Shown: positions 1-64,000 of the stretch, piece by piece
Numbering within the stretch: position 1 is the stretch's first letter
Layout: every line of letters starts with the position of its first letter
From: an uncultured Desulfomonile sp.
Lineage (GTDB): Bacteria > Desulfobacterota > Desulfomonilia > Desulfomonilales > Desulfomonilaceae
Assembly: GCA_903952205.1 (NCBI GenBank)
Contig: CAJBEZ010000071.1
Span: 62,001 to 126,000 of the forward strand
DNA length: 64,000 nucleotides
Direction of reading: 5' to 3'
Translations under genes and position numbers: made by a program
Notes under the pieces: generated by a model
Databases searched by the model: none
Told to the model about the DNA's origin: nothing
Seen by the model: only the letters and a program-made list of their open reading frames with translations

Positions 1-75
1 AATCGGCCTTTTTCGAATGAGCCTCAAAGCAATTTGTTGACCAGCGCATGGCCATCCGTTTAACATGTCAAATGA

Positions 76-1125
76 TTGCGGATTCGTGTGGTCGAAGTGC
101 CAGAACCTTTCTTAAACATAGCGATAAGTCTTACCCTTTGTTTTGCTTTCGTCAACGGGTTCCACGACGGAGGGAACGTTGTCGCAGCAACAATATGTTC
201 GCGCTCCATGAACCCGTGGAGGGCGCTATTCTATGCGGCGGCGGCTGAATTTATCGGCCCGCTTCTACTTGGAACCGCTGTGGCCCGGACAATGTCCTCA
301 TGTGTGCTGAAACCCGACATGGTTGAAGCGATAGACCCGCATCTTCTCAACATCATTGTCTCCAGCGCCATGGTCGGGGCTATGACATGGAAGCTTCCTA
401 CATGGTATTTCGGTCTCCCCTCAAGTGGCTCACATGCGCTCATAGGTGGTCTCGTAGGCTCTGGGATAGTGGGCATGGGTGTTCAGTCCATAGTAATCGA
501 CAAGGTTGTTTCGAGCGTTCTGCTGCCGCTCCTCATATCGCCCATCCTCGGAATCTTCCTTGGATACTTTATTTTTTCTGTAATAAGAACGATCTTCAGG
601 GCCGCTCACCGGAGATCCGGCTTTTTTTTCGCCATTCTTCAGAGACCTGTAATGGTAACGCTGGCCGCCGCCCATGGATCCAACGACGCCCAGAAATCCA
701 TGGGAGTGATCGCAATCCTGCTGTCAGCCAGGATCCACGAGGTTGAAAATGGACTGATACTGCCGCAATGGGTCGTCTACAGTTGCGCTGCGGCTATTGC
801 GCTAGGGTTGCTCGCTGGTGGATGGCGCATTGTCAAGACGGTTGGTTTCGGGATATCCAAGATGGAACCGGTCCACTCTTTTGCGGCTCAGTTATCGTCT
901 GGTATTATAATCCTGGGAGCTTCCGTGTTCGGTGGGCCTGTAAGCACAACCCAGGTAGTAGGTTCATCAGTGCTGGGAGTCGGCGCTTCCCGAAGGGCCA
1001 GTGGTGTCCGCTGGTCTTCCGCCGCGAACATTGCGTACGCGTGGGTCTTCACCTTCCCTGCTTCCATGCTGGTCGGAGCTTTTTTCTGCCGTCTCCTGAC
1101 CTGGCTGTTTTATCCTATAGGCTGA
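76..1125 (+). CDS. pit: PiT-family inorganic phosphate permease (copy 1)
   Basis: Integral membrane phosphate:cation symporter of the PiT family. The two inverted family signatures are visible: NGFHDGGN near residue 22 and HGSNDAQKS near residue 198, each followed by hydrophobic segments; about ten membrane spans can be drawn. At 349 residues it is a compact member and lacks the long central cytoplasmic loop of E. coli PitA. The start is uncertain: TTG at 76 follows an in-frame stop at 73, and GTG codons at 88 and 97 are alternatives; none has a good Shine-Dalgarno sequence. The DUF47 gene follows after 10 nt, the usual Pit accessory arrangement. A second, divergent PiT-DUF47 pair lies at 45724-47634. 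Function is from family knowledge; the ion specificity is inferred. Confidence 0.9.
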   Translation: MRIRVVEVPEPFLNIAISLTLCFAFVNGFHDGGNVVAATICSRSMNPWRALFYAAAAEFIGPLLLGTAVARTMSSCVLKPDMVEAIDPHLLNIIVSSAMVGAMTWKLPTWYFGLPSSGSHALIGGLVGSGIVGMGVQSIVIDKVVSSVLLPLLISPILGIFLGYFIFSVIRTIFRAAHRRSGFFFAILQRPVMVTLAAAHGSNDAQKSMGVIAILLSARIHEVENGLILPQWVVYSCAAAIALGLLAGGWRIVKTVGFGISKMEPVHSFAAQLSSGIIILGASVFGGPVSTTQVVGSSVLGVGASRRASGVRWSSAANIAYAWVFTFPASMLVGAFFCRLLTWLFYPIG

Positions 1126-1135
1126 GGTTTCAATC

Positions 1136-1747
1136 ATGGCCCTCTGGAAGATATTCGGCAATAAGCGTGAGGTCGATTTTTATGAACTCCTGGTGGAGCA
1201 ATCCGAGAAGACGCTGCTTGGTTGTAAAGCGCTGGTGAAGTATCTTGACAATACCGCCGACCATGACGAAATGTCGAGACTGGAGCAGGAAGCGGATGAC
1301 ATAAGACGAATACTGATCGATGAAATCAACCAGACCTTCCTGACTCCAATGGATCGTGAAGATATTTTTACGCTGTCGCGAGCCATCGACGACGTCATTG
1401 ATCACGCTTACAACACCGTCAAGGAAATGGAAGTCTTCGAGGTCAGCGCCAACGAATTCCTTATCAAGATGGCTGAACTGCTGGTTAAGGGCGCTGAAGA
1501 ACTCACCAACGCCATAAAACACCTCAAGAAAAACCCGAATGTCGCCATTGAATATGTTGTGCGGGCCAAGCGACTGGAAAATAAAATGAATGACACCTTC
1601 CTGGCTGCCCTTAACCAGCTATTCGCCGGGAATAACATAAGGCAGATGCTTATCTATCGGGAGATATATCGCCACTTTAACCGCAGCGCCGACAGGGTTG
1701 ACGAGGCGGCGAACATCATTAGCGACATAGTTGTAAAGATGGGATAG
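1136..1747 (+). CDS. DUF47 / PhoU-like Pit accessory protein (copy 1)
   Basis: A 203-residue, almost entirely helical protein of the DUF47 (TIGR00153, PhoU-like) family. The family hallmark of acidic helix repeats is visible: LEQEADDIRR near residue 51 and the MDREDIF/AIDDVIDHAYN stretch near residues 73-95. Members are cytoplasmic partners that modulate PiT permeases encoded next to them. It starts 10 nt after the permease stop, so the two are almost certainly cotranscribed. Some relatives are annotated as phosphate transport regulators by analogy with PhoU; a direct signalling role is not shown by the sequence. Confidence 0.88.
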   Translation: MALWKIFGNKREVDFYELLVEQSEKTLLGCKALVKYLDNTADHDEMSRLEQEADDIRRILIDEINQTFLTPMDREDIFTLSRAIDDVIDHAYNTVKEMEVFEVSANEFLIKMAELLVKGAEELTNAIKHLKKNPNVAIEYVVRAKRLENKMNDTFLAALNQLFAGNNIRQMLIYREIYRHFNRSADRVDEAANIISDIVVKMG

Positions 1748-1784
1748 TTCAGGATAGTGATGTAAGTTCCGTAGTCTTGGGCAT

Positions 1785-4700
1785 TTAATTATCCATTCCC
1801 GCCTGAATAGATATCTCGCTGTCTTCATTTCTCGTGGCGCCCAATTTATCCAGGATAGACACGGCAATTTTCTTGTCGGTCTCTTTTCCTTGAACCTTCA
1901 ACAAGGACACCTTCCTCCTTTTGGCCTCCGAGATGGTGTGGCTTGTCACGATACGCCTGTTTCCCGCAGATTCTTCGAGGCGGGTCTGTCCAAACGACAT
2001 CATAAGGCAATCATGCAGTTGGGCTTGACGAACCGGTTTTGTAAGATACCCGGCAAAACCTTTTTCCTCGAGACGACTGACGTCTCCCCTCCTGCCAAGA
2101 GATGTCATCATTACAAGCACGACATCCCGCATCATAGGGTCCGCCTTGATTATCTCTCCAAGGGTCTCACCGTCCATGTCCGGCATTTGCATGTCCAGTA
2201 TCGCTATCTCATAGGGATCTCCGGATATTACCGCTTCCTGCAGTTTAGCCAGTGCCATGGAACCACTAGGCGCAAGGTCGAACCGGCATCCCCAGGACTC
2301 AAGGTATGCTCCAAGAAGGCGACGGTTGGTGGCGTTATCATCAACCCCGAGGATGCGACGACCTGTAATTTCCTGGGTCATCGCCGTAATTGACGACCGG
2401 GCTATCCGCTGTTTTTCCAGAGCTGCGGTAAACCAGAATAACGACCCTTCACCTAGGCGGCTCTCTACTCCAATTTCCCCGCCCATCATATCCACGAGAT
2501 TCTTCGATATGGAAAGTCCCAGCCCTGTGCCCTCATAGTGTCTGGTGTCCGAAGCGTCGATCTGGGTAAAAGGAGCGAACAGTGATTCGATTTTGTTCTC
2601 CGGGACGCCTATTCCGGTGTCCATGACAGTGAACTTGATGACAGCCTTGTCGTCGAGTTCTTCCACCGCTTCCACCCTTACCGACACTTCCCCCGAGGAT
2701 GTAAATTTTACAGCGTTCCCAATAATGTTGATGAGGACTTGCCGGATTCTCCCGGGATCACCCCTGACAAACGAAGGAACATCCGGGTCGATAAGGCATA
2801 CAAGCTCCAGACCCTTTTCCTGTGCCCTTACCGCCAGCAAATCGGATACGTCTTCCAGGGCAGCCCTCAAATCAAAGTCGATTGTTTCGATAGTCAGTTT
2901 CCCCGCCTCTATCTTTGCGAAGTCCAAAATATCATTGATCAGACGAAGAAGAGCCTCCCCCCCACCTCTGACTATTTCAGCGTAATCTCGTTGCGTACCG
3001 TCAAGTTCAGTGTTCAGAAGGAGATCGGTCATTCCAATCACGCCGTTGAGGGGGGTCCTGATCTCATGACTTACGTTGGCAAGGAATTGGCCCTTTGCGA
3101 TATTCGCCGCCTGCGCTTCTACTGTAAGTCTTTCGGCTTCCAGTATCGACTCCCGCAATAACTCGTTGGTTTTATTAACCTCTTCGTTGGCCATTCGAAT
3201 GGCCTCTTCTGATCGCTTCCTTTCGGTGATGTCTCTGAGACCTGTGAGGATGAACTTTTCTCCTGCTTCCTCGAAACTTTTTAGAATGACTTCAGCGTCA
3301 AAGAGTGTTCCGTCGGATCGACTAGCCTTCCATTCAAAGATCTGGTCTTCACCCTGAAGGGCTTTACGCCAGATTTCGGGTATCGTCTCAATAGGGCTCG
3401 CCGGCCCAGGCAACTCCGTTTCGATTGTGGTGGACATTATCTGCGCCGGCGTCATTTTAAACAGGCTCAACATCATGTCATTGAAGCCGACTACTCGCCC
3501 TGTCGCGTCCTGAATGACCAGGGCGTCGTGAGCCGAGTTGAATACACGCCTCAGCCTTCTCTCGGAGGCCCTGATTACAACTTTAGACTCAGCCGACCTT
3601 ACCTGGGCGCAATGAAATCCTGTAAGAAGCATTCCTATGACCAGTGTCATGAATATAGGGAACAACCTGCCCAGGCCGACACTCTTTATCCAGGCTCCCG
3701 CCCCCAGATCCATGCCAACTATCGCCATGACCTTACCCGGAGTTTCCGGGTCCATTAACGGCGCAAATGCGCTGACCCAGGATCCCCAACGGTCGGCGTA
3801 AGGGCCTATGGTGATCTTCTTTCCATCCCGAAAAATCGCTTTTATTGATGGAGGAGCGTCCTGATAAACCCAGCCTGGAGGGGAGAAATCCTTGGAGTCC
3901 ATGGGTTCGGAATCCATAAGGAAAATTACCATTCCATTCTTGAAACCAAGCATGTAGATGAATCGGCATTCCGGAGCGCTCGCTCGTATTTTGCTGAACT
4001 GGCGATGAATATCCATGTACTGTGTCGAGTCCACATCGCCGACATCCCCGCGTAACTCGCGAAACCTTTCAATATCGACGCCACCCGCAACCATCTCAGC
4101 CTGAACGGCTAGACTATTGCGAAGGCTACTGTCGGCCCTTCGCCCGACAATTTCCGTAACTCCCCAGCCTACAATAACCGTTAAAACCAAGGCGGCCAAT
4201 AACCTTGATCCCGTAAAACCCGAGCGAATCTGTTCATTTGCGGTCACTGAACCGCCGGCCCATTCGGAAGCGACGTAACCCCAAACGCCAAAGGCCATAG
4301 TCGAGCAGGACGCCGCTCTTAACAACTGAACCGGAATATGGAAACTGGAACGGAACCATCCTTCGTTTAAGGACGAAGCCGGGAAAAAAGAAGCTTCAGC
4401 CGGAACCAGTCCTGCTGTAAGACCAAAAAAGATCGTAGCCACACTGGCCACTTTGAGATAAATGGAACCCCTCGGAATTGCGCAGGAACTTTCCCGCCAG
4501 AAGGCCAGAGCGGCAATCATGGCGCCTGAAAGCCCCAGAGAATACCTGCTCGTCGCGAAAATTCCCGTCATACCATCCAGGGCCCCTATGCACCCCAGAA
4601 ATACGAGAGGATAATATACCCAAGGTCCCGGATCATTGTCTTTCGTCTTAATCGCCGCGCTTCTCCGCCCAAATTCCAGCAGAGCGGCGAAGGAGCCCGC

Positions 4701-4919
4701 CATCAGCGTCAGCCTTACCACCTTCAGGAGAAAAGGGTCAGGTAGGCTTAACGCCATAATTTCCATTATCTGGTAAGCTCCGTGAAGCGCAGCGAAGAGA
4801 GCCATCCATGAAAACGGCAGACGGGCGGATCGGCGCTGGGCCATGATCGAGCAGATCAGCGCCAGGACTATGCAACTCAGCCCATTAACAAAAAGTGTGT
4901 AATCGAGTTGTAGGCTCAT
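1785..4919 (-). CDS. Membrane hybrid sensor histidine kinase with truncated second receiver
   Basis: A 1044-residue hybrid kinase. Order: about seven hydrophobic spans in residues 1-220, a further span near 239-258, an extracytoplasmic sensor-like region (about 265-425), a span near 430-450, a PAS domain (about 465-580) ending in an ITERKRSEE linker, HisKA with the H-box SHEIRTPLNG (His near 618), HATPase_c with N-box GNAVKF, DTGIGVP and GTGLGLS, and a receiver (about 854-975) with phosphoacceptor Asp near 909 in ILDMQMPDMDG. After the receiver a stretch resembling the start of a second receiver is present, but its acidic pocket is lost (LLKVQGKETDKK where LVAEDNxxNQK is expected) and the protein stops about 35 residues later. 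No ribosome-binding site is obvious at the start. Ligand unknown. Confidence 0.9.
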   Translation of the reverse strand: MSLQLDYTLFVNGLSCIVLALICSIMAQRRSARLPFSWMALFAALHGAYQIMEIMALSLPDPFLLKVVRLTLMAGSFAALLEFGRRSAAIKTKDNDPGPWVYYPLVFLGCIGALDGMTGIFATSRYSLGLSGAMIAALAFWRESSCAIPRGSIYLKVASVATIFFGLTAGLVPAEASFFPASSLNEGWFRSSFHIPVQLLRAASCSTMAFGVWGYVASEWAGGSVTANEQIRSGFTGSRLLAALVLTVIVGWGVTEIVGRRADSSLRNSLAVQAEMVAGGVDIERFRELRGDVGDVDSTQYMDIHRQFSKIRASAPECRFIYMLGFKNGMVIFLMDSEPMDSKDFSPPGWVYQDAPPSIKAIFRDGKKITIGPYADRWGSWVSAFAPLMDPETPGKVMAIVGMDLGAGAWIKSVGLGRLFPIFMTLVIGMLLTGFHCAQVRSAESKVVIRASERRLRRVFNSAHDALVIQDATGRVVGFNDMMLSLFKMTPAQIMSTTIETELPGPASPIETIPEIWRKALQGEDQIFEWKASRSDGTLFDAEVILKSFEEAGEKFILTGLRDITERKRSEEAIRMANEEVNKTNELLRESILEAERLTVEAQAANIAKGQFLANVSHEIRTPLNGVIGMTDLLLNTELDGTQRDYAEIVRGGGEALLRLINDILDFAKIEAGKLTIETIDFDLRAALEDVSDLLAVRAQEKGLELVCLIDPDVPSFVRGDPGRIRQVLINIIGNAVKFTSSGEVSVRVEAVEELDDKAVIKFTVMDTGIGVPENKIESLFAPFTQIDASDTRHYEGTGLGLSISKNLVDMMGGEIGVESRLGEGSLFWFTAALEKQRIARSSITAMTQEITGRRILGVDDNATNRRLLGAYLESWGCRFDLAPSGSMALAKLQEAVISGDPYEIAILDMQMPDMDGETLGEIIKADPMMRDVVLVMMTSLGRRGDVSRLEEKGFAGYLTKPVRQAQLHDCLMMSFGQTRLEESAGNRRIVTSHTISEAKRRKVSLLKVQGKETDKKIAVSILDKLGATRNEDSEISIQAGMDN

Positions 4920-5203
4920 AATTCAGACAACGAGCTTTAATTAATAAATTATTTTACGGTCGTAATTCCAGAGATATGCCCTCATAACGTAATTGAATAT
5001 ATTAAATAGACCTTAGGCTGTCTAGAAACTTTAACATGAATATAATATTATTATTGATTTTATAGCTGTAATTGAATCTAACAAACGCGGTATATTCAAG
5101 TTTTATGGCGCAATGAGAGCTAATCATGTAATAATTCATGTACGCGCCAATAAAGATACCATAGTGTCTGTTTTGGAACTTACACCAACAAGGAATCTTC
5201 GCA

Positions 5204-7702
5204 ATGCGGAAGACTGACGGGAAATCCCGCCTCTCTCTGGATTTTATCAAGACAGCGCCTCTGGCGACCAAATTTATATCGGGTTGCCTGGTCCTTCTTG
5301 CATCAGCGCTGATAGTAACCAACGCGTTGATGACTTATGGCGTTCCGGGACTCGGTTTTCCAGGAATTTACAGCGAGGAAAGACAAAAGGTTGTGAGTAA
5401 TCTTGAACTCATCGCTGATCTCAAAAAGGAGAGACTTAAACTCTGGATACAGGAACGCAGGGACGACATTACCATCTTGACCGGTTCAGCGTTTGTTCAA
5501 AGCGCCACTCAACAGGTCCGGGAAGCGTTTCAGGAAGAATCCAGACTGGGAAAATCGATCTCCAGTGTTTTTAAAACCCTGTCGGAGGAACCACCGTTCA
5601 TTACACTTGAGGGTTACCTCAACGACTGGATCAAATTGAAAGGAAATTATTCAAGAATTAGAATTGTTGATCCAGGGACCCGCCAGATTATGCTTTCAAC
5701 TGAGAGAAAGGACCTTGGCGTAGAGCTTTCGGACTTGCCGTCACTAAGATCACAGACAAATCCGGACAACAATATCTGGTTTCAATTACAGAGAGACTCG
5801 GTTTCCGGGAAACCTCTCCTCGCGATATCATCCACAATAAATGTGGAAAGCTGGAAACCCAGGTCGGGGATTTCAAGGACTGATGGAGTGATGGTCATGT
5901 ATTTGTCAGTCGACGATATCCTCAGACCATTAATGAATTTAGGCGGGGGCATAGGCAAAACAGGGGAGGTGGTTGTAGTAAATGATCTTTCCGAAACAAT
6001 AGTGGCCCCACGTTTGGCCAACATAACAAAAACCGGGCGTCCCAATGATTCGCTTCCAATACGTACAACCCAGATGACTCTCGCTCTTAAAGGCAATGAG
6101 GGGATATTGACAGCGCCGGATTATCGTGGCGTGGAAACGCTTGCCGCTTACCGGAGTATCGAACTTAACCCGTTCCAGCGATGGGGACTCGTTGTAAAAG
6201 TCGATGAATCAGAGATTCAGGCGTCCGCAAGACGATTGAAACTCTTTCTGGCGCTGGTTTTTCTTTCAGTCCTGATTACCGGTTCAGTCCTGGCTTACTG
6301 GATGACAAAGAGGATCACAGCGCCTATAAGGGCGCTGACCAAAATAGCCCAAAGGGCGCATTCAGGAAACCTCGACGTACGTGCGCCCTTTCGGGGGAAT
6401 GATGAAGTGGGGATCCTTTCAGGGTCTTTCAATTCGCTTCTGGACAAAATAGCTGAATGGAGAAGAGAACTGGAGTCCACAGTTGAAAAAAGGACCGCCG
6501 AGCTTAAGATAGAAATCGCTGAACGAAAGCAGGCTGAGGTGTCTCTGAAGTCTCAGACGGAACAACTCATCCACGCACAGAAGATGGAAGCGGTAGGGAC
6601 GTTGGCCGGTGGCATAGCTCACGATTTCAACAACATACTGCTAGTGATCACCGGTTATTGCGAGCTTCTTCTCATGAGTCTGCGCACCACAGACCAACAT
6701 TACGCTTCTGTGCAGGTGATTCAAAAAGCGGCGTTCAGAGCCGCTGATCTTGTCAAACAGATGCTGACGTTCAGCAGGGCTTCCGAAACAAATCCAGCGC
6801 CCATGAAGCTCAACCTGCAAATTGAAGATGAGGTGAGTTTACTCGACAGGACTATCCCCAAGACTATTGAAATCCGGATGGACCTGGATCCCGAATTGAA
6901 GATGATCAACGCCGACTCGACCCAGATTGACCAGATCGTGCTGAATCTTGCCATAAACGCCAGGGACGCCATGCCTGAGGGTGGAACGCTTACCCTGCGG
7001 GCCGGAAATGTGACCCTCGATGAAGATTTCTGCTCAAGAAATCTCGAGGTTAGCCCGGGCGAATACGTGGAGTTGTCTGTTTCCGATACCGGGACAGGAA
7101 TGGAAAAATCCATTCAGGAAAGGATTTTCGAACCTTTTTTTACTACCAAGGATCCGGGAAGTGGGACCGGCCTTGGACTTTCGATGGTTTTCGGCATTGT
7201 TAAAGCGCATGGGGGTCACATAACCTGCCACAGCCAACCCGGTGCAGGAACTACGTTCAGTGTTTATTTTCCTGTCGCTGAAGAAGTTCAAGAGGCCAAA
7301 GACGGATTGATTAAAAAACCCGATCACAAAGGGAATGAAACCATACTGATTGTCGACGACGAGGAAATGATCCGAAAGTTTGCCGGGGAAATGCTTGAAA
7401 TAATCGGATACACCGTCATGACAGCGGAAAACGGGTTGAAAGCCCTTGAAATCTATTCCCAACAAGCCGAAACAATAGACCTCGTCATACTTGACCTCAA
7501 CATGCCCATAATGAATGGTATTGAATGCCTGGAAGCCATGGCCGCCGTAAATCCCGGCCTAAAAGCGCTAATCGCTACAGGATACTGGGTTGACTCTGAA
7601 ACCAAAGAAAGGCTTGCGAAACATGCCAAGGGGCTTATATCCAAGCCATTCAAAACAGACGAATTTTTGCGGTTAATAAGAAAGATCCTTGACCGTAAAT
7701 GA
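5204..7702 (+). CDS. Membrane hybrid sensor histidine kinase (Cache-like, HAMP, REC)
   Basis: An 832-residue hybrid kinase. A membrane span at about residues 25-47 and another near 345-366 ([14 protein letters not shown]) enclose a periplasmic Cache-type sensor region of about 290 residues. A HAMP domain follows ([12 protein letters not shown]), then a coiled coil, HisKA with the variant H-box [12 protein letters not shown], HATPase_c with [16 protein letters not shown] and GTGLGLS, and a C-terminal receiver (about 712-828) with Asp764 in [12 protein letters not shown]. The HDFNN H-box type is shared with the kinases at 11112 (as HNFNN), 25373 and 47752. There is no adjacent response regulator gene. 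A GAF-cyclase gene follows on the same strand after 120 nt and may share the transcript. Signal unknown. Confidence 0.9.
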
Positions 7703-7822
7703 ATCCGGCCTCGTCCAAATCATAGTCGGACCGGTTCAAAATTGAAAAACGTCCGGACAATCTTTACAAAATACGTTCTGACCGCATAGTATACATACAA
7801 TACCTTCAAAAAGGACACCAAA

Positions 7823-9037
7823 GTGTACAAGCAAAGGTTTGAAAATCTTTTCAGGGTTGCTCTCAAGATTACCTCTTCCCTTAATATTTCAGATATTCTG
7901 GAAACCCTTCGGGATGAAGCGAAGGTTTCAATACCCCACCTTCAGGAAGCGTGTTTGCTCCTTGTAGACCCTGAAGCCGCTAACTACACACGGCCCTTGC
8001 ACTGTGCAATGTCAAAGTCATCGATCAACTGCCAGCTATGCAAGAGAGGGAAAAGCACCATTACGGCAAGTATAGACAACCCGGCCCCGTACCTGTGCAT
8101 GATTTCGGGGGAAAGTGGATCTGAGATATTGTCGTCCTCAATCCCGATTGGTGGCCTTTTGGAGGTGGCAATTCCAGTGTATCACGAAGGAAAGCCGCTT
8201 GCGGTCCTTAACGCCGTGGCCGGAGAAAACACTCCCATTACAGAGCAGGACCTCGTTCTCCTCAAAGACCTCACGGATCTGGCTTCGAACGTTATTACCA
8301 ACGCTCGCAGCCACTGGCAGATGTCAAAGCAAAAGATGACACTTGACAGGATTCTCGGCCATTTACGTCCGTTCGTTCCGCAAACGGTTCAAAATATCGT
8401 GGAGAAAAATCCTGACGCCCCTTTACTGGACAAAATTGAGACGGAAATCACCGTGCTTTTTCTGGATGTGGCGGGCTACACTAAAATAAGCGAATCCCTA
8501 AACCAGGATCAGGTCAACTTCATCATAGAAAAATATTTCTCAAGTTTCCTGGACATACTCTACGAACATTCCGGCGACATAAATGAAACAGCGGGTGACG
8601 GGCTCATGGTAATCTTCCAGGGAGATCCGGGTGAAACGGCTATGAACGCGGCCCGTGCGGCGCTCGCCATCCGAAGGCGAACAAATGAGATAAACGAGGA
8701 ACTCAGTGGTCGTTTTCAGCCAATTGATATCAACATGGGGATGAATTCCGGCGTCGCGGCGGTTGGAATGTCACGTTTCCAGGGAAAAGCCGGGACCCGT
8801 ATGACCTTCACAGCCAGCGGCCCCGTCACAAATCTGGCGGCCAGACTTGCGTCCGGAGCCACTAATGGGGACATCCTCGTCGGGCCCGAAACAGTGGCCA
8901 GGATTGGGAACAAGATGGTCTTTTACGATAGAGGGCTGATGCGGTTCAAGAATGTCTCAGTGGAAACTCAGGTCTACAGCCTTTTGCCCGGAAATCGGAA
9001 AGGCGCCGACTTTTCATCCGAGGAACAACCAGGATAG
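7823..9037 (+). CDS. GAF domain-containing class III adenylate/guanylate cyclase
   Basis: A soluble 404-residue protein. Residues about 10-165 form a GAF-like domain containing several cysteines (CQLCKRG near 72-78, YLCMIS near 91-96). After a helical linker, residues about 210-390 form a class III nucleotide cyclase catalytic domain: FLDVAGYTKIS carries the first metal-binding Asp, NETAGDGLMVIF the second, and the GPVTNLAARLAS region is the family dimer-interface motif. Product (cAMP or cGMP) cannot be decided by eye. The GTG start has an AAAAGGA Shine-Dalgarno at good spacing. The cysteine-rich GAF could bind a cofactor or sense redox, but that is inference. It converges on the metal ABC permease gene. 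Confidence 0.85.
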   Translation: MYKQRFENLFRVALKITSSLNISDILETLRDEAKVSIPHLQEACLLLVDPEAANYTRPLHCAMSKSSINCQLCKRGKSTITASIDNPAPYLCMISGESGSEILSSSIPIGGLLEVAIPVYHEGKPLAVLNAVAGENTPITEQDLVLLKDLTDLASNVITNARSHWQMSKQKMTLDRILGHLRPFVPQTVQNIVEKNPDAPLLDKIETEITVLFLDVAGYTKISESLNQDQVNFIIEKYFSSFLDILYEHSGDINETAGDGLMVIFQGDPGETAMNAARAALAIRRRTNEINEELSGRFQPIDINMGMNSGVAAVGMSRFQGKAGTRMTFTASGPVTNLAARLASGATNGDILVGPETVARIGNKMVFYDRGLMRFKNVSVETQVYSLLPGNRKGADFSSEEQPG

Positions 9038-9079
9038 CCCTCCCTGGGGCAATGTGGTTTTTTCGCGGGTGTCCAAAAC

Positions 9080-9928
9080 TCAGGCTCTTATCCGGTCACT
9101 GATCCATCGAAATGTTATAGCGAAAAGGTAAGCAAACCCGGCGACAAGGATGGTGGTCGCTCCGGTGGGGTAATCAGGAGAGTAACTTATCGCCAGCCCC
9201 GATGTTGTAAACGCTACGCACAAGACCGTCGAGACAATCATCATCATCCACAGTGTCCTGCAAAACAGAGCGGCGATAGCCACCGGCAGAGTAAGCAGGG
9301 CCACCACCATAACAATCCCTACTACGGTAGCGAGAATAACAACTGTCAGCGCTGCCAGCGCCAGAAGCAGAAGATAGAAAAATTCCACATTCATGCCTCG
9401 CAGACGAGCAAACTCCTGATCAAAACAGACGGCCAGAAACTGATTATAGAAGAGAAGCCCCAGGACAACTATTATTACGTCAAGCCCGCCCAGCATCCAG
9501 AGTTCGGAGCTTGAAACAAGGAGTATGTTTCCGAACAGGTAACCCATCAGTTCTTCATTGTAACCGGGAGTCATGGAGATAAAAACTATTCCGATCGCCA
9601 TGCCTACGGCCCAAAGAGCGCTTATGGCGGTGTCCTCCCTCTGCCTGGCTTTCAGGCTTACCAACCCGATTGTTATTGCGGCTATGACAGCCACAACAAG
9701 GGCGCCGTAAACCGGCTGCAAGGCGCTCCAATGGTGTACCCGCTGCAGGTAAAAGGCCGCCCCAAGGCCCGCCAGCACACTATGAGCGATCCCACCAGCA
9801 ATATACGATATGCGCCTCACAACAATATATGTCCCTATCACTCCGCAGGCCACACCGGCAAGCAGCCCGGTCAGAAGGGCGTTCTGAAGGAATGGATATT
9901 GCCTCAGGTCGGTCAGGAACTCGTACAA
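9080..9928 (-). CDS. Metal ABC transporter permease (ZnuB/TroC-like)
   Basis: A 282-residue polytopic membrane protein of the ABC-3 family that forms the channel of zinc, manganese or iron importers. It is largely hydrophobic with about eight spans and has the family N-terminal pattern FLQNALLTGLLAGVACGVIG followed by RRISYIAGGIAHSVLAG, including the conserved GGIAHS segment. Its start overlaps the end of the ATPase gene by 16 nt, so translation is probably coupled. No gene for the periplasmic metal-binding protein (ZnuA-like) lies beside it, which is unusual; it may be encoded elsewhere. Metal specificity is not determinable here. Confidence 0.9.
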   Translation of the reverse strand: MYEFLTDLRQYPFLQNALLTGLLAGVACGVIGTYIVVRRISYIAGGIAHSVLAGLGAAFYLQRVHHWSALQPVYGALVVAVIAAITIGLVSLKARQREDTAISALWAVGMAIGIVFISMTPGYNEELMGYLFGNILLVSSSELWMLGGLDVIIVVLGLLFYNQFLAVCFDQEFARLRGMNVEFFYLLLLALAALTVVILATVVGIVMVVALLTLPVAIAALFCRTLWMMMIVSTVLCVAFTTSGLAISYSPDYPTGATTILVAGFAYLFAITFRWISDRIRA

Positions 9929-10698
9929 TTACAGCCCTCCCCACTGCCGTTATGCCTTATCATTTTCATTGGAGACCCGTAAATCTCGTTAATGATTTCT
10001 CCTGTGATCTCGGTCGTCGGATGCGTCAGGACCTTCCGTTTTACGCATAGCACGGTCCGAACGACCTGGGAAACAAACCCAAGATCGTGAGACACCATCA
10101 CAATTGTCAATCTTTCGTTCAGTTCCTGCAACAATTTGTAGAGGTCGCCCTCCATGGCCACGTCCAGATTCGCCGTAGGCTCATCTAGCAGCAGCATATC
10201 GGGCTCGCACGCCAGGGCCCTTGCCAGAAAAAGCCTCTGGCGCTGCCCGCCGGAGATCTCGGCGAAAGATTTCGTGCGAATTGCGGCCAACCCAACCTTT
10301 TCCAGGCACATTAAAACTATTTCCCTGTCTTCCCTGCTGTAGAAACCAAAGTGGCTTCCATGGCCGAGCCGTCCCATCAGCGTCACATCCATCACCGTGG
10401 CAGGGAACTGGAAATCAAGCTGGGAATGTTGCGGCATATACCCCATCCTGGTCCTAGCCCGGTCAGGGTCCTGCCCGAATACTTTAACGGCGCCGCTGGA
10501 AGGAGTGAGCAAACCCAGGATCAACTTGATCAGGGTAGTCTTTCCTCCACCATTGGGCCCAACAACCGATACAAAATCACCCTGTTGGATTTCAATGTTG
10601 ACGTCTTCCAGGACCAGATAGCCATCATAGGAGAAATTTAGGCCGCAGATCATGACGGCGGGAAAATGGCTCCCATTTACGGGAACAGAATCAGGCAT
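9913..10698 (-). CDS. Metal ABC transporter ATP-binding protein (ZnuC-like)
   Basis: A 261-residue ABC ATPase that energises the adjacent metal permease. Visible motifs: Walker A GPNGGGKTTL (about residues 50-59), Q-loop region MGYMPQHSQ, signature ISGGQRQRLFLARAL, Walker B MLLLDEPTAN and H-loop VSHD. The MPQHS Q-loop and the overall length match the ZnuC/MntB group. It lies between the RHH/Cys-His regulator (6 nt upstream) and the permease (overlapping), so the three form one operon read leftward. The C-terminus ends in a short Cys-containing tail (GCNCTSS) of unclear meaning. Confidence 0.92.
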   Translation of the reverse strand: MPDSVPVNGSHFPAVMICGLNFSYDGYLVLEDVNIEIQQGDFVSVVGPNGGGKTTLIKLILGLLTPSSGAVKVFGQDPDRARTRMGYMPQHSQLDFQFPATVMDVTLMGRLGHGSHFGFYSREDREIVLMCLEKVGLAAIRTKSFAEISGGQRQRLFLARALACEPDMLLLDEPTANLDVAMEGDLYKLLQELNERLTIVMVSHDLGFVSQVVRTVLCVKRKVLTHPTTEITGEIINEIYGSPMKMIRHNGSGEGCNCTSS

Positions 10699-10704
10699 TT
10701 CTCG

Positions 10705-10986
10705 TCAATCCTTTTCCCTCTTTAGGCCTGTATCGCGGTCGCATATAAGAAGCACAGCGTTACAGGAGCGACATTCCTCTATGTGGTGATCCATTAGAAA
10801 CGTGTCCCAATGCTCCCTCTGATGAGGCATAATTACTCCGGCGCCTCTGCAGAGGGGACAGACATTATCGAGAGCGGTGACAACAGCGGTCCTTATAAAC
10901 TCAGACCTGTTGGGCAACCCCCGCAGGGCGTCCCCTAAAGATTCAGGCACCTTGAACGTAATAATTTCCTGTTTTTCCTTTTTCAT
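10705..10986 (-). CDS. Ribbon-helix-helix protein with C-terminal Cys/His metal-binding module
   Basis: A 93-residue protein that is the first gene of the metal-importer operon. Residues about 5-40 resemble a CopG/Arc ribbon-helix-helix DNA-binding domain (ITFKVPESLGDALRG, then NRSEFIRTAVVTAL). Residues about 43-80 contain CPLCRGAG, an HQREHW segment, MDHHIEEC and CRSC, a Cys/His arrangement suited to one or more zinc or other metal ions. NikR also combines RHH with metal binding, but its C-terminal ACT domain is absent here. Position and composition suggest an autogenous metal-dependent repressor of the importer (inference). The ATPase start lies 6 nt downstream. Two inverted repeats and a sigma70-like promoter lie just upstream at 11028-11075. 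Confidence 0.72.
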   Translation of the reverse strand: MKKEKQEIITFKVPESLGDALRGLPNRSEFIRTAVVTALDNVCPLCRGAGVIMPHQREHWDTFLMDHHIEECRSCNAVLLICDRDTGLKREKD

Positions 10987-11027
10987 TTCATTATCCCCTG
11001 GATGAAGGGCTAATCCCTCAGGGCGTT

Positions 11028-11075
11028 ATTATTACAAAGTAATACTGGAGAGTCAATTCACTTTTTTGAAGTGAA
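11028..11075 (-). promoter_or_regulatory. Promoter with two inverted repeats before the RHH-metal ABC operon
   Basis: Reading leftward there is TTGACT (11056-11051), a 17-nt spacer and AATAAT (11033-11028). A perfect inverted repeat TATTAC-AAA-GTAATA (11030-11044) covers the -10 box and part of the spacer. A second one, TTCACTT-N5-AAGTGAA (11057-11075), abuts the -35. The start codon of the RHH gene is at 10986. The placement is what a repressor operator would need; binding by the RHH protein is inference. Confidence 0.5.
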
Positions 11076-11111
11076 CAGGCCAGACCCCCATCAAACCAAA
11101 CGCAGTGAAGG

Positions 11112-13718
11112 TCATATTATCGGCGTTGTAACCAGCCGGCTCATAACATTGAGCAGTTTTTTTATGTCTATGGGTTTTTCAAGGAGAGAGTCAATGCCTG
11201 ATTCTCGAATCTTTTCTTCTTCCAGCGCCTGTCCGCCCCAACCTGTCAGAAGCACAAACGGCGTCTTTGATACGCCCTTGGCTGCGCAAATGGATTTGAT
11301 CGTCCTTCCAACTTGCCATCCATCCATGATCGGCATGACGAGATCGCAAACAACCACGTCAATCAGGTTGTTCTTGTAAATTTCAATGGCCTGATCGCCC
11401 GAAGTGGCGGTAAAAGCAGTGTGTCCGATCTCGTTCATGACCTCGCCCAGCATTTCAACTATGGATTCCATGTCATCGATCACCAGAACCGTCATGGGAA
11501 GATCCATTACGGCCTGCTCGGGGGGCTTTTTATCCACGGACTCTTCCATCGACAACGGCAGCCTGACAGTAAATGTGGTCCCCCTGCCCTTCATGCTGGT
11601 AACAGTCAATGAACCGCCATGGTTTAAGACTATACCGTGACAGAGAGGCAATCCGAGACCCGTGCCTATGTTGGACTTGAGTGATGTCCAAAATGGGTCG
11701 AATACCTTCTTAATGTCCTCTTCAGCAATCCCGACCCCATTGTCGGATATCTCAATAACAGCCATGTCCATGTCGGAATAGAGCTTAACATCAATGGCGC
11801 CGCCTTTCGGGCATGCTTCAGCAGCGTTTTTTATAAGGTTTACGACAACCTCGAATATTTCATCGTCCCGACCGTGAACCATGATCCCTTTTTCGAACTT
11901 CTTACGGACCGTGATCTGTGGCTTCGGATCCCGGGCGTCAATCTTGAACAGCGGCGTCGTCACTTTTATTGCCTGGACGATTGTCTCTGAAATATCGAAT
12001 ACCTTTGCGTCATTCCTGCGGTCATCGACCCTGACCCTGGCGAATGTCTGGAGTCTGCGAACCGTCTCCGCCCCTAGACGGGCGCTGTCCCTGATTTTAT
12101 CGACGGACCGCATCGCCTCATCTATCCTGCCCTTTTCCATGTCCATAACGGCCAGTTCCAGCGTGCCCGTAATGATCTGAAGGAGATTGTTGAAGTTATG
12201 GGCTACCCCACTCGCCAGATCAGCTACCGCTTTGACGCGTTCAGCCCGGACAAGCGCCTCCTCCGCAGCTTTAAAACCACTCATGTCCTCAATGATACAT
12301 ACCGCCCCTATAAACGCACCGTCATCGGATTTGACCGGGTCAAAAACCCCTTTTATCGGCGTCAGCTTGGCGCCTGTGACAGATAGGTAGTCGCCTTCGA
12401 AGTAGCCGGTCTCGCCTGTGAGGCTGATTCTTATGGCTTCTATGACTTCCCGGTTGTTGAGCCTTTCAAGCATTTTCATACCGACTAGCTGGTCACGGGA
12501 GGATCCGATAATCTCCACAAACTTTTCGTTGCAGTCGATTATTACGCCATCTCTTTCGTAGTGCATTATACCCATTGGGGAACACGCGAAGATCATGCGG
12601 TAACGCTCTTCGCTTCGCTGAAGTTCCTGTGAGGTTCGCCAATTCATGAGCCCGATGGACGCGAATTCAGCCAGGGATTCGGCAAGGATGACATCTCTAT
12701 GGGAGAATCCCCTCGGCTTGTTCGCCAAACATAGAAAACCGACGGGCCTGTTCCTGACAATTAATGGAGAAATGAGGATATTCCTGGGGTTTTGCAGTCC
12801 TTCAGAAACAAGGACCGACCACGCGCCTAAAGCCGCATCGTTTTTGTAAACAGTGCGCCTCTCCTTGCAGGCCAGCGATTCAAGGCCTGTCAGTGGAATA
12901 TCCACAGTGGCTTGTAAACTGCCTTCTGAACTATCAGAGTCACAACATAACACCCGCTGTTTGGCGCCGTCTTCATCAAGAACCGACAGAAAGCCTGTTT
13001 CGGAACCAACAAGGCGCCTTGCGTTTTCAAGTATCGATTTGGCCGCCTCAGCGAAGTCGGCCTTCTCCAGTAACGCCCTTGCGGATTCCAGCATCGATCT
13101 TGTTTCGAGGTCGATCTGCTTGAGGTCTTCAATGGCCTCGGCCAGTTCTTTCTCAAGCTCTTTCCTGTCCGTAATGTCTCTCGTTAGGTGGACATAGCCT
13201 CTTAAAACTCCGACCGAGTCGACGATCGGCGACATTCTTGTTTCGAGGGACTTCCGTCTGCCGGCGTCATAATGTTCGACCAGCGCCTGCCCCTGGTCCT
13301 GGATCATGGCGTGTAAAGGACAACTCTCGATAGACCCTTCGGAGCATTGGATCACCTCAAAACAAGACCTGCCGATCGCGTCTTTTTCTTTGACCCCCGT
13401 TATCTTTTCCATGCCGGCGTTCATCCTCAACACCCTGAAATCAGGGTCAAGGATTGACATGAAATCCTGGACCGAATCGAACGTGAGTTCCCATTCCTCC
13501 TTGGCCCTCATAATCGCCTGTTCGGCCGCCCTGGTTTCCGTCACATTGAGGTTTTCGCCGGATTTCAACCGAACCAAACCGAAGGGAGAAGCTTCGGCGA
13601 ATGACTCAAATTTATCCTCGTCAGACTTGATCTGTTCGTTCTCAAGTTCCCGCACCCGTCTCCTGAGATATTCGAGTTCTTGTAGCTGATCTTGTGTAAT
13701 TCCGTCCTTGCCGCTCAT
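11112..13718 (-). CDS. Cytoplasmic PAS-GAF-PAS hybrid histidine kinase
   Basis: An 868-residue kinase without any membrane span. An N-terminal coiled coil leads into PAS 1 (about 75-195, ending in RDITDRKELE), then a GAF domain (about 215-355), PAS 2 (about 365-490), a HisKA variant in which the H-box is ASGVAHNFNNLLQ, HATPase_c (NLIKNAAEAC, DNGVGI, GTGLGLPLC) and a C-terminal receiver (VLVIDDM; phosphoacceptor in VVVCDLVMPIMDG). Its ATG overlaps the stop of the upstream small exported-protein gene by 4 nt (ATGA), and a CAGGAG ribosome-binding site is inside that gene, so it is the last gene of the tolC operon. No cognate response regulator is adjacent. Signal unknown; a cytoplasmic small molecule is plausible from PAS/GAF. 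Confidence 0.9.
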   Translation of the reverse strand: MSGKDGITQDQLQELEYLRRRVRELENEQIKSDEDKFESFAEASPFGLVRLKSGENLNVTETRAAEQAIMRAKEEWELTFDSVQDFMSILDPDFRVLRMNAGMEKITGVKEKDAIGRSCFEVIQCSEGSIESCPLHAMIQDQGQALVEHYDAGRRKSLETRMSPIVDSVGVLRGYVHLTRDITDRKELEKELAEAIEDLKQIDLETRSMLESARALLEKADFAEAAKSILENARRLVGSETGFLSVLDEDGAKQRVLCCDSDSSEGSLQATVDIPLTGLESLACKERRTVYKNDAALGAWSVLVSEGLQNPRNILISPLIVRNRPVGFLCLANKPRGFSHRDVILAESLAEFASIGLMNWRTSQELQRSEERYRMIFACSPMGIMHYERDGVIIDCNEKFVEIIGSSRDQLVGMKMLERLNNREVIEAIRISLTGETGYFEGDYLSVTGAKLTPIKGVFDPVKSDDGAFIGAVCIIEDMSGFKAAEEALVRAERVKAVADLASGVAHNFNNLLQIITGTLELAVMDMEKGRIDEAMRSVDKIRDSARLGAETVRRLQTFARVRVDDRRNDAKVFDISETIVQAIKVTTPLFKIDARDPKPQITVRKKFEKGIMVHGRDDEIFEVVVNLIKNAAEACPKGGAIDVKLYSDMDMAVIEISDNGVGIAEEDIKKVFDPFWTSLKSNIGTGLGLPLCHGIVLNHGGSLTVTSMKGRGTTFTVRLPLSMEESVDKKPPEQAVMDLPMTVLVIDDMESIVEMLGEVMNEIGHTAFTATSGDQAIEIYKNNLIDVVVCDLVMPIMDGWQVGRTIKSICAAKGVSKTPFVLLTGWGGQALEEEKIRESGIDSLLEKPIDIKKLLNVMSRLVTTPII

Positions 13719-14233
13719 TGATCTCCTGAAGCAGCGTTGATTCGCTTGTCAAATAAGGCCTTGTCCCTTTTCCTCACAATCTGAAGGGAACGAAACTGGA
13801 CATCCTGGTTGAGATTGTTGATCGCCTGCTGGTTGGCCGTAAGTTGCCTGTTAAGTGCGTTGAGGGTCCTTATGCAGTTTATGGCGTCCGTGCTGGGAAC
13901 AACGCGGCGGTTACCTTCCGGATCACGAAGAACCTCGGAGAGCGTGTTGTTCTTTATGCATCTCTGGGCAACCGTCACCGACTGCTGTAGGGTGTTTCTC
14001 TGCTGCAACAGGGAGTTAAGTTCTATTGACAGGGTGCTCGGGGTAGACGGAGCGTTCCTTGCGGCCGTCGCTGCCGCGCTGTTCGTGCTGTTCCACGACC
14101 TGTTGATTGCCCAATCCTGGGCGAATACATTACCTGACGATACCAGGCAAAGAGACAGGACCTGCGCTACAAAAACAACAAAAACCATCCGGACTGGTTT
14201 TATGGATATTCCTGAAAATATTTTCTTATTCAT
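13715..14233 (-). CDS. Exported coiled-coil protein of unknown function
   Basis: A 172-residue protein when started at the ATG at 14233; a longer reading to 14308 would put the signal peptide 25 residues in. The N-terminus MNKKIFSGIS leads into a hydrophobic stretch (MVFVVFVAQVLSLCLVSSG) and an AQD cleavage-like site. The mature part is helical and Gln/Asn-rich (LLQQRNTLQQS, LNRQLTANQQAINNLNQ) and has two cysteines about 40 residues apart that could form a disulfide. I do not recognise a family. It sits 129 nt after tolC and overlaps the kinase start by 4 nt, so it is probably periplasmic and linked to the TolC protein or to a signal sensed by the kinase (inference). Confidence 0.7.
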   Translation of the reverse strand: MNKKIFSGISIKPVRMVFVVFVAQVLSLCLVSSGNVFAQDWAINRSWNSTNSAAATAARNAPSTPSTLSIELNSLLQQRNTLQQSVTVAQRCIKNNTLSEVLRDPEGNRRVVPSTDAINCIRTLNALNRQLTANQQAINNLNQDVQFRSLQIVRKRDKALFDKRINAASGDQ

Positions 14234-14362
14234 TTTATCCACCACTGTATACCATCTCAACCTTAAGGGGCAATATATCCTCGCCGCTGGGTTAAGATTT
14301 CTCGTCACGTTGTTCCTCGAAATGACATTTCCGGACAGGGAATCTCCTACACCTTAGAGAGA

Positions 14363-15952
14363 TCACCTCAATATCCCCATTTTCCGCTGTAGAATCGCGG
14401 TGTTTATCTTGTAACCCATCAGTGAGATGTAATAATCACCTTCAGATAACGACAACTGGCGCTGTGCGTCAAGCACCTCGACGTACGTGGCGACCTGCTC
14501 TTTATAACGCTCCTGGTTGATGCGGAAGTTCTCACTGCGGAACTCGACCGCGGCCTTGTTGTCCGCGATGTCCTTCTCCGAGCGCTTCATGTCCTCGTAA
14601 GCCTGCTTCACTTCATTCATGATCGTTTCAACGAGAAGCTCACGGTTTACAAACGCCCTGGCCTCGGCTGTCCTTCTTTCCGAAACCACGGATCGCCTCT
14701 TGAACATGTCGAAAGTCCAGGTGAGCAGACCCTTGATCTGCCAACTGTTATTCCCTTCAGGGTCAACGATGTTCCAGTCGTCATTTACCCGCTTGCCAGT
14801 CCCAAGCACGCTGACATTCGGCATAAGATCGGCCTTGGCCGACTTGACCAGCGCCAGCGCCTGATCCACCGATATGTTGGCCTGCCTGATCTCCAGCCTG
14901 TTCTGGGCGGCTATCGCATAGGAGTCGGGCAGCCGGTATTCACTCGGGCGGTATGACAGGTCTTCTATTATATGGGTCGGGGTGTCCTGAGGGTTCCGGA
15001 CGAGATAGTTCAGCGTGGCCTGGTTCTTGGCTATGTCCGCAAGTGACTGGGTCCTTTGTATCCGTGCCTGGGCGAGTTGACCTTCAGTGGATAGCACATC
15101 CACCTTCGGCACCACCCCTGCCTTGTAAAACTCCATGGTCTGATTACGTAACGCCTCAAGGGATCTGATGGCCTGATTGGCGACCATCAACAGCCTTTGC
15201 GCCTGCATCATCTGGAAATAGGCCTGGTTTACACTGAGTATCAGGTCCTGGCGGTTGACTTCGAACTGGATTGCGGTGTAGTCGACACCCAGCCTCGCGT
15301 ACTTGTAATCGTTGATCAGCTTGCCGCCGCTGAATATCGGCTGAGTAATCGTTACCTGGCCAGCAAACTGACGGTATGGATCTATGCGGAAAGGGTAGAC
15401 AATAGTACCTGTGGGATTAGGCGTAGCAAACTGAAGGTTGTACTGTTGGCTACCGGTATGTCGAGCATCCTGCACATAAGAAAGGGCGCCAGTAAATGTC
15501 GAGTTACGATACCTATCGAACGTCCCACTGTACAGAACATCGATTGACGGAAAGAAGTCGGAGTAGGCCTCTCGGCGCTGGTATTCCTTTTCATCCACAG
15601 CGAGCCTCGAATCAGCCATCGTGAGGTTTCTCGCGACAGCGATGGCCACGGCCTGCGGAAGACTCAAAGTGAGGCTGGGATCGTTGTTCCTGTAGGTGGG
15701 ATAGGGTTTATCCTCAGAACCCTTGGGAAAGGCCGTATCGGTCTTCTTCTCGATCGTTAACGCCTTGGGAGGGACCTGGGATGAACTGCCTTTTGATGTG
15801 TCGGGACGACCTTTCACTTGAGAGGATTCAGTGTCGGCAGCCAGACCGAATACGGTAGCCGCATAGCCGGTCTCAGCGGCTATCAAGCCCTGAAGCGACA
15901 ACAGCGCGGCCAAAAGAAGATGGCTAGCGGGCCATAACCTGACCATACCCAT
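14363..15952 (-). CDS. TolC-family outer membrane efflux protein
   Basis: A 529-residue outer-membrane channel of the TolC/OEP type. A signal peptide (LLLAALLSLQGLIAAETGYA) is followed by about 60 low-complexity polar residues, then two OEP repeats with long helices typical of the periplasmic tunnel (AVAIAVARNLTMADSRLAVDEKEYQ near the start; DAQRQLSLSEGDYYISLMGYKI near the end). GGAGG lies 4 nt before the first ATG and 10 nt before a second ATG two codons later. No membrane-fusion protein or inner-membrane pump gene is adjacent, so the partner must be elsewhere. It heads an operon with the exported coiled-coil protein and a hybrid kinase. Confidence 0.9.
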   Translation of the reverse strand: MGMVRLWPASHLLLAALLSLQGLIAAETGYAATVFGLAADTESSQVKGRPDTSKGSSSQVPPKALTIEKKTDTAFPKGSEDKPYPTYRNNDPSLTLSLPQAVAIAVARNLTMADSRLAVDEKEYQRREAYSDFFPSIDVLYSGTFDRYRNSTFTGALSYVQDARHTGSQQYNLQFATPNPTGTIVYPFRIDPYRQFAGQVTITQPIFSGGKLINDYKYARLGVDYTAIQFEVNRQDLILSVNQAYFQMMQAQRLLMVANQAIRSLEALRNQTMEFYKAGVVPKVDVLSTEGQLAQARIQRTQSLADIAKNQATLNYLVRNPQDTPTHIIEDLSYRPSEYRLPDSYAIAAQNRLEIRQANISVDQALALVKSAKADLMPNVSVLGTGKRVNDDWNIVDPEGNNSWQIKGLLTWTFDMFKRRSVVSERRTAEARAFVNRELLVETIMNEVKQAYEDMKRSEKDIADNKAAVEFRSENFRINQERYKEQVATYVEVLDAQRQLSLSEGDYYISLMGYKINTAILQRKMGILR

Positions 15953-16051
15953 GGAACCTCCATCAATATCCTGAAGCGCACACGGCCGACATGCCGCGCA
16001 ATCACCTGAGGAACATAATAATTACAGCTCAAACCAGCAGAACCAGCGTAG

Positions 16052-16146
16052 GGCGGTTTACACCCGCCGATTCAGTGCCATACACCGATCCAGGGTAAAC
16101 ACATCGCCTGTGGCGCCGTAGGGGTTCAGGATTTTGAACCCCTACG
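16052..16146. repeat. REP-like inverted repeats upstream of tolC
   Basis: The 295-nt gap between tolC and the peptidase gene holds no gene. It contains a perfect 12-bp inverted repeat, CGTAGGGGTTCA (16117-16128) and TGAACCCCTACG (16135-16146), around a 6-nt loop. About 60 bp to the left is a weaker cousin with GGCGG (16052-16056) and CCGCC (16064-16068), also preceded by CGTAGG. The shared CGTAGGG start suggests dispersed intergenic palindromes rather than a simple terminator, as neither has a T tract. Confidence 0.5.
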
Positions 16147-16210
16147 TATCGGCGGCCACGGGCCTCCCTAAAAAACCTAATCCTTAAACCTTCTCAATGA
16201 ACCCAAAACC

Positions 16211-16228
16211 AGGCGGCGACAGCCGCCT
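16211..16228 (-). terminator. Probable rho-independent terminator of the M20 peptidase gene
   Basis: On the minus strand, 20 nt after the peptidase stop, AGGCGGC-TGTC-GCCGCCT forms a perfect 7-bp GC-rich stem with a 4-nt loop, followed by a weak T-rich run (GGTTTTGGGTT). Confidence 0.5.
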
Positions 16229-16247
16229 CACAAAAACCAATTACAGG

Positions 16248-17471
16248 TCAGATCATCAAGCGGGCGAATACCTTGGTATTCCCTACAAGATTATCGACAA
16301 GTATCCTCTCGTTCGGCGCATGCGCCCAACCTTCAATCTTTTCCCACACAGCGGCCGCAAGGCCTTTCTTCCTGAAGAATGTCGCCACTGTCTGGCCGCC
16401 TATCCCGCATGGTCGCGGCTGGACTCCGTAAATCTCCTGAATGGCCTGGGCCAACTCAATGACAACCGGGGAATCGGCCGGCGTGCCGTGCGGTGATTCG
16501 CTCCTCAGGAATTCTTCAATCCTGATTTGCGCTCCAAAACGTTCGGCCACGGATTTGGCGGTCGAATTCATCTCAGCCAGCACGTCCGCAAGGTCTATCT
16601 GGGGCAATACCCTGCAATCGAAATAGAAAACGTCCTCACCGGGAATTGTGTTTACGTTCTGAACGTTCGAATCCTTCTTTGTAGGCTCGAAAGTGCTTTC
16701 CGGCGGACTGAAGAAAGTGTCCGTGTCGGGAAACCGCCTGTGAAGGGCCTCGTCAATGGCCACTATCATGTGAGACGCGACACGAAGGGTATTCAGACAC
16801 TTGTCAGGACGACTCGCGTGTCCCTGTTTGCCGCTCACCGTGAATTTCACGTGGTAGAGGTGTTTCTCGGATATCTCGATGACGTCTCCGTCTTTGGAAC
16901 CCGCGTCAGGGGCGAGAATAAGGTCATGGGGCCCGAAAAGATCCGGCCGGGTCCGCAACACGTAATCGAGCCCGAACAGACTGCCGTTTTCCTCATCCGA
17001 GACAAGGGCCAGCCCCACATTGACAGCGAATTCAGCCGTTTCCCTCACGGCCCGGACGGCAAAGACACTGGCTGCCAACGCCTGCCCATTGTCTTCAACC
17101 CCTCGACCGTAAAGATACCCGCCTTCGACATGAGGTTGAAAAGGGTCGGCGTCCCACAGTCGCAATTCACCTACAGGGACGACATCAACATGACTCAAAA
17201 TCCAAAGCGTGCGAGACCTATCCCTTCCATTGAAAATCGCCAGGAGGTTCGGGCGGACGCCATCAGGAACTCGATTGTCCGGCGCGGGCAATTCAATGAT
17301 CTCATCCGGCTTCAATTTGAGGACTTCATCCTTTACCACGATATATTTGGCCATTTCGCCGATACCGGCGTTTTCTGGACCAAGCGCCGGTATTGAGCAG
17401 ATCCTCGAAAGAAACTGAACACTGTCATCTCTCAGATCTTCGATTCGTTTAACGACTTCAGGAAAACCCAC
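16248..17471 (-). CDS. M20-family metallopeptidase (ArgE/DapE-like)
   Basis: A 407-residue cytosolic M20 hydrolase, a family of dizinc amidases and dipeptidases. Motifs: SHVDVVP (first metal His, catalytic Asp), GRGVEDNG (bridging Asp), DEENGS (general base and metal Glu), APDAG and a C-terminal GWAHAPNER with the last metal His. Substrate is not clear: ArgE, DapE and PepV-type dipeptidases share these motifs. It is isolated, with divergent intergenic space on the start side and a candidate terminator downstream. Family assignment is firm, substrate is open. Confidence 0.88.
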   Translation of the reverse strand: MGFPEVVKRIEDLRDDSVQFLSRICSIPALGPENAGIGEMAKYIVVKDEVLKLKPDEIIELPAPDNRVPDGVRPNLLAIFNGRDRSRTLWILSHVDVVPVGELRLWDADPFQPHVEGGYLYGRGVEDNGQALAASVFAVRAVRETAEFAVNVGLALVSDEENGSLFGLDYVLRTRPDLFGPHDLILAPDAGSKDGDVIEISEKHLYHVKFTVSGKQGHASRPDKCLNTLRVASHMIVAIDEALHRRFPDTDTFFSPPESTFEPTKKDSNVQNVNTIPGEDVFYFDCRVLPQIDLADVLAEMNSTAKSVAERFGAQIRIEEFLRSESPHGTPADSPVVIELAQAIQEIYGVQPRPCGIGGQTVATFFRKKGLAAAVWEKIEGWAHAPNERILVDNLVGNTKVFARLMI

Positions 17472-17701
17472 AGGACCTCCATGAGTCTTTTATGTTTTTA
17501 TTTGTTGCGCTAATTATAGTGCTGTATTGCTATATTAGCCTAATTTACTAATATAAGTCAAGAAAAAAGCAGATAAAATAATTGCGGAACTGATAGTAAA
17601 TGGCTGTCATCAATATATATACCACCACAAGAGTAACACTGGAAATTCACAGCCCGAAATGATAGACATCCGACAATTCCTATCAAGGAGCGGCCTACGA
17701 C

Positions 17702-18331
17702 ATGGTGTATTACCTCAATCTCCTCGGCACGGCCATTTTTGCTGTTGGAGGCGCTCTAGCAGCGGCCCGCAAGGGCATGGACCTGTTCGGCGTTGTGGTT
17801 GCCGCAGTTTTGACGGCTATGGGCGGCGGGACGCTCCGGGACCTTTGCCTCGGCGTGAGCCCGGTCAACTGGGTAACCGACTCATCAGGGATTGTGATTG
17901 CGGTAATCTATGGAACGGTGACTTTCGCTCTTCTTAGTTTTCGCAGGCTTTCCTATGTTCCTTTCAAATATCTCAATGTGGCTGACGCATTCGGACTCGC
18001 ACTGTTTACTGTGATTGGATGTGAGACGGCGCTGTCTTTGAACGCCAATCCAATAATAGTTGTGATCATGGGAATGCTGACCGGATCAGGTGGCGGGATC
18101 ATGCGGGATGTTTTTTCAGGTGAAATTCCCCTCTTCTTTCGCAAGGAAATCTATGCCACCGCCTGCCTGGTGGGCGGGGTGGCTTACCTGGCTTTCCTTG
18201 CCGCAGCCATGCCAAACAACGGAGCAATGCTGGGGGGCGCGGCCGTAACCCTCGCCATACGACTGGCGGCCATTCGTTGGGGGCTTTCTCTGCCTAACCT
18301 GGATCAACAAGCCGACACTGTGGAGATGTGA
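17702..18331 (+). CDS. TRIC/YicG-type membrane channel (UPF0126)
   Basis: A 209-residue membrane protein made of two homologous UPF0126 halves: residues 4-80 (TAIFAVGGALAAARKGMDLFG, then GGGTLRDLCLG) and 90-170 (DAFGLALFTVIGCETAL, then SGGGIMRDVFSGEIP). The repeated G-G-G-x-x-R-D motif is diagnostic for bacterial homologues of trimeric intracellular cation channels. Seven membrane spans are expected. AAGGAG precedes the ATG. The physiological role in bacteria is not settled; an amino-acid or cation channel role has been proposed for the family. No operon partner. Confidence 0.88.
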   Translation: MVYYLNLLGTAIFAVGGALAAARKGMDLFGVVVAAVLTAMGGGTLRDLCLGVSPVNWVTDSSGIVIAVIYGTVTFALLSFRRLSYVPFKYLNVADAFGLALFTVIGCETALSLNANPIIVVIMGMLTGSGGGIMRDVFSGEIPLFFRKEIYATACLVGGVAYLAFLAAAMPNNGAMLGGAAVTLAIRLAAIRWGLSLPNLDQQADTVEM

Positions 18332-18449
18332 CGAGGGGATTTGTGATAACCCGGCGCCTACCCACGGCGACGCCGGGATCTGCCGCTTCACGTCCCGTCT
18401 GTAACCTCGCTCAAGATCTCCTGAGAGTACTTGCATGCAACGTAATCAT

Positions 18450-18482
18450 CGTCTATAATGCAATTGGAATGCATTATAGACG
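18450..18482. promoter_or_regulatory. Perfect 33-bp palindrome before the DUF4143 ATPase gene
   Basis: CGTCTATAATGCA (18450-18462), a 7-nt spacer (ATTGGAA) and TGCATTATAGACG (18470-18482) form a perfect 13-bp inverted repeat that ends 11 nt before the preferred ATG at 18494. The left arm contains TATAAT. This looks like an autoregulatory operator or a start-blocking hairpin; which one is inference. Confidence 0.6.
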
Positions 18483-18493
18483 GTAGGTTCGAT

Positions 18494-19717
18494 ATGTACG
18501 TAACCAGAACTCTTGAAAACTTCTTCCTGAAGGCCACTAAACAATTTCCGGTAATGCTGCTCACAGGCGCCAGACAAGTCGGGAAAACTACGTTTCTGCA
18601 ACATTTAAGGGAAGAGCGCAGAAAATATGTCACACTCGATGACCCATTGATCCTGAACCTGGCCAGGGAAGATCCAGCGCTCTTTCTGCAAAGATTCCAA
18701 CCGCCGGTTTTAATTGATGAGATCCAATATGCGCCGAATTTGCTGCCCTACATCAAGATGAGCGTTGACAATGACAGGCGGCCAGGAATGTTCTGGCTGA
18801 CAGGATCGCAACAATTTCACCTAATGAAGGGCGTGTCTGAATCGTTGGCCGGACGTGTCGGCGTCGTTGAACTTATGGGCTTATCCCGTTGGGAACTGAG
18901 CGGTAAAGGAGACATTTCCACACCGTTTATCCCCACTCCTGAAAATATCAGCCAGAGGGAACACTCAGCGGGGAGCCTCTCATTACAGGAGCTATACAAT
19001 ATTATCTGGCGTGGTTCCTTCCCTGCCGTAGCTCTGAACGATGAAGCGGATCGGGACCTATTCTACAGTTCTTATACCCAGACTTATCTTCAGCGGGATG
19101 TTCGGGACCTGGCGCAAGTCGGAGACGAACTGGCCTTTTTGCGTTTCCTACGCGCCGCTGCAGCCCGCTCGGCCCAACTTCTTAATATGGTAAACCTTTC
19201 ACGGGACGCCGATATCGCCCCAAACACGGCAAAGCGGTGGATCTCGATTTTGAGGGCGTCCGGGATAGCCTACTTGCTTGAACCGTACAGCGCGAATGTC
19301 ACAAAACGCCTTGTAAAGACTCCAAAGCTCTATTTCACTGATGCCGGCCTGTGCGCGTGGCTAACTGAATGGTCAAGTCCCAAAACACTGGAAGCCGGGG
19401 CCATGTCCGGGCCTATCCTTGAAACCTGGATCATGGGTGAGGTTCTCAAGAGTTGGCGCCACAGCGGCCGCCCGGCCCCTTTCTACTTTTACAGGGACAA
19501 AGATCAAAAGGAGATTGATCTGCTGATCAAGCAGGATGGGACAATATACCCTCTGGAGTTCAAAAAAACCGCATCCCCAAATAGACACGCTGTGAGGTAT
19601 TTCGGGGCTCTGGCAAAGCTTGACGCCCAGGTTGGGCCAGGGGGCCTCATTTGTCTTGTCAACCAACCACTCCCGTTGACTCCAACAACCTGGGCCATTC
19701 CCGCGGGTATAATTTAG
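18494..19717 (+). CDS. DUF4143-family ATP-binding protein (AAA + PDDEXK-like)
   Basis: A 407-residue protein with an N-terminal AAA ATPase domain (Walker A GARQVGKTT near residue 27, Walker B VLIDEIQ, sensor-like LTGSQQ), a middle winged-helix-like part (NMVNLSRDADIAPNTAKRW) and a C-terminal DUF4143 domain with a PDDEXK-type core (EIDLLIKQDG then PLEFKKT). I start at 18494 (MYVTRTLENFF) because the family begins this way and the longer ATG at 18458 lies inside the palindrome. Function of the family is unknown; such genes are often mobile and patchily distributed. It converges on rsmA with a 4-bp overlap. Confidence 0.85.
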   Translation: MYVTRTLENFFLKATKQFPVMLLTGARQVGKTTFLQHLREERRKYVTLDDPLILNLAREDPALFLQRFQPPVLIDEIQYAPNLLPYIKMSVDNDRRPGMFWLTGSQQFHLMKGVSESLAGRVGVVELMGLSRWELSGKGDISTPFIPTPENISQREHSAGSLSLQELYNIIWRGSFPAVALNDEADRDLFYSSYTQTYLQRDVRDLAQVGDELAFLRFLRAAAARSAQLLNMVNLSRDADIAPNTAKRWISILRASGIAYLLEPYSANVTKRLVKTPKLYFTDAGLCAWLTEWSSPKTLEAGAMSGPILETWIMGEVLKSWRHSGRPAPFYFYRDKDQKEIDLLIKQDGTIYPLEFKKTASPNRHAVRYFGALAKLDAQVGPGGLICLVNQPLPLTPTTWAIPAGII

Positions 19718-20583
19718 GCGCCAAGTCTCGACATAGTGTTTCCGAAGCTGACGAATTCTTCGGGGGAAAGTGTTTCAGCGCGTCGACCAAGATCAATGCC
19801 GGCAATCTCAGCGGCCTCGGCTATTTGATCAAAAGAAAGCTCGGGAGTGACCAGCGCCTTGAGCGCATTCCTCAGGGTCTTGCGTCTCGACGAAAAACCC
19901 GCCTTCACAAGTTTCGTAAGCAAGTTATGATCAGTCACATCATGCGGCGGGGGATCAGGAAAAACGATACGAATCAGGGTGGATGTGACTTCAGGCCGTG
20001 GATAAAAGGCCTCGGGGGGTATGTCGAACAGGGCGTTGGACCTGGCTCTGGCTGCCAACAGAACTGTAAGGGCGCCATAATCCTTTGTGCCGGGATTGGC
20101 GACAAAACGTTCCGCCACCTCTTTCTGCAGCATCACTACCGCCGATTCGAAGATAGAACTGTTTTCCTGGAAGATGAACACCAGCCTGCTCGAAAGGTTG
20201 TATGGAAGATTAGCCACTATTTTCAGTTTGCCGGATTGAGCCGCAAGCTCGTGAAAATCGAACTTCAGTACATCTTTATGAATCAGTTTTATGCGAGGAG
20301 AACGGGCGAAACGAGCTTCCAATTGCCTGAAAAAGCCGGCGTCAATTTCTATCGCCCAAACTATCGCGCCGCGACGGGCAAGACTCTTCGTCAAGGCGCC
20401 CAGACCCGCCCCTATTTCAACTATGCTGTCGCCCTCTTTGACTCCTGCGGCGTCGACAATCATCTCCAGATAAGACGTGTCTATAAGGAGGTTTTGTCCC
20501 ATCCATTTCTTGGGAGCGAGCCCATGAGAGCGAAACACGTCTCTGGGATGCGGACCATTACTTTTATTTACGGTTCGTGGCAT
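19714..20583 (-). CDS. rsmA: 16S rRNA (A1518/A1519) dimethyltransferase RsmA/KsgA
   Basis: A 289-residue SAM-dependent enzyme that dimethylates two adjacent adenosines in helix 45 of 16S rRNA, a late step of 30S assembly. Visible: HGLAPKKWMGQNLLID at the N-terminus (family QNFL-type motif), SAM-binding motif I EIGAGLGALT, the catalytic NLPYNLSS motif near residue 141, and a C-terminal helical domain with SSRRKTLRNALK. It starts 8 nt after the mnmE stop, so both are probably cotranscribed. The last 4 bp overlap the convergent ATPase gene. Confidence 0.95.
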   Translation of the reverse strand: MPRTVNKSNGPHPRDVFRSHGLAPKKWMGQNLLIDTSYLEMIVDAAGVKEGDSIVEIGAGLGALTKSLARRGAIVWAIEIDAGFFRQLEARFARSPRIKLIHKDVLKFDFHELAAQSGKLKIVANLPYNLSSRLVFIFQENSSIFESAVVMLQKEVAERFVANPGTKDYGALTVLLAARARSNALFDIPPEAFYPRPEVTSTLIRIVFPDPPPHDVTDHNLLTKLVKAGFSSRRKTLRNALKALVTPELSFDQIAEAAEIAGIDLGRRAETLSPEEFVSFGNTMSRLGA

Positions 20584-20591
20584 GGAATCTT

Positions 20592-21989
20592 TTACTTACC
20601 TACACAGAATCGTTCGAATATCCGGTCAAGCACCATTTCATCAATATTTTCTCCGGTTATCTCTCGCAAGTCCTTCAAAGCCAAAGTCAGTTCCAGCGAG
20701 AGTATTTCCGGGTCAGGAGGATGACCGGACCTGACAGCGCTTAGTATTACCGACACTTTTTGAGCGGCGGCCTCAACCAGCAATACGCCTCTCTGGTTCA
20801 GCCCGCATGAGGTGGAATAATCCGAAGACCGAAGTATTTCAGCGCCTGCCGAGCTTAAAGCGGCCTTTAACATCTCAAGGCCCTCGCCCGTGAGAGCGCT
20901 GACCTTTATGGGCGCCGGCCTTTCAGGCCAGGGAGGCGCCACTTCTCCTTTCGCCGTTGGAAGGTCAGTCTTGTTGTACACTGGAATTGTGAAAATGTCC
21001 CGGCATGAATCGTAAGCGGCCACGTCCTGATAATCAAGCGGTCGGCTCGAATCAACCAGCAGCAAAGCCACATCGGAACTTTCAAGCCATTGTCTGGTCC
21101 TGCGAATTCCTTCTTCTTCGATCGGTTCCGGGTTGTCCCTGAGACCAGCGGTGTCACAGATGATGAAAGTCATCCCGTCCACCACCGCCCTCTCCGAGAC
21201 GGCGTCACGTGTCGTGCCGGGGAAAGGCGTGGCTATCATGCGGTCGGCGCCAAGCAGCGCATTGAAAAGAGTCGATTTGCCAACGTTCGGCTTGCCTATA
21301 ATAGAGACCCTTACGCCTTCGCGTCTTAGTCTTCCGGACACGCTCGATTCGAGCAGAGATTGAAGCTTCTCCAGAACCCGCCCCACAGGCCCTTCCATCT
21401 GAGGCGTTTCCAGGTCAATGTCTTCGCTGAAGTCGATACCGACCTCTATTTCGGCTATTATATCAGTTAGATCATGGATTATTTCCTCGACATGGGACGA
21501 CATACGCCTGTCGAGACGCCCCCTAGCCTCTTCCAGAGCTGACGGCGTAGTGGCCATTATGAGATCTACTACCGCCTCTGCCTGGATCAGGTCCAGTTTT
21601 CCATTCAGAAACGCGCGCCTGGTGAATTCACCCCGTCTTGCCGGCGTGGCGCCACAGTAGATAATTGCCTTCAGCGCCGCATCAAGAATTACCGGGCTTC
21701 CGTGAAGACTTATTTCGACAACATCCTCGCCTGTGTATGAATTCGGCCCCCTCATGGCCACAGCCAGACCGTCGTCAATTTTCGTCCCATCAGCGGGATT
21801 TACAAAAATCCCATATACGGCCTTCCTGTCGGGAAATTTGGAGTCGGTTCGGCTCCTTGGGGTAAACACCTGATTAAGTATGGGGATTGCGCAGTCGCCG
21901 CTCATTCTTATGACACCCACACCTGCGTATCCAGGCGCGGTGGAAAGCGCGGCCACAGTATCAGAATATGATGGGAAGGAATCGGTCAT
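20592..21989 (-). CDS. mnmE: tRNA modification GTPase MnmE
   Basis: A 465-residue GTPase that acts with MnmG to form cmnm5U at the wobble position of several tRNAs. Domains: N-terminal tetrahydrofolate-binding domain (DTVAALSTAPGYAGVGVIRMSG), a helical domain, and an inserted G domain with G1 GKPNVGKSTLFN, TTRD, G3 DTAGLRD and G4 NKTD. The C-terminus ends CVGK, the conserved C-I/V-G-K motif whose Cys is needed for modification. rplY lies upstream but is separated by a strong terminator, so mnmE-rsmA is an independent unit. Confidence 0.97.
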   Translation of the reverse strand: MTDSFPSYSDTVAALSTAPGYAGVGVIRMSGDCAIPILNQVFTPRSRTDSKFPDRKAVYGIFVNPADGTKIDDGLAVAMRGPNSYTGEDVVEISLHGSPVILDAALKAIIYCGATPARRGEFTRRAFLNGKLDLIQAEAVVDLIMATTPSALEEARGRLDRRMSSHVEEIIHDLTDIIAEIEVGIDFSEDIDLETPQMEGPVGRVLEKLQSLLESSVSGRLRREGVRVSIIGKPNVGKSTLFNALLGADRMIATPFPGTTRDAVSERAVVDGMTFIICDTAGLRDNPEPIEEEGIRRTRQWLESSDVALLLVDSSRPLDYQDVAAYDSCRDIFTIPVYNKTDLPTAKGEVAPPWPERPAPIKVSALTGEGLEMLKAALSSAGAEILRSSDYSTSCGLNQRGVLLVEAAAQKVSVILSAVRSGHPPDPEILSLELTLALKDLREITGENIDEMVLDRIFERFCVGK

Positions 21990-22002
21990 AAATAATAAAA
22001 AA

Positions 22003-22039
22003 CCCGTGCGTTTCGAGTTTTAGGTTCGAATCACACGGG
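22003..22039 (-). terminator. Rho-independent terminator after rplY
   Basis: Reading leftward, CCCGTG plus TTCGA pairs with TCGAA plus CACGGG (one small internal bulge), immediately followed by TTTTTTATTATT. It lies 27 nt after the rplY stop and 13 nt before the mnmE start. Confidence 0.85.
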
Positions 22040-22065
22040 CGCCTCAATTGAATTGAGCAAACTGA

Positions 22066-22680
22066 TTACTTTGGGGTCTCTTCCGCGACTTCAGGCACGT
22101 CCACCGCTTCGTCCTTCTTTGGAGCTATGACGGTTGCCAATGCGATGCCAAGGTCCATAGCGGGTTTCGCTCCCGCCGGTAGAGTGACTTCACCAACATG
22201 AATGGAGTGTCCCCTTTCGAGATGGGAAACATCGACCACTATTTCGTCCGGGATTTCTCCCGGTAAACACAAAACACGAATGTCCCTGATGACTATCTGG
22301 AACATCCCGCCGTGTTCCAAGCCTAATGGCTTGCCGGTGAATTCGATTGGAACATCGACTTCGATAGGCTCATCCATGAAAACCTGAACAAAGTCGAGGT
22401 GAACAAGCGATCCATCGACCGGCCGGATTTGCCGTTCCTTGAGTAGCGCCAGAAGGGTAAGTTCTGTCCCGCCGTCCGCGCTTACCCGGAGGTCAAAGAG
22501 AGGGTTGCTGCCCGATTTCTCGACCGCCCTCTGAAATTCATGAATATTAACGATGAGATTCATAGGCTCAGTCTTCTTGCCGTAATAGATGGCCGGGGCC
22601 TTACCTGCGGCGCGCAATCTTCCGGCCGGGCCTTTGCCGGTTTCAAAACGTTGTTCAACGTTCAGAGTAACCTTGTTCAC
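22066..22680 (-). CDS. rplY: 50S ribosomal protein L25 (TL5/CTC type)
   Basis: A 204-residue long-form bL25 that binds 5S rRNA. The N-terminal L25 domain (about 1-92: VEQRFETGKGPAGRLRAAGKAPAIYYGK) is followed by the C-terminal TL5 beta domain (about 100-185, with HSIHVGEVTLPAGAK), as in Thermus TL5 and Bacillus Ctc; a short acidic tail follows. It lies 60 nt after prs and the pair is a common operon. A strong terminator is just downstream. Confidence 0.95.
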   Translation of the reverse strand: MNKVTLNVEQRFETGKGPAGRLRAAGKAPAIYYGKKTEPMNLIVNIHEFQRAVEKSGSNPLFDLRVSADGGTELTLLALLKERQIRPVDGSLVHLDFVQVFMDEPIEVDVPIEFTGKPLGLEHGGMFQIVIRDIRVLCLPGEIPDEIVVDVSHLERGHSIHVGEVTLPAGAKPAMDLGIALATVIAPKKDEAVDVPEVAEETPK

Positions 22681-22740
22681 TGTTCCTCCATTTGAAGATA
22701 ACCCGCGTGATTTCTAGTTTCACTCGGGATCCTCATTATT

Positions 22741-23685
22741 CTACAAAAAAAGTTCAGAGACGGAAACTTCTCTATGTATGCGACCTATCGCTTCCCCCAA
22801 CAGGGGGGCGATTGATTGCACGTTAAGTTTTGGACACTTCTCAAGCTTGGAATTTGCAGGGACAGTGTCAGTAACATACAGATTAGATATCGGCGAATCG
22901 TTGATGCGGTCCACCGCAGCGCCGGAGAGGACTGCATGCGTGCAGCAGGCCTCGATCTTGCGCGCTCCCTGTTCCTGCAGGGCAATCGCCGCCTTAACAA
23001 GCGTTCCGGCTGTGTCGACCATATCGTCCAGCACTATCACATCCTTACCGGAAACATCCCCAATAACGTTCATTACAGCGGACTCATTGGGTTTTGACCT
23101 GCGTTTGTCTATGATGGCCAGATTCGCTCCAAGCCTCTTGGCAAAGGACCTTGCCCTTTCCACTCCACCGGCGTCAGGAGAAACCACAACGCATTCATCG
23201 CTATTGTGGTCCTTCATGATCGCGTCGGCCATGATGGAACTTGCGTAAAGATGATCAACGGGAATATCAAAGAAGCCCTGGATCTGCCCGGCGTGCAGGT
23301 CAATGGTGAGAACGCGGTCCGCTCCCGCCGCCGTGATTATGTCCGCAACGAGTTTAGCTGTTATAGGGGCCCGCGAAGCGACTTTTCTGTCCTGACGGGC
23401 GTATCCGTAATAGGGCATGACAGCGGTGACCCTACTTGCCGAAGCCCTTTTCAGGGCGTCGACCATAACAAGCAATTCCATTATATTGTCGTTCACAGGA
23501 CTGCACGTTGACTGAACGACAAAGACATCCATGCCACGCACATTTTCCCGGAATTCCACCTGGGTCTCACCATCGCTGAAATGACCAACCTCGGCGTTTC
23601 CCAGGGGAATCCCCATGTATTTTGTGATTGACAGAGCCAGAGCAGGATTGGAATTGCCGGTAAATATTTTTAGACCTACTCTCAT
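22741..23685 (-). CDS. prs: Ribose-phosphate pyrophosphokinase
   Basis: A 314-residue class I PRPP synthetase that makes 5-phosphoribosyl-1-pyrophosphate from ribose 5-phosphate and ATP for nucleotide, histidine and NAD synthesis. Visible motifs: KIFTGNSNPALA at the N-terminus, the ATP-site FSDGETQVEF, the flexible-loop YARQDRK, DLHAGQIQGFF metal-binding region and the PRPP-binding loop DDMVDTAGT near residue 219. Length is typical. A near-consensus sigma70 promoter lies 43 nt upstream and rplY follows. Confidence 0.97.
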   Translation of the reverse strand: MRVGLKIFTGNSNPALALSITKYMGIPLGNAEVGHFSDGETQVEFRENVRGMDVFVVQSTCSPVNDNIMELLVMVDALKRASASRVTAVMPYYGYARQDRKVASRAPITAKLVADIITAAGADRVLTIDLHAGQIQGFFDIPVDHLYASSIMADAIMKDHNSDECVVVSPDAGGVERARSFAKRLGANLAIIDKRRSKPNESAVMNVIGDVSGKDVIVLDDMVDTAGTLVKAAIALQEQGARKIEACCTHAVLSGAAVDRINDSPISNLYVTDTVPANSKLEKCPKLNVQSIAPLLGEAIGRIHREVSVSELFL

Positions 23686-23727
23686 CCGCGGATCCTTCCA
23701 GCAAGGCAGGGGAATGTTAAAAAGAAA

Positions 23728-23756
23728 ATAATACGATTAGCGGTGTTTCGTGTCAA
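23728..23756 (-). promoter_or_regulatory. Sigma70 promoter of prs-rplY
   Basis: Reading leftward: TTGACA (23756-23751), exactly 17 nt, TATTAT (23733-23728). One mismatch in 12 to the consensus. It sits 43-71 nt before the prs ATG at 23685. Confidence 0.8.
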
Positions 23757-23849
23757 CATCAAATGGAATTTTGAACTGCGCCGGAAGGATTTTTCCAGGA
23801 ATTATCAACCAGGGGAAACACTCAAAAAGGCGTTTCCCACAGTAAAGGG

Positions 23850-23878
23850 TTCAAATAACGGTCAGTTCTTGATATAAT
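23850..23878 (+). promoter_or_regulatory. Possible sigma70 promoter of the small exported-protein gene
   Basis: TTCAAA (23850-23855), 17 nt, then a perfect TATAAT (23873-23878), 37 nt before the ATG at 23915. The -10 is good, the -35 matches four of six. Confidence 0.45.
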
Positions 23879-23914
23879 AAAGCGTTCCGTAAAAAAATTC
23901 CGGAGGATGATTAT

Positions 23915-24232
23915 ATGAAAGCACTGACCGTGTTTTTCTCGATTACTTTGTTTTGCTTATTCATGGCAGGCGCCGTATGCGCCGCCGACATTGAACTTAC
24001 CCTTCAAAAGCCGATCAAGCGAGTAACCAATTATAATGCCGAACACCAGTGCGTCATGGTCTGCAAAGCTCCGAAGCCCGCTCTGGAAGTCCTTGAAGAT
24101 GGACTCGCCTATGCGCTGGATGTGCCGTTTGCGCTGCTAAGCCCTATCACCAGCCCAATAGCGGCTGCGCTACTGGAAAAATACGATTCCGGCCCTGACA
24201 GGACTTACGACGGTAGAAAGGAGCGAAGGTAG
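23915..24232 (+). CDS. Small exported protein of unknown function
   Basis: A 105-residue protein with a clear signal peptide (MKALTVFFSITLFCLFMAG, cleavage near VCAA-D). The mature part of about 80 residues has two close cysteines (HQCVMVCK), a hydrophobic amphipathic segment (YALDVPFALLSPITSPIAAALL) and a charged C-terminus. CGGAGGA precedes the ATG at good spacing and a candidate promoter lies upstream, so it is very probably a real gene. I do not recognise a family. It converges on the lipoprotein gene 38 nt away. Confidence 0.75.
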   Translation: MKALTVFFSITLFCLFMAGAVCAADIELTLQKPIKRVTNYNAEHQCVMVCKAPKPALEVLEDGLAYALDVPFALLSPITSPIAAALLEKYDSGPDRTYDGRKERR

Positions 24233-24270
24233 AGATCATCACCGAATGAACCCGGTAAAGGCGTCGGCGA

Positions 24271-24822
24271 TTATTTTAGCACAAAACATTTTTCGTCGCC
24301 TACCTCGCCTTTCAGATGAAAATCGACCTGTTTCTTAGGTATTTCCTTCAGGTGGTACACGATCTCCCATTCTCTGGCCTTTCTGTTCCAGGAATACTGG
24401 TCGAGCGCTGTTTTCTTGCCCTTCTGAAGGTAGAGCATCAGGTACCAGCCGCCATATAACTTGGAATAGCAAATCTTCACATGAATCACGTTTTTCATGT
24501 GGCCGGCGAATTCCAGGGCGGCCTGGCTCACCTCTTCCTTTTCCACTGGATCTACCACCGATTCCGCGGCGCCCTTCAGGTCTCCGCCCGGTGGCTGCGT
24601 GTATTGCGGAAGTGGAGGAGGCGCGAGCAGCTTCTTGACATCCTCGTCGGTCGGTTTTTTGATCGCCTGATCCACCTTGGCCTGTTCCGAGGAGGTTTTG
24701 TCGGCCTCTTTACCTGGCGTGTCCTGCTGTGGTTTCGCGCTCTTAAGTGCGGAAACGCAGCCAATAACCGTCATTACAGCCACGCATGACAAAAATATCA
24801 ACCAACCTCTATAGGATTTCAT
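24271..24822 (-). CDS. Predicted lipoprotein of unknown function
   Basis: A 183-residue protein with a lipoprotein signal sequence: MKSYRGWLIFLSCVAVMTVIGC, lipobox VIGC with Cys22 as the acylated residue. A Pro/Lys/Gln-rich linker (about 28-90) follows, then a folded domain (about 92-183) that begins VEKEEVSQAALEFAG and contains KICYSKLYGGWYLMLYL, YSWNRKAREWEIVYHL and ends DEKCFVLK. The domain looks like a small alpha/beta fold that I cannot name. It is monocistronic by spacing. Localisation in the envelope is well supported; function unknown. Confidence 0.75.
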   Translation of the reverse strand: MKSYRGWLIFLSCVAVMTVIGCVSALKSAKPQQDTPGKEADKTSSEQAKVDQAIKKPTDEDVKKLLAPPPLPQYTQPPGGDLKGAAESVVDPVEKEEVSQAALEFAGHMKNVIHVKICYSKLYGGWYLMLYLQKGKKTALDQYSWNRKAREWEIVYHLKEIPKKQVDFHLKGEVGDEKCFVLK

Positions 24823-24900
24823 ATATCATTCCATTATCATTGATGTATCAATTATAGTAACTTAAAAGTAGTGTAATCATATCATGTTATACTATGTTTT

Positions 24901-25305
24901 TCAACCATTAGATCCTAATTTCTTCAACAGCTTTCTCCAGCCTACGGCGAGGAATATCGCCGCCTTGATGAACTTCGTGCCCATATCCCTTCCCGAAACA
25001 AGGTGGGCATGCAGGTGAAACACCACCTGTCCTCCACCACGGTTCACATTGATGAAAAAACGGTAACCGGTATCAGCGACGCCAAGGTCTCTGGCCAGCT
25101 TTTTGGCCACATCTCCGATATGCCCCAATATGGCGTCCCCGTCAGGGATGTCGTTCAGCGTTGGAACATGCTTCCTCGGAACTATAAGGATATGAATCGG
25201 AGACGCCGGATTCGCGTCCCAGAAGGCAACCACCATTTCATCTTCATATACGATGTTCGCCGGGACCTTGCCTTCAATTATTTTGCAGAATATGCAGCCG
25301 GACAT
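24901..25305 (-). CDS. HIT-family nucleotide-binding hydrolase (HinT-like)
   Basis: A 134-residue histidine-triad protein. CIFCKIIEGKVPANIVYEDE at the N-terminus contains the Cys-x-x-Cys zinc pair, NVNRGGGQ precedes the triad, and the active-site motif reads HLHAHL near residue 101, with His residues binding and cleaving nucleoside phosphoramidates. It is about 20 residues longer than E. coli HinT because of a basic C-terminal tail (FIKAAIFLAVGWRKLLKKLG). Housekeeping-like gene without an evident operon. Confidence 0.92.
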   Translation of the reverse strand: MSGCIFCKIIEGKVPANIVYEDEMVVAFWDANPASPIHILIVPRKHVPTLNDIPDGDAILGHIGDVAKKLARDLGVADTGYRFFINVNRGGGQVVFHLHAHLVSGRDMGTKFIKAAIFLAVGWRKLLKKLGSNG

Positions 25306-25372
25306 TTGAACACCCTCCGTTCAAGTGTGAGTCAGTGTCAGGCGTTGTAGACCGACACAGACCTTGTTGTTT

Positions 25373-28027
25373 TTAGTCCGCAAATGAAGGAACCTCTATG
25401 GATGGCAGGAAAACCGTAAACTCGGTCCCACGCCCCGGAGCGCTATCACAGGTTATATAACCTCCATGCTGTTCCACTATTCCTTTGACCACCGAAAGCC
25501 CAAGCCCAGTGCCCCTGTCCGATCCTCTTTGCTTAGTGGAGAAAAAGGGTTCAAAAATCCTTTTGATATCATCTTCGCCTATTCCGCCGCCCGTGTCCGA
25601 TATGAAAACACCGATGTAGGGACCCGGCGTCATTCCTTGAATTGCACGGTAGCCGCCGGCGCCGAGAATCACATTCTTCGTCACTATTTTGAGCAGGCCT
25701 CCATTGGGCATTGCGTCCCTGGCGTTTATGGCAAGGTTCATTATAACCTGATCCATTTGAATCCGGTCCGCCATGACATTTTTGAGATCCGCGGCCAAAT
25801 CAAGTCTTGTATTGATCATCTTTGGGAAAGTTTTGAACATTACCGTGGCTAACTCAGTTATCCTGAGGTTGAGGTCCAATGGTCGGGGATCTACAGGGGC
25901 CTTCCTCGCAAACTGCAGCAGTCTACTAACAAGGTCGGCCTGTTGTTGGGCGGTGAAAAGAATGTTTTTAAGGTCCTTGTAATCCTTATCGTTCTGATCC
26001 CTGTCCATCAAAAGGATCTGCGAATATCCCATTATTATCTGAAGCATGTTGTTGAAATCGTGCGCTATTCCACCGACAAGAGTGCCCAGGGCTTCCATCT
26101 TCTGGGCCTGAAGAAGCTGCTCGTAAAGGGCCTCCTTCTCCTGTTCGGCCCTTCTTAAACCTGTAATGTCCTGAACATGGGAAACGAAATACATCGGATT
26201 TCCTTTGGCGTCCCGGACAAGCGAAGACGAAACCTTTCCCCAGACTATATTTCCATTTTTGTGGAAATATCTTTTCTCGAAGCTGGCCTTTGCAACTTCC
26301 CCTGATGTGGCCCGTGTCATAAACGTGGGGCTGACTGACGCGTCATCGGGATAGACGATGTCATTCACCGTCATCTTTTCAAGTTCTTGACGGCTGTATC
26401 CTAAAATCTCGGATAGAGCTTGATTGGCTTCAATTATTCGACCGCCAAGATCCACGAGGCACTCTCCTACGTTTGCGTTCTCAAAAGACAGTCTGAATCG
26501 TTCCTCACTTTCCCGCAGCCTTTCCTGGGCCTCTTTCCTGTCGGTTATGTCCATGAAAGTTCCGGCCATTCGTATCGCCTGCCCAAGACCGTCCCGCTCA
26601 ATAACCTTGCCACGGCCCATAATCCACCTTTGTTCGCCATGGCGCGTCGTGACCCTGTATTCGTGCTCGAAGAAATCCGTTTTTCCCTCGATATGCGTTT
26701 TTAATAATTCCAGAGTATGGTTGAGGTCTTCCGGATGTATGATAGTCTTCCAGAAATCCATCGTTGGATCGATTTCTTCCAGATCATATCCTATAATATC
26801 AGCGCTACGACTATTTATTACGGCTCGTCCCGTCAGCAGGTTCAAGTCCCACATACCAAGGTTAGCGCCATCCAGAGCTAACTGCAGACGTTCTTCGCTC
26901 CTTCTGATTTCCCGCTCGGCTTTCTTACGTTCCGATATATCTGAAATCGATGCTATGGAACCCCTTGAACTTTCGTCAGAATCGACAGCCCTGATTCTGA
27001 TATGACCATCAAAGGTCGAACCGTCTTTACGCTGGAAGATGGCGTCAGCGATTGTAACCTTCTCCCCTTCCATGCCGGAGTAGAGGGCCGCTCCAACCCG
27101 TTCGAATTCCTCATCCGATGGATAGATTATTCTGGCGCTTTTGCCTATGCACTCCTGTTCACTCTCAAATCCAAACATCCTGAGCCAGGCTTCATTGACC
27201 CACATGATCATCCGGCCCTTTGCGTGACCAATACCATCTGGAGACGCCGACAGGATAGTTTCGAGCGTATTCCGGCTTTGACGTAAAGACTCTGTGAGTA
27301 TCTTTTGATGTTCTAGTGACCGGGCTAGCCTCAGATTACCGTAACTCAGTTGACCGACTAGAGATGCGAACTTCGAGTAAAAAGTCATCACTGTATCCAC
27401 TTTTTCGCGATCCCATCGTGGAACACTTTCGAGCGCGGCGAGGTATGCGCCTCGATCAAATCCGTAACGCTCCGCCTGCTCTGAAAATACATTTAGATCC
27501 AGGGTCTCACCCTCAAAAAGAAACTGCCCCAGATACAGATTGCAGACATGAGTTTGAGCGACGAATATTGGCGTAACCATATCCCACATGTTGTTCTTGC
27601 ATTTGTAGATACGGTATTCCCCCTCCTTGACATTCGCCGACAGTTTCAGGTCACTTTCAATGCAGTTTTCAAGCGCTTCAGGGTGAACCCGGTGGAATTT
27701 TACGCAGATGTCCTGCCATCCAGTAGCGACCAGAAGGTTACCCTTGAGATCCACGATGGCCATCCCGATCTTGGTGAGTTTGTAAAAATCGTCCATTAAT
27801 GACTGAAGCTGAGGAAAATCTATGAATTTTGCGATGTCGTCCGTCGCTATCTCAACATCAGGATCTTGTGCGACATCCAGAAACCTGCTCATGGTTTGCG
27901 GATCGTCCTGAAGGTACGTTTCGGAATCTGTGAGTGGGCTTTGCCTCTGATCGAGTTCAGACATTTTTTCCCGAATTGCCCCAAGTTCCGCTATAAGCTG
28001 TTCCCTGGTTTTTTCATGATCCTGCAT
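25373..28027 (-). CDS. PocR-PAS sensor histidine kinase
   Basis: An 884-residue soluble kinase. After an N-terminal coiled coil, residues about 66-245 form a PocR sensory domain (FPQLQSLMDDFYKLTKIGMA, NCIESD, YKCKNNMWDM), a ligand-binding PAS-like fold first seen in the propanediol regulator. Three PAS domains follow (about 255-375, 380-505, 510-635, the first two ending in ISERKKAE and ITDRKEAQ), then HisKA with H-box [12 protein letters not shown] and HATPase_c with [20 protein letters not shown] and GTGLGLS. There is no receiver, so the phosphate must go to a separate regulator, none of which is adjacent. The ligand is probably a small cytoplasmic metabolite (inference from PocR). Confidence 0.9.
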   Translation of the reverse strand: MQDHEKTREQLIAELGAIREKMSELDQRQSPLTDSETYLQDDPQTMSRFLDVAQDPDVEIATDDIAKFIDFPQLQSLMDDFYKLTKIGMAIVDLKGNLLVATGWQDICVKFHRVHPEALENCIESDLKLSANVKEGEYRIYKCKNNMWDMVTPIFVAQTHVCNLYLGQFLFEGETLDLNVFSEQAERYGFDRGAYLAALESVPRWDREKVDTVMTFYSKFASLVGQLSYGNLRLARSLEHQKILTESLRQSRNTLETILSASPDGIGHAKGRMIMWVNEAWLRMFGFESEQECIGKSARIIYPSDEEFERVGAALYSGMEGEKVTIADAIFQRKDGSTFDGHIRIRAVDSDESSRGSIASISDISERKKAEREIRRSEERLQLALDGANLGMWDLNLLTGRAVINSRSADIIGYDLEEIDPTMDFWKTIIHPEDLNHTLELLKTHIEGKTDFFEHEYRVTTRHGEQRWIMGRGKVIERDGLGQAIRMAGTFMDITDRKEAQERLRESEERFRLSFENANVGECLVDLGGRIIEANQALSEILGYSRQELEKMTVNDIVYPDDASVSPTFMTRATSGEVAKASFEKRYFHKNGNIVWGKVSSSLVRDAKGNPMYFVSHVQDITGLRRAEQEKEALYEQLLQAQKMEALGTLVGGIAHDFNNMLQIIMGYSQILLMDRDQNDKDYKDLKNILFTAQQQADLVSRLLQFARKAPVDPRPLDLNLRITELATVMFKTFPKMINTRLDLAADLKNVMADRIQMDQVIMNLAINARDAMPNGGLLKIVTKNVILGAGGYRAIQGMTPGPYIGVFISDTGGGIGEDDIKRIFEPFFSTKQRGSDRGTGLGLSVVKGIVEQHGGYITCDSAPGRGTEFTVFLPSIEVPSFAD

Positions 28028-28555
28028 AACCTTGTCCCCTATTGCAAATGCCCTTTGTCAATCAGCTTGATCCCCTCCGACAAAGTACTTACTGCGGTCC
28101 CGGCCATTTTTGGGCATTGGCCATTTATCCTACCGCCCATAGTGTCTCCGATATTGATCGAGTTATTGTTCCACATACTTGATATATATGGCTATATAAA
28201 AATGGCGAGGGTATTGACATATTTTTCTTGGTCATGAATTTTTCTTTGAAAATTGTTGGCAAAATAACACTGGTGCGCCGAAAGAATCAGTAGACGAGGA
28301 TGTAATCAACGATGGATCACGAAAAGATTGGAGAGCGGAGTCAATACGTGTCAGGGGAAGATGCTCCGCAGAGGACTCGAGAGAATTACAGGAGCGCCAG
28401 ACAAGACTTATAACGTCTTGTTACAAGCGCATGACGGACAGAACGTAATATTCAGCCCCAACGAGAGATCGCCAATGGATAGCGAACATGAACCCGCATA
28501 CTCGCCGGATCACAGAAAAAATTATTGCGCAATGGTATTAGAAAAATTGACATGA
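28028..28555. other. Intergenic region without convincing gene
   Basis: These 528 bases lie between the PocR kinase start and the tRNA pair. A 75-codon TTG-initiated frame (28328-28555) and a 33-codon ATG frame from 28312 lack ribosome-binding sites and recognisable content. A TTGACA at 28216-28221 has no good -10 box behind it. I see nothing else. Confidence 0.6.
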
Positions 28556-28632
<77 letters not shown>

Positions 28633-28651
28633 ACAAAAACATAAACAGAAG

Positions 28652-28728
28652 TGGGGAGAGCGATGGGGCTCGAACCCACGACCCCAGGGGCCACAACCCT
28701 GTACTCTGCCAACTGAGCTACGCCCTCC
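28652..28728 (-). tRNA. tRNA-His (anticodon GTG)
   Basis: Minus-strand cloverleaf: acceptor GAGGGCG paired with CGCTCTC (one G-T), D arm GCTCAGTTGGCAGAGT, anticodon loop TTGTGGC giving GTG, T arm GTGGGTTCGAGCCCCAT, encoded CCA. The diagnostic extra G at position -1 opposite C73 is present at 28728. Confidence 0.96.
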
Positions 28729-28780
28729 ACTTCTATTAGGTTACAAAGCTTCGTCATACAAGTCAACCATGAAAATGTCA

Positions 28781-28813
28781 GCCGGAGAACCTCTCTTCCG
28801 AAAGGACTCCGGC
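28781..28813 (-). terminator. Hairpin after the capsid-like gene
   Basis: GCCGGAG and CTCCGGC (28781-28787 and 28807-28813) pair perfectly and enclose a nested TCC-GAAA-GGA hairpin, starting 15 nt after the capsid-like stop. On the minus strand it is followed by only a short T run (TGACATTTTC), so it is a candidate terminator or an RNA structure between this gene and tRNA-His. Confidence 0.45.
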
Positions 28814-28827
28814 ACCGGCGTGAAATG

Positions 28828-30042
28828 CTAGGCGGCAAGCCCGTAGATCATTCCGATGTTGGCTCTGGGGTTGCGAATGACTACCCCGTAAGTCTGGAAT
28901 GATATTAGCCATCGCTGATACCTGCCCTGAGTTGAGACTTCCTTTCTGTCCATACGGTCATTGGCGTAATATCCGTAAGTCGCAGCGTCGAAGTTGACCA
29001 TTATTAAAGTGTCGGGCCTCATGTACCTGTCTGAAAGGATGGGGAAACTCTTTCCAATCTTTGAATCAAAATGGTCTACAAGAAACCCTACACCCGTATC
29101 AGTCCTTTCCGTCCGCCTGTAGCTAATATCAAAGTCGTGTATGTAACGGCTTATCAGCGGATGGCAAACAATCCACCACTGTCCCTTGTTCAGGTCGGCC
29201 TGTTCATCGAGCCAGAGGCTTAGCGCCAGATTGTCGAGATCCTCTTTGGTGAGCGCCTGCGCTGACTTGTTGACATATACTTTCGGATTTGGGATTTCCG
29301 ACTGGGTAATAAGAGGCCATGAACAAAGACCGCACATGGTGGATTCCTCCGTCCTGTTGCCATATACGAATCCGGAACCGTCATGGAATGGACGTGATCT
29401 CAACACTGCATAAGCGAGTTGACGTCTGAGTTTGTCCAGCAGGGAACTGATCTGGTGTTCGACTTCGTCGCCCACTATCTCGTATTTGGTGTTTTTTCTC
29501 GTTTTGGGAATCTCAAATGTTTCGGCGTGGATTTGTGTGCCGACTTCCCGGAATACCCTGTCCAGAGATCTAGGGTCGTCCGCGTCACGATAGTCCGACC
29601 AGACTTCAGCTATAATATCCCATGAGTCGGCTAATTCGTCATCACTGATTGAAGAGCCTCCATACGCGGACACAGAGGCTATCAGACCGTTGATTTCATT
29701 CACCTTGACTTGCGCGCCGTCTGACGGTCTCTCGAGTATTGCGCCTTCGCGTATAACCTTCCTCATGGTGTCAATTTCCAGGGGCTTGCCGAAGAGTTTA
29801 CCTGAAAAAGTCATGGCGTTTTCCTCAAGTTTGGCCGTAATGCGCGATGGATAGCCCCATTCTTCCATCCATCTGACTACCGGCCCTGAAGCGGGTGGCC
29901 CGACTTTAATCTTCGACAGAACATCGCTCTGTTCCTGAACTATCTTGTCCAGACCCATGAGAAGAAATTTCTGAAGCCTCCGTTCTGAAGTCTGGTCACT
30001 TTGCGTCCAAAGTTTCAGAAAATCGCTTACACCAGCGCTCAT
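28828..30042 (-). CDS. Orphan phage capsid-like protein (DUF5309/SU10 major capsid type, tentative)
   Basis: A 404-residue soluble protein without signal peptide or membrane span; AAGGA precedes the ATG at 8 nt. Features that recall SU10-like (DUF5309) major capsid proteins of HK97 fold: an amphipathic N-terminal segment, GTQIHAETFEIPKTRK followed by the long helix EVEHQISSLLDKLRRQLAYAVLRS, a glycine/Asn loop with MCGLCSWPL, then LTKEDLDNLALSLWLDEQADLNKGQ and a substrate-like KGQWWIVCHPLISRYIHDF segment, and a C-terminal beta-rich part. The match is by pattern recall, not a search. No terminase, portal, protease or tail gene is near, so it is either a prophage relic, a domesticated shell protein or something else. 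Two tRNA genes lie directly downstream. Confidence 0.5.
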   Translation of the reverse strand: MSAGVSDFLKLWTQSDQTSERRLQKFLLMGLDKIVQEQSDVLSKIKVGPPASGPVVRWMEEWGYPSRITAKLEENAMTFSGKLFGKPLEIDTMRKVIREGAILERPSDGAQVKVNEINGLIASVSAYGGSSISDDELADSWDIIAEVWSDYRDADDPRSLDRVFREVGTQIHAETFEIPKTRKNTKYEIVGDEVEHQISSLLDKLRRQLAYAVLRSRPFHDGSGFVYGNRTEESTMCGLCSWPLITQSEIPNPKVYVNKSAQALTKEDLDNLALSLWLDEQADLNKGQWWIVCHPLISRYIHDFDISYRRTERTDTGVGFLVDHFDSKIGKSFPILSDRYMRPDTLIMVNFDAATYGYYANDRMDRKEVSTQGRYQRWLISFQTYGVVIRNPRANIGMIYGLAA

Positions 30043-30350
30043 GCTACGCTTCCTTTCTTTTTTTACATTTGAGATAATGATAGGGAGATGCCGAAGCTTG
30101 GCGGCGTCGCTCGATCAATTCGGGCGGCGTGTTCTTTAGGCCTTAATTTCATTATGTTTGACCAGACCATGTCGGACAAGCGCTGATTAAAAAAACAGGA
30201 TATTGCCCTTAACTTCATTATGTTATTATCCGGTCAAGCAGTGGCGAATGAACAAACGGGCAGGATTCAACCTGACAACGCCGGCAAATTCAAACGCGTC
30301 GAATGATAAAGGGATTCAATCAAAAACATTATTACTAAGAACATAGTTGT
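30043..30350. other. Divergent intergenic region between capsid-like and TPR genes
   Basis: About 300 bases between two divergent genes. It holds the direct repeat described at 30141-30224 and otherwise no gene or clear promoter that I can defend. Confidence 0.5.
30141..30224. repeat. 18-bp direct repeat, 66-bp period
   Basis: CCTTAATTTCATTATGTT at 30141-30158 recurs as CCTTAACTTCATTATGTT at 30207-30224, 17 of 18 identical. Spacing is 66 bp. It lies in the control region of the capsid-like gene (start 30042) and the TPR gene, so it may be a paired protein-binding site. Confidence 0.5.
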
Positions 30351-30407
30351 GTGATAACATTACCTTGTAACATGGAACATCAACTGGAGGCTTTAACCAA
30401 GGAGACA

Positions 30408-30860
30408 GTGAAGCGTTTAATTTCCGCAATTATTTTAGTCATCATGGTGATCGCTGACGCTGGGTACACCACTGCGGAGGACTACCTTGATTACTATGAA
30501 AGAGGGGAGTTTGCGCTGCGTGTGGAAAAGTGGGACCGTGCAATAGATTTTTTTTCCAAATCCATCGAGGACAACCCCAGTTTTTTTGTGGCGTATCACA
30601 ATCGTGCAATAGCTTATTCGAAAAAGGGAGAATACGACAAGAGTATCAGCGACCTGAAGAAGGCAATTCAACTCAATCCTGAATATCCTGACGCCTACGG
30701 CTTGATGGGACTCTTGTACGAAATTCAAAAAGATTACGCGTCCGCGCTCCAGGCGTATAAAGATGCTTTTTCGAGGGAAAAACGTGCTCCGGCAAAGAAA
30801 TTGTTGCAAAAATATATGCAGGACATGGAAGCCAAACTTAGAAAGCCGACCGGTAATTGA
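30408..30860 (+). CDS. Exported TPR-repeat protein
   Basis: A 150-residue protein from the GTG at 30408, which gives a clean signal peptide (MKRLISAIILVIMVIADAGYTTA) and has AAGGAG close upstream; an ATG at 30372 and a GTG at 30351 would add 12 or 19 residues before it. The mature part contains three tetratricopeptide repeats: DYYERGEFALRVEKWDRAID, YHNRAIAYSKKGEYDKSISD and YGLMGLLYEIQKDYASALQ, ending in a basic helix. A periplasmic protein-protein interaction role is likely; the partner is unknown. dsrC follows 167 nt downstream on the same strand. Confidence 0.8.
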   Translation: MKRLISAIILVIMVIADAGYTTAEDYLDYYERGEFALRVEKWDRAIDFFSKSIEDNPSFFVAYHNRAIAYSKKGEYDKSISDLKKAIQLNPEYPDAYGLMGLLYEIQKDYASALQAYKDAFSREKRAPAKKLLQKYMQDMEAKLRKPTGN

Positions 30861-30946
30861 CGCCGATTGTAGTTGCTTTTCAGTCTTGACTAATGTAGTT
30901 GTTTGCGGGAGTGTGAGATAAAAACTTTGGAACTTGTTTTTTCCAC

Positions 30947-30970
30947 TCTTGAGTGATAACATTCTCAAGA
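30947..30970 (+). promoter_or_regulatory. Inverted repeat and putative promoter upstream of dsrC
   Basis: TCTTGAG (30947-30953) and CTCAAGA (30964-30970) form a perfect 7-bp inverted repeat with a 10-nt spacer. A weak promoter TTGTTT (30934-30939), 17 nt, TAACAT (30957-30962) overlaps it. The dsrC ATG is at 31028. An operator for dsrC control is plausible but unproven. Confidence 0.4.
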
Positions 30971-31027
30971 TTAGACAATTTGTCCGGTGTTGTCCCGGCT
31001 AACTTGAATAAAGGAGGGCTATATAAT

Positions 31028-31345
31028 ATGCCTACGCTTGAAATCGAAGGAAGGTCCTTTGATGTCGACGAAGACGGTTTCCTTCAAGATCCCGATCTAT
31101 GGAACGAAGAAGTCGCTCATCTCTTCGCAAAAACCGAAGGTATCGATGCTATGACTGAAGAGCATTGGAAAGTTGTTCATTATCTCAGGAATTATTATCT
31201 TGAATTCAACATCGCGCCTATGATCCGCAAGGTTTGTAAGGACACCGGCTTCAAGCTGAAGAAAATTTACGAGCTGTTTCCGTCAGGACCAGCGAAAGGC
31301 GCCTGTAAAGTGGCCGGCTTGCCTAAACCGACTGGGTGCGTTTAA
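31028..31345 (+). CDS. dsrC: DsrC sulfur-carrier protein
   Basis: A 105-residue DsrC/TusE-family protein. I start at ATG 31028 (MPTLEIEGRSFDVDEDGFL) because AAAGGAGG lies upstream and the family begins with this motif. The flexible C-terminal arm carries both functional cysteines, Cys93 and the penultimate Cys104, in GACKVAGLPKPTGCV. In sulfate reducers, this pair forms the trisulfide substrate released by dissimilatory sulfite reductase and reduced by DsrMKJOP. TusE-only proteins lack Cys93, so this is the dissimilatory type. The dsrAB genes are not in the window; solitary dsrC loci are common in sulfate reducers. Confidence 0.95.
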   Translation: MPTLEIEGRSFDVDEDGFLQDPDLWNEEVAHLFAKTEGIDAMTEEHWKVVHYLRNYYLEFNIAPMIRKVCKDTGFKLKKIYELFPSGPAKGACKVAGLPKPTGCV

Positions 31346-31378
31346 TTACCCCTCATTTATCCCTATGGAGTTCGCAAA

Positions 31379-31400
31379 CGCCCGCATATTAGAGCGGGCG
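31379..31400 (+). other. GC-rich hairpin downstream of dsrC
   Basis: CGCCCGC and GCGGGCG form a perfect 7-bp stem around an 8-nt loop, 34 nt after the dsrC stop. There is no T tract, so it may stabilise the mRNA end rather than terminate. Confidence 0.4.
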
Positions 31401-31542
31401 CCGACTCCCAGGGTGAATTTCTTATTGAAGCGAGTTTGGTATCGTTCGCCGCCAACCAATGAACATCAAATAATGATGATCTTCTAGGCCTAAAACTCCG
31501 TGAAGATAAGTGGAGGAGAACGAATCCGGTTGTATCATTACC

Positions 31543-31570
31543 AGGCCTAAAGATCAGGCCTTTTTGCTTT
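31543..31570 (+). terminator. Possible rightward terminator overlapping the acyl-CoA ligase end
   Basis: AGGCCT-N7-AGGCCT (31543-31561) followed by TTTTGCTTTT. It overlaps the stop codon of the convergent ligase gene and could end transcripts coming from dsrC. Confidence 0.4.
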
Positions 31571-33197
31571 TCTGCGCCTTGCGTTGCTCCTCGTCCCTTA
31601 TTTCTCGCCGAAGCAGCTTCCCAACCTTGGATTTTGGCAGCATGTCGCGAAACTCTATGTATGAAGGAATCTTGTACGGGGCCAGACGTTCCCTGCAGAA
31701 TGCGATCAAATCCGCCGCTCCAACGCCTTTCGCGTCATCCTTTAGCACCACAATGGCCTTAATGCGCTCACCGACTTTCGGATCCGGAACACCGACTACG
31801 CAGGCCCCAACGACCACATGATGGTCCTGTAGGACAGCTTCAACCTCCGACGCTGAGACCCGATATCCCTTATGTTTCAGTATATCCGCCGATCTCTCCA
31901 CGTATACTATCTGACCATCGCTTTGCCGCGTTACGAAGTCGCTCGTCCTGTAATATTTTTCGCCATCAATGTCCACGAATGACCTGATCGTCTCCTCGGG
32001 CTTATTGAGATATTCCTTCATCGAATAACGAGATGTGACTAGAAGTTCGCCAACTTCTCCATCCGGAACTGTTTCCAGAGTGTCGGGATCAACAACCCTG
32101 ACGGTCCTGGACGGCAATGGTTTGCCGATGGACATCGGGTTGGGCTCGCCGTCGTCAATTCGGCTGTAGCTGACATGGCCCGCCTCCGTCGATCCATAGA
32201 CCTGGTAAATTGGAGAACCTACCCTGTCCTTCCAGCGCTGCAGGACCTCTCTGGGCAATACGTCCCCACCGCAGTAGCTGTATCGTAGGGAACTCAATTC
32301 GTATGTGTCCTGCCGATCATTTTCGAGAATCATTCTGTAGAGGGCGGGGACACCCAGCATCCAGCGGACGTGGTACCGTTCAATTGCTGAAAGGATTGCG
32401 TCTACCTGAGGAATGGGCATTAAGACCGTTGCGTTTCCACAATTCAGACCTACCGCCATGAAAAGCCCAAGCGCCATGATATGAAAAAGTGGATTGATGG
32501 CAATGTAAACATCGTCCCCAAACTTGAGACGCCCTGAAAAAACATCATCGGTGATGTCATTCACGTATGATGTGTGTCCCCAATGATTTCCCGCCACCCC
32601 TTTGGGAAAACCTGTAGTGCCGCCCGTGTATAGAATGTAGGAAAGGTCTTTGATTGGATCGATCTCTACATCGGGTGGATTTGGCTCAGCCTTGAGCAAT
32701 TTACAGAATGGGATCGCCCCATGGCCGCGTTTGACGTTTCCATGCGGGTTCTTGTCAAAAAGAGCGGCTATTACTCTCTTGGGTAAAGAAACCAGGTCTA
32801 GCAAATTTGTGCAAATTATGTTTTTAAGACCCGTAGACGGGACTGTCTCGACTACATAGCCATAGTTGGTGTCATGGCAAATTACCACTTTAGCCTGGGA
32901 ATCCTTGATCATATATTCAAGTTCATGGGATGTGTAAATCGGAGACACCAGAACCACCACAGCCCCAATTTTCTGGGATGCCAGGTAAGCGATGACCATC
33001 TGGATTGAATTGGACAGATAAAGTAAAACCCTGTCACCCTTTTTTACGCCCAACTGGCTAAGGCCGGTGGCAAACCGGTAAACCTTGTCCTTCAGATTCC
33101 GGTATGAAAATTTGTCCCCAAGAAAGATTACAGCCGTGTTGTTGGGATATTTGACGCACGCCTGCTCAAATCTCGTGAAAGTATATTCGGGTTTCAT
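31554..33197 (-). CDS. Acyl-CoA synthetase / AMP-forming ligase
   Basis: A 547-residue member of the ANL adenylating superfamily that activates a carboxylic acid to its CoA thioester with ATP. Motifs: A3 P-loop YTGGTTGFPKG near residue 188, VYGSTEAGH (A5), a TSDFV motif (A7), and VERSADILKHKGYRVSASEVE hinge (A8), with the catalytic Lys region SKVGKLLRRE near the C-terminus. It most resembles long-chain or aromatic acyl-CoA ligases; substrate uncertain. It is the last gene of the liv-type operon, 15 nt after the second ATPase, which suggests that the transporter imports the acid which this enzyme activates (inference). Confidence 0.9.
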   Translation of the reverse strand: MKPEYTFTRFEQACVKYPNNTAVIFLGDKFSYRNLKDKVYRFATGLSQLGVKKGDRVLLYLSNSIQMVIAYLASQKIGAVVVLVSPIYTSHELEYMIKDSQAKVVICHDTNYGYVVETVPSTGLKNIICTNLLDLVSLPKRVIAALFDKNPHGNVKRGHGAIPFCKLLKAEPNPPDVEIDPIKDLSYILYTGGTTGFPKGVAGNHWGHTSYVNDITDDVFSGRLKFGDDVYIAINPLFHIMALGLFMAVGLNCGNATVLMPIPQVDAILSAIERYHVRWMLGVPALYRMILENDRQDTYELSSLRYSYCGGDVLPREVLQRWKDRVGSPIYQVYGSTEAGHVSYSRIDDGEPNPMSIGKPLPSRTVRVVDPDTLETVPDGEVGELLVTSRYSMKEYLNKPEETIRSFVDIDGEKYYRTSDFVTRQSDGQIVYVERSADILKHKGYRVSASEVEAVLQDHHVVVGACVVGVPDPKVGERIKAIVVLKDDAKGVGAADLIAFCRERLAPYKIPSYIEFRDMLPKSKVGKLLRREIRDEEQRKAQKSKKA

Positions 33198-33212
33198 AAA
33201 AAGAATTCCTCA

Positions 33213-33959
33213 TCAGGTTCCGAAGTATGCGGACTTGACGTCTGGGTTGTCCATGAGTTCCTGCCTCCCCCCATCGACGACTGCGGCGCCATTTTCAAGT
33301 ATGTATCCGTAATCAATTATAGGAATAATCGGACGGGCGTACTGCTCCGCTACAATGATCGACATGCCGCGTTGATCCCGGATTTCCTTGATGGACTTTG
33401 CAAGCAGGTACTGAATCGCCGGACTCAGCCCCAGGAGAGGTTCGTCAAGCAACAGTAGTTTGGGTTGAGCCATTAGAGCTCTGCCAATGGCGAGCATCTG
33501 CTGCTCGCCGCCGCTCAAGAAACCGCCCAGCCTTTTGAGTATACGTTTAAGCGGGGGGAAAATTGTCATCACATAATCAAGAGTCTCCCTTGCCTGAGAA
33601 GAAGTGGCAAGGTATCCGCCGATTCGGAGATTCTCAAGGACCGTGCTCTCAGGGAAAATCCTGCGGCGTTCGGGACAAAGGATTATGCCGGCACGCGCTC
33701 TGCTGGACGGCTTGTCGGAGATAATGTCCCGACCATTGAACTGGACGCGACCACGGATGGTGATTCGTTCACCACCAGCCATCTCTTCTTTCTTGCGAAT
33801 GTCCAGTATGATTCCGGATAGTGTGTACATGAGCGTCGACTTGCCCGCGCTGTTCGCTCCAAAGATTCCGACTATCTGGGTCTCCTCGCACTTCAGACTC
33901 ACATTATTAAGGGCCAGCATGTTTTCGTAGAAGACCATGAGGCCTTCAGCTTCAAACAT
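33213..33959 (-). CDS. Branched-chain-type ABC transporter ATPase (LivF-like)
   Basis: A 248-residue ABC ATPase. Start chosen at ATG 33959 (MFEAEGLMVFYENM), with AGGAGG 9 nt upstream; an ATG two codons earlier is too close to that site. Motifs: Walker A GANSAGKSTL, signature LSGGEQQMLAIGRAL, Walker B LLLLDEPLLGL and the LivF-type C-terminus. It overlaps the upstream livG-like stop by 8 nt, showing translational coupling. It partners the livG-like ATPase and the two permeases. An insertion of basic and acidic residues (DIRKKEEMAGGERITIRG) after the Walker A helix is longer than in standard LivF. Confidence 0.92.
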   Translation of the reverse strand: MFEAEGLMVFYENMLALNNVSLKCEETQIVGIFGANSAGKSTLMYTLSGIILDIRKKEEMAGGERITIRGRVQFNGRDIISDKPSSRARAGIILCPERRRIFPESTVLENLRIGGYLATSSQARETLDYVMTIFPPLKRILKRLGGFLSGGEQQMLAIGRALMAQPKLLLLDEPLLGLSPAIQYLLAKSIKEIRDQRGMSIIVAEQYARPIIPIIDYGYILENGAAVVDGGRQELMDNPDVKSAYFGT

Positions 33960-34743
33960 AATCATACACCTCCTCTGACCCAAAATACGCTTCCTTGACT
34001 TCAGGGTACTGCATAACTTCTTCTGCGGTGCCTTCAGCGATCTTGCAGCCAAAATTGAGGACAACTACTCTTCCCGCTAATCTAAAAAGCTCTCGAAGCC
34101 TGTGTTCGACCATCACCAGAGTAATGCCTTCCATCTGGAGTTTCTCAATCAGCGGAACCATACTCGCCATTTCACTCATGCTGAGTCCGGAAAAGACCTC
34201 GTCGCATATTATCAATTCGGGTCTCAAAGCTAAACATCGAGCCAATTCCAGGCGTTTGAGGTATCCGGTAGGAAGTGAAGACGCAGTCTTAAATGGCACA
34301 TAGGAGTCTCTTTCAAAACCTATCTCCTCGAGAATATCTACAGCCACTGTATCTCGACTGCCCATCTTGCCGCCGCCTCTCCACCCTCCTGTTTTTCTAG
34401 CCCTGGGTGAAAAGAGTGGCACAATCAGGTTCTTGTAGGCTGGAAGGCTAAAGTACGGCCTCATGACCTGAAAAGTCCTGGTGAGTCCCTCCGCCGCAAT
34501 TTTATGCGGTTGCCAATTGGTTATGTTGTGTCCGTCAAAATGCACCGTTCCGGAGTCAGCTCTAATGAATCCGGTAATCGCGTTGACCATCGTCGTTTTA
34601 CCTGACCCGTTAGGGCCGATTATTCCTACAATGTCACCACGGAACACATCCAAACTCACAGTGGACAGAGCTAACACCCCTCCAAACTTCTTGCTGATAT
34701 TATGAACCGACAGCAACGGCTCTGAACCCATTGTCAACTCCAT
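33952..34743 (-). CDS. Branched-chain-type ABC transporter ATPase (LivG-like)
   Basis: A 263-residue ABC ATPase. Motifs: Walker A GPNGSGKTT, LTRTFQVMRPY Q-loop, a LivG-type signature LPTGYLKRLELARCLA, and a non-standard Walker B ELIICDEVFSGLSMSEM, where most members read LLLLDEPxAGLN; the catalytic Glu is kept but Pro is replaced by Val. H-loop MVEHR is present. The middle of the protein contains an extra Arg/Gly-rich stretch (ARKTGGWRGGGKMGSRD). It is fourth in a six-gene operon. Confidence 0.9.
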   Translation of the reverse strand: MELTMGSEPLLSVHNISKKFGGVLALSTVSLDVFRGDIVGIIGPNGSGKTTMVNAITGFIRADSGTVHFDGHNITNWQPHKIAAEGLTRTFQVMRPYFSLPAYKNLIVPLFSPRARKTGGWRGGGKMGSRDTVAVDILEEIGFERDSYVPFKTASSLPTGYLKRLELARCLALRPELIICDEVFSGLSMSEMASMVPLIEKLQMEGITLVMVEHRLRELFRLAGRVVVLNFGCKIAEGTAEEVMQYPEVKEAYFGSEEVYDYV

Positions 34744-34808
34744 GCGAGGTCTTCTTGGATACTATATCGCTAAACGTCTAAAAAGAGATTGGCCGTAACC
34801 AAGGCGGA

Positions 34809-35831
34809 TCAGATCTCGACCCATCTCTCAAACTGTTCATATTTTCTGGCGGCGTAGGGCATTATGCCTTCAGATTTGAAGACAATGAACGCAGTCAGTA
34901 TTATAGAATAGACCGCAATTCTCAGTGAACCGAAGTCTCGAAGCAATTCAGACACAGGCACAAGAATCAGGCAGCCTATTACAGGGCCCACAAGGGTCCC
35001 ACCGCCCCCAACGACGGTCGCGGCGATCGGTATTATCGAAAAATCCAGGGCAAACTGGGACAGCCCCGCCCACATGTACATGTGAGTCAACCATGCCCCT
35101 CCCAAACATCCCAACGACGACGCTATGAAAACGCCGAGCGCCTTGTAAACTGTAATGTTGATTCCAGAGGCTTTGACAGCCTGATCATTGTCTTTAACCC
35201 CTCTGAAAACAAGGCCGACGTCCTCTTCAACAAGCCTTCTGAGCGCAAACACAATTACGATGACACTCAGGATTAAAATATACTGTTCCAACCATATATT
35301 CGGAAAACCATCAACGCCGAGTATGCCGTCCGTGCCGCCGAAGATGTCCAGCGCCTCAATAATTCTGGCCGCCAGCAAGGGATACATCAGGCTTACGATG
35401 GCGAAATATACGCCTCTCAACGGAAGACACGGCAGAAAGAGTATGGTGCAGATTACGGCGCCCAAAATCATCGCCAGCGGAACGCACAACAATGGAGGAA
35501 TACCATAATGGGTGTTAAGCAGGGCCGAGACATAGGCGCCCACTCCTACGTAGAATCCTCCTCCGAGGGAAACAAGCCCCACGTAATTGGCCAGAAAGTC
35601 GAAACCTATCGCCAGCAGCGCATAAACACAGATGATAGAGATAACCCGCTGCCAGTACGGCGCGGCCCCAAGAGCCAGCGGCGCCAATGCGAGTCCCAGA
35701 ATGAAAAGTAGACGAGGAGCTATAAGATAGGTTATTTCCCGCCACGACGAAATGGCGTAGACTCCGTCAGACCTTACCTTGATTCCACGATCCAGCCGTT
35801 CTTTACGACGATCCCCTTTTGAGCCAAACAT
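34809..35831 (-). CDS. Branched-chain-type ABC transporter permease (LivM-like)
   Basis: A 340-residue membrane protein of the LivM family. About nine spans are visible, with the family motif LLAIGFDFLANYVGLVSLGGGFYVGVG (read across residues 75-105), and GVKDNDQAVKASGINITVYK in the coupling-helix loop that contacts the ATPases, followed by ATVVGGGGTLVGPVIG. The N-terminus has an extra 30 residues of charged cytoplasmic sequence. Only one base separates it from the livH-like stop. Confidence 0.92.
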   Translation of the reverse strand: MFGSKGDRRKERLDRGIKVRSDGVYAISSWREITYLIAPRLLFILGLALAPLALGAAPYWQRVISIICVYALLAIGFDFLANYVGLVSLGGGFYVGVGAYVSALLNTHYGIPPLLCVPLAMILGAVICTILFLPCLPLRGVYFAIVSLMYPLLAARIIEALDIFGGTDGILGVDGFPNIWLEQYILILSVIVIVFALRRLVEEDVGLVFRGVKDNDQAVKASGINITVYKALGVFIASSLGCLGGAWLTHMYMWAGLSQFALDFSIIPIAATVVGGGGTLVGPVIGCLILVPVSELLRDFGSLRIAVYSIILTAFIVFKSEGIMPYAARKYEQFERWVEI

Positions 35832-35832
35832 G

Positions 35833-36699
35833 TCAGACTCGCTCCTCCAACTCTTTTTGCCTTCCGAACAATCCGCTCGGGCGTGAAACGAGGGTCACGA
35901 CAATAGCCAAAAGAGCTACTACAACCTGAAAGTGGGCGCCCAGAAAAACTACTGTGATTATTTGGGCGAAACCAATGATGAATGCGGCGAATACAGCTCC
36001 TGTCCAGCTACCAAGCCCTCCGACGATACATACAGCGACCGCCATTATCAGAACATGATATCCAGACTCCACGACTATGCTCCCCAACGGCAGCAGGATA
36101 ATCGCCGCCGCTCCAGCCAGCATGGAGCCAATCGCTGTCGCGACTACGGCCATTCTATCGGAATCTATCCCCAAAGTTAGGGCCGCCCGTTCATCCTGGG
36201 CCATCCCTTTTAGGGCTAAACCTAGCTTGGTGTTGTTCACAAATAGCCAAAGCCCGCCCATCAAGGCTGATCCCAGAACCACTACAAATATTCTCTGAAA
36301 ATCCACAGACACTCCGAAGATCAAAACACTACCCTCGATGAATGGGGGTAATCTGAAAGTTCCGCCTTTGAGCCCTCCCCAGCGCAATCCTTCCAGAATG
36401 GCGAGTCCAATAGCGTAAGATGCGATGATCTCTGAAATCGGCATGCCTCTAACACGTATCAGCACTAGCTGATACATCGCCGCTCCGATCAGCCCGGTCA
36501 AAGCGAGAGCCAACAAGGCCGCCAGAAAATAGTTTAATCCAAGTCTGTACATGAGCAGCCAGGTCAGGTAGCCTGTTAAGACATATAGAGCGCCGTGAGC
36601 AAAATTGGGTAGTCGGCTCACTCCATAAACCAGTGTAAAACCAACGGCCATGAGCGCCAGAGACACACTGTTGATAATCCCGTAGATGATTATATCCAT
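35833..36699 (-). CDS. Branched-chain-type ABC transporter permease (LivH-like)
   Basis: A 288-residue membrane protein of the LivH family with about eight spans. Typical signatures: YGIINSVSLALMAVGFTLVYG at the N-terminus, NFAHGALYVLTGY, the coupling loop AQDERAALTLGIDSDRM and CIVGGLGSWTGAVFAAFIIG. It follows the substrate-binding protein by 84 nt and precedes livM-like by one base. It forms a heterodimeric channel with the LivM-like protein. Confidence 0.93.
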   Translation of the reverse strand: MDIIIYGIINSVSLALMAVGFTLVYGVSRLPNFAHGALYVLTGYLTWLLMYRLGLNYFLAALLALALTGLIGAAMYQLVLIRVRGMPISEIIASYAIGLAILEGLRWGGLKGGTFRLPPFIEGSVLIFGVSVDFQRIFVVVLGSALMGGLWLFVNNTKLGLALKGMAQDERAALTLGIDSDRMAVVATAIGSMLAGAAAIILLPLGSIVVESGYHVLIMAVAVCIVGGLGSWTGAVFAAFIIGFAQIITVVFLGAHFQVVVALLAIVVTLVSRPSGLFGRQKELEERV

Positions 36700-36783
36700 G
36701 AAACGCCTCTAGGGGACCGCTCTCCTTACAACACACAGGTAAGGTTGGATGGACAGCGGCCCCTTAAATTATTCTACTGACGG

Positions 36784-38061
36784 CTATTCCTTTTTCATCC
36801 ATGGGGGAAGAAGTATATTCCCTTTGGCGATACTCTGGGGAAACACAACCACCCTCTTGCCGGCCTGCCACTGAAAGATGGTTCCGACAGCGCCTTCTTT
36901 CGGGTCAAGACTGGGAATGATCTGGTTGGTCTTAGGATCAAACCTGACTCGGCCATAAACTCCTTCAAGATCAGTCTTCTTTAAAGCGTCAACTACCTTG
37001 TCGGGATCAAGCGAACCAGCCCGCTCTATGGCGTCCTTTAAAACGTAAACAGCCATGTAACTTGATGAAGTGCCGTATCCTTCCGGTTCCAAACCGTATT
37101 TCTTTTGGTAAGCGTCGACGAATTTCATGGTCCATGGGGTGGCTTCACATGGCGTATTTCCAGCGTTAACGACGTTCGCAAGAGCGTATTCGCCTTTGCC
37201 CTCAGTAGCGTTCCAGAACCCGGGCTGTTCCGCCGCCGCAATGATAGTCCCAAATGGAAGGGCCGGGATCTTCATATCGTGCCATTGCTTTAGAAGAATC
37301 GCGGACTCGGGCATATCCATCCAGATGATGATAACCTGGGCGCCCTGTTTTTTCGCGTCGAGAAGACCCATTGAGAAATCGGTCGCTCCGGTAGGATAAA
37401 CCACAGGCTCTCCCAAAACTTTCCAGCCTTTTTTATCCATGATTTTGGCGAGCATCTGGCCGCCGGCTCTAGCGTGAGCCACGTCCTGAACCATAATGAA
37501 GAGGCGATCCAGGCCAAAGGTTTTTCCTATGTACTCAAGACATGGAACCAGTTCTCCGGTCACCATCCATTTGGCTTCACCTGAAATTCTGAAACAGTAT
37601 TTGAACTTGTCAGGCTGTTCTCCGACTGTTTCATGATACTTGGGTGAAAGAGACCCCGTTGTCAGTATCGATATCTTCTTGTTTTTGGAAAGCAGAGCCA
37701 TCGCAGCCAGAGAGGCCTCGGACCTGACCGGTCCACCGATTAGAAAATCAGCCTTTTTCTCCAGAATGAGTTTTTCGACAGCCAGAAGCGCTTCACTGAC
37801 GGGAACCCCCGGCTCCAGGTCACGCGTGTCGATAACATCCACCTGAAAGGGCCTTTTTTCATTACCCACTTTGACGCCACCGGCAGCGTTAATCTCATCC
37901 ACCGCAAGCTTGATACCTCTCTCGGCTGCCCAGCCGTAGAGGAACGCAGTGGAAAGAGGCGCCCCGATAATTATGGGTTTCTCGGCATAAACCGCTGAAA
38001 CCATTAATAGAAAAGCTAAAAGGACAACAGACACAACAGTACACTTCTTCTTGCCAGTCAT
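36784..38061 (-). CDS. Branched-chain-type ABC transporter substrate-binding protein (LivK-like)
   Basis: A 425-residue periplasmic binding protein. I start at ATG 38061 (MTGKKKC), with AAGGAG 7 nt upstream and a proper signal peptide (VVSVVLLAFLLMVSAVYA-EKP); a longer frame to 38172 is not needed. The mature part has the type I periplasmic-binding fold of the Leu/Ile/Val family: IIIGAPLSTAFLYGWAAERG, AVDEINAAGGVKVG, and FLIGGPVRSE. Such proteins in anaerobes bind amino acids, aromatic acids, or short-chain amides; the co-operonic acyl-CoA ligase favours an acid. First gene of the operon; divergent from the sigma54 activator. Confidence 0.9.
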   Translation of the reverse strand: MTGKKKCTVVSVVLLAFLLMVSAVYAEKPIIIGAPLSTAFLYGWAAERGIKLAVDEINAAGGVKVGNEKRPFQVDVIDTRDLEPGVPVSEALLAVEKLILEKKADFLIGGPVRSEASLAAMALLSKNKKISILTTGSLSPKYHETVGEQPDKFKYCFRISGEAKWMVTGELVPCLEYIGKTFGLDRLFIMVQDVAHARAGGQMLAKIMDKKGWKVLGEPVVYPTGATDFSMGLLDAKKQGAQVIIIWMDMPESAILLKQWHDMKIPALPFGTIIAAAEQPGFWNATEGKGEYALANVVNAGNTPCEATPWTMKFVDAYQKKYGLEPEGYGTSSSYMAVYVLKDAIERAGSLDPDKVVDALKKTDLEGVYGRVRFDPKTNQIIPSLDPKEGAVGTIFQWQAGKRVVVFPQSIAKGNILLPPWMKKE

Positions 38062-38357
38062 CGCAGCACTCCTTTGCGGACTTATTTGATTCTGACCTAG
38101 AAAAGCGCAATTGGCGATACAAACATATAGCGAACGCCTTATAAATGGGATCCGCCAACGCATTAGGCGCACAAGAACTCTATATTGTGACTGATTTAAA
38201 AATTGCCTTTTTTGAAGCGTATTTTTTTATTATATAGCCATGCGACAACGTGTCAATTAATTTCTGGAAAGAATTGGTGTTTAGTCTCAAGGTGGGAGAA
38301 TGGGATTATTTGCGTATGCTTCAAGGTTGCGTTATTATTTTTAAGTTTTAGTGCGAG

Positions 38358-39800
38358 ATGGATTCAAACGAAGATGCATGGAAATTTTCTATAATGACCA
38401 GTTCTCAATCCGCTAAGGTACACGGACTTCTGGAACAGCCAATTGCGCTCTCCCAGTTCATCAACGAAGCGCCTATCGGCATCCTTGTCGTGGACCCGGA
38501 ATTGCGAGTAGTCCTTATGAACAGGGCGCTTGAGGCACTCACCGGTTTTGTGAGTTCAGAAGTCAGCGGGGTCCCATGTTGCTTTGTACTTAGAACCAAC
38601 CTGTGTCTTGACGGATGCCCCGTGAAAAACCTGACCCCACAGGGAGGATCAATATGTCTGGAATCCAACATTCTGAATAAAAACAGGGAGAAGATTCCGG
38701 TGCGTGTCACAACGTCCGCCTTGATAGGAGAAAAAGGCCGGATTGTCGGTTACACAAAATCGGTCGAGGATATGCGTTACCTGCAAAAGGCGGATGGCGC
38801 CGGGGGCAGGTTCTCTTTTGGAAACCTGATAGGAAACAGTCCCGAAATGCAGAGGGTACTCAGGCTACTGCCGGCCATAGCCCAGACAGATTCATCAGTC
38901 CTTATTACCGGCCAGACAGGAACTGGTAAAGATTTCGTCGCAGAAGCCATACACAACGCCTCCCAGAGATCACGATCCCCTTTCGTAAAAGTCAACTGCG
39001 GCGCTTTACCGGAAAGCCTGCTCGAATCAGAATTGTTCGGCCATCAGAAAGGGGCTTTCACCGGGGCGATCGAGAACAAGCCCGGCCGTTTCAGACTCGC
39101 TCACAATGGCACACTTTACCTCACGGAGATTGGTGACCTCCCGCTAAACCTTCAGGTTAAACTCCTTTCGTTTCTTGACGATCAGGTCATATATCCATTG
39201 GGAGGGTCCAGAGGAATCCATGTGGATGTGAGAGTGATCGCCGCAACTCACAGGGACCTTGAAGGCATGACCCGCCAGGGTCGGTTCAGGGAAGATTTAC
39301 TTTTCCGGCTGAATGTCATTCGCTTGCAATTGCCGCCGCTCTCACAAAGAGGCCAAGACATAAATATGTTGATCGACCATTTTCTGCATCACTTCAACGC
39401 CAGGTTCAGGAAGAAGATCAAAAGTCTAAGTCCGCGCGCCAGGAAAATCCTCTTGGAATACAGTTTTCCGGGAAATGTAAGAGAACTCAGAAACATTATC
39501 GAGTTTGCAGTAAACCTTTCTGATGGAGACACTATTCGTTCGGAACATCTTTCAACCTATCTGAAGACCCCTATTCCAGTTCAAGTTGAAGCAGAGACAA
39601 ATCCACCCATTGAAAAAAAGGAAATCGTTCTTGAAACTTCTCATAATAGCCTGAATCTGGATTGGGCGCACGTGGAACGTGAAATGATAATGGACGCTCT
39701 TGTGAAGGCAAGAGGCAATCGCGCAAAAGCGGCGAAGTTACTCGGCCTGGGAAGAAGCACTCTTTGGAGAAAAATGAAAAACTATTTAATAGTGCCCTGA
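38358..39800 (+). CDS. PAS-sigma54 AAA+ activator with altered Walker B
   Basis: A 480-residue bacterial enhancer-binding protein. Residues about 30-145 form a PAS domain with four cysteines (PCCFVLRTNLCLDGCPVKN) that could bind a redox cofactor. The AAA+ domain (about 155-385) has Walker A GQTGTGKD, the sigma54-contacting GAFTGA loop, and R-finger region RFREDLLFRLNV. In Walker B the canonical LDEIG reads LTEIG: Asp is replaced by Thr256 (codon ACG at 39123). A Fis-type helix-turn-helix (NRAKAAKLLGLGRSTLWRKM) ends the protein. It is divergent from the liv-type operon and is the natural candidate regulator. I found no clear -24/-12 promoter in the 296-nt gap. Confidence 0.9.
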   Translation: MDSNEDAWKFSIMTSSQSAKVHGLLEQPIALSQFINEAPIGILVVDPELRVVLMNRALEALTGFVSSEVSGVPCCFVLRTNLCLDGCPVKNLTPQGGSICLESNILNKNREKIPVRVTTSALIGEKGRIVGYTKSVEDMRYLQKADGAGGRFSFGNLIGNSPEMQRVLRLLPAIAQTDSSVLITGQTGTGKDFVAEAIHNASQRSRSPFVKVNCGALPESLLESELFGHQKGAFTGAIENKPGRFRLAHNGTLYLTEIGDLPLNLQVKLLSFLDDQVIYPLGGSRGIHVDVRVIAATHRDLEGMTRQGRFREDLLFRLNVIRLQLPPLSQRGQDINMLIDHFLHHFNARFRKKIKSLSPRARKILLEYSFPGNVRELRNIIEFAVNLSDGDTIRSEHLSTYLKTPIPVQVEAETNPPIEKKEIVLETSHNSLNLDWAHVEREMIMDALVKARGNRAKAAKLLGLGRSTLWRKMKNYLIVP

Positions 39801-39852
39801 GTTCCTTGATGGTGGACGCAGGCTGAATGTAAAGAAGGTTTGAGATTTAGAA

Positions 39853-40182
39853 ATGAAACGACTTCTGATACCGCTCAAAGGTGATGAAATAGCCCCCCGG
39901 TTTGACCTGGCCCCGGAGGTAATGATTGTAACTGTGACCGATGATGGAGAAATCGCTGAACAGAGACTCATGGTAATGGCGCACGCATCCCCTGAGTCCT
40001 TATGTGAGTTGATCCTCAAGGAGAAAGTTGATGTAACAGTTTGTTGCGGGATTGAAGAAGAATTTTTCCAGTACTTAACCTGGAAGAAAGTTCGTGTAAT
40101 TGATTCCGTGGTAGGCAGTTGCGAAAGAATTGTAGACTGTTTCAGGACGGGGACCCTTACCCCGGGAACTATCTTGAGGTAG
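39853..40182 (+). CDS. NifX/NifB-C-terminal-like (FeMo-cofactor binding fold) protein
   Basis: A 109-residue single-domain protein of the dinitrogenase FeMo-cofactor biosynthesis family (RNase H-like fold, PF02579 type). It shows the family pattern MKRLLIPLKGDEIAPRFDLAPEV at the start, a conserved V-C-C-G core (VDVTVCCGIEEEF) and a C-terminal GSCERIVDCF with two more cysteines. Stand-alone members are frequent in sulfate reducers, often beside sigma54 or NifA-like regulators, as here; 52 nt separate the two genes. They may bind a metal cluster or act as redox or metal sensors. No nif genes are in the window. Confidence 0.8.
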   Translation: MKRLLIPLKGDEIAPRFDLAPEVMIVTVTDDGEIAEQRLMVMAHASPESLCELILKEKVDVTVCCGIEEEFFQYLTWKKVRVIDSVVGSCERIVDCFRTGTLTPGTILR

Positions 40183-40368
40183 GCGGGCGGCTCGAAAGAA
40201 GGCTATTTCATTTTGTACTATAATATGTCATTTTGTTTCATATCGCGTTTCAGCAAACCGAATAGTTCAACTTGCAGGCGCATGTTACGATATTCGCAGC
40301 GGCGTCGTGGAATGGTTGGATAGCTAACCCGGGTATAGAATGCTCTGGTGAATAGATCAATCCAAACA

Positions 40369-41490
40369 CTATCTACCCACAACTCCGGGAGCGAGTCCCT
40401 TGATCCGAAATACGTAGAATGGTGGTTTGGCCGTTTCATTTAGATTATTAAGGGGAGCGGACCGATGCAATTGACTTGCCACAAAGTACAGATAACCATC
40501 AGGACCAAAGCTGAATGACTCCGGCCAGGAAATAATGGCATCCTGTATCAACTCTTTATACTGGCGATCCGGGGTAATTACACCGATGGCGTTTGCTTCA
40601 AGGTCGCTAATATATATGTTCCCTCCATTGTCTATGGAAATACCGTCACAGATAGGTTTGTCGCTGTAACGCTCAACCCTGTCCGCTAGTTCTGAAGAAG
40701 TCAAATTGGGGTTACGAAGATCGGCTGTGCGGATTCTATACATGCTCGTCCCGTTCATGGGACCATAGTAAAGCCATTCGTTCGAAGCATCCAAGGCTAT
40801 GGGATTCACACCTATGAGCATCGCCAGTTTTCCGGAGTCCGGAAGTGTAAAATTAAGCTTTCGATGTTCCATAACCAAAGGGATTTCTTCAGTCTGAACA
40901 CTTTTGTGACCCTGGAGGACATACCGACTGGTTCCGGTTTCCAGGTCAACAACCACTAACGCTGAATTTCTAGCCCCTCCGCTGTGGGAGATGTAACAAA
41001 CCCTGTTGATGGGGTCTACAGCCAGGTCATTAAGAAATGCCGTTTCAGGCAAAGCAATTTTGTTTTCAGACTTCGGAGGGATCAGATAGACAACTTTGTG
41101 GAGCCGATTATTGACCGTGTCCCAACCGACCAGTTTCTTGTCCGACAAGTTTCTTAGACCGGTGTCGAGCATCCAGACAACACCATTGGTGTCGCATTGA
41201 ATACCCAATACAGAGTCGAAGGAACTGCCAGCATTTTTTGTATTGCCCCGATTCCAGCTTTTGTCAGGAAATGGAACCAGTTTATTGTCTTTGAGAAGTT
41301 CCACGACCCGATCCTTGGGCGAATAGAACGGGTGAAGGCTTAGAATGATTCGTTTGTCGGGTGTCACGGTAATGTTCCCGGGTCCTACGTCAAGTCGGGC
41401 TACTACCTCCAAATCCACGGCAAAAGACTGGCTCGTAATCAAAGCGAGAAGTAGGGCCAAACAAAAGGTGATCACTATTTTTAGGCGCAT
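40369..41490 (-). CDS. Exported royal-jelly/yellow-family beta-propeller protein
   Basis: A 373-residue secreted protein with a signal peptide (MRLKIVITFCLALLLALITS, cleavage near SFA-V). The mature protein matches the major royal jelly protein/yellow family (SMP-30-like six-bladed propeller): ARLDVGPGNITVTPDKRIILSLH is the typical first blade, GVVWMLDTG, FLNDLAVDP, CYISHSGG and ICDGISIDNGGNIYISDLE are recurrent propeller motifs. Bacterial members are poorly characterised; a periplasmic lactonase or ligand-binding role is possible. It is monocistronic. Confidence 0.82.
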   Translation of the reverse strand: MRLKIVITFCLALLLALITSQSFAVDLEVVARLDVGPGNITVTPDKRIILSLHPFYSPKDRVVELLKDNKLVPFPDKSWNRGNTKNAGSSFDSVLGIQCDTNGVVWMLDTGLRNLSDKKLVGWDTVNNRLHKVVYLIPPKSENKIALPETAFLNDLAVDPINRVCYISHSGGARNSALVVVDLETGTSRYVLQGHKSVQTEEIPLVMEHRKLNFTLPDSGKLAMLIGVNPIALDASNEWLYYGPMNGTSMYRIRTADLRNPNLTSSELADRVERYSDKPICDGISIDNGGNIYISDLEANAIGVITPDRQYKELIQDAIISWPESFSFGPDGYLYFVASQLHRSAPLNNLNETAKPPFYVFRIKGLAPGVVGR

Positions 41491-41658
41491 GATTGCCCCT
41501 TTCAGAGATCTATAAAAGTCTGAAGTCTCTTAAAATTATTTTACCATCCGGCGATCAATAAAACAATTGGATGATGGCCATCTGTTCTGGAAATGTGGTG
41601 GGCTGTTGTGCAATAATATCTTTAGTAACCGCAGCGTGATCACATCATAAGGAATACA

Positions 41659-42018
41659 ATGAAAGATTGGAGAGTGCTTCTAGTGGACGATGAAGAGGAA
41701 TTTCGTTCCACCCTCGCAGAACGGTTGCGTCGAAGAGGCATTGCAGTCAATGAAGCCGGCAGCGGAGAAGAAGCTTTTCGTATCATCGAAGCCTTTGAGC
41801 CCCAGGTTATCGTGCTTGACGTTCTGATGCCTGGAATTGGCGGTTTGCAGGTTCTTAAGCGTGTCAAAGCCGACCACCCGAACATCCAAGTGATTCTGCT
41901 GACCGGACTCGGCACAACGGAGGAAGGCCGTGAGCTTGGAGCCTTTGACTACTTGATTAAGCCAATACACATAGAAAAACTGATCGAAAAGATTGGCGAG
42001 GCGTTGGATCATAATTAG
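41659..42018 (+). CDS. Single-domain response regulator
   Basis: A 119-residue receiver with no output domain. Acidic pocket LLVDDEE (about residues 8-14), phosphoacceptor Asp in VIVLDVLMPG (about 54), switch Thr in LLTGLG and the invariant Lys in YLIKPIH. It begins the cluster with two histidine kinases (8 nt to the first), so it likely takes their phosphate and passes it on or binds a target protein in a CheY-like manner. Confidence 0.92.
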   Translation: MKDWRVLLVDDEEEFRSTLAERLRRRGIAVNEAGSGEEAFRIIEAFEPQVIVLDVLMPGIGGLQVLKRVKADHPNIQVILLTGLGTTEEGRELGAFDYLIKPIHIEKLIEKIGEALDHN

Positions 42019-42026
42019 AGGATCTA

Positions 42027-43685
42027 GTGGATAAAAGATTTCTCAGAATGTTGCGTCTGAAGCTCATTGTCACGGCGCTGCTCTTGTCGATTGCGCCGCT
42101 TTTGGTTCTGGGAATCACTTACTATCGCCAGTTCAACCAAGCGGCGAGAGACAACGCCATTGAGGCGTTGACCCGGCTTGCAGAGAATAGGAAGAACGTT
42201 TTACAGCGGTTCTTTGATGATCGTATCGCTCAACTAAACAGCATAGCCCAGACACAGCCTTTGCAACGAATCAGAGACGAGTCACAATTAGCGACTTTTC
42301 TCAACATGGTACAGTTGCAGTCGAATGTGTTTCTGGCCCTCGAAGTTATAGATCAGAACGGAGACCGACTGGCCTACGCAGGGACTCAACCGCTACCAAA
42401 CGGCACACTTCGTTATAAGAATGAGGCCTGGTTTCATTTAGTCATGTCGTCCGGGGTCTACATCAGTGACGTTTTCTCAGGCTTTGCCAATGTTCCTCAA
42501 TTGCTGATAAGTGTTACGAAATGGGATGAAAATGGAAGTTGGATTCTACGTGCGGCGATAAGATCGGATATCATTGACGAGATAGTCAGGTCAGGGCATG
42601 TAGGAAATAGAGGTGACGCATTTGTTGTCAATGCCAACAATGTGCTTCAAACAAAGCCTTCTTTTAGCGGTAAAATATTCGGGCATCCGACACCGCCGGA
42701 TTTTTCGTCATCGACTGGCGTAAGGTCTGAGGAGATGATTGAACAGAGCCGGGAATGCCTCTTTGCCGCAGCTCAGCTTACCAACCCCAAATGGGTTCTA
42801 GTCATCAGGCAAGATCTTCCGGAAGCGATGGGCGGCCTTTTCAAAGGTACCCATTTGCAAATTCCCATCGTTATTTCTATTAGTTTGTTGGTGGTTATCT
42901 CTGCAATTATGCTAAACCTTTACATCACGAATGACGTGGCTCGTGTGTTGCAACAAGTTTCTAAGATTCAAGACCCAATAATCCAGTCGAGTAAGATGGC
43001 TGCTCTAGGGAAGATGGCTGCAGGAATAGCCCATGAGATAAACAATCCTCTAGCGATAATCGGTGAAAAAGCAGGATGGATGAAGGACCTCCTTGATGAA
43101 GAAGACGTTTCAAACAGTGAAAACTTTCAAGAGCTTCAGGAATGCGTCAACAAAATACGTGACCAAATAGACCGTTGTAGAACCGTTACCCACCATTTGT
43201 TGCAATTTGGACGCCGAATCGCCCCGATACAGGAATCGATCGACATAAACCAGATTCTGTCTGACACTATCATCTTGTTTAGGAGTGAAGCGTCTTTTAG
43301 AGGTATTGAGATCAACACCAATTACGAGGAACTACTCCCTCGTATCACCACAGATCCGACGCAACTTCAGCAGGTATTTCTCAATATTATTGACAACTCC
43401 ATCGACGCAATTGGTAAGTCTGGAACTATAGGAATTAAGACAAGTGTTACATCGGGCGCAAACAGTGAAATCATGATTGAGATCTCGGATAATGGCCCCG
43501 GCATACCTAAGCATCTCTTGGGACGGATTTTTGATCCATTTGTCACCACCAAGAAAAGCGATGAAGCGACAGGATTGGGCCTATCAATCAGTTATGGCAT
43601 CGTTGAGAAACTTGGAGGACATATCGAGGTTGCAACAGAAGAAAACAACGGCGTAACTTTCACAATTCGCTTGCCTTTAATGTAA
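42027..43685 (+). CDS. dCache-type sensor histidine kinase
   Basis: A 552-residue membrane kinase. Spans at about 11-33 (LIVTALLLSIAPLLVLGITYY) and 275-298 enclose a dCache-like periplasmic sensor with LRYKNEAWFHLVMSSGVYISDVFSGF, a typical Cache strand motif. The cytoplasmic part lacks a clear HAMP; HisKA has H-box AAGIAHEINNPLAII, and HATPase_c shows NIIDNSIDAI, DNGPGIP and ATGLGLSIS. GTG start with AGAGGAT upstream. It is paralogous to the next kinase (same H-box type and EKAGWMKDLL helix). Confidence 0.92.
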   Translation: MDKRFLRMLRLKLIVTALLLSIAPLLVLGITYYRQFNQAARDNAIEALTRLAENRKNVLQRFFDDRIAQLNSIAQTQPLQRIRDESQLATFLNMVQLQSNVFLALEVIDQNGDRLAYAGTQPLPNGTLRYKNEAWFHLVMSSGVYISDVFSGFANVPQLLISVTKWDENGSWILRAAIRSDIIDEIVRSGHVGNRGDAFVVNANNVLQTKPSFSGKIFGHPTPPDFSSSTGVRSEEMIEQSRECLFAAAQLTNPKWVLVIRQDLPEAMGGLFKGTHLQIPIVISISLLVVISAIMLNLYITNDVARVLQQVSKIQDPIIQSSKMAALGKMAAGIAHEINNPLAIIGEKAGWMKDLLDEEDVSNSENFQELQECVNKIRDQIDRCRTVTHHLLQFGRRIAPIQESIDINQILSDTIILFRSEASFRGIEINTNYEELLPRITTDPTQLQQVFLNIIDNSIDAIGKSGTIGIKTSVTSGANSEIMIEISDNGPGIPKHLLGRIFDPFVTTKKSDEATGLGLSISYGIVEKLGGHIEVATEENNGVTFTIRLPLM

Positions 43686-43739
43686 TGCTTAGAGTGACAT
43701 AAATGCTGAAAGAAATATCATGTCATTAGGTTTTTAATA

Positions 43740-45443
43740 ATGTTCAATCCCAAAATAAGCAGTTCGTATTACAGTTCATTGACGAGAAACATTGTATTGA
43801 TAATTGTCGGTGTGTCAGTCATCCCATTGATTTTAATCACACTCACTTTCCGGCATTATTCGATAATATCTTTCAAGAACAATATCGAAAAACATTATAA
43901 ATTGCTTAGCCAGAAGCATAGGGAAAACATAGACGGTTTTCTGAATCAGCAATTGACCAACATCTCATTGTTAAAGAACTGCGCAGGCTTTGAACAGCTT
44001 GCGAATGACGAATTCCTTAAAGATAAGCTAAAATGCCTACAGGAAAATTCTAATGACGCCGTGGTGGACTTGGGGGTCATAAATGATCAAGGCGTGCAAA
44101 TCCATTATGCCGGGCCATATCATCTGAAGAATACCAACTACGGCCAAACTCTATGGTTCAAAGAAGCTTTGGAGAAGCCTAGCTTTATTAGCGATGTGTT
44201 TCAGGGATTTCGAGACACCCCTCACTTCATAGTCACCGTGAGTGGAGAGCGCAATGGATCGAAGTGGCTTTTGAAAGCTACAGTTGACTTTGACAAATTC
44301 AATTCTCTTGTCGAAAACATTCGGATTGGAGAAACCGGATCGGCCTTCATACTGAACCGGAAGGGCGAATTCCAAACAAAACCTCAGGCAAAAGCTCCTA
44401 ATTACAAGGGGCCCTATATCCGTTTCCTCTCGTCTGAAGCTCTCCTTGCTCAAGAGGACACGGTAGTTGAGTATTCTGAAGCGTTTGGGACTGGTCATAT
44501 CCTTGTAATGTCAAGATTGAAGGGTGGCGATTGGGCGCTTGCGTTTGAACAAACAGAACCTGACGCTTACAAGGGGCTCTATTCAATCCGCACTGTAACT
44601 GTACTGATTTTCTTCATAGGGGTCGCCGTGATTTTTATCGTTGCGGTGGTCCTGTCCAGGAGACTTGTGTCTCGGATGAGGCAAGCCGATCTAGAAAAAG
44701 AGATGATGAATGAAAAGGTTATCGAGGCCGGCAAGTTGGCTTCAGTTGGAGAACTTGCAGCGGGGATCGCACACGAGATTAATAACCCGGTTGCTGTGAT
44801 GGTTCAAGAGGCGGGATGGATCCAGGACATCATTGATGACTCCGAACGTGGATCAATACCTATGGTGGAAGAATTTGAGGAGTCGGTGAACAAGATAAAG
44901 GCCCAGGGCGCTCGTTGCAAACAAATAACCCATAAACTCTTGAGTTTTGCGAGGAAAACCGACCCTATTCCTAAAAGAGTCAATATAAATGATGTAGTGC
45001 AAGAATCTATAGCCTTGTGTGAACATAGGGTCCCATCCGGGTCCAACATTATTCGAGCCGAGTTTGCAGAGGGTTTGCCGCCCGTTCGTCTTTCCCCCTC
45101 AGAGGCTCAACAGATTTTCGTGAACTTGATAAATAATGCTCTCGATGAGCTAGAATTCAAAGGCGGTTTACTCAAGATAACTACAAGGCTGGAGGGTGAT
45201 CAACTTGTGGTGGATGTCTCCGACAACGGGCCGGGGATACCGGATCATATCCTGCCACGAATATTTGATCCTTTTTTCACTACCAAACCTGTTGGAAGAG
45301 GTACAGGGTTGGGGCTTTCCATCTGTTACGGAATGGTAAAGAAATGGGGTGGGGTCATAACGGTGAATACGGCCAAAGGTATCGGAACAACTTTTCATGT
45401 AAAATTTCCGGTGTCCAAAGTAATCGAGAAAAAGGCGAATTGA
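43740..45443 (+). CDS. dCache-type sensor histidine kinase (tandem paralogue)
   Basis: A 567-residue membrane kinase with the same plan as its upstream neighbour: span near 15-37, periplasmic dCache region (YGQTLWFKEALEKPSFISDVFQGF), span near 285-307 (TVTVLIFFIGVAVIFIVAVV), H-box AAGIAHEINNPVAVM, EAGWIQDII helix, HATPase_c with NLINNALDEL, DNGPGIP and GTGLGLS. The 54-nt spacing and shared layout indicate tandem duplication followed by divergence of the sensor. One receiver (41659) serves both unless another regulator exists elsewhere. Confidence 0.92.
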   Translation: MFNPKISSSYYSSLTRNIVLIIVGVSVIPLILITLTFRHYSIISFKNNIEKHYKLLSQKHRENIDGFLNQQLTNISLLKNCAGFEQLANDEFLKDKLKCLQENSNDAVVDLGVINDQGVQIHYAGPYHLKNTNYGQTLWFKEALEKPSFISDVFQGFRDTPHFIVTVSGERNGSKWLLKATVDFDKFNSLVENIRIGETGSAFILNRKGEFQTKPQAKAPNYKGPYIRFLSSEALLAQEDTVVEYSEAFGTGHILVMSRLKGGDWALAFEQTEPDAYKGLYSIRTVTVLIFFIGVAVIFIVAVVLSRRLVSRMRQADLEKEMMNEKVIEAGKLASVGELAAGIAHEINNPVAVMVQEAGWIQDIIDDSERGSIPMVEEFEESVNKIKAQGARCKQITHKLLSFARKTDPIPKRVNINDVVQESIALCEHRVPSGSNIIRAEFAEGLPPVRLSPSEAQQIFVNLINNALDELEFKGGLLKITTRLEGDQLVVDVSDNGPGIPDHILPRIFDPFFTTKPVGRGTGLGLSICYGMVKKWGGVITVNTAKGIGTTFHVKFPVSKVIEKKAN

Positions 45444-45723
45444 GCTTGTGGCAGACCGGAGTGGGGAATCTATGGGCATGTAAAACGCCATTTTGCCTAA
45501 GTTTAGGGTTTTGTGAGACAGCGCTGAGTCTTATATTCGCGACAGTTTTCTTTTGGAAACTTTCTTCTTTTTCATCCACCTAAATCCTGCTATTATGATT
45601 TATTATTTCCGACGCCTATTGCGGCAGTTTGAGTATCCCGGCGCTTAACGCACAGGTTTTCATACCATGGCCTAGGCAATTTCAGTCGTCAGGGAAGGCT
45701 CATCAGGAGCAATTACGTAGAAA

Positions 45724-46956
45724 ATGACGGACGTTTATCTCCTAGCTCTGGGCATTTTTGCCGGGGCCTACATGGCATGGAACATCGGCGCAAACGATGT
45801 CGCTAATTCCATGGCTTCCTCAGTAGGCGCCAAGGCTATAACTCTTCGTCAAGCCCTTGTACTCGCCACAATTCTCACTTTTCTCGGTTCAAGCCTCGTT
45901 GGCTCACATGTTGCTCAGACTATCAGAAAGGGTATAGTCTATTCTGAAATCATAGGAGATCCCAAGATCGTTCTCTTGGGGTTGCTTGCGGCGCTTCTTT
46001 CAGCGTCTCTTTGGGTATGCCTGGCCACTTACCAAAACCTACCTGTTTCCACTACTCATTCTATCGTCGGGGCCATGATAGGTTTCGGTGTCGTCGCGGG
46101 GGGACTTTCCGCTGTGAACTGGAAACAGGTTCTTTTCATAGTCTTGTCCTGGGTTCTGTCTCCTGTGTTGACCGCCAGCGCGGCTTTCCTGATATTTCGC
46201 TTCATAGACAGGACGGTGCTTTCCCGTATGGATTCTTCGGGAGGTCTCGTAAGAACCACACCCATACTAATCGCCTCCACCTTATGCGTTATGAGCCTTT
46301 CCTTGTTTCTTGACACTCCGCTAGGAACTAAACTTCATTTGAGTGTTCCCGGAGCATTTGCAGCGTCGGCCGGCGTAGGCCTCGCCAGCTATTTGACCTG
46401 TGTGTTCGTAATAGCTCGGTTACTCAGCGAACGACAGGAAGCTTTTAAATCTGGTAACGACATTTTTCGGTATCTCCAGATCATGACAGCCTGTTACGTG
46501 GCTTTCGGAAGTGGGGCAAACGATGTGGCCAACGCAATGGGGCCGCTCGCCGGGGTTTATTTCATTTACTCCACTGGAACCACAGCCGAAACATCGCCCA
46601 TCCCTGTGGGAATGCTGGCTTTTGGAGGCGCTATGATTTGCGTCGGCATTTGCACGTGGGGCTACAGAGTTATAGAAACAGTTGGTTCAAAAATCACGGA
46701 ACTTGATAACATCAGGGGCTTTACTGTTGAATTCTCAGCGGCCACCATGATTCTCGTGGCTTCAATGTTGGGCTTGCCGGTCTCCACTACTCACGCCGCT
46801 GTTGGGGCCTACATAGGAGTCGGATTGGCCCGGGGCCTTGCCGCCCTCGATCTCGGCGTATTATGGAAAATTATGCTTTACTGGGTAATCACCGTGCCCG
46901 TCTCCGCGGTCACGTGCGCTATCATATACTTGTTGCTCTCCTTAATATTCATGTGA
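45724..46956 (+). CDS. pit: PiT-family inorganic phosphate permease (copy 2)
   Basis: A 410-residue PiT permease. Both inverted signatures are canonical: NIGANDVANSMASSVGAKAI (residues 20-39) and GSGANDVANAMGPLAG (about 259-274), with repeated PVSTTH motifs after each (LPVSTTHSIVGA and LPVSTTHAAVGA). About ten to eleven spans. It belongs to a different PiT branch from the copy at 76-1125 (GANDVAN versus GFHDGGN). DUF47 follows after 9 nt. Phosphate/cation symport is inferred from the family. Confidence 0.93.
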   Translation: MTDVYLLALGIFAGAYMAWNIGANDVANSMASSVGAKAITLRQALVLATILTFLGSSLVGSHVAQTIRKGIVYSEIIGDPKIVLLGLLAALLSASLWVCLATYQNLPVSTTHSIVGAMIGFGVVAGGLSAVNWKQVLFIVLSWVLSPVLTASAAFLIFRFIDRTVLSRMDSSGGLVRTTPILIASTLCVMSLSLFLDTPLGTKLHLSVPGAFAASAGVGLASYLTCVFVIARLLSERQEAFKSGNDIFRYLQIMTACYVAFGSGANDVANAMGPLAGVYFIYSTGTTAETSPIPVGMLAFGGAMICVGICTWGYRVIETVGSKITELDNIRGFTVEFSAATMILVASMLGLPVSTTHAAVGAYIGVGLARGLAALDLGVLWKIMLYWVITVPVSAVTCAIIYLLLSLIFM

Positions 46957-46965
46957 AGGTGATTT

Positions 46966-47634
46966 ATGAGAAATCCGCTTACTTCTCTGTTTAGAGTTTC
47001 CCCCTTCGAGAACACATTCAAGCACTCGGTAAGAGTAGCGCAGTGTGGACCGCTCTTTGTAACAGCGGTACAAAGTTACTTCGGCGGAGACAGGGACACA
47101 TTTGAGATCCGCAAGGATGAAATAAGGGACCTTGAAGCAGAGGCCGACAGAATCAAGAGGAACATCAGAGCCCACCTTCCGGCTTCACTACTTATGCCGG
47201 TAGACAAGTCGGTCTTCTTCGCGTTTCTGCGGGAAGCTGATAAGGTGGTGGACTGCATAAAAAACTCTCTGTACTGGATGTCATATTACCATCTGGTCCT
47301 GCCGGAATATATACAAAAAGATTATATTACCTTAGCCAAGGAAGTCGGCGATTATCTAGGACTATTGCCCGAAATGGTCCTTAGGGCTCACTCTTATTTC
47401 AACAGCCGGGCAGAGAAAGACAGACAGTTGGTTAAAGACATCATCAGGGAAATACGTTGGAGAGAAAAAGAGTCAGATGATCTCGAAAAGACTATTCTTA
47501 TAAGATTATGCGCAGATGAATCCGTAGATCCCAGGACATTTTTCCTTACGTGCAAACTGGTGGAAACCACGGGAGACATCGCTGATCACCTTGAGAACTC
47601 CTCCGACATGATGCGGGCGATGATAGCCAGATAA
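46966..47634 (+). CDS. DUF47 / PhoU-like Pit accessory protein (copy 2)
   Basis: A 222-residue all-helical protein of the DUF47/TIGR00153 family. LEAEADRIKRNIRAHL near residue 50 and LREADKVVDCIKN near residue 87 are the repeated E-x-x-x-D-type helix motifs; it ends with VETTGDIADHLENSSDMMRAM. Its start lies 9 nt after the PiT stop. Sequence identity with copy 1 is low by eye, so the two pairs are old paralogues or separate acquisitions rather than a recent duplication. Confidence 0.88.
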   Translation: MRNPLTSLFRVSPFENTFKHSVRVAQCGPLFVTAVQSYFGGDRDTFEIRKDEIRDLEAEADRIKRNIRAHLPASLLMPVDKSVFFAFLREADKVVDCIKNSLYWMSYYHLVLPEYIQKDYITLAKEVGDYLGLLPEMVLRAHSYFNSRAEKDRQLVKDIIREIRWREKESDDLEKTILIRLCADESVDPRTFFLTCKLVETTGDIADHLENSSDMMRAMIAR

Positions 47635-47751
47635 ACGCTTAACCCATGTTTCTCCGATATTGACCTCTTTTAGAAATCTTCAATTCTTGCTGAAGTGTAG
47701 CGGACAGGCTCCACCAAATCCCGCCGGGTTTCGATTATGTTCCCTAACGGT

Positions 47752-50424
47752 TCACTGGTTGTTTTTTGCGGTCTGACCATGTGTGGACTCGTCCAGGACC
47801 TCACGAACCATTTTTAGAAATTGGCTCGTATTGTATGGTTTCTCAACGAATCCTTTTACATTGCAAGCTGGAACACCTTCAGACGGTCCATTGGCTAGAT
47901 AACCGCTGGCTATAAGAATTTTGGCTTGAGGGTTGAGCCTAAGTATCTCAGCCGAACATCGTTTGCCATCTATTTCCGGCATGATAGAATCCAAGATTAC
48001 CAGAGAAATACTATCCCCTCGACTTTGGAATATTTTCAACGCCTCTTTGCCGTTAACGGCCGTGATGACATCGTACCCGTAACTTTCAAGAAGTTCTTTG
48101 GTGAGGTCCAGCACGCTGTTGTCATCGTCCGCCAAAAGAATGGTCTCCGTTCCACCTGAAATATCCGTCTCTGTTGATGGAGATTCTAAATCATTCGCCG
48201 AACTGACTGCAGGAAGATAAATCTTGAAGCTCGTCCCCATTTCAGGCTCACTGTAACAGACTATGTAGCCTTGATGAAGCTTAACTATGCCATACACAGT
48301 CGCGAGCCCAAGACCTGTACCTTTGCCAGCTTCTTTGGTAGTAAAGAACGGCTCGAAGATGTGGGCCAGAGTTTCCTTATCCATACCGTGACCGGTGTCT
48401 GAAACAGCCAATAACACATAACGCCCGGCCTTGGCGCCAAGGTTCCGGCGACAATATTCCTGGTCCAGTTCAACGTTGTTGGTTGTGATGGTCAATGTCC
48501 CACCATTCGGCATGGCGTCTCTAGCGTTCACGGCAAGGTTCATAAGAATCTGTCCTACCTGTGATGAGTCGGCTTGGGCTGATTCCAGGTCTCCGTTTAG
48601 ATGTAAATCGATCTTTATGGTCTTTGGAATGGTCCTGGATATAAGGGCCTGGAACTGGAGTATCTCCTGATTCAAGTTTAGAGGACAAAGCCTCGGTTCA
48701 ACCTTTCTGCTAAAAGTGAGCAGGCTCTTTACAAGATCCGCCCCTCGTTTGCCGGCCTGATATATCTGCTGAATACCGGCATAGTCAGCTTCTCCTTCTT
48801 TTTTCCGTTTGAGCATAATCTCAGAGCGGCCTAACACTACCTGGAGCAGGTTGTTGAAGTCGTGGGCTATGCCCCCGGCCAAAGTGCCAATACCCTCCAT
48901 TTTTTGCGCCCAGAAAAGTTGTTGTTGAAGTTCGATCTCTACGGTTCTGTCCCTTTTTACAGCCACATAGTTGACAATCCTGCCTGTACGGTCTTTAACA
49001 GGTGAGATTACGGCGTCCTCCCTGTATAGCGTTCCGTCTTTCTTCCTGTTTACGAGTTGGCCTTTCCAGGCCTCTCCATTTTCAATAGTTCCCCAAAGTT
49101 CTCTGTAGAATGCCTGGTCATGGTGGCCACTCTGCAATATCCGCGAGTTCTGACCTATGGCTTCATCTTTAGTATAGCCAGTGATCCCTTCAAACGCCGG
49201 GTTAACATATTCTATGTTTCCTAAGCCATCTGTTATCATTATGCCTTCTGCCGCTTGCTCAACCGCAGTGGTTAAGAGTCTCTGTGTTTCTTCGGTGCGT
49301 TGCCTCTGGTCGATTTCCATTTGAAGTCTCGAGTTCGTTTCAGCAAGTTCCGCCGTCCTTTCTTTGACCCGAATGTCGAGCGTGTCCCGAGCTTCCTCGA
49401 GTTGCCCGTAGATTTTGGATTGCTCCTTCAGGCCCTTGAAAATGACAGCCGCCATTATTGCCAGCCCGCCTATCAAAGCCGCAAAAACCATTCCCCACAA
49501 CGATCCCGAATGTTCACCGAGATATTTTGAAATTGGGGCGACGCTCACCAGGTGAAAGGGAGAAATGGGGATCTTTCCTCCGGAAATCAACAAAGGCTTA
49601 GACGCCGGCTCAAGCAGGTGATCATAAGTCTCAATTACCGGGGATCCCTCCAGTAACGATGGCAAAACTCCAAGAAGTTCTAGAACAGTCTTTCCAAGGA
49701 GTTCCTGGGGACCAACCACCAAAATGCCTCGAGAATCAGCAACACCGTGAAATTCATTACTCTTGGGAGTGGATTGTCGCTCTATCTGAGCCTGGATGGT
49801 CCCCGTGTCCAGCCTCATTAGCAAATAGCCCTTTACCTGATCCTTGTGAATGAACTTCTGGAAAGTGAATATCGCCAGATCCGATCCGGTTTCCATAACA
49901 CCCAATGTCGGTATAGGTTCGGAACTTTTTAGGATTGTTTCCAGTTGCTTTATGTCTATCCATCTTGAATTTGACGAAGACTTGGTTTCAGCGACAACTC
50001 GCATCTCCTTCGCATCAATAAAGGTAATCTGTTGAAAGACAGCAAGATCCCTGGAGCGGACGCTCCTCTGAAACCTTTCGAACTCATCCCGCATTTCGGC
50101 CACAGCGACCGCCAGCCCATATTCCATAGACATCCCGAGCGCTTTGTTATGATAATAAGCATGAAGGGCCCGGCTATTCAGCAGCGTTTCCGTATCGCTG
50201 ATTCGTTTCTCAAAATACTCATCGAGAATCGAAAGGTGAGTCTTGCTGTGATTCGCGAAGGACTGACGACTGGCCTCGGCAAGTGAACTCGAGGTGTTAT
50301 ATACCCTGATCAAAAGATAGGCCAGGAAACAGACCAGAATAGACAGCATTACACCCAGAAGCCAGTATAGCTTCACAAACCTTCGGGGATTTGTCTCCAG
50401 GGTTTTTCTTGATTGAGCCATCAA
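47752..50424 (-). CDS. Membrane hybrid histidine kinase (dCache, PAS, REC) paired with a binding protein
   Basis: An 890-residue kinase. Spans near 20-43 ([18 protein letters not shown]) and 310-332 enclose a dCache-type periplasmic domain. Then a coiled coil, a PAS domain (about 385-500, [34 protein letters not shown]), H-box [12 protein letters not shown], HATPase_c with [17 protein letters not shown] and GTGLGLA, and a C-terminal receiver (TILLADDD, phosphoacceptor in [12 protein letters not shown]). It starts 15 nt after a periplasmic solute-binding protein gene, so the binding protein may present a ligand to its periplasmic domain (inference). Confidence 0.92.
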
Positions 50425-50439
50425 TCCACCGGCCGCGAG

Positions 50440-51309
50440 CTACCTTCCTGCGTTAGGAAAATAATTTGTGGTTAAAGGATAATATTTAATGATCAATTCT
50501 CTGAGAGTGCCATTGTCTCTTAGTTTTTTCAAGAAATTATTAAAGGATTCCAACAAGTTTGGAGAATCTTTCGAAATGCCGAAAGCCATGAATTGTTGCT
50601 CGGTAATGGCGCCAATGACTTTTACCTTTGCAGGATATTTCGACAAAGCCAAAAGAGCGTCTGGAGCGTCCTGGAGGACCAGTTCGCAATCTCCCTTGAC
50701 AATCGCAGCGGGTAGGTCGTTAAGCTGCAGCCCCTCTTTATATATGGAGGAGCACTCTTGCAAGTTGTAAAGATCCGGATCCAGGCATGTCTCTCGAATG
50801 CCCAGAATCTCTCGCCCAACTAAAAGATCCTTCGTCAGGACCACATCTTTTTGATGATCGCCACTTGGAGCTATGGGGTTGAGGACCGAATCAGCCCTCG
50901 CTAGCACCCAAATGGCCGTGGGAAAATACGGGTCCGAAAAAAGAATTACTTTCCGGCGCCACGGCAAGACAGTTAACCCGTTCCCGACAATATCCCCTTT
51001 CACCTGGGTTTCCCCAACGATTTCCACCTCATCACCTTTGGGGATGATTCTTTTGCCGGAGAGGTCACCAATTACGGTTTCCCAGGAAGTTGGAACGTGT
51101 TCATATCGGACCCCAAGCTCGGATGAGAACATCTTGAGTATTTCCACGTCCAAGCCATCGCCATCGCCTGTCACAAAATTGGAATAAGGGACTCCCAGGT
51201 GCCTCAAGACCGCGGATTCCTTGATTTCGCGCAGGTCCGCATATATCTCCGGAGTGGCGAGCCATCCCATGACCAGCGTCATTATTGCGGTTAAAACGAT
51301 CTTGAACAT
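50440..51309 (-). CDS. Periplasmic solute-binding protein, family 3
   Basis: A 289-residue exported protein (signal MFKIVLTAIMTLVMGWLATPEIYA). The mature part has the type II periplasmic-binding fold of amino-acid-type binding proteins: LRHLGVPYSNFVTGDGDGLDVEILKMFSSELG, and later PAAIVKGDCELVLQDAPDALLAL, then GISKDSPNLLESFNNFLKKLRDNGTLRELIIKYYP is the usual C-terminus (quoted segments are split in the sequence by short loops). No ABC permease or ATPase is nearby; instead it is directly followed by a hybrid kinase, which points to a sensing rather than an uptake role. Confidence 0.88.
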   Translation of the reverse strand: MFKIVLTAIMTLVMGWLATPEIYADLREIKESAVLRHLGVPYSNFVTGDGDGLDVEILKMFSSELGVRYEHVPTSWETVIGDLSGKRIIPKGDEVEIVGETQVKGDIVGNGLTVLPWRRKVILFSDPYFPTAIWVLARADSVLNPIAPSGDHQKDVVLTKDLLVGREILGIRETCLDPDLYNLQECSSIYKEGLQLNDLPAAIVKGDCELVLQDAPDALLALSKYPAKVKVIGAITEQQFMAFGISKDSPNLLESFNNFLKKLRDNGTLRELIIKYYPLTTNYFPNAGR

Positions 51310-51827
51310 AACTGCCTACCTCCCAAGGGAGAACGTCATTTCGGTAAGAGCCAAGATAGATCTTTTCCCTGTATGTATTTAACCCGCCTATGATATCAAC
51401 GATAATGGTCCGCCACAGGGATTCAATGAGACTCATCTCGGAAATTGCGCCACACGCTTCCACCTTTCTTACACCAAGAGCGGATTCGTTTCATGGGGCC
51501 AACCGTTTCATTTTTAGGCGTTGGCGAATCTCCTGACTCACAAATAACACAAAGCCACACCAAATCACATTGTTTGTTCTGGAAGCATGATCATCGCGCA
51601 GGCTGACACCATTTTGAGTCTGAATAAGTCAATTATATATAAACTAGGATATATATATTATATTACATGTTACTAAATTAGTTTATTCGAGTTAAATATT
51701 AATTTATATATACAACATGTTATTTTAACAATTAATTATTGAAATTTATTTGAGTTAATGATAGGACGCAACATGGTTTAGGGGAAAACCCATTCTTCTA
51801 CACGACAATTCGTCTCAGGGACTTAAG
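51310..51827. other. AT-rich intergenic region
   Basis: A 518-base gap between divergent genes. From about 51615 to 51765 it is very AT-rich, with runs such as ATATATAAAC and ATATATATTATA, and a repeated ACATGTTA (51665-51672 and 51715-51722, 50 bp apart). Such composition could mark curved DNA, a nucleoid-protein site or the promoter of the genes to the right. No gene seen. Confidence 0.5.
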
Positions 51828-52181
51828 ATGAACGTGATTAAGGCATTTGAATTCAACAACGCCTGTTTCACTTTGCCCGCCTATGATGGGAGTCACAAGG
51901 GCAACGTGGACGCATGGATGAAAGTGGTGGATCACATAAGGTGGCGATCGCCTTCAATCTACAAGCCGCTTCTACGGAGAGTTCAGCGTTTCAATGAAGG
52001 TAAGACGGATGAAATGGACGTTGTGTCTACACTGCTGCAGGGGAATTTTCAATTCGACGTTCATGTAATCTGGCGCCATGCGGCGGCTACGCTTCACATG
52101 TTTTGCATGGTTTCAGCAGACCGGAGTTGTTCAGGGATTCCGGCTCAACCTGCCCAGGTTAAGGAGCGACTATGCAATTAG
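51828..52181 (+). CDS. Small hypothetical protein upstream of the Sel1-AAA gene
   Basis: A 117-codon frame with an AGGGA sequence 7 nt before the ATG. The product (MNVIKAFEFNNACFTLPAYD at the start; VWRH-like segment HVIWRHAAATLHMFCMVS later) has no signal peptide or motif that I recognise. It may be a real small protein; codon use looks ordinary but not decisive. It ends 131 nt before the large Sel1-AAA gene on the same strand and could share its transcript. Confidence 0.4.
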   Translation: MNVIKAFEFNNACFTLPAYDGSHKGNVDAWMKVVDHIRWRSPSIYKPLLRRVQRFNEGKTDEMDVVSTLLQGNFQFDVHVIWRHAAATLHMFCMVSADRSCSGIPAQPAQVKERLCN

Positions 52182-52312
52182 ATAAACCGCATGTAGGAAG
52201 CGCGGAAATTTCATCTGGAACTTTTCCTTGAGATGGTTCAATTACTTGGTTCGAATTAGGGCGACTTATAATTAACGACATTACGATTACAACATCGGAG
52301 CGGGATTCTCGG

Positions 52313-55300
52313 ATGGTAAAATCTGAATTAGAGCGAATCACACGGATGGCTGTTGCTCAAAACGACCCAATGGCTCAGTTCAATCTTGGCTTCATGTACA
52401 ATAACGGGTTTGGGGTAAAAAAAGACTTTAATGTAGCCATTAAGTGGTATCAACTGGCGGCTGAACAAGGATATTCGGTCGCTCAATTCAACTTGGGAGG
52501 AATGTACGAAAACGGTCTAGGGGTCCGACAGGATCCCCTGGAGGCTCTCAAATGGTATAGAAAAGCAGCTGACTTAGGTTTGCCGGATGCGCAAAACAGT
52601 TTGGGATCGATGTATAAGACAGGCCATGGGGTTCAGCAGGATTACAGGGAGGCGGTCAAGTGGTACCGATTCGCCGCTGACCAGGGATATTCTGTAGCCC
52701 AGAGTAATCTCGGCTTTATGTACGACAATGGTTTTGGCGTGCCGCAAGACCACAAGGAAGCTGTTAAGTGGTACAGCCTTGCAGCCGAACAAGGATATTC
52801 AGTTGCCCGATTCAATCTAGGTGTCATGTACGAAAATGGACAAGGGGTCCAGCGGGATTTTAAGGAAGCCATCAAGTGGTACAGCCTTGCAGCCGAACAG
52901 GGATTGCCGGATGCGCAAAATAATCTGGGGTTGATTTACAAGAATGGCCTTGGAGTCCAACAAGACCCTATGGAGGCATTGAAATGGTATAGAAAAGCAG
53001 CGGAACAAGGGTATTCATTCGCACAAAGTAATTTGGGAGTGATGTACGAAAATGGCACAGGAGTCCCTCAAGATTACAAAAAGGCGATTAGTTGGTATCA
53101 ACTGGCCGCCGATCAAGGTTACTGTGTTGCTCAATTCAATCTCGGAGTGATGTATGAAAATGGGTTAGGCACAGAACAGGACTACGAAGAAGCTGTCAAA
53201 TACTACCAACTCGCCGGTGACCAAGGTTTGCCTGATGCTTTAAATAATCTCGGACTATTGTACAAAAACGGTTTCGGTATTCCTCAGGATTTTATAAAGG
53301 CCTTCAAGTGCTTTAATAAAGGAGCCGAACAGTCGTTACCCGATGCCCTTAACAATTTAGGTTCCATGTACATGAATGGCCTTGGCATACCGCAAGATTT
53401 TGTGAGGGCGCTCAAGTGTTTCACAAAAGCAGCGGAACAAGGGTTGCCGGAAGGCCTTAACAATCTTGGTTCCATGTACAAGAACGGCTTAGGCACGTCG
53501 CAAGATTTTGTAAGGGCGCTCAAGTGTTTCACAAAAGCAGCGGAACAAGGGTTGCCGGACGCTCAAAATAATCTCGGACTATTGTATAAGAATGGCCTAG
53601 GAACGCCCCAAGACTATAATACTTCTATCAAATGGTTTCGACTAGGGGCAGAGCAGGGATTACCGGACGCTCAAAACAATCTTGGATTAATGTACAAGAA
53701 TGGCCTAGGGGTAACTCAGGACTTTATTGAGGCGGTAAAATGGTATCGATTAGCCGCCAAGCAGAAATACTCCATAGCGCAGAGTAACCTGGGGTTCATG
53801 TACGACAATGGTTTGGGTGTCGCTCAGAACTATGAAGAAGCTGTAAGATGGTATCGATTAGCCGCTGAACAAGGATATTCAATAGCTCAATTCAACCTCG
53901 GAGGGATGTACGATACTGGGATCGGTGTCCCTCAAGACTTTGCTGAAGCCCTCACATGGTATCGGCTAGCCGCAGAGCAAGGGTTACCGGACGCTCAAAA
54001 CAATCTCGGACTCATTTACAAGAATGGCCTAGGGGTAACTCAGGACTTTGTTGAGGCGGTAAAATGGTATCGATTAGCCGCTGAACAGGGGTTGCCTGAT
54101 GCTCAGAATAATTTGGGGATTATGTTCGAAAACGGCTTTGGGGTAACCCAGGATCTTGGCGAGTCTGTCAGATGGTATGGGTTGGCGGCTGAGCTGGGAT
54201 ATCCGGCGGCACAGTTCAATTTGGCGGTCATGTACGAAAATGGCCTAGGGGTGTCACAGGATCTCGGTGAAACTGTAAAATGGCTCCAAATGGCGGCCGA
54301 ACAAGGACTAGCGGAAGCTCAAAGCAACCTTGGAATGTTGTACAAAGCCGGTATAGAAATGCCCCAAGATCTTAATGAAGCGGCGAAATGGTATAGGCTT
54401 GCGGCTGAGCAAAGATATGCGGTGGCGCAGTTCAACCTAGGGGTTATGTACGAAAACGGTCAAGGATTGACTCAAGACCCTGCTGAAGCTCTAAAATGGT
54501 ACCGGTTAGCCGCTGAGCAGGATTTAGCAGACGCCCAAAACAACTTGGGCGCATTGTATAAGAGCGGCTCCGGAGCGCCTCAAGATTTTGTTGAAGCGGT
54601 TAAATGGTACAAGCTGGCCGCCGATCAGGGACACTCCATGGCCCAATGTAACCTCGCATTTATGTATGAAAACGGTTTAGGCACACCCCAGGATTTAAGG
54701 GAGGCGGGCAAATGGTACCGACTTGCAGCGGATCAAGGACATTCTACGGCTCAGTTCAACCTGGCCTACATGTATGATAACGGTTTGGGCGTGAGCCAAG
54801 ACCATAGCGAGGCGGTAAAGTGGTGCCGATTGGCCGCTGAACAAGGACATTCCCAGGCTCAATTCAATCTGGGGGTTATGTACGAAAACGGTCAGGGGGT
54901 TCAACACAATCCCAAGAAAGCCGTCAAGTGGTATCGTTTGGCCGCTGAGCAGGGTTTGCCGGATGCTCAGAATAGCCTGGGGCTAATGTATAAAAGAGGC
55001 TTAGGGGTCCTTCAAGACCACGAGGAAGCCGTGAAGTGGTATCAATTGGCCGCTGAACAAGGATATTCTGTTGCTCAAAGTAACCTGGGGTTCATGTACG
55101 ATAACGGTCTAGGTGTCACAAAAGACCTCAAGAAAGCCGTCAAGTGGTATCGACTGGCCGCTGATCAGGGATACTCCGTTGCTCAATTCAATCTGGGGGG
55201 AATGTACGAAAACGGATTTGGTGTTCCCAAAGACTTCAGAAAGGCCATGAGATGGTATCGTCGGGCGGCAGACCAAGGACTCTCAGACGCTCAAAATAAT

Positions 55301-57331
55301 CTGGGGCTTATGTTCAGGAACGGTTTTGGAACTCCCCAGGATTACAACGAAGCTATCAAGTGGTACCGAAAGGCGGCTGATCAGGGACACTCAGGAGCTC
55401 AAAGTAATCTTGGTTTTATGTTTGATAACGGTATAGGAGTTCGTCAGGATCATGAAGAGGCTATGAGATGGTATGGTTTGGCTGCTGAACAGGGATGTAC
55501 AGTCGCCCAATTCAATCTCGGTGTAATGTATGAAAATGGCCAAGGAGCGCCTCAAGATTACGTAGAGGCTCTCAAATGGTATAATAAGGCTGCCGGCGAA
55601 GGACTTCCCGATGCTCAGAATAATTTGGGACTTATGTTTAAAAATGGTTTTGGCGTGTCACAAGATTACGACGAAGCTATTAAGTGGTACCGGAAGGCGG
55701 CTGATCAGGGACACGCCGTTGCTCAAAATAGCATTGGCCTAATGTACGAAAACGGCCAGGGGGTAACTCAGGATCACAGAGAGGCTTTCAAATGGTATCG
55801 CCTCGCCGCAGACCAAGGACTCCCCGATGCTCAGAATAATCTCGGTCTTATGTACAAGAACGGTCTTGGTGTTCTAAGAGACCATATTGAGGCGGTCAGG
55901 TGGTTTCGCATCTCTGCAGAAGAGGGCCTTCCCGATGCTCAGAATAATCTCGGTCTCATGTACAAGACCGGTTTTGGTGTTGAGCAAGACCACAATGAGG
56001 CTGTAAAGTGCTTCAGACGCGCTTCAGATCAGGGTTATCCAGCCGCTCAATTCAACCTCGGAGTCATGTGTGAAAATGGTCAGGGAGTGCCCCAAGACTA
56101 CGTAGAGGCTCTCAAATGGTATCGTAAAGCTGCAGATCATGGACTGGCAGACGCTCAATCAAGGCTGGGATCTATGTACGCTCACGGTCAGGGAGTCAGC
56201 CAGGATTATGGCGAAGCGAAAAGATGGTTTGATAAGGCTGCGGAACAAGGACTGCCTGAAGGCCAACGCAATCTTGGTGTGGTCTTTTTTTATGGCTGGG
56301 GTGTTCGACAGGACGTCAAGGAGGCGAGCAAATGGTTCAAGCTGGCTGCGCAACAAGGAGATTCCAGATCTGAGGCTTATCTGAGGGAGGTCGATGGCCA
56401 ACTGAAAATCAAAAGACGGCGACCCTCATCTGAGAAAGGCAGAAAAAAAGGTGGAAAGTTCCCTAAAGACTCAAATGAGTCATTGGAACTGTTATTTGCG
56501 GAACTCAACAAAATGGTGGGTCTGCAGAGAGTCAAGGATGAGATTGATCAACTGATAAAATTTGTGCGTGTACAAAAGATGAGGCACTCGCAGGGGCTCA
56601 AAGCGGACTCACTGTCTTTGCACTGTGTTTTCTTTGGAAACCCCGGCACAGGAAAAACCATGGTGGCAAGAATTTATGGCAAGATGCTCAAAGCCCTGGG
56701 ATTGTTGAGTCGAGGTCACCTTGTCGAAACCGATAGATCTGGGCTTGTAGCAGGCTATGTGGGACAAACCGAGTTAAAAACTGATGAGAAAATCTCCGAA
56801 GCTCTAGGCGGAATACTTTTCATCGATGAAGCTTACTCTCTTTACAAGGGGAAAGATACTCAACTGGATTACGGCAGTGAGGCAATCAGCATTCTGCTGA
56901 AACGCATGGAAGACCACAGAGACGACTTCGTCGTGGTCGTTGCCGGGTATGAAAAACCCATGGCCGAATTTCTTCAGTCAAATGAAGGCTTGAAAAGCCG
57001 TTTTTCAACTACTATTCGCTTTCCTGACTATTCTCCTAAGGAACTTCTCGATATATTTGAATTGTTCTGCAAAGAAGGGAATTACGAAGTCCAATCGGCC
57101 GCTCTTGAGTTGGTTTCTTATATACTGAATAATGAATACCGTGACCGTGATGAAACATTTGGAAACGGGCGTTTGGTACGAAATCTTTTTCAGAGCATAG
57201 TGAGAAATCAATCAGTCCGCATAGCTGAAACGATATCCGACTCTACCCACTCTGATCTGGTCACCATACTGCCTGATGATGTTCGTCCACTACTGGAAAA
57301 GAAACAGGAACCAGAGGTGGCCAATTATTGA
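52313..57331 (+). CDS. Giant Sel1-repeat protein fused to a CbxX/SpoVK-type AAA+ ATPase
   Basis: A 1672-residue protein without signal peptide or membrane span, so probably cytoplasmic. After 20 residues, 37 consecutive 36-residue Sel1-like repeats (about 21-1352) of the form AQxNLGxMYxNGxGVxQDxxEAxKWYRLAAEQG build one continuous solenoid. A basic linker (KIKRRRPSSEKGRKKGGK) leads to a C-terminal AAA+ domain (about 1395-1655) of the CbxX/CfqX-SpoVK group: Walker A GNPGTGKT (1442-1449), Walker B ILFIDEAY with Asp1505-Glu1506, sensor 1 VVVVAGYE, arginine finger SRF and sensor 2 GNGRLVRNLF. Relatives include Rubisco activase CbbX and EccA of type VII secretion, which also joins a helical-repeat part to such an ATPase. 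Here no RubisCO or Esx gene is near. Role: remodelling or disassembly of a target selected by the solenoid (inference). Confidence 0.9.
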   Translation: MVKSELERITRMAVAQNDPMAQFNLGFMYNNGFGVKKDFNVAIKWYQLAAEQGYSVAQFNLGGMYENGLGVRQDPLEALKWYRKAADLGLPDAQNSLGSMYKTGHGVQQDYREAVKWYRFAADQGYSVAQSNLGFMYDNGFGVPQDHKEAVKWYSLAAEQGYSVARFNLGVMYENGQGVQRDFKEAIKWYSLAAEQGLPDAQNNLGLIYKNGLGVQQDPMEALKWYRKAAEQGYSFAQSNLGVMYENGTGVPQDYKKAISWYQLAADQGYCVAQFNLGVMYENGLGTEQDYEEAVKYYQLAGDQGLPDALNNLGLLYKNGFGIPQDFIKAFKCFNKGAEQSLPDALNNLGSMYMNGLGIPQDFVRALKCFTKAAEQGLPEGLNNLGSMYKNGLGTSQDFVRALKCFTKAAEQGLPDAQNNLGLLYKNGLGTPQDYNTSIKWFRLGAEQGLPDAQNNLGLMYKNGLGVTQDFIEAVKWYRLAAKQKYSIAQSNLGFMYDNGLGVAQNYEEAVRWYRLAAEQGYSIAQFNLGGMYDTGIGVPQDFAEALTWYRLAAEQGLPDAQNNLGLIYKNGLGVTQDFVEAVKWYRLAAEQGLPDAQNNLGIMFENGFGVTQDLGESVRWYGLAAELGYPAAQFNLAVMYENGLGVSQDLGETVKWLQMAAEQGLAEAQSNLGMLYKAGIEMPQDLNEAAKWYRLAAEQRYAVAQFNLGVMYENGQGLTQDPAEALKWYRLAAEQDLADAQNNLGALYKSGSGAPQDFVEAVKWYKLAADQGHSMAQCNLAFMYENGLGTPQDLREAGKWYRLAADQGHSTAQFNLAYMYDNGLGVSQDHSEAVKWCRLAAEQGHSQAQFNLGVMYENGQGVQHNPKKAVKWYRLAAEQGLPDAQNSLGLMYKRGLGVLQDHEEAVKWYQLAAEQGYSVAQSNLGFMYDNGLGVTKDLKKAVKWYRLAADQGYSVAQFNLGGMYENGFGVPKDFRKAMRWYRRAADQGLSDAQNNLGLMFRNGFGTPQDYNEAIKWYRKAADQGHSGAQSNLGFMFDNGIGVRQDHEEAMRWYGLAAEQGCTVAQFNLGVMYENGQGAPQDYVEALKWYNKAAGEGLPDAQNNLGLMFKNGFGVSQDYDEAIKWYRKAADQGHAVAQNSIGLMYENGQGVTQDHREAFKWYRLAADQGLPDAQNNLGLMYKNGLGVLRDHIEAVRWFRISAEEGLPDAQNNLGLMYKTGFGVEQDHNEAVKCFRRASDQGYPAAQFNLGVMCENGQGVPQDYVEALKWYRKAADHGLADAQSRLGSMYAHGQGVSQDYGEAKRWFDKAAEQGLPEGQRNLGVVFFYGWGVRQDVKEASKWFKLAAQQGDSRSEAYLREVDGQLKIKRRRPSSEKGRKKGGKFPKDSNESLELLFAELNKMVGLQRVKDEIDQLIKFVRVQKMRHSQGLKADSLSLHCVFFGNPGTGKTMVARIYGKMLKALGLLSRGHLVETDRSGLVAGYVGQTELKTDEKISEALGGILFIDEAYSLYKGKDTQLDYGSEAISILLKRMEDHRDDFVVVVAGYEKPMAEFLQSNEGLKSRFSTTIRFPDYSPKELLDIFELFCKEGNYEVQSAALELVSYILNNEYRDRDETFGNGRLVRNLFQSIVRNQSVRIAETISDSTHSDLVTILPDDVRPLLEKKQEPEVANY
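52373..56368 (+). repeat. 37 tandem 108-bp coding repeats (Sel1 units)
   Basis: The units are in frame and 108 bp each with no indels across about 4 kb. Most are diverged, but neighbours can be nearly identical: 53391-53451 and 53499-53559 match at 60 of 61 bases (one-unit distance), and 53701-53757 and 54025-54081 at 56 of 57 (324 bp, three units). This points to recent unit-level duplication or gene conversion on top of an older array. Confidence 0.85.
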
Positions 57332-57409
57332 GATTGTTAGAAACGGACTTAACCGCCACTTAATTTCAATTTTTCTATAATTCCTGATTTTTTGGTGTCA
57401 ATTCTTTGG

Positions 57410-57446
57410 TTGACAATTTTTTCTTTGAAGTTATCTTGTATACAAG
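57410..57446 (+). promoter_or_regulatory. Promoter and operator palindrome of the marR-like gene
   Basis: TTGACA (57410-57415), 16 nt, TATCTT (57432-57437). The perfect 12-bp palindrome CTTGTATACAAG (57435-57446) overlaps the -10 and ends 9 nt before the GTG start. This is the usual placement of an autoregulatory MarR operator. Confidence 0.6.
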
Positions 57447-57455
57447 AGGTTTGTC

Positions 57456-57893
57456 GTGGTCAATTATGGTGATTGCATCGTGTTTTTGCTGGCAAAGGCC
57501 TACCAGCATGCACATTTTCAATTGAAGAAGCATCTCTTGCCTTACGGACTGACCCCAGTCCAATATCTTGTCCTAGAAGCCATTAGCCGGGAGGAAGGTC
57601 TTTCAGCTACGGAAATTGGCCGCAAGGTTTCTTTGGACAGCGCTACGCTCTCGGGAATACTCGACAGGCTTACTGAGAGGCACTGGATAATCAAGGAACT
57701 GGACCCCCTGGACAGAAGATCTTTGAGGCTCTATCCGGGAGAACAAGCTAAAGCCTCACAAGAGGAGATGGTGGGCGTAAGAGAGCGTTCCAACGATGAA
57801 ATCCTCGAAGACTTTTCCATTGAAGAGAGGGTTCTTCTGAAAAGATTGCTCAAGGATTTGTCCCGTCCAGTTTTAGCGGATAGATCAATTTAG
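57456..57893 (+). CDS. MarR-family transcriptional regulator
   Basis: A 145-residue winged-helix regulator. The DNA-binding part reads YLVLEAISREEGLSATEIGRK, VSLDSATLSGILDRLTERHWI and the wing KELDPLDRRSLRLYP (D-x-R-D/R motif), flanked by N- and C-terminal dimerisation helices. GTG start; a palindrome overlaps its promoter. The next gene, an iron-sulfur protein, starts 123 nt downstream on the same strand and may be a target. The effector is unknown. Confidence 0.92.
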   Translation: MVNYGDCIVFLLAKAYQHAHFQLKKHLLPYGLTPVQYLVLEAISREEGLSATEIGRKVSLDSATLSGILDRLTERHWIIKELDPLDRRSLRLYPGEQAKASQEEMVGVRERSNDEILEDFSIEERVLLKRLLKDLSRPVLADRSI

Positions 57894-58016
57894 CATGCAA
57901 GATATTTTAGACACCACATCAAGCATTGATATCCTAAAAGTCCCTCAACCTGGGGAACTTCAGTTTTCGGGAAATATATAAAATCCGGAAATTATTTTAT
58001 AACACAGGAGAAAAAA

Positions 58017-59111
58017 ATGACCGCAAAGGTTTACTTTGATTTGCGTGAGCAGATGGATCAATATTCAGTGGGTTTTCCAACAACCGAGTCCGGGGTTGAA
58101 ATGGAGATATTGAAAAAGCTTTTCACCGAAGAAGAAGCGGAGATGTATCTCAATCTCAGTATGATGCTGGAAACGCCTCAAGACGTGGCAAAAAGATTGG
58201 GAAGGGATACAACACAAATTAGTGAAATTCTCGAAAAGATGTTCGAAAAGGGCCTTATTTTCCGTGTGAGAAAAGGAGACATTCGCAAATACGCCGCTGA
58301 ACCGTTTGTAATTGGGTCTTTCGAGCACCAGGTAAAAAACATGGACAGGGAATTTGCCGAGCTTTTCGAACGTTACTTTTCAGAAGCCTTCGGTAAACAG
58401 GGGTTGGCGATTTCCTCTCCACTTCGAACTGTGCCTGTGAACAAATCTATCAGCCATAAGTGGCCTGTAGCCCCATACGAAGATTTGAAAGAAATCGTCA
58501 AGAAAAAGGACCAGATCTCCGTAGCCAACTGCGTGTGTAGAACTCAACAAAGGCTATTAGACAAAGGCTGCGATAAGCCTCTGGAAGTTTGTCTTTCGTT
58601 TGGAAGCCATGCGCAATACTACGTCGACAAGGGTATGGGCCGTTACATATCACAGGATGAGGCCCTGGAAATACTGGATAAATGCGAAGAAGAAGGCCTT
58701 GTGCCCCAGCCGTTCATATCACAGGAAGCGGGTGGAATCTGCAATTGCTGTGGCGATTGCTGCGGCATACTGCGATCCATCAAGCTACACCCAAAACCTG
58801 CTGAAAAGGTGCTTTCCAGTTATTACGCCGAAGTTGACCCGGACTCGTGTTCAGCATGCGAAACCTGCATGGACAGGTGTCAGATGGAGGCCATCAAGAT
58901 TGACGAAGTGGCTCAGATAGATAGAGACCGGTGCATTGGTTGCGGCTTGTGCGTCACAACCTGTCCGACCGACGCCATATCTTTGAAGGTCAAACCGGAA
59001 TCGGAGCGAAAGCTCCCTCCCGTCACCGGCAGGGAATTTGTGATGAATTTGGCCACTGGTCGAGGCAAAACGCTTATTCCCCTTTCCGTAATAAAGAGAT
59101 CACAGGCGTAA
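58017..59111 (+). CDS. Winged-helix 4Fe-4S ferredoxin-domain protein
   Basis: A 364-residue cytoplasmic protein. Residues about 30-90 look like a winged helix (TPQDVAKRLGRDTTQISEILEKM). The middle has a Cys-rich module (NCVCRTQQRLLDKGCDKPLEVC near 172-194 and GICNCCGDCCGIL near 243-255) that resembles the extra cluster region of related oxidoreductase subunits. Residues about 275-335 form a two-[4Fe-4S] ferredoxin: CSACETCMDRC and CIGCGLCVTTCP. CAGGAG precedes the ATG. Similar proteins in sulfate reducers and methanogens are annotated only as 4Fe-4S binding; electron transfer or redox sensing is likely. Confidence 0.85.
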   Translation: MTAKVYFDLREQMDQYSVGFPTTESGVEMEILKKLFTEEEAEMYLNLSMMLETPQDVAKRLGRDTTQISEILEKMFEKGLIFRVRKGDIRKYAAEPFVIGSFEHQVKNMDREFAELFERYFSEAFGKQGLAISSPLRTVPVNKSISHKWPVAPYEDLKEIVKKKDQISVANCVCRTQQRLLDKGCDKPLEVCLSFGSHAQYYVDKGMGRYISQDEALEILDKCEEEGLVPQPFISQEAGGICNCCGDCCGILRSIKLHPKPAEKVLSSYYAEVDPDSCSACETCMDRCQMEAIKIDEVAQIDRDRCIGCGLCVTTCPTDAISLKVKPESERKLPPVTGREFVMNLATGRGKTLIPLSVIKRSQA

Positions 59112-59285
59112 GATCGGGCTTGATTCCAACATCTGGAGATCCCCCACCACTGCGCTGAAGGATTAACATGGGGCATGTCGGCGGGCCTGAAAGTGGATTT
59201 TATAGTTAAGTATAGCTAACACTTAGGGCCCCGTCATGCCGGCGCTTGATGATTTCCTGTCAAAATCCTATACTGAAAATACAAA

Positions 59286-59303
59286 AGCTTGCCGAAGCAA
59301 GCT
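59286..59303 (-). terminator. Rho-independent terminator of the RRM gene
   Basis: On the minus strand AGCTTGC-TTCG-GCAAGCT gives a perfect 7-bp stem closed by a UUCG tetraloop, extended by CAA/TTG pairs, then TTTTGTATTTT. It begins 41 nt after the RRM stop. Confidence 0.82.
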
Positions 59304-59343
59304 CTTGTAAATCAATTAGGTGATTAACAGCGCGAAATATATA

Positions 59344-59667
59344 CTACCAGCGCGAACCACCGCCGCCGCCGCCACGGTTATCTCTGCGGCCGCCGCCACC
59401 GCCGCCACCGCCGCCGCTGGTTTTGGGACGAGCTTCATTCAGTTTCAGAGCGCGGCCCTGAAAATCTTTAGCGTCGAGTTCCTTAATGGCTTTCATGCCT
59501 TCTTCGCGATTTGGCATTTCAACAAATCCGAATCCCCTTGACCGTCCCGTAAACTGATCAGAGATGATCTTGACGGTATCCACGGCGCCATACTCTTCAA
59601 ACAGACCCTTTAGTTCGCCTTCGTTCGCATCGAAGGACAGGTTTCCTACATAAATGTTAATACTCAT
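59344..59667 (-). CDS. RRM-domain RNA-binding protein with Gly/Arg tail
   Basis: A 107-residue protein consisting of one RNA recognition motif (about residues 3-80) and a glycine-rich tail. RNP2 is IYVGNLSF and RNP1 is RGFGFVEM; GRALKLNEARP closes the domain. The tail is a run of glycines with RRDNR. This is the glycine-rich Rbp type known from cyanobacteria and many proteobacteria, often cold-induced. The triplet CCGCCG runs visible on the plus strand are the codons of this tail. An AAGGAGC site precedes the ATG. Confidence 0.95.
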   Translation of the reverse strand: MSINIYVGNLSFDANEGELKGLFEEYGAVDTVKIISDQFTGRSRGFGFVEMPNREEGMKAIKELDAKDFQGRALKLNEARPKTSGGGGGGGGGRRDNRGGGGGGSRW

Positions 59668-60011
59668 TCTCTAGCTCCTTTTGCAATTTCGCCTTACACA
59701 TTTTAGTGAGAGTGCGTTTAGGTTGACGGAAAGCGGGTCTTTGTGAACGGGGATAAATCGACTGGATCTTAAAGCAGCGTATCCTCGGCACGGGCCGCAC
59801 GTCTTACATTCTTAATTCTCGCATAACGCCCGTGCACCCTAAATAGGTCGACTGGAGAAATACAAGTTAAGTATCAATTAAAATATATATCACTTATTTC
59901 AATGAGTCAACTTAAATTCGTTTTTATGTTAGTTTTAATAGATGATTAAGACTTTCCAGGGACACCAAGATACCGAAACAGAGTTGATGGTAGTATGTAC
60001 CGAAAGGCCTG
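59668..60011. other. Intergenic region between RRM gene and membrane-protein gene
   Basis: 344 bases between divergent genes. It is AT-rich near 59870-59940. A long 5' leader for the RRM gene is possible, as in cold-shock-type genes, but I see no stable structure or clear promoter to support it. Confidence 0.45.
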
Positions 60012-60704
60012 ATGGGTGAGAAAGGATCAACACCGATCATAAGAAAAGCCCTTATCATAAGCATCTGGGCCATGGCGTTTGCGTTCGTGGAAGCTTCAGT
60101 GGTCGAATATCTGCGAGCCATATATTACCCGCTGTCTTCAGGAGGATTCCAATTTCCAGCGTTAACGCTCGAATTCATTCAGATAATGGGAATTGAACAC
60201 ACACAACGCCTGAAGATTGAAGTCGTCAGGGAACTCTGCACATTGCTAATGCTCGTCGCTGTTGGAATGATCGCTGCCCGAAATAGAAGGGAAGCGTGGG
60301 CGTATTTCATGATTGCCTTTGGGGTCTGGGATATTTTCTACTACGTGTGGCTTAAGATATTTCTTGACTGGCCGGCCGGCATGATGACTTGGGACCTGCT
60401 CTTCCTCGTCCCTGTTCCTTGGGTGGCCCCGGTTCTAGCCCCTGTCATCATTTCAATAGCGCTCATAGTATCAGGTCTAACGGTACTGTTTTTCGAAGGT
60501 AAAAACGAGCCATTGGCCTTGCGGTGGAGAGACTGGATTCTTCTTGTAACTGGTGGAATAATAGTCATCATATCCTTTTGCTGGGACTACCCCAATATTA
60601 TGGCCGGCGGATTTCCACACCATTTTCAATGGATTGTATTCTTTCTTGGTTTGGCCGTATCTTCTGGAACTTTCTCGATGGTGGTCATCAAGCGGCTGCT
60701 TTAG
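60012..60704 (+). CDS. Six-span membrane protein of unknown function
   Basis: A 230-residue integral membrane protein. Hydrophobic spans near residues 12-32, 75-92, 98-116, 126-160, 172-192 and 204-224. The stretch AFGVWDIFYYVWLKIFLDWP followed by TWDLLFLVPVPWVAPVLAP is conserved among uncharacterised proteins that I have seen in several phyla, but I know no function for them. A weak AAGGCC precedes the ATG. No operon partner; the cobalamin riboswitch starts about 190 nt downstream. Confidence 0.75.
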   Translation: MGEKGSTPIIRKALIISIWAMAFAFVEASVVEYLRAIYYPLSSGGFQFPALTLEFIQIMGIEHTQRLKIEVVRELCTLLMLVAVGMIAARNRREAWAYFMIAFGVWDIFYYVWLKIFLDWPAGMMTWDLLFLVPVPWVAPVLAPVIISIALIVSGLTVLFFEGKNEPLALRWRDWILLVTGGIIVIISFCWDYPNIMAGGFPHHFQWIVFFLGLAVSSGTFSMVVIKRLL

Positions 60705-60863
60705 CCAAATCCGCCTTTAACGCGTAGTTTACTCCTTCCCTGTGAACAGATCATGCATCTAGAAGTCGTTGCAACATTTGAGTGATGTAGACTAGTGGAG
60801 AGAAACCACCTTACAGAGACGGGCTCTATTTCGATTTCTTACCTCAAATCTAATTGGCCGGCG

Positions 60864-60892
60864 TTGACTGGCTATTTTTTTTTAGCTACACT
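60864..60892 (+). promoter_or_regulatory. Probable promoter of the B12 riboswitch operon
   Basis: TTGACT (60864-60869), 17 nt, TACACT (60887-60892). The predicted transcript start near 60899 coincides with the beginning of the riboswitch. Confidence 0.5.
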
Positions 60893-60897
60893 CTAAC

Positions 60898-61060
60898 TGT
60901 AGGCGCTCCTAGAGCTTAATAGGGAAGCCGGTTTGATTCCGGCGCGGTCCCGCCGCTGTATCCGGGGACGAAAGCCCGCACTACGCCACTGTCTCGATTA
61001 ACGGGATGGGAAGGCGCAGGCAAATAGGATGATCCGGAAGCCAGAAGACCTGCCTGCGAG
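60898..61060 (+). promoter_or_regulatory. Cobalamin (B12) riboswitch
   Basis: The aptamer landmarks occur in order: AGGGAAGCCGG followed by GATTCCGGCGCGGTCCCGCC and GCTGTA (B12-box part 1 and the J6/3 region), a middle variable stem, and the B12 box GCCAGAAGACCTGCC (61039-61053). Further downstream lies a rho-independent terminator, so binding of adenosylcobalamin most likely causes premature termination and shuts off the tonB-btuF-btuC genes. Confidence 0.96.
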
Positions 61061-61113
61061 AAAAATGCTGCGACGAACAGCGAACACTTGGGGACAAGAA
61101 AACTGGGCGCATT

Positions 61114-61148
61114 CCCGAGTCATATCATGACTCGGGTTTTTTATTTTT
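61114..61148 (+). terminator. Riboswitch expression-platform terminator
   Basis: CCCGAGTCAT and ATGACTCGGG (61114-61123 and 61127-61136) form a perfect stem, followed by TTTTTTATTTTT. It stands between the aptamer and the first gene, 38 nt before its ATG. The bases around 61095-61113 could form a competing antiterminator, which I did not fold. Confidence 0.9.
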
Positions 61149-61185
61149 GGGCTCACTTCAACAAATCGATTCCAACAAAAGGTAA

Positions 61186-62361
61186 ATGGCTATGAATGCA
61201 TCTCCTAACCATAGCGTCCTAGAATTGGATCAATTTAATTTCCCTGAACATTCATTGATGTCCTACGTGGGGGCCCTGTTCATATCCAAAGAGGCGGAGG
61301 CCGAAACAAACCCAACCATCGACATTGCCATGGATCGCTCATTCGGAACCGCCAATATGGCGCTGGGAGGAAACTGTCAAGGATCCAGCCGAATCTCGGA
61401 TGATTTTGAATACGACGGCGCCGTATGGGCAACCAGCCCTCCCGTAATAGACTTGGAGCCTCTTGCCGGCCTTAGAGACGAATCGTTTGTCGAAAACATA
61501 ATTGATGGTTCAATTGATTTCAACGCTCCCACGATTTCAGAATCTTGTGATCTGGGTTCATACCGGAAGAAAACTAACATTCTATCAAGCGTTTTTTCCA
61601 CTATTGCTCATTTGGTGGTGATATTTGCCTTCGTGCTATCAAATCCCACAGGTTCGGTAGGTCAACAAGGAAATTCTCCTGAGCCGATATTTGTTAGATT
61701 GATAGACCCCAATTCATTGATCGTTCAACAGAGCAGCCTTGCCTCAGTTGATTCCGCCGCCTCTTGTCCATCAATAGCCAAACGCTCAAAAGGGGAGAAC
61801 GATAAAAGCGAGCGGAAAGCCGTAAATCCTGAGCCCAAATCGGCCACAGAGATTGACAAGGGAAAGGCCCCTGGTTGTGAGGGTAATGAAGAAGCTGTGA
61901 CGGCTGATGGAGCAGGTGTCAAATTTGTGGAAAAAGATTCATCTCGATCCAAGACCATTGAAAAAAATGACGATGTGAATTTCGAAAGCCTTTCCATGAT
62001 GGATTCTGTGGCCAGCCTGGCGTCTACGGCCGGCAAAGAAACTCGTTCCGCTGCCCCACAAGGAGAGGATGCCCATCAATTCAAGAAAATGATTCTGACC
62101 GCCATTCATGAGGTCGCATTCTATCCAAAAGGCGCATTGCATCGGAGAGAGTTTGGAGAAACCCTCGTGTCATTCACAATTCTCAGCGACGGCTCCATAG
62201 AGAATCTATCAGTCGTAAGGAAATCAGGATCAGAATCTCTTGACAAAGCGGCGCTTCGGATCGTCGAAAAGGCGTCATCACACTTTCCTCCAATTCCAGA
62301 AACTCTGGGACACAATAAACTCAACTACGTGATCCCGATCACATTCAGGAGAAAATCATAG
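61186..62361 (+). CDS. TonB-like energy transducer with long N-terminal cytoplasmic extension
   Basis: A 391-residue protein. Unlike standard TonB, whose membrane anchor is at the extreme N-terminus, the only span (ILSSVFSTIAHLVVIFAFVLS) lies at about 132-152 after an acidic, polar 130-residue stretch. A Lys/Glu/Ser-rich periplasmic spacer follows, and the C-terminal TonB domain (about 300-390: GETLVSFTILSDGSIENLSV, SGSESLDKAALRIVEKA, FPPIP, YVIPITF) is typical. AAAGGT precedes the ATG at 61186; a second ATG is two codons on. First gene after the B12 riboswitch, so it should energise a cobalamin outer-membrane receptor. Confidence 0.85.
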   Translation: MAMNASPNHSVLELDQFNFPEHSLMSYVGALFISKEAEAETNPTIDIAMDRSFGTANMALGGNCQGSSRISDDFEYDGAVWATSPPVIDLEPLAGLRDESFVENIIDGSIDFNAPTISESCDLGSYRKKTNILSSVFSTIAHLVVIFAFVLSNPTGSVGQQGNSPEPIFVRLIDPNSLIVQQSSLASVDSAASCPSIAKRSKGENDKSERKAVNPEPKSATEIDKGKAPGCEGNEEAVTADGAGVKFVEKDSSRSKTIEKNDDVNFESLSMMDSVASLASTAGKETRSAAPQGEDAHQFKKMILTAIHEVAFYPKGALHRREFGETLVSFTILSDGSIENLSVVRKSGSESLDKAALRIVEKASSHFPPIPETLGHNKLNYVIPITFRRKS

Positions 62362-62362
62362 A

Positions 62363-63265
62363 ATGGCTCTACGAGGATTTGTTTTGGGTCTGTTAATGCT
62401 CTCCATGTATCCAGGCATGAGTGTGGAAAAGGTTTGGGGCCAATCAGCGAATCGCCTGTGCGTAAAAGACTCCATGGAGGCGCAGGTCTGCGTAAACGAT
62501 ACTCCGAAAAGAATAGTTTCTTTAGCTCCAAGTCTCACGGAATTGGCATTTGAACTTGGGGCGGGTTCGAGTCTCGTTGGGCGCACCACCAGATGCAATT
62601 TTCCGGAAGAGGCCAAAAAAGTTCCGGACATGGGCGCTTACATGAAGCCGGATTTTGAAAAACTTGTAGCGGCCAGGCCGGATCTGGTCCTAGCGCCTAA
62701 GACTGGTATAAGACCTGAATTGATCGATCGTCTCAGGAATTTAAAAATACCGGTGTATGTTGATGACAGTTTAAATATTGAAGATATACGAAATGTTATC
62801 ATCAATATTGCCAAGCTGTTGGGGAAAGAAAACCAGGCGACGCAGATTGTGGATGATATGCAATCCCGTCGGGATCGAATTAACGAAATGGTCAAAGGAG
62901 AAAAAAAAGCAACAGCGCTTTTTGTCGTTGGAATTAGACCCCTGGTTGTGGCCGGTTCGAAATCCTTTCTTGGCTCACTCATACGAGAGGCCGGTGGCGT
63001 AAATATAGCTGAGAGCGTAGATGTTGAATACCCCAAGTTCAGTATTGAGGAAGTCATCAGGGCCAATCCTGATGTAATACTGATATTGGACAAGGAATGC
63101 CATGGTGAAGACTGTCTCAATCAATGGAAGAATCACATTCACTTAAAAGCTGTTCAAAAAAATAGAATTCACGAACTGGACGCTGACCTAATGAGCCGGC
63201 CAGGTGTCAGGACAATAGAAGGACTGGAGAAGTTGTCGAACCTGTTACACCCGGCTGTTTTGTGA
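62363..63265 (+). CDS. btuF: Cobalamin ABC transporter substrate-binding protein (BtuF-like)
   Basis: A 300-residue periplasmic helical-backbone metal/cobalamin-binding protein. Signal peptide MALRGFVLGLLMLSMYPG; then the Peripla_BP_2 fold: RIVSLAPSLTELAFELGAG, PDMGAYMKPDFEKLVAARPDLVLAP (read as two adjoining segments), a long central helix (NQATQIVDDMQSRRDRINEM) and EVIRANPDVILIL. It begins one base after the TonB-like stop, and the riboswitch upstream makes a cobalamin or corrinoid ligand very likely. Confidence 0.9.
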   Translation: MALRGFVLGLLMLSMYPGMSVEKVWGQSANRLCVKDSMEAQVCVNDTPKRIVSLAPSLTELAFELGAGSSLVGRTTRCNFPEEAKKVPDMGAYMKPDFEKLVAARPDLVLAPKTGIRPELIDRLRNLKIPVYVDDSLNIEDIRNVIINIAKLLGKENQATQIVDDMQSRRDRINEMVKGEKKATALFVVGIRPLVVAGSKSFLGSLIREAGGVNIAESVDVEYPKFSIEEVIRANPDVILILDKECHGEDCLNQWKNHIHLKAVQKNRIHELDADLMSRPGVRTIEGLEKLSNLLHPAVL

Positions 63266-63308
63266 CGCCTCAAATCTTCAAAGAAAGCCGGAACAGCGCC
63301 AGGAAACA

Positions 63309-64000
63309 GTGACAGAGCGTTCATCACAAACAATGCGACCTAACATTCTGAGAAAAACCCTTGTTATAAACTCTCTCCTGTTTTTTGCCCTGTTGATTTC
63401 TATCCTTTTTTCATTATTGGAGGGAACAACCAGTGTGGGGTTTTGGGACCTGCTGAATTCCACCCTTTATGAAACCAGTTCAACAGGAGTTTCCACAATT
63501 GTCTTTTCTTACCGTTTGCCCAGAATTTTACTTGCATGTATTGCGGGAGCCGGGCTGGCCTGTTCCGGAGTGGTTTTTCAGGGAGTTTTGAGAAACCCGC
63601 TTGCCGACCCCTATATTATAGGAATAGCGGCAGGTGGGGCCTTGGGCGCGGTGACTTCAATAAGCCTGCTTAAATCAAACGGGTTGTTCATGACATCCAT
63701 TTCCTCTTTTGTGGGAAGTTTGGTTGCCGTCGCTCTCGTCTATGGTCTGACTTTATTGCGAAAGAATTCAACATACATAAATACCGTGATTCTGGCCGGC
63801 ATAATTGTAGGATCCCTTATGAACGCGACTATGCTCCTGATAATGTCGGTCAGCGGTTCTCATGAATTACAACGGGTCCTGTTCTGGTTAATGGGTGATT
63901 TTAGCCTTGCGGACTATGAACAGATAATGTTCTCAGGGCCGATAGTCATAGCGGGTTTTCTGCTAATTTACCTGAACGCCAACAGGCTGAATGTCTTGGC
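63309..64000 (+). CDS. btuC: Cobalamin ABC transporter permease (BtuC/FecCD family), partial
   Basis: Open frame that runs off the window end; about 230 residues visible of the usual 330-350. GTG at 63309 has AGGA just upstream, and ATG at 63333 is the alternative without a ribosome-binding site. FecCD family features: RLPRILLACIAGAGLACSGV, FQGVLRNPLADPYIIGIAAG and an LFWLMGDFS segment, with about six spans so far. Third gene after the riboswitch; the ATPase gene is expected beyond the window. Confidence 0.92.
   Translation, partial: MTERSSQTMRPNILRKTLVINSLLFFALLISILFSLLEGTTSVGFWDLLNSTLYETSSTGVSTIVFSYRLPRILLACIAGAGLACSGVVFQGVLRNPLADPYIIGIAAGGALGAVTSISLLKSNGLFMTSISSFVGSLVAVALVYGLTLLRKNSTYINTVILAGIIVGSLMNATMLLIMSVSGSHELQRVLFWLMGDFSLADYEQIMFSGPIVIAGFLLIYLNANRLNVL

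Follow-up and report, generated by a model that had tools for sequence, protein, structure and literature searches.

AAA+ ATPases of the SpoVK-EccA-like clade, among them SpoVK, CbbX and EccA, combine an AAA+ module and its lid with a GY signature at sensor 1, a sensor-2 arginine and a pore-loop tyrosine. The N-terminal recruiting domains of these dedicated chaperones vary and include TPR, β-helix and β-prism folds (PMC10659427). CbbX with a Y114A substitution still hydrolyses ATP but no longer remodels (PMC5437159). The clients known for the clade are few, namely Rubisco, type VII substrates and MurG. Repeat domains are found on this motor in EccA and other TPR–CbxX fusions, in which an N-terminal α-solenoid is joined to a C-terminal CbxX-type AAA+ domain, and in the β-helix–CbxX proteins of Streptomyces and Embleya, which carry a long repeat domain on the same AAA+ type. 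Sel1-like repeats are described in free-standing proteins such as c5321, LceB, HcpC and the Oxalobacter Sel1 proteins. Sel1 does not occur among the N-terminal domains in PMC10659427, and our literature search found no paper uniting Sel1 with CbbX or SpoVK.

The protein described here, encoded in a window of 64,000 nucleotides from an uncultured Desulfomonile sp., shares the AAA+ features listed above with the SpoVK-EccA-like clade, which also holds its nearest families by score, and follows its plan of a variable N-terminal recruiting domain. It differs in that this domain is a 37-unit Sel1 arm instead of a TPR, β-helix, β-prism or short SpoVK N-terminal domain (Table 1). The TPR–CbxX fusions (e.g., L026 and L027, same phylum) contain ordinary TPRs in whole proteins of ~450–600 aa, with ~50% AAA+ identity and no triplet-typed array seen, and the β-helix proteins have a β-solenoid where an α-solenoid is found here. 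The free-standing Sel1 proteins share the repeat fold and differ in having far fewer repeats (11 in c5321) and no motor domain.

A sequence-only reading of the window had described 37 uninterrupted 36-residue Sel1-like units followed by an AAA+ domain, and this was borne out in one 1,672-residue frame, an observation far beyond chance. The ATG start is supported by an N-terminus common to three species of the genus, this one and those we term G005 and G007 (M-x-K-S-E-[LI]-[ED]-R-I-x-R-M), and by a GGAG ~12 nt upstream. No signal peptide was recognized by eye in the N-terminus (MVKSELERITRMAVAQNDPMAQ), so the protein is presumably cytosolic. Misassembly of the repeats is unlikely, because DNA identity between units averages 62% and reaches at least 87% in only 2 of 666 pairs, the gene sits inside a 236-kb contig, and units 13–37 align one-to-one with those of another species (see below). 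No RNA families were found close to the gene, and a promoter and terminator scan around it gave scores no better than shuffled sequence.

Table 1 Features of the Sel1–AAA+ gene, in window coordinates
Feature	Residues	Position	Strand	Remarks
Whole gene	1,672 aa	52313..57331	+	Start ATG; frame open end to end
37 Sel1-like repeats	18–1349	52364..56359	+	Script and Pfam Sel1
Last unit (37)		56252..56359	+	With unit 36, a distinctive C-terminal pair
Predicted capping helix after last repeat	1350–1367	56360..56413	+	AF2 helix 362–379 in a 683-residue model
Lysine/arginine-rich flexible linker	1365–1393	56405..56491	+	pLDDT below 50 at 1368–1388
AAA+ domain with AAA_lid_6 and C-terminal tail	1394–1672	56492..57328	+	SpoVK/CbbX/EccA type
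Walker A, GNPGTGKT		56636..56659	+	
Pore-loop 1, GYVGQ		56753..56767	+	Tyr1482 aligns with the Tyr of CbbX GQYIGH
Walker B, LFIDEA		56816..56833	+	
Sensor-1 region, VVAGYE		56936..56953	+	Contains the clade's GY signature
Arginine-finger motif, GLKSRF		56987..57004	+	
Sensor-2 motif, FGNGRLVRN		57158..57184	+	

In the motor part, Pfam AAA and AAA_lid_6 both scored above their cut-offs; the closest fold by Foldseek was CbbX, and the closest sequences were CbbX and EccA1. Walker A, Walker B, the arginine finger and sensor 2, which the earlier reading had called intact, are all present, and across 20 aligned sequences (this protein and 19 relatives) most of the catalytic and pore-loop motifs show no or almost no variation. 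The same alignment displayed two hallmarks of the SpoVK-EccA-like clade: the GY signature, in which A, G and Y of VVAGYE (residues 1542–1547) are invariant, and the sensor-2 arginine, with both Arg residues of FGNGRLVRN invariant. Within SNEGLKSRF, the Asn is invariant and is followed four residues later by Lys (Arg in CbbX) and six residues later by an invariant Arg. The earlier identification of the protein as a giant Sel1 solenoid attached to a CbxX-group AAA+ remodeller is supported, and the AAA+ domain folds like CbbX.

None of the named families accommodates the protein. The CbbX model (red-type Rubisco activase, TIGR02880) scored about 219.5–225 bits against a cut-off of 459, and there is no RuBisCO in the genome; the EccA model (type VII secretion, TIGR03922) scored about 235.8–241 bits against 466.65, and the genome has no WXG100 protein; the SpoVK model (MurG spore chaperone of sporulating Firmicutes, TIGR02881) scored about 269.1–274 bits against 422.95, and the N-terminus here is a Sel1 array. 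The remark that no RubisCO or Esx gene lies nearby extends to the whole genome (99.99% complete), in which neither a RuBisCO large subunit nor a WXG100/Esx protein was found; judged by gene content, the client appears to be neither. Two NCBIfam equivalog models, MerG (NF033786; 826 bits, cut-off 350) and MotX (NF047621; 426 bits, cut-off 330), passed their cut-offs only because many brief Sel1 matches were added up, 20 stretches for MerG and 15 for MotX. Both were rejected; the gene product differs from MerG and MotX in length and architecture, and automatic annotation could misname it as either.

Mapping the fusion across genomes disclosed a narrow distribution. Among the 18 genomes of the order, all from one family, four of the seven in the genus (one per species) have the AAA+ part, whereas the 11 others lack it; the three genus species without a match are 82–83% complete, so that a missing copy there does not amount to absence. 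The copies in the three other species are 83–92% identical over the AAA+ part. All four species carry the Sel1–AAA+ fusion, which removes the concern, raised with the sequence-only reading, that it might occur in one genome alone. The sole other uninterrupted copy is that of G007, with 47 Sel1 units. The G005 copy is divided between two contigs, with its 5′ end on C88 and its AAA+ domain, preceded by at least 25 units, on C3, and in the third species, G006, a 6-kb contig bears a frame break inside the Sel1 array (L024:1272–1338) that reflects either an assembly error or a real lesion.

Beyond the genus, related AAA+ domains at E ≤ 1e-20 were detected in four of 395 genomes sampled across the phylum (two TPR–AAA+ fusions, one CbbX-like protein and one multi-AAA+ protein), with no Sel1–CbxX fusion outside the genus among these matches and none in the rest of the class (42 genomes searched in all). 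None of the best 80 AAA+ matches from 84,980 species genomes (46–55% identical) had Sel1 in its frame, and the viral contigs scanned with the AAA+ alignment gave no match. The plasmid matches listed were mostly annotated as β-helix proteins, the one inspected being a β-helix-like fusion, and some Actinomycetota bear a β-helix in place of the Sel1 arm. One Streptomyces frame (L098:6943–9804) joins a right-handed β-helix to the same AAA+ type, and an Embleya frame (L141, about 1117–5064) resembles the Streptomyces one by eye. Within the genomes sampled, the fusion thus seems restricted to the genus; Sel1–CbxX proteins may also occur elsewhere. Sel1 joins TPR and β-helix on the same motor, and the combination of a repeat receptor with a CbxX motor looks modular and not like a special case of EccA. 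The suggestion of an undescribed remodeller holds only in part: variable N-terminal recruiting domains on this clade were already published, albeit without Sel1 (PMC10659427), and the novelty of the motor was overstated.

In the repeat arm, the spacing of the units, determined by script, is always exactly 36 residues, and Pfam Sel1 (PF08238) scored 1,396 bits over 37 stretches; Foldseek returned SLR structures as top matches for the Sel1 part, so that both the Pfam cut-off and the fold place the arm among Sel1-like repeat proteins. AF2 models showed a mean pLDDT of 93.6 for residues 1–773 (units 1–21), with helix A at unit positions 2–14 and helix B at 22–34, and of 88.6 for units 28–37 plus the AAA+ domain, where the Sel1 part lay mostly at 93–98. 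The pair formed by units 36 and 37 is kept as the array end in G005, G006 and G007. In the crystal structure of c5321, 7–8 units make one turn with a pitch of 60–65 Å, the concave surface consists of the first helices of the repeats, and packing residues occupy other positions (PMC3851747). If this geometry holds, an arm of 37 units would make about five turns and extend over roughly 30 nm (300 Å).

The most informative feature of the arm, overlooked in the sequence-only reading, is a three-type pattern in its groove. Units sort into types A (LPDAQNNLGLMYKNG), B (YSVAQSNLGFMYDNG) and C (YSVAQFNLGVMYENG), which carry D-N-L-K, V-S-F-D and V-F-V/G-E, respectively, at positions 3, 6, 10 and 13. 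Here the types run CCABCABCAAAAABCAACACABCCABCABCAAAACAA, with 22 of 36 steps following the order A>B>C>A (shuffle mean 11.2; 1 of 5,000 shuffles). The order is more regular in the relatives: 41 of 46 steps in G007 (shuffle mean 15.6; 0 of 5,000), 17 of 24 in G005 (0 of 5,000) and 9 of 10 in the G006 fragment (8 of 5,000). A lag test that needs no classification of the units gave the same picture for G007 (0 of 1,000 shuffles) and G005 (3 of 1,000); for this protein alone it did not, with 162 of 1,000 shuffles when all positions were used and 55 of 1,000 when only five signature positions were. Across the family the triplet pattern is strong, and in G007 it spans most of the array; this protein shows it in eroded form. 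Among the remaining Sel1 proteins of the genome, those of sufficient length for the test showed no three-unit period.

Phase information in an uninterrupted block of G007 resides only at unit positions 1, 2, 3, 6, 10 and 13, and weakly at 34, so the types differ almost exclusively on helix A. The classical ligand-facing positions of TPRs are 2, 5, 9 and 12, and we take Sel1 positions 3, 6, 10 and 13 to be these same positions shifted by one. Within helix A, which AF2 places at positions 2–14, positions 3, 6, 10 and 13 form one stripe; as the first helix lines the concave face in c5321 (PMC3851747), this stripe should face the groove.

We consider it probable that the gene encodes a dedicated hexameric chaperone of the SpoVK-EccA-like clade with solenoid client receptors. 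By analogy with the family, the AAA+ domains would assemble into a hexameric ring that is driven by ATP and pulls the client by means of the pore-loop tyrosine, and the whole would act in the cytosol as a client-dedicated remodelling chaperone. At its N-terminus each subunit would bear a Sel1 superhelix (37 units here, 47 in a sister species), connected to the motor by a predicted flexible basic linker. Because the A-B-C order in the groove is selected, the groove probably serves as a periodic receptor. Its ligand would be a single client that is long, repetitive or multimeric, to be remodelled, assembled or activated by the ring. The precedent of the family favors a dedicated over a general client (PMC10659427). 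From the anatomy of the arm, we infer that it is the client receptor and that the three-unit period reflects the long, repetitive or multimeric nature of the client; the earlier expectation of a large or repetitive client is somewhat strengthened by the groove pattern, and the sequence of the receptor should in itself limit the kinds of client that would fit. In a more specific form of this proposal, which we hold to be unlikely, a client that is polymeric or repeated would bind in register to the three-unit code while the ring ratchets or assembles it, making the protein a motor with a periodic ruler whose length differs between species.

The same pattern might instead pack arm against arm, with solenoids within or between hexamers interlocking through complementary stripes into a cage or fibre regulated by the AAA+ ring. 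Position 13 alternates between K in type A, D in type B and E in type C, which offers complementary charges, and long Sel1 arrays are usually interaction scaffolds. The signature positions, however, fall on the stripe of helix A that is concave and classically faces the ligand, not on the outer helix B; we regard self-assembly as distinctly unlikely and favor a pattern that binds the client.

Between species, dN is 0.03–0.075 for the AAA+ part and 0.17 for units 1–8, with synonymous sites saturated in both, which indicates purifying selection on arm and motor alike. Units 13–37 pair one-to-one with units 1–25 of G005 C3 at an offset of 12, with a mean DNA identity of 0.724 (0.61–0.66 at other offsets), which means that individual units have stayed in place since the species split. 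At fourfold-degenerate sites, identity in this protein (G000) is 0.328 for same-type and 0.317 for different-type units (0.272 for random draws); same-type units are no closer at synonymous sites, so the types are old and held by amino-acid selection, not by recent copying. The corresponding values of 0.435 versus 0.388 in G007 and 0.395 versus 0.365 in G005 are slightly higher for same-type units, pointing to some recent copying there too.

An arm that is under purifying selection and colinear unit by unit is unlike fast-evolving recognition arrays, which argues against a sensor or defence protein whose solenoid recognizes a foreign or stress ligand and whose AAA+ part switches state. The repeat-plus-ATPase architecture is common in sensors, and the AAA+ part has weak PADLOC matches to IetA, but these reach 30 bits, far below SpoVK, EccA and CbbX (274, 241 and 225 bits), and the neighbouring genes tested had no strong defence match; a role of this kind is very unlikely. 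That the arm arose by neutral expansion of repeats attached to an otherwise ordinary AAA+ chaperone, with length and type order devoid of function, is already disfavoured and highly improbable, for although unit number varies between species (37 versus 47) and runs of A occur, the one-to-one pairing with the 25 G005 units, the low dN alongside saturated synonymous sites and the retention of the types though synonymous sites are near-random all stand against it.

The surroundings of the gene were compared across the copies checked. A conserved partner gene had been sought as support for a system, and none emerged: no neighbour keeps its position, and by this comparison the gene appears to behave as an orphan. 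The 117-aa ORF at 51828, put forward earlier as a possible partner, has no family match and no tblastn match beside the copies of other species, a comparison that covers the upstream side of the gene only for G007 and G005. A MarR regulator at 57456 adjoins the gene in this genome only. The iron-sulfur gene at 58017 was also rejected as a conserved partner; it lies downstream here, whereas in G007 it precedes the fusion gene by ~400 bp and in G005 the two are on different contigs. Its product (58017–59111) is a winged-helix and 4Fe-4S ferredoxin-type protein with 75–78% identity to its counterparts in four further species of the genus.

Further repeat and AAA+ sequences were also noted. On the same contig, ~108 kb upstream of the gene, a short frame (L017:6570–6830) contains a second AAA+ lid fragment, 56% identical to residues 245–294 of the AAA+ query; a transposase and a Sel1 gene lie close by, and the fragment is what is left of a related AAA+ gene. 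Two proteins of ~1,130–1,170 aa in the same genome (L012:5252–8650 and L013:2322–5828) combine Sel1 repeats with long ankyrin arrays, and a 785-aa protein (L014:4287–6641, minus strand) carries a caspase-like N-terminal domain of the EACC1-associated type followed by about ten Sel1 repeats.
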